From an archaeon (GTDB lineage: Archaea > Asgardarchaeota > Hermodarchaeia > Hermodarchaeales > Hermodarchaeaceae), in the NCBI GenBank assembly GCA_016550415.1, contig JABXGU010000427.1, forward strand, positions 1 to 5,343: a DNA stretch of 5,343 nucleotides, read 5' to 3'. The notes beneath the pieces were generated by a model. The model was not told where the DNA came from. It searched no databases and saw nothing but the letters and a program-made list of their open reading frames with translations. This document shows, in pieces, positions 1-5,343 of this stretch. The stretch's first letter is position 1. Each line of letters starts with the position of its first letter. Position numbers and translations under genes: made by a program.

Positions 1-1155
1 AGGGATCCTAAACGAAGCATGGAATGGGCGGCTGGTGGTGTTGCAGCTGAAAGTTCGATTGGGACTTGGACTGAATTAACGACTGAGAAACCCTATATGA
101 AAAAGCTTGCCGCAACCGTCTTTGAACTCACTGGGAACGTTGCTCGCATCGCCTATCCTATTGAGCTCTTTGAGCCTGGTAACTTGCCTAACATCATGAG
201 TTCTGTAGCTGGGAACGTCTTTGGATTAGGCGATCTGAAGTACCTTCGATTACTCGATATTAAATTTCCGAAAAAAATAGTGAGAAGTTTCCCAGGACCT
301 GCATTTGGTATTCCCGGAATCCGCGCTATCATCAAAGTACCAGAACGGCCTTTAGTTGGAACAATTGTGAAACCTAAACTTGGACTTCGAACCAAAGATC
401 ATGCTGCTGTTGCCTATGAAGCTTGGGCAGGGGGATGTGACATAGTGAAAGATGATGAAAATCTTTCGAGCCAAGCGTTTAATCCTTTTGAAGATCGCGT
501 CATCGCAACACTAGACCAACGCGATCGCGCCGAAGAGGAAACTGGGGAAAAGAAAGTCTACTTAATCAATGTCACCGCAGAAACCCAGGAAATGCTTCGG
601 CGAGCTCAATTTATCGAAGATCATGACGGACGAGTAGCCATGATTGACATTCTCACGTGTGGTTACTCAGCTGTATCAACTCTTCGAGCACAAGGCTTCA
701 ATCTCATCTTGCATGGACATCGAGCAATGCATGCAGCCTTCACAAAGCTTCCTCAACATGGGATTGCCATGCCAGTCATCGTCACTGCCTCGCGGCTACT
801 AGGAATTGACCAATTACATGTAGGAACGGCAGTCGGAAAAATGTCTGAAGATCGAGAGGAAGTTGAAACCAATATTCGCAAATGCAAAGAACCACTTGCA
901 GGGTTGAAACCAACCCTGCCTGTAGCGTCAGGGGGCTTGCACCCACGACATGTCCCAACCCTTATTGACATCTTCGGAACAGACCTGGTTATCCAGGCTG
1001 GTGGAGGTATCCATGGGCACCCCAATGGCACACGAGTTGGTGCAACTGCAATGCGACAAGCCGTGGATGCCACCTTGGCTGGGTATTCTCTTGAAGACTA
1101 TGCCACATCACACCCAGAACTAGCTGAAGCTCTTAAACATTGGTCAACCATATAA
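1..1155 (+). CDS. rbcL: Form III ribulose-1,5-bisphosphate carboxylase/oxygenase large subunit (5' end cut off by window)
   Basis: Carboxylates ribulose-1,5-bisphosphate to two 3-phosphoglycerates in the cytosol. In archaea form III enzymes usually serve the AMP/nucleoside salvage route (AMP phosphorylase, ribose-1,5-bisphosphate isomerase, RuBisCO), though some may fix carbon. The frame is open from base 1; the ATG at 19 is internal, because sequence before it still reads as protein and the family has roughly 25-40 more N-terminal residues. Catalytic residues (spinach numbering) all seem present: E60 (49-51), T65 and W66 (64-69), N123 (214-216), K175 and K177 in VKPKLG (370-378), carbamylated K201 with D203 and E204 in KDDEN (448-459), H294, R295 and H298 in HGHRAMH (718-732), H327 (817-819), loop 6 K334 in VGKM (838-840), S379 in ASGGLH (928-930) and the GGG phosphate loop (1000-1008). 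Intact active-site residues argue against a form IV RuBisCO-like protein. Overall wording resembles methanogen/Archaeoglobus-type form III. The stretch between loop 6 and S379 is short. Partner genes are not visible. Confidence 0.95.
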   Translation, partial: RDPKRSMEWAAGGVAAESSIGTWTELTTEKPYMKKLAATVFELTGNVARIAYPIELFEPGNLPNIMSSVAGNVFGLGDLKYLRLLDIKFPKKIVRSFPGPAFGIPGIRAIIKVPERPLVGTIVKPKLGLRTKDHAAVAYEAWAGGCDIVKDDENLSSQAFNPFEDRVIATLDQRDRAEEETGEKKVYLINVTAETQEMLRRAQFIEDHDGRVAMIDILTCGYSAVSTLRAQGFNLILHGHRAMHAAFTKLPQHGIAMPVIVTASRLLGIDQLHVGTAVGKMSEDREEVETNIRKCKEPLAGLKPTLPVASGGLHPRHVPTLIDIFGTDLVIQAGGGIHGHPNGTRVGATAMRQAVDATLAGYSLEDYATSHPELAEALKHWSTI

Positions 1156-1162
1156 TGGTTTT
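1146..1162 (+). terminator. Possible weak terminator hairpin overlapping the RuBisCO stop codon
   Basis: A perfect 6-bp inverted repeat, AACCAT (1146-1151) and ATGGTT (1155-1160), is separated by three bases and contains the TAA stop codon (1153-1155). It runs into TTTT (1159-1162). The stem is short and AT-rich, so it may be chance; archaeal termination depends mainly on T-rich tracts, and a second one, TTTTT, lies at 1213-1217. Confidence 0.3.
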
Positions 1163-1262
1163 AACTATTAATGTAGGCGCATTAACCTCATCGAAATCAC
1201 TCAATGCAATGATTTTTGCTAAATGGATACTTCAAATCATTATGCCGTCTTGATAAGTACAG
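1156..1262. repeat. Convergent intergenic region with overlapping inverted repeats
   Basis: This 107-bp gap separates two converging genes and has no coding potential that I can see. It contains TTAATG (1168-1173) paired with CATTAA (1180-1185), and an 8-bp inverted repeat AATGATTT (1208-1215) / AAATCATT (1234-1241) with an 18-base loop. The core TGATTT (1210-1215) also matches a second AAATCA upstream at 1194-1199, so its middle arm could pair either way. A T5 run lies at 1213-1217. A two-way transcription end is the simplest reading; in AT-rich spacer DNA some of this may be chance. Confidence 0.35.
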
Positions 1263-2126
1263 TTAACCCATACTAACTAATAATTGAGCAATTATTGCAG
1301 GAACCCATGGGACGACTCCGAATACTACGACGATTAGGCCAGGTATGGGTTTATCTATACGTCGTTGAAAGAGGGCAACCAATACGGCAACTCCAACGAA
1401 AAGCATCAAAGCTGAAGCTAAAGCAATGCCTATACCAAAATACACCAGTGAATGCGCAACAATAGCAGAGTAAGAAACGATGTCACCAACTCCCATGAAT
1501 GTGCCCCCTAGCATGGTTCCTAAGAAATCCATACCATCAACACGCTTTTGCCAATCTGGTTGGACCGCTTGAGCAGTAAATATATCGATGGCTGCCAATG
1601 CTATGAAGAGTACAAACAAGGGAAGGGTAGGAATGGCAACACCCAGAAAAGCACCAATGCTACCACCATACCAGACCACCATTATTTGTTTACCCCACTT
1701 TGGTAACATGTCGAGGATGATGAATAGAATTGCAAACATTGAGAAGTAAATCGAAGCGAATGCTACGATAGAATAAAGGAAAAGGTTTGGAACGCCCTGT
1801 AAAAAGAAGAGCAAAATGATGTGTCCAACTAATAACGTGGCTAAGAATAATAGCGGTGAGAGGAGCACTGAGACAAACAAACGATCCGGATGAACGTTAG
1901 AAAATCGAAAAAACAGATTGAGAATGAATACAATGCCCAGGCCTATGCCTGCGTAAAGTAACACCATGTAGACGTTTAGTGGGAAAGGGTACGCTGTCTC
2001 TAGAGAAATATATGAGAGATCTGTTGTTGTGAGGAGAATATATGCTAAGAGCCCGCCATATAGGATTGCTATAGCAACTTGAGCTGCAATTGTTAGAAAC
2101 CGTCGTTTATCAAAACTCTCACTCAT
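1263..2126 (-). CDS. Presenilin / signal-peptide-peptidase-like GxGD intramembrane aspartyl protease (family A22-like)
   Basis: About 287 residues, almost wholly hydrophobic, with about nine predicted membrane segments (roughly 11-32, 52-74, 84-109, 114-138, 147-164, 166-185, 204-223, 227-253, 261-283, numbered from the ATG). Three hallmarks fall where the family needs them: an Asp in segment 6 (D181 in LAAIDIFTA), GVGD at 212-215 opening segment 7 (MGVGDIVSYSAIVA, very presenilin-like), and P-x-L (PGL, 262-264) at the start of segment 9, where presenilins have PAL. Such enzymes cut transmembrane helices, for example leftover signal peptides. Oddities: Ile replaces the usual Tyr before the segment 6 Asp, and the two catalytic Asp are only 34 residues apart, so the 6-7 loop is very short. 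Type IV prepilin peptidases also use GxGD, but nine segments, no GxGDxK and the PxL motif favour presenilin. A GTG start at 2135 is possible (290 residues), but it lies inside the ribosome binding site of the ATG, so I prefer 2126. It follows the binding-protein gene by 59 bp. Confidence 0.75.
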   Translation of the reverse strand: MSESFDKRRFLTIAAQVAIAILYGGLLAYILLTTTDLSYISLETAYPFPLNVYMVLLYAGIGLGIVFILNLFFRFSNVHPDRLFVSVLLSPLLFLATLLVGHIILLFFLQGVPNLFLYSIVAFASIYFSMFAILFIILDMLPKWGKQIMVVWYGGSIGAFLGVAIPTLPLFVLFIALAAIDIFTAQAVQPDWQKRVDGMDFLGTMLGGTFMGVGDIVSYSAIVAHSLVYFGIGIALASALMLFVGVAVLVALFQRRIDKPIPGLIVVVFGVVPWVPAIIAQLLVSMG

Positions 2127-2131
2127 AATGT

Positions 2132-2137
2132 TCACCT
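2132..2137 (-). promoter_or_regulatory. Shine-Dalgarno site choosing the ATG start of the protease gene
   Basis: The minus strand reads AGGTGA five bases before the ATG at 2126-2124. GGTGA complements the 3' end of archaeal 16S rRNA. The alternative upstream GTG (2135-2133) is embedded in this site, which is the reason for choosing the ATG. Confidence 0.6.
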
Positions 2138-2140
2138 ATG

Positions 2141-2174
2141 AAAAAAAGAGAGGGGGGTAGGGCCGAAGCCCTAC
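2141..2174 (-). terminator. UUCG-capped hairpin plus T7 tract after the solute-binding protein gene
   Basis: On the minus strand, a 7-bp perfect stem (GTAGGGC at 2174-2168 pairing with GCCCTAC at 2163-2157) closes a TTCG tetraloop (2167-2164), giving the very stable C(UUCG)G form. It is followed by a C-rich stretch, CTCTC and seven T (2147-2141). It starts 11 bases after the stop codon of the binding-protein gene and ends a few bases before the ribosome binding site of the protease gene. It looks like an intrinsic terminator or an mRNA 3'-end stabiliser. Its position between two same-strand genes would reduce transcription into the protease gene. Confidence 0.7.
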
Positions 2175-2185
2175 TTACTGCTTGG

Positions 2186-4111
2186 TTACTTTCGGATCCG
2201 GAAGAAGTAGACACCAGCAATGATGATGATAACAATCACCACTACGGCAATGCCTACATAGATCAGTGGGTTGAATGGCGGTGGACAGGCTGGTCGCTCT
2301 GGATGAGTGATACCAAAGTGCCAGTCTTCATAGCGGTCTAGGATGATGTATTGTCCAGTGACGCGGGTAACCCACTTGTATGCACCGGTTCCCGTGAAGT
2401 CTAGTGGAGTTTCAGGGCTCCAGGTGAAGTTGCCGGATTCGTATGGTTCCCAGATGTGCTTCGGTAGGATCTGCACACTCGTAGCCTGAGTGAAGGTAAC
2501 GTAGCCAGTGTTGTTGGAATAGATTTCCACTGTGTAGTCGTCTGGCGTATCAATCTTGTAAATGCTTGCAACATTGTCCGCCGTGTATGTACCCCATCGA
2601 TGAATAACATCAAGGCTGTACGCTACGTCTTCAGAGGTGAAGTCTTCACCATCATGCCAGGTGATGTTTTCGTACAGTTCAAATGTGTACTTCAATCCGT
2701 TTTGGATATCACCAGAGGCCGTGGTTTCTTCAATAGTCCAATTATAGGCTAGGTTTGGTGCAGCTGCGGATTCCTCATCTAGAGGATCAACACGCCATAG
2801 GGTATCATAGATGAGACCCATGATGGTTTGTGTGTATCCTGATGAGCTGAGGATGGTATTTGTGAAGTCCATTCCTTCTGAGAGCACGGTGATGTATTCA
2901 GTTGGGTAACAACCGTAGGGACCACCTGCTGCTTCCTTCAGACGGATTTGTTGTAGAGTGTATGGGTTACCATTCATTCGGTTAATACCGAATTGGTTGA
3001 CATATCCTTCCCAAATATCAGTCCGGTAAGCGTGGGTGTATTCGTCGTTGTAGCAGACAATCATGGGCATTTCTTCCATGAGAATCGCACAACAATTCCA
3101 CGCCCAGTTCCGCGCTTCCAGCCGAGTTGGCGCATTCATGAATTGAGTGCAGTTGTAGTCATATTGTGTGTTGTTGTATCGGTAGAAGAAGGAGTTGTCG
3201 CCACCTTCAGTGTGGAAGAAGTCGTACAGGAGGGTTGGGTCACCTGGTGGGTTGATGTTCCAGCTGAAACAGCCTAGGCTGTAATCACCTGAACCGAGAC
3301 CAGCAATTAATGCGTTGAAGTCTACTTCAACAACTTCACCTTGTAGACCACATTTCTCCATGCCAGCAACTTCTGCTAGACAAGCTTGGATAGCTGGGTC
3401 ATAACCAGCTGAGGCCCACAGCTCAATCTTCAAACCATCGGGAGCAGCAACGTCACCACGCTTGTCAATTCCAACATCCCAAGCGTCATTGTCGTTTGCA
3501 TCATAGTATCGGTAACCTGGGTGTGGTGAGTCAGGGGTGTCGATGATGTTCCATGCATCAAGGGTTGCGTTTGCACTGGCAATGTCCTCTGCATAGAAGT
3601 GTTCTGTCATCTCCTCTTCATAAGTCCAATACGAGAAGGGCAGAGGAATGGGGTTGTCCATTACTTGGGCAAAACCACCTCGTGCATTTGTGACTACGAC
3701 GGATTTGTCGAGTGCATACGATAACGCGACACGATACCCGGTAATGTTAGTTGGGAATCGAGCGCAGTTCATGGTTAGTTGCCGGTAAATAGTACCTGCA
3801 ACAGAAGAGACTGTGATGGCTGGATTGGATTCCAGTTCAGCCACAGATTGGTGTGGGATTCGCTCGTCATAAGAGTACACTGAACCTGATTGAAGAGCAA
3901 GCAGTGCTGCTGCAATATCCTCTGATGGATAGACGATGAAAGTTAATCGATCAACGTAGCCACCGTGAGGATCGTATCCGCTCGGATATGTCCAGTCAGC
4001 ACGAACAGACGCTTGTTGGGGAGAAATGTACGCAAGAGAGAGGAAGAGACCCACTAGTGCGATAGCTGTCACTAAAGAGATTTTCTTTAATTTTGTCAAT
4101 TCGGAATTCAT
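2186..4111 (-). CDS. ABC transporter substrate-binding protein, family 5 (peptide/oligopeptide type), circularly permuted and membrane-anchored
   Basis: A 641-residue extracellular binding protein that should deliver peptides or a similar solute to a Dpp/Opp-type importer. Residues 7-28 form a signal peptide (KLKK then a hydrophobic run), with likely cleavage near A38; there is no lipobox Cys. Residues about 51-392 match the normally C-terminal part of SBP_bac_5 proteins (VDRLTFIVYP, ALQSGSVY, RVALSYALDK, LKIELWAS, GDPTLLYDFF). Residues 393-405 are a linker. Residues about 406-600 match the normally N-terminal part (ITVLSEG, GLIYDTLWRVDP, LKYTFELYENITWHDGEDFT, TPDDYTVEIY, ILPKHIWE, TGTGAYKW, IILDRYEDW). 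Thus the two parts are in reversed order. A Pro-rich spacer (604-613) and one membrane helix (616-636) ending FRIRK anchor it. There are eight N-x-S/T sequons, ten Cys in the outer part and an EF-hand-like Asp/Asn loop (204-212). GGAAGGA abuts the ATG with no spacing, an odd ribosome site. It lies downstream of the permease and has its own TATA box. Family assignment is sure; substrate is not. Confidence 0.93.
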   Translation of the reverse strand: MNSELTKLKKISLVTAIALVGLFLSLAYISPQQASVRADWTYPSGYDPHGGYVDRLTFIVYPSEDIAAALLALQSGSVYSYDERIPHQSVAELESNPAITVSSVAGTIYRQLTMNCARFPTNITGYRVALSYALDKSVVVTNARGGFAQVMDNPIPLPFSYWTYEEEMTEHFYAEDIASANATLDAWNIIDTPDSPHPGYRYYDANDNDAWDVGIDKRGDVAAPDGLKIELWASAGYDPAIQACLAEVAGMEKCGLQGEVVEVDFNALIAGLGSGDYSLGCFSWNINPPGDPTLLYDFFHTEGGDNSFFYRYNNTQYDYNCTQFMNAPTRLEARNWAWNCCAILMEEMPMIVCYNDEYTHAYRTDIWEGYVNQFGINRMNGNPYTLQQIRLKEAAGGPYGCYPTEYITVLSEGMDFTNTILSSSGYTQTIMGLIYDTLWRVDPLDEESAAAPNLAYNWTIEETTASGDIQNGLKYTFELYENITWHDGEDFTSEDVAYSLDVIHRWGTYTADNVASIYKIDTPDDYTVEIYSNNTGYVTFTQATSVQILPKHIWEPYESGNFTWSPETPLDFTGTGAYKWVTRVTGQYIILDRYEDWHFGITHPERPACPPPFNPLIYVGIAVVVIVIIIIAGVYFFRIRK

Positions 4112-4131
4112 TCCTTCCGTTAACTACCCTT

Positions 4132-4161
4132 GCGGCCATGCAGTTTAGCACTGCCGCTAAA
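4132..4161 (-). promoter_or_regulatory. Overlapping inverted repeats in the presumed 5' leader of the binding-protein gene
   Basis: Three stems overlap within 30 bases (plus-strand coordinates): TTTAGC (4144-4149) with GCTAAA (4156-4161); GCAGT (4140-4144) with ACTGC (4150-4154); and GCGGC (4132-4136) with GCCGC (4153-4157). The first excludes the other two. They sit between the predicted transcription start (near 4165) and the start codon, so they could form alternative leader RNA structures or an operator. I recognise no known riboswitch. Confidence 0.35.
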
Positions 4162-4186
4162 GGTCAGACTTCATCCTCCAAGGAGC

Positions 4187-4194
4187 TATATATA
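4187..4194 (-). promoter_or_regulatory. Archaeal TATA box for the binding-protein gene
   Basis: TATATATA stands in the 182-bp spacer upstream of the binding-protein gene. Archaeal TATA boxes lie about 25 bases before the start of transcription, which would put that near 4165 and give a leader of about 50 bases. No clear purine-rich BRE is seen upstream. A small palindrome, CTCC-AA-GGAG (4176-4185), lies between the box and the predicted start and could be a regulator site, but it is short. The rest of the spacer (4200-4293) holds nothing I can name. Confidence 0.55.
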
Positions 4195-4293
4195 CACTAT
4201 GGTACAGGCTACTACACGACAAAATACCCTTGTTTTAATGAATGGAAATGGCTTGAAACGCAATTCTAAGGGTGCCTCAACTCTTCACTTGAG

Positions 4294-4590
4294 CTATTTT
4301 GTGTTGTATTCCTTTTCTTTCTCAGCTTCATCAAGATCTTCGCTAAGAGGGGGCGGGATGGGACGTTGTCGTTGTAAGGATCTTGTACTTAGTTCAAGGG
4401 ATATTATCATGACCAAAAGAATGCCAAGTGATAGGAGTCCAGCAAGAACAACCATGCCTCCGAAAAGCCCAATAATAGCATTTGTTGTCCAAAATCCAAA
4501 CATAATGATGCTGCCAGTAATAATCAAGACAATTGGAATAAGAATTGTCCAACGTCGGTAAACAACTTTCACTTCACGTTTTTTTGTCAT
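4294..4590 (-). CDS. Small two-helix membrane protein of unknown function
   Basis: A 98-residue protein that I do not recognise. A basic N-terminus (MTKKREVKVVYRR) is followed by two hydrophobic segments (about 15-36 and 38-64). The tail (about 66-98) is charged, with a basic start, a PIPPP stretch and an acidic/lysine-rich end (SEDLDEAEKEKEY). By the positive-inside rule both ends should be cytoplasmic. It follows the 139-residue membrane gene by 46 bp and precedes the promoter region of the binding-protein gene, so it probably belongs to the permease transcript. The codons are natural and the frame ends in TAG. An overlapping plus-strand reading frame has no protein-like features. An accessory part of the transporter is possible, but only from position. 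Confidence 0.7.
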   Translation of the reverse strand: MTKKREVKVVYRRWTILIPIVLIITGSIIMFGFWTTNAIIGLFGGMVVLAGLLSLGILLVMIISLELSTRSLQRQRPIPPPLSEDLDEAEKEKEYNTK

Positions 4591-4636
4591 GTTGGTCTCA
4601 CGCCTTACTACTAATTTTGGATATCTCAGTGGTTGA

Positions 4637-5056
4637 TTAGATTAAATCCTTGGTTTTGGGTTCTATTATAAATTCATTGAAAAGTAAGCCAGCAACTGTT
4701 CCGAGAGTGAATACCAGAACAAGAGGGAAAAATAATGGAACGGTCAAAGCGAATTGGGAGATTATGAAGAAGGTGGTATCTTGGATAATTATGCCTAAGA
4801 AAACAGGGGCTGAGCGTGCTATTGCGAACGTGAAAATTGAAATTATCATTGTGGCGACCATTGCAAGTACGGCATCTTTGAATTCAATACACATTATGCC
4901 TAAGAAGAAAGCAGGGATGAATAGGAGAAAGATTGCTAGCTGAGTAACTATTGGGAAGATATTCGTGTAGGTCAAATGAAGAATCGATGTGGTGATTATG
5001 GTTGCACCAATTATCCCATACACTGTAAAGGCTAAGCGTATTCGAGTATATGACAC
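4637..5056 (-). CDS. Four-helix (approximately) integral membrane protein of unknown function
   Basis: A 139-residue, very hydrophobic protein that I do not recognise. Likely membrane segments are about 8-28, 34-56, 62-80 and 97-126 (the last may be two). A short basic N-terminus (TRIR) and a charged C-terminus (IEPKTKD) flank the helices. It lacks the EAA-loop motif of ABC permeases and is far too short to be the DppC partner. The start is a GTG at 5056-5054, supported by an AGGAGAAGGA site just upstream. It begins 32 bp after the permease stop and is followed after 46 bp by another small membrane gene, so the three are probably co-transcribed. Composition looks more AT-rich than the binding-protein gene. 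Confidence 0.7.
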   Translation of the reverse strand: MSYTRIRLAFTVYGIIGATIITTSILHLTYTNIFPIVTQLAIFLLFIPAFFLGIMCIEFKDAVLAMVATMIISIFTFAIARSAPVFLGIIIQDTTFFIISQFALTVPLFFPLVLVFTLGTVAGLLFNEFIIEPKTKDLI

Positions 5057-5060
5057 GAAT

Positions 5061-5070
5061 TCCTTCTCCT
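5061..5070 (-). promoter_or_regulatory. Shine-Dalgarno site supporting the GTG start at 5056
   Basis: The minus strand reads AGGAGAAGGA four bases before the GTG, with AGGAG nine bases before it, a good spacing. No ATG lies near the start in this frame, so the GTG is chosen. Confidence 0.55.
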
Positions 5071-5088
5071 GATGGCTTAGTGAAGAAT

Positions 5089-5343
5089 TTATCCATATTT
5101 GATTCGTGGATCAAGAACTCCATAGAGAACATCGGCGATTATATTTGCAATAATTACTGTCGCGGCAATCATAAAGAAGATGCCTTGGGCTGTTGGCCAA
5201 TCATTGGCGGTCAATGCTCCGTAGAGTAGTCTTCCCATCCCGAGCCATATGAATACCGTTTCGGTGAGAATCGCACCGCTTATGATGAAAGCAAAGTTGA
5301 TGGCTATCAATGAGATTAACGGGAGAAATGCATTTCGTACCCC
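5089..5343 (-). CDS. dppB: ABC transporter permease, DppB/OppB type (C-terminal part; 5' end outside window)
   Basis: The last 84 residues of an inner-membrane permease of the peptide/nickel importer family, which forms the channel together with a DppC-type partner. The frame is open to the window edge, so the TTG at 5310 is not the true start. Recognisable family wording: RNAFLPLISL after the (missing) EAA loop, a helix with FIISGAILTETVF, WLGMGRLLYGAL, NDWPTAQGIFF, a last helix VIIANIIADVLYG, and the typical DppB ending LDPRIKYG. The usual FSWPG is FIWLG here. The EAA coupling loop would lie outside the window. DppC and the DppD/DppF ATPases are not seen. Two unknown membrane genes follow directly, then the binding-protein gene. 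Confidence 0.9.
   Translation of the reverse strand, partial: GVRNAFLPLISLIAINFAFIISGAILTETVFIWLGMGRLLYGALTANDWPTAQGIFFMIAATVIIANIIADVLYGVLDPRIKYG

Follow-up and report, generated by a model that had tools for sequence, protein, structure and literature searches.

The window, by which we mean the whole 5,343-nucleotide stretch of archaeal DNA analysed here, encodes a relative of the DppA/OppA/NikA-type family 5 solute-binding proteins (PF00496; 'cluster C'). The question raised by this locus is whether the two halves of the protein truly stand in exchanged order and, if so, how that order arose. The original prediction was a circular permutant with the motif order of DppA/OppA reversed. The span given for it, 2312-3961, proved too short, omitting both the signal peptide and the anchor, and the full gene occupies 2186-4111 on the minus strand. 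The elements of its product run from the signal peptide through B (the canonical last ~60%) and A (the canonical first ~40%) to a C-terminal membrane anchor, and they lie as follows.

2186-4111, minus strand: gene for a circularly permuted family 5 (Dpp/Opp-type) solute-binding protein, 641 aa (open reading frame; profile, PDB-sequence and BLASTP matches; AlphaFold2)
4028-4102, minus strand: N-terminal signal helix, residues 4-28 (AlphaFold2 helix)
3536-3964, minus strand: segment b, residues 50-192, the canonical middle part, N-terminal here (VDRLTF...RVALSYALDK)
2936-3436, minus strand: segment c, residues 226-392, the canonical last part (...GDPTLLYDFF...YTLQQIRLK)
2906-2935, minus strand: junction from old C-terminus to old N-terminus, residues 393-402 (EAAGGPYGCY)
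2303-2905, minus strand: segment A, residues 403-603, the canonical first part, C-terminal here (ITVLSEG...WHDG...GTGAYKW...LDRYEDW)
2192-2269, minus strand: C-terminal transmembrane anchor at the new cut, residues 615-640 (AlphaFold2)

Exchanged halves in a family 5 binding protein

A Pfam profile search gave two PF00496 stretches on the window protein, at 145.4 bits where 32.4 is the cut-off; in the stronger stretch, residues 47-304 align with 142-366 of the 368 profile positions. NCBIfam Opp4A aligned residues 458-600 to its positions 77-235 of 556 and NCBIfam DppA aligned residues 45-178 to its positions 231-359 of 535, so the two halves are non-collinear, as a profile alignment of a permutant had been expected to reveal. 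Among PDB sequences, the Listeria protein 5isu matched residues 468-600 along chain positions 67-202 (41.9 bits), with a second stretch, weak alone, of residues 53-180 on 206-327 (6.7 bits). Likewise 3m8u matched residues 45-178 on chain positions 209-333 (30.0 bits), residues 243-351 on 367-474 (14.9 bits) and, at a level not significant alone, residues 452-496 on 50-86 (5.1 bits); DppA itself (1dpe) matched residues 44-179 on 202-332. Read together, these profile and PDB-sequence matches give the order b-c-A; A denotes the part that comes first in canonical proteins, and b and c make up the remainder. When the protein was compared by BLASTP with 176 proteins of canonical order, 168 matched, and in 66/66 of those matched by both halves the query's second half comes first, just as a reversal relative to DppA/OppA demands; the other matches covered the second half only (96), the first half only (5) or neither pattern (1). 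Family 5 membership is significant over both halves by PF00496, NCBIfam and PDB sequences. The canonical A-b-c order is absent, its place taken by b-c-A, and the protein is therefore classed as a permuted variant rather than an ordinary member of the family.

The rearrangement is cyclic only, with a short linker between the old termini and the new ends in a loop. About 13 residues at 2897-2935 had been proposed to join the old ends; these are residues 393-405 (EAAGGPYGCYPTE), and the corresponding linkers have a median of 15 residues in 209 proteins of order bcA and of 7 in 26 proteins of a second rotation, cAb. Four junction residues (G396, G397, P398 and G400) are nearly invariant in a 75-row alignment whose members range from 93% down to 28% identity to the window protein. 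In permuted relatives the junction keeps the GG(T) start of mature canonical archaeal proteins ('GELGGTLRYACSDNLNTLN' in P0100), and the canonical counterparts near the protein start read 'PGGVVKV' in L027 and 'PGGTLRV' in L079. The cut was correctly placed in the loop that leads from the strand after GTGPY into the IDxLxF strand: this is the gap between A and b, with a median of 1 residue in canonical proteins (n = 176), and it is the point opened in bcA.

AlphaFold2 gives the whole chain one confident fold (pLDDT 92, pTM 0.83) and places a transmembrane helix at the C-terminal end, where an anchor had been proposed, beside the N-terminal signal helix. The window protein shares with DppA/OppA/NikA-type proteins its sequence family, an adjoining DppB-type permease and the predicted fold of the comparable half, the comparison with solved proteins covering one half of the permuted chain since the aligners are sequential. 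Unlike them, it has the order B-A instead of A-B and a tether elsewhere on the fold.

Could the gene nonetheless be an assembly artefact, two neighbouring copies that were mis-joined? Tandem copies are found in Asgard genomes, with arrays of seven bcA genes (L121) and five (L120) on one strand. However, the same order occurs in about 100 proteins at 28-93% identity from several databases, it recurs in L010, a chromosome record of 4.9 Mb, as well as in Bacillota, and the junction motif is conserved, all of which makes mis-joining exceedingly improbable. The closest named relatives belong to Hermodarchaeota (Asgard) MAGs at 80-82% identity. Of the close homologues, 102 are distinct: 100 show the bcA order, and the remaining two are fragments, one cA (391 aa) and one bc (429 aa); P0006 was excluded from the first 103 homologues, and from the census of orders below, as its last 250 residues are identical to those of P0004. 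Against the 209 bcA proteins, BLASTP matched 207, of which 202 aligned in one piece through the junction and 5 by the A half only. For the family, misassembly is ruled out by the homologue counts. Backed by sequence, by about 100 homologues, by the confident whole-chain model and by strictly cyclic orders, the window protein is a circularly permuted family 5 solute-binding protein.

Two rotations and fused tandem copies

To describe the orders we divided the canonical domain into five segments (1-2 = A, 3 = b, 4-5 = c) across 424 sequences. We observed 34512 in 203, 12345 in 170, 45123 in 25 and 1234512345 in 3, while 23 were incomplete and each compatible with a rotation; because the sequences were gathered by similarity to permuted queries, these are counts and not frequencies. 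No non-cyclic order was seen in the 424 sequences of this census. The three 1234512345 entries represent two distinct proteins, since L026 and L089 are one locus.

The 45123 order corresponds to cAb, a separate family (L040, P0121-P0132, P0135 and others) that is cut inside B, at a DGDGxRE loop between segments b and c. Like the window protein, its members are family 5 proteins with the old termini fused and mostly carry a C-terminal hydrophobic stretch, but their cut site differs. The predicted structure of P0135 has pLDDT 88.7 and pTM 0.83. One further protein, L204, is cAb-like but leaves its contig after b and so could continue. A single event behind both rotations is ruled out by the two cut sites, which therefore require at least two events. 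The original prediction overlooked both this second cut site and the wide distribution of the permuted form.

Among the named loci, bcA occurs in Hermod-, Hod- and Heimdallarchaeota, Bathyarchaeota, Culexarchaeota, Thermoproteota and one Nitrososphaerota record, whereas all 41 classified bacterial ORFs and 7/12 Thermoproteota ORFs in the same set are canonical. Members of cAb carry the names Thermoprotei, Thermoproteota and Baldrarchaeia, with loci also in Geothermarchaeota and Nitrososphaeria MAGs (L040, L041) and once in Hermodarchaeum (L004). In phylum-level samples, genomes with a match numbered 60/119 around an Asgard genome (E of 1e-10 or better), 123/300 around a Thermoproteota genome (1e-12) and 34/194 around a Thermoplasmata genome (1e-12), each total mixing orders; the classified Thermoplasmata-side loci (L177-L205) are canonical except L204. 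On the bacterial side, 26/299 genomes around a Clostridia MAG matched the bcA protein P0180, whose source is named Limnochordia bacterium, at 1e-35, 21 of them at 50% identity or more. The permutation spans two domains of life, archaea and Bacillota bacteria, and a private oddity of one gene is ruled out by these bcA relatives.

Tandem two-copy proteins, for which the original prediction had proposed a search, were found twice as fused A-B-A-B chains. P0145 (1,019 aa) has two Pfam stretches (607.8 bits), and L026:121-7224 (plus strand; Thermoplasmata MAG) encodes 2,368 aa, in which a long N-terminal part precedes two complete family 5 domains in tandem. Both contain within A-B-A-B the B-A junction of the window protein; unlike it they retain both outer parts, and the tree gives no close kinship. 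The genome that holds L026 also has further long canonical family 5 proteins (L122, 1,825 aa; L123, 1,691 aa; L124, 1,266 aa, cut). In L006 a second bcA gene lies directly downstream of an intact one (1981-2764, plus strand), in fragments over several frames with stops, and is probably the remains of a tandem duplicate.

Possible routes to the rotated order

Our hypothesis is that two tandem copies fused in frame and then acquired new start and stop sites; we consider this the most likely origin of the permutation. The original prediction had proposed a tandem duplication with loss of the outer halves. In its favour, fused tandems and gene arrays exist, and the same-strand bcA arrays are raw material for fusion; the tandems, however, place apart from the window family. 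In an 88-row tree the P0145 copies pair together, away from that family, and for L026 copy 1 falls among canonical Thermoplasmata proteins while copy 2 is unplaced. The intermediate state thus exists, with no implication of ancestry for the window family.

A second route would be fission and fusion, in which the two parts of a canonical gene separate as genes of their own, A and B, and later rejoin as B-A. PMC3320104 sets out both this model, as its second main one, and the duplication model, and predicts duplicated intermediates. Fission and fusion would yield the same product, and a few part-length proteins were seen (cA 5, bc 4, A 1). Yet the part-length P0048, P0089 and L015 are short or leave their contigs, and the fused tandem copies are the intermediate of the duplication route, so that we regard fission and fusion as unlikely and favour the fusion of tandem copies.

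How often rotation occurred is addressed by trees that took the first 36 of 73 canonical representatives. The 88-row tree has 4 label changes for bcA and 7 for cAb, of which starred branches force at least 2 and at least 4. With 13 rows removed, bcA forms one side of a branch (support 80, not starred) and cAb has 5 changes. Nine of the rows were dropped for end branches over 1.5 and L204 for its open end; P0212, L069 and P0119 were also dropped, with end branches of 1.26-1.45, short of what the program marks as long. The 13 rows include four that are bcA (L021, L160, L090 and L025). The bcA rotation may have had one ancient origin, a reading that depends on removing these rows because the full tree needs 4 changes. 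For cAb, a single clade was not rejected by the AU test (p = 0.075), and we do not claim separate origins despite the starred branches that force at least 4 changes. Two rotations are established and additional ones suggested. A tentative and broader reading would have the Dpp/Opp receptor fold permuted repeatedly at two cut sites, perhaps at least five times, by way of fused tandems that still exist, with each event shifting the tether and the transporter contact.

Probable receptor function, tether and wider meaning

With a probability of roughly 0.87, judged from sequence and structural prediction, the gene encodes a functional importer receptor tethered to the membrane, which is a family 5 protein permuted through fusion of tandem copies. 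The remaining features of the window bear on this reading.

5089-5343, minus strand: C-terminal end of a DppB/OppB-type permease, upstream on the same strand (PF00528, 4.1e-14; NCBIfam DppB, 1.7e-21)
4637-5056, minus strand: small membrane protein of 139 aa, encoded between the permease and the binding protein (no Pfam match)
4294-4590, minus strand: small membrane protein of 98 aa, likewise encoded between the permease and the binding protein (no Pfam match above cut-off)
1263-2135, minus strand: 290-aa polytopic membrane protein (no Pfam match listed even at E 10)
1-1155, plus strand: Form III RuBisCO large subunit, start beyond the window (TIGR03326, 509 bits; cut-off 497)

The product would be the substrate receptor of a Dpp/Opp-type ABC importer, and its task would most likely be to receive a small solute, possibly a peptide. 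Its signal peptide would export the protein and the C-terminal helix at the new cut would hold it on the outer face of the membrane, where the chain is predicted to fold as the usual two-lobed clam shell; a solute would be trapped in the cleft and then passed to the adjoining DppB-type permease. In the Hermodarchaeota relative L002 the permease, a 139-aa ORF (not aligned to that of the window), the bcA gene and the polytopic protein are arranged as in the window, and a further permease is encoded upstream in divergent orientation, together with two ATPases that have the oligopeptide-transporter C-terminal domain. In L018 a single row comprises bcA, two ATPases of this type and two permeases, of which the second has an OppC N-terminal domain, and a permease and ATPases lie near bcA in 4/4 Bacillota-side loci examined. 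Across L001-L080 a same-strand permease was found within 9 kb of 13/32 bcA, 0/3 cAb and 45/51 canonical genes, counts in which many loci are cut short and several Asgard copies are orphans or in tandem arrays. Within the retrieved stretches, no same-strand permease was found with the L121 and L120 arrays.

Alternatively, the fold might be reused in a surface protein with an adhesive or sensory role. No transporter was found near several Asgard copies, and some bcA modules stand at the start of proteins 1,000-2,600 aa long that contain Ig/PKD-like domains (L113, L117). Against this, a DppB-type permease lies directly upstream of the window gene and further transporter genes occupy the corresponding place in its relative L002, which leaves the adhesive or sensory role improbable and the importer receptor as our preferred reading. 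The L113 protein (798-8558, minus strand) has 2,587 aa with the bcA module first, followed by subtilase and Ig/PKD-like domains, so that a binding module is fused here to an extracellular protease. The bcA module is also found in proteins of 2,310-2,520 aa at L112, L114 and L115.

A simple hydropathy rule identifies a hydrophobic stretch C-terminal to the domain in 167/208 bcA, 23/25 cAb and 48/165 canonical Abc proteins, the canonical set mixing bacteria and archaea. Rotation therefore relocates the tether on the fold. It is conceivable, though rather doubtful, that the permutation is adaptive, the tether having been moved so that the receptor docks or closes better. Most permutants carry the stretch, so that bcA, cAb and anchored canonical proteins offer three tether points, and a similar idea was raised by Brautigam et al. 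for TpMglB-2 (Tp0684) of Treponema pallidum, with tethering as a possible reason for permutation (PMC4990184). On the other hand, canonical proteins with the stretch exist too, and the same rule found none in the Bacillota-named bcA proteins P0170, P0180, P0182 and P0190 (566-578 aa), in which the rotation persists; this argues against tethering as the sole reason.

TpMglB-2 is a solved permuted binding protein for which 'type Ic / cluster Bc' was proposed and which, like the window protein, is a natural circular permutant and tethered; it retains ligand binding. Unlike the window protein it is of the sugar-binding type I family and has a different cut site, and its authors even consider that the permuted part derived from another gene (PMC4990184). 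The window protein matched 51 PDB sequences, and no molecule name with MglB was seen for them. The original claim of no described example in this family stands for the open-access, non-preprint literature in PMC, where we found no permuted family 5 protein, and the accessible parts of PMC2588589 and PMC2912341 do not discuss one; it must be set beside the permuted binding protein of another family, TpMglB-2.

One large receptor family thus holds two rotations, each its own family, together with fused tandem proteins like the intermediates expected in theory. Since these span two domains of life, natural proteins can be compared to test how the permutation arose, how it affects lobe closure and what the tether does. 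Pfam and the sources' own names treat the permuted proteins as ordinary family 5, so boundaries, ligand predictions and anchor sites taken from DppA/OppA templates would be wrong.

Finally, two other neighbours recur beside the permuted gene. The 290-aa polytopic protein has a counterpart of 82% identity next to the permuted gene of L002, and it carries 'AAIDIF', 'GTFMGVGD' and 'PIPGL', which resemble the YD, GxGD and PAL motifs of presenilin-type intramembrane proteases. L002 also encodes a 426-aa RuBisCO on the strand opposite to the binding-protein gene, as in the window.
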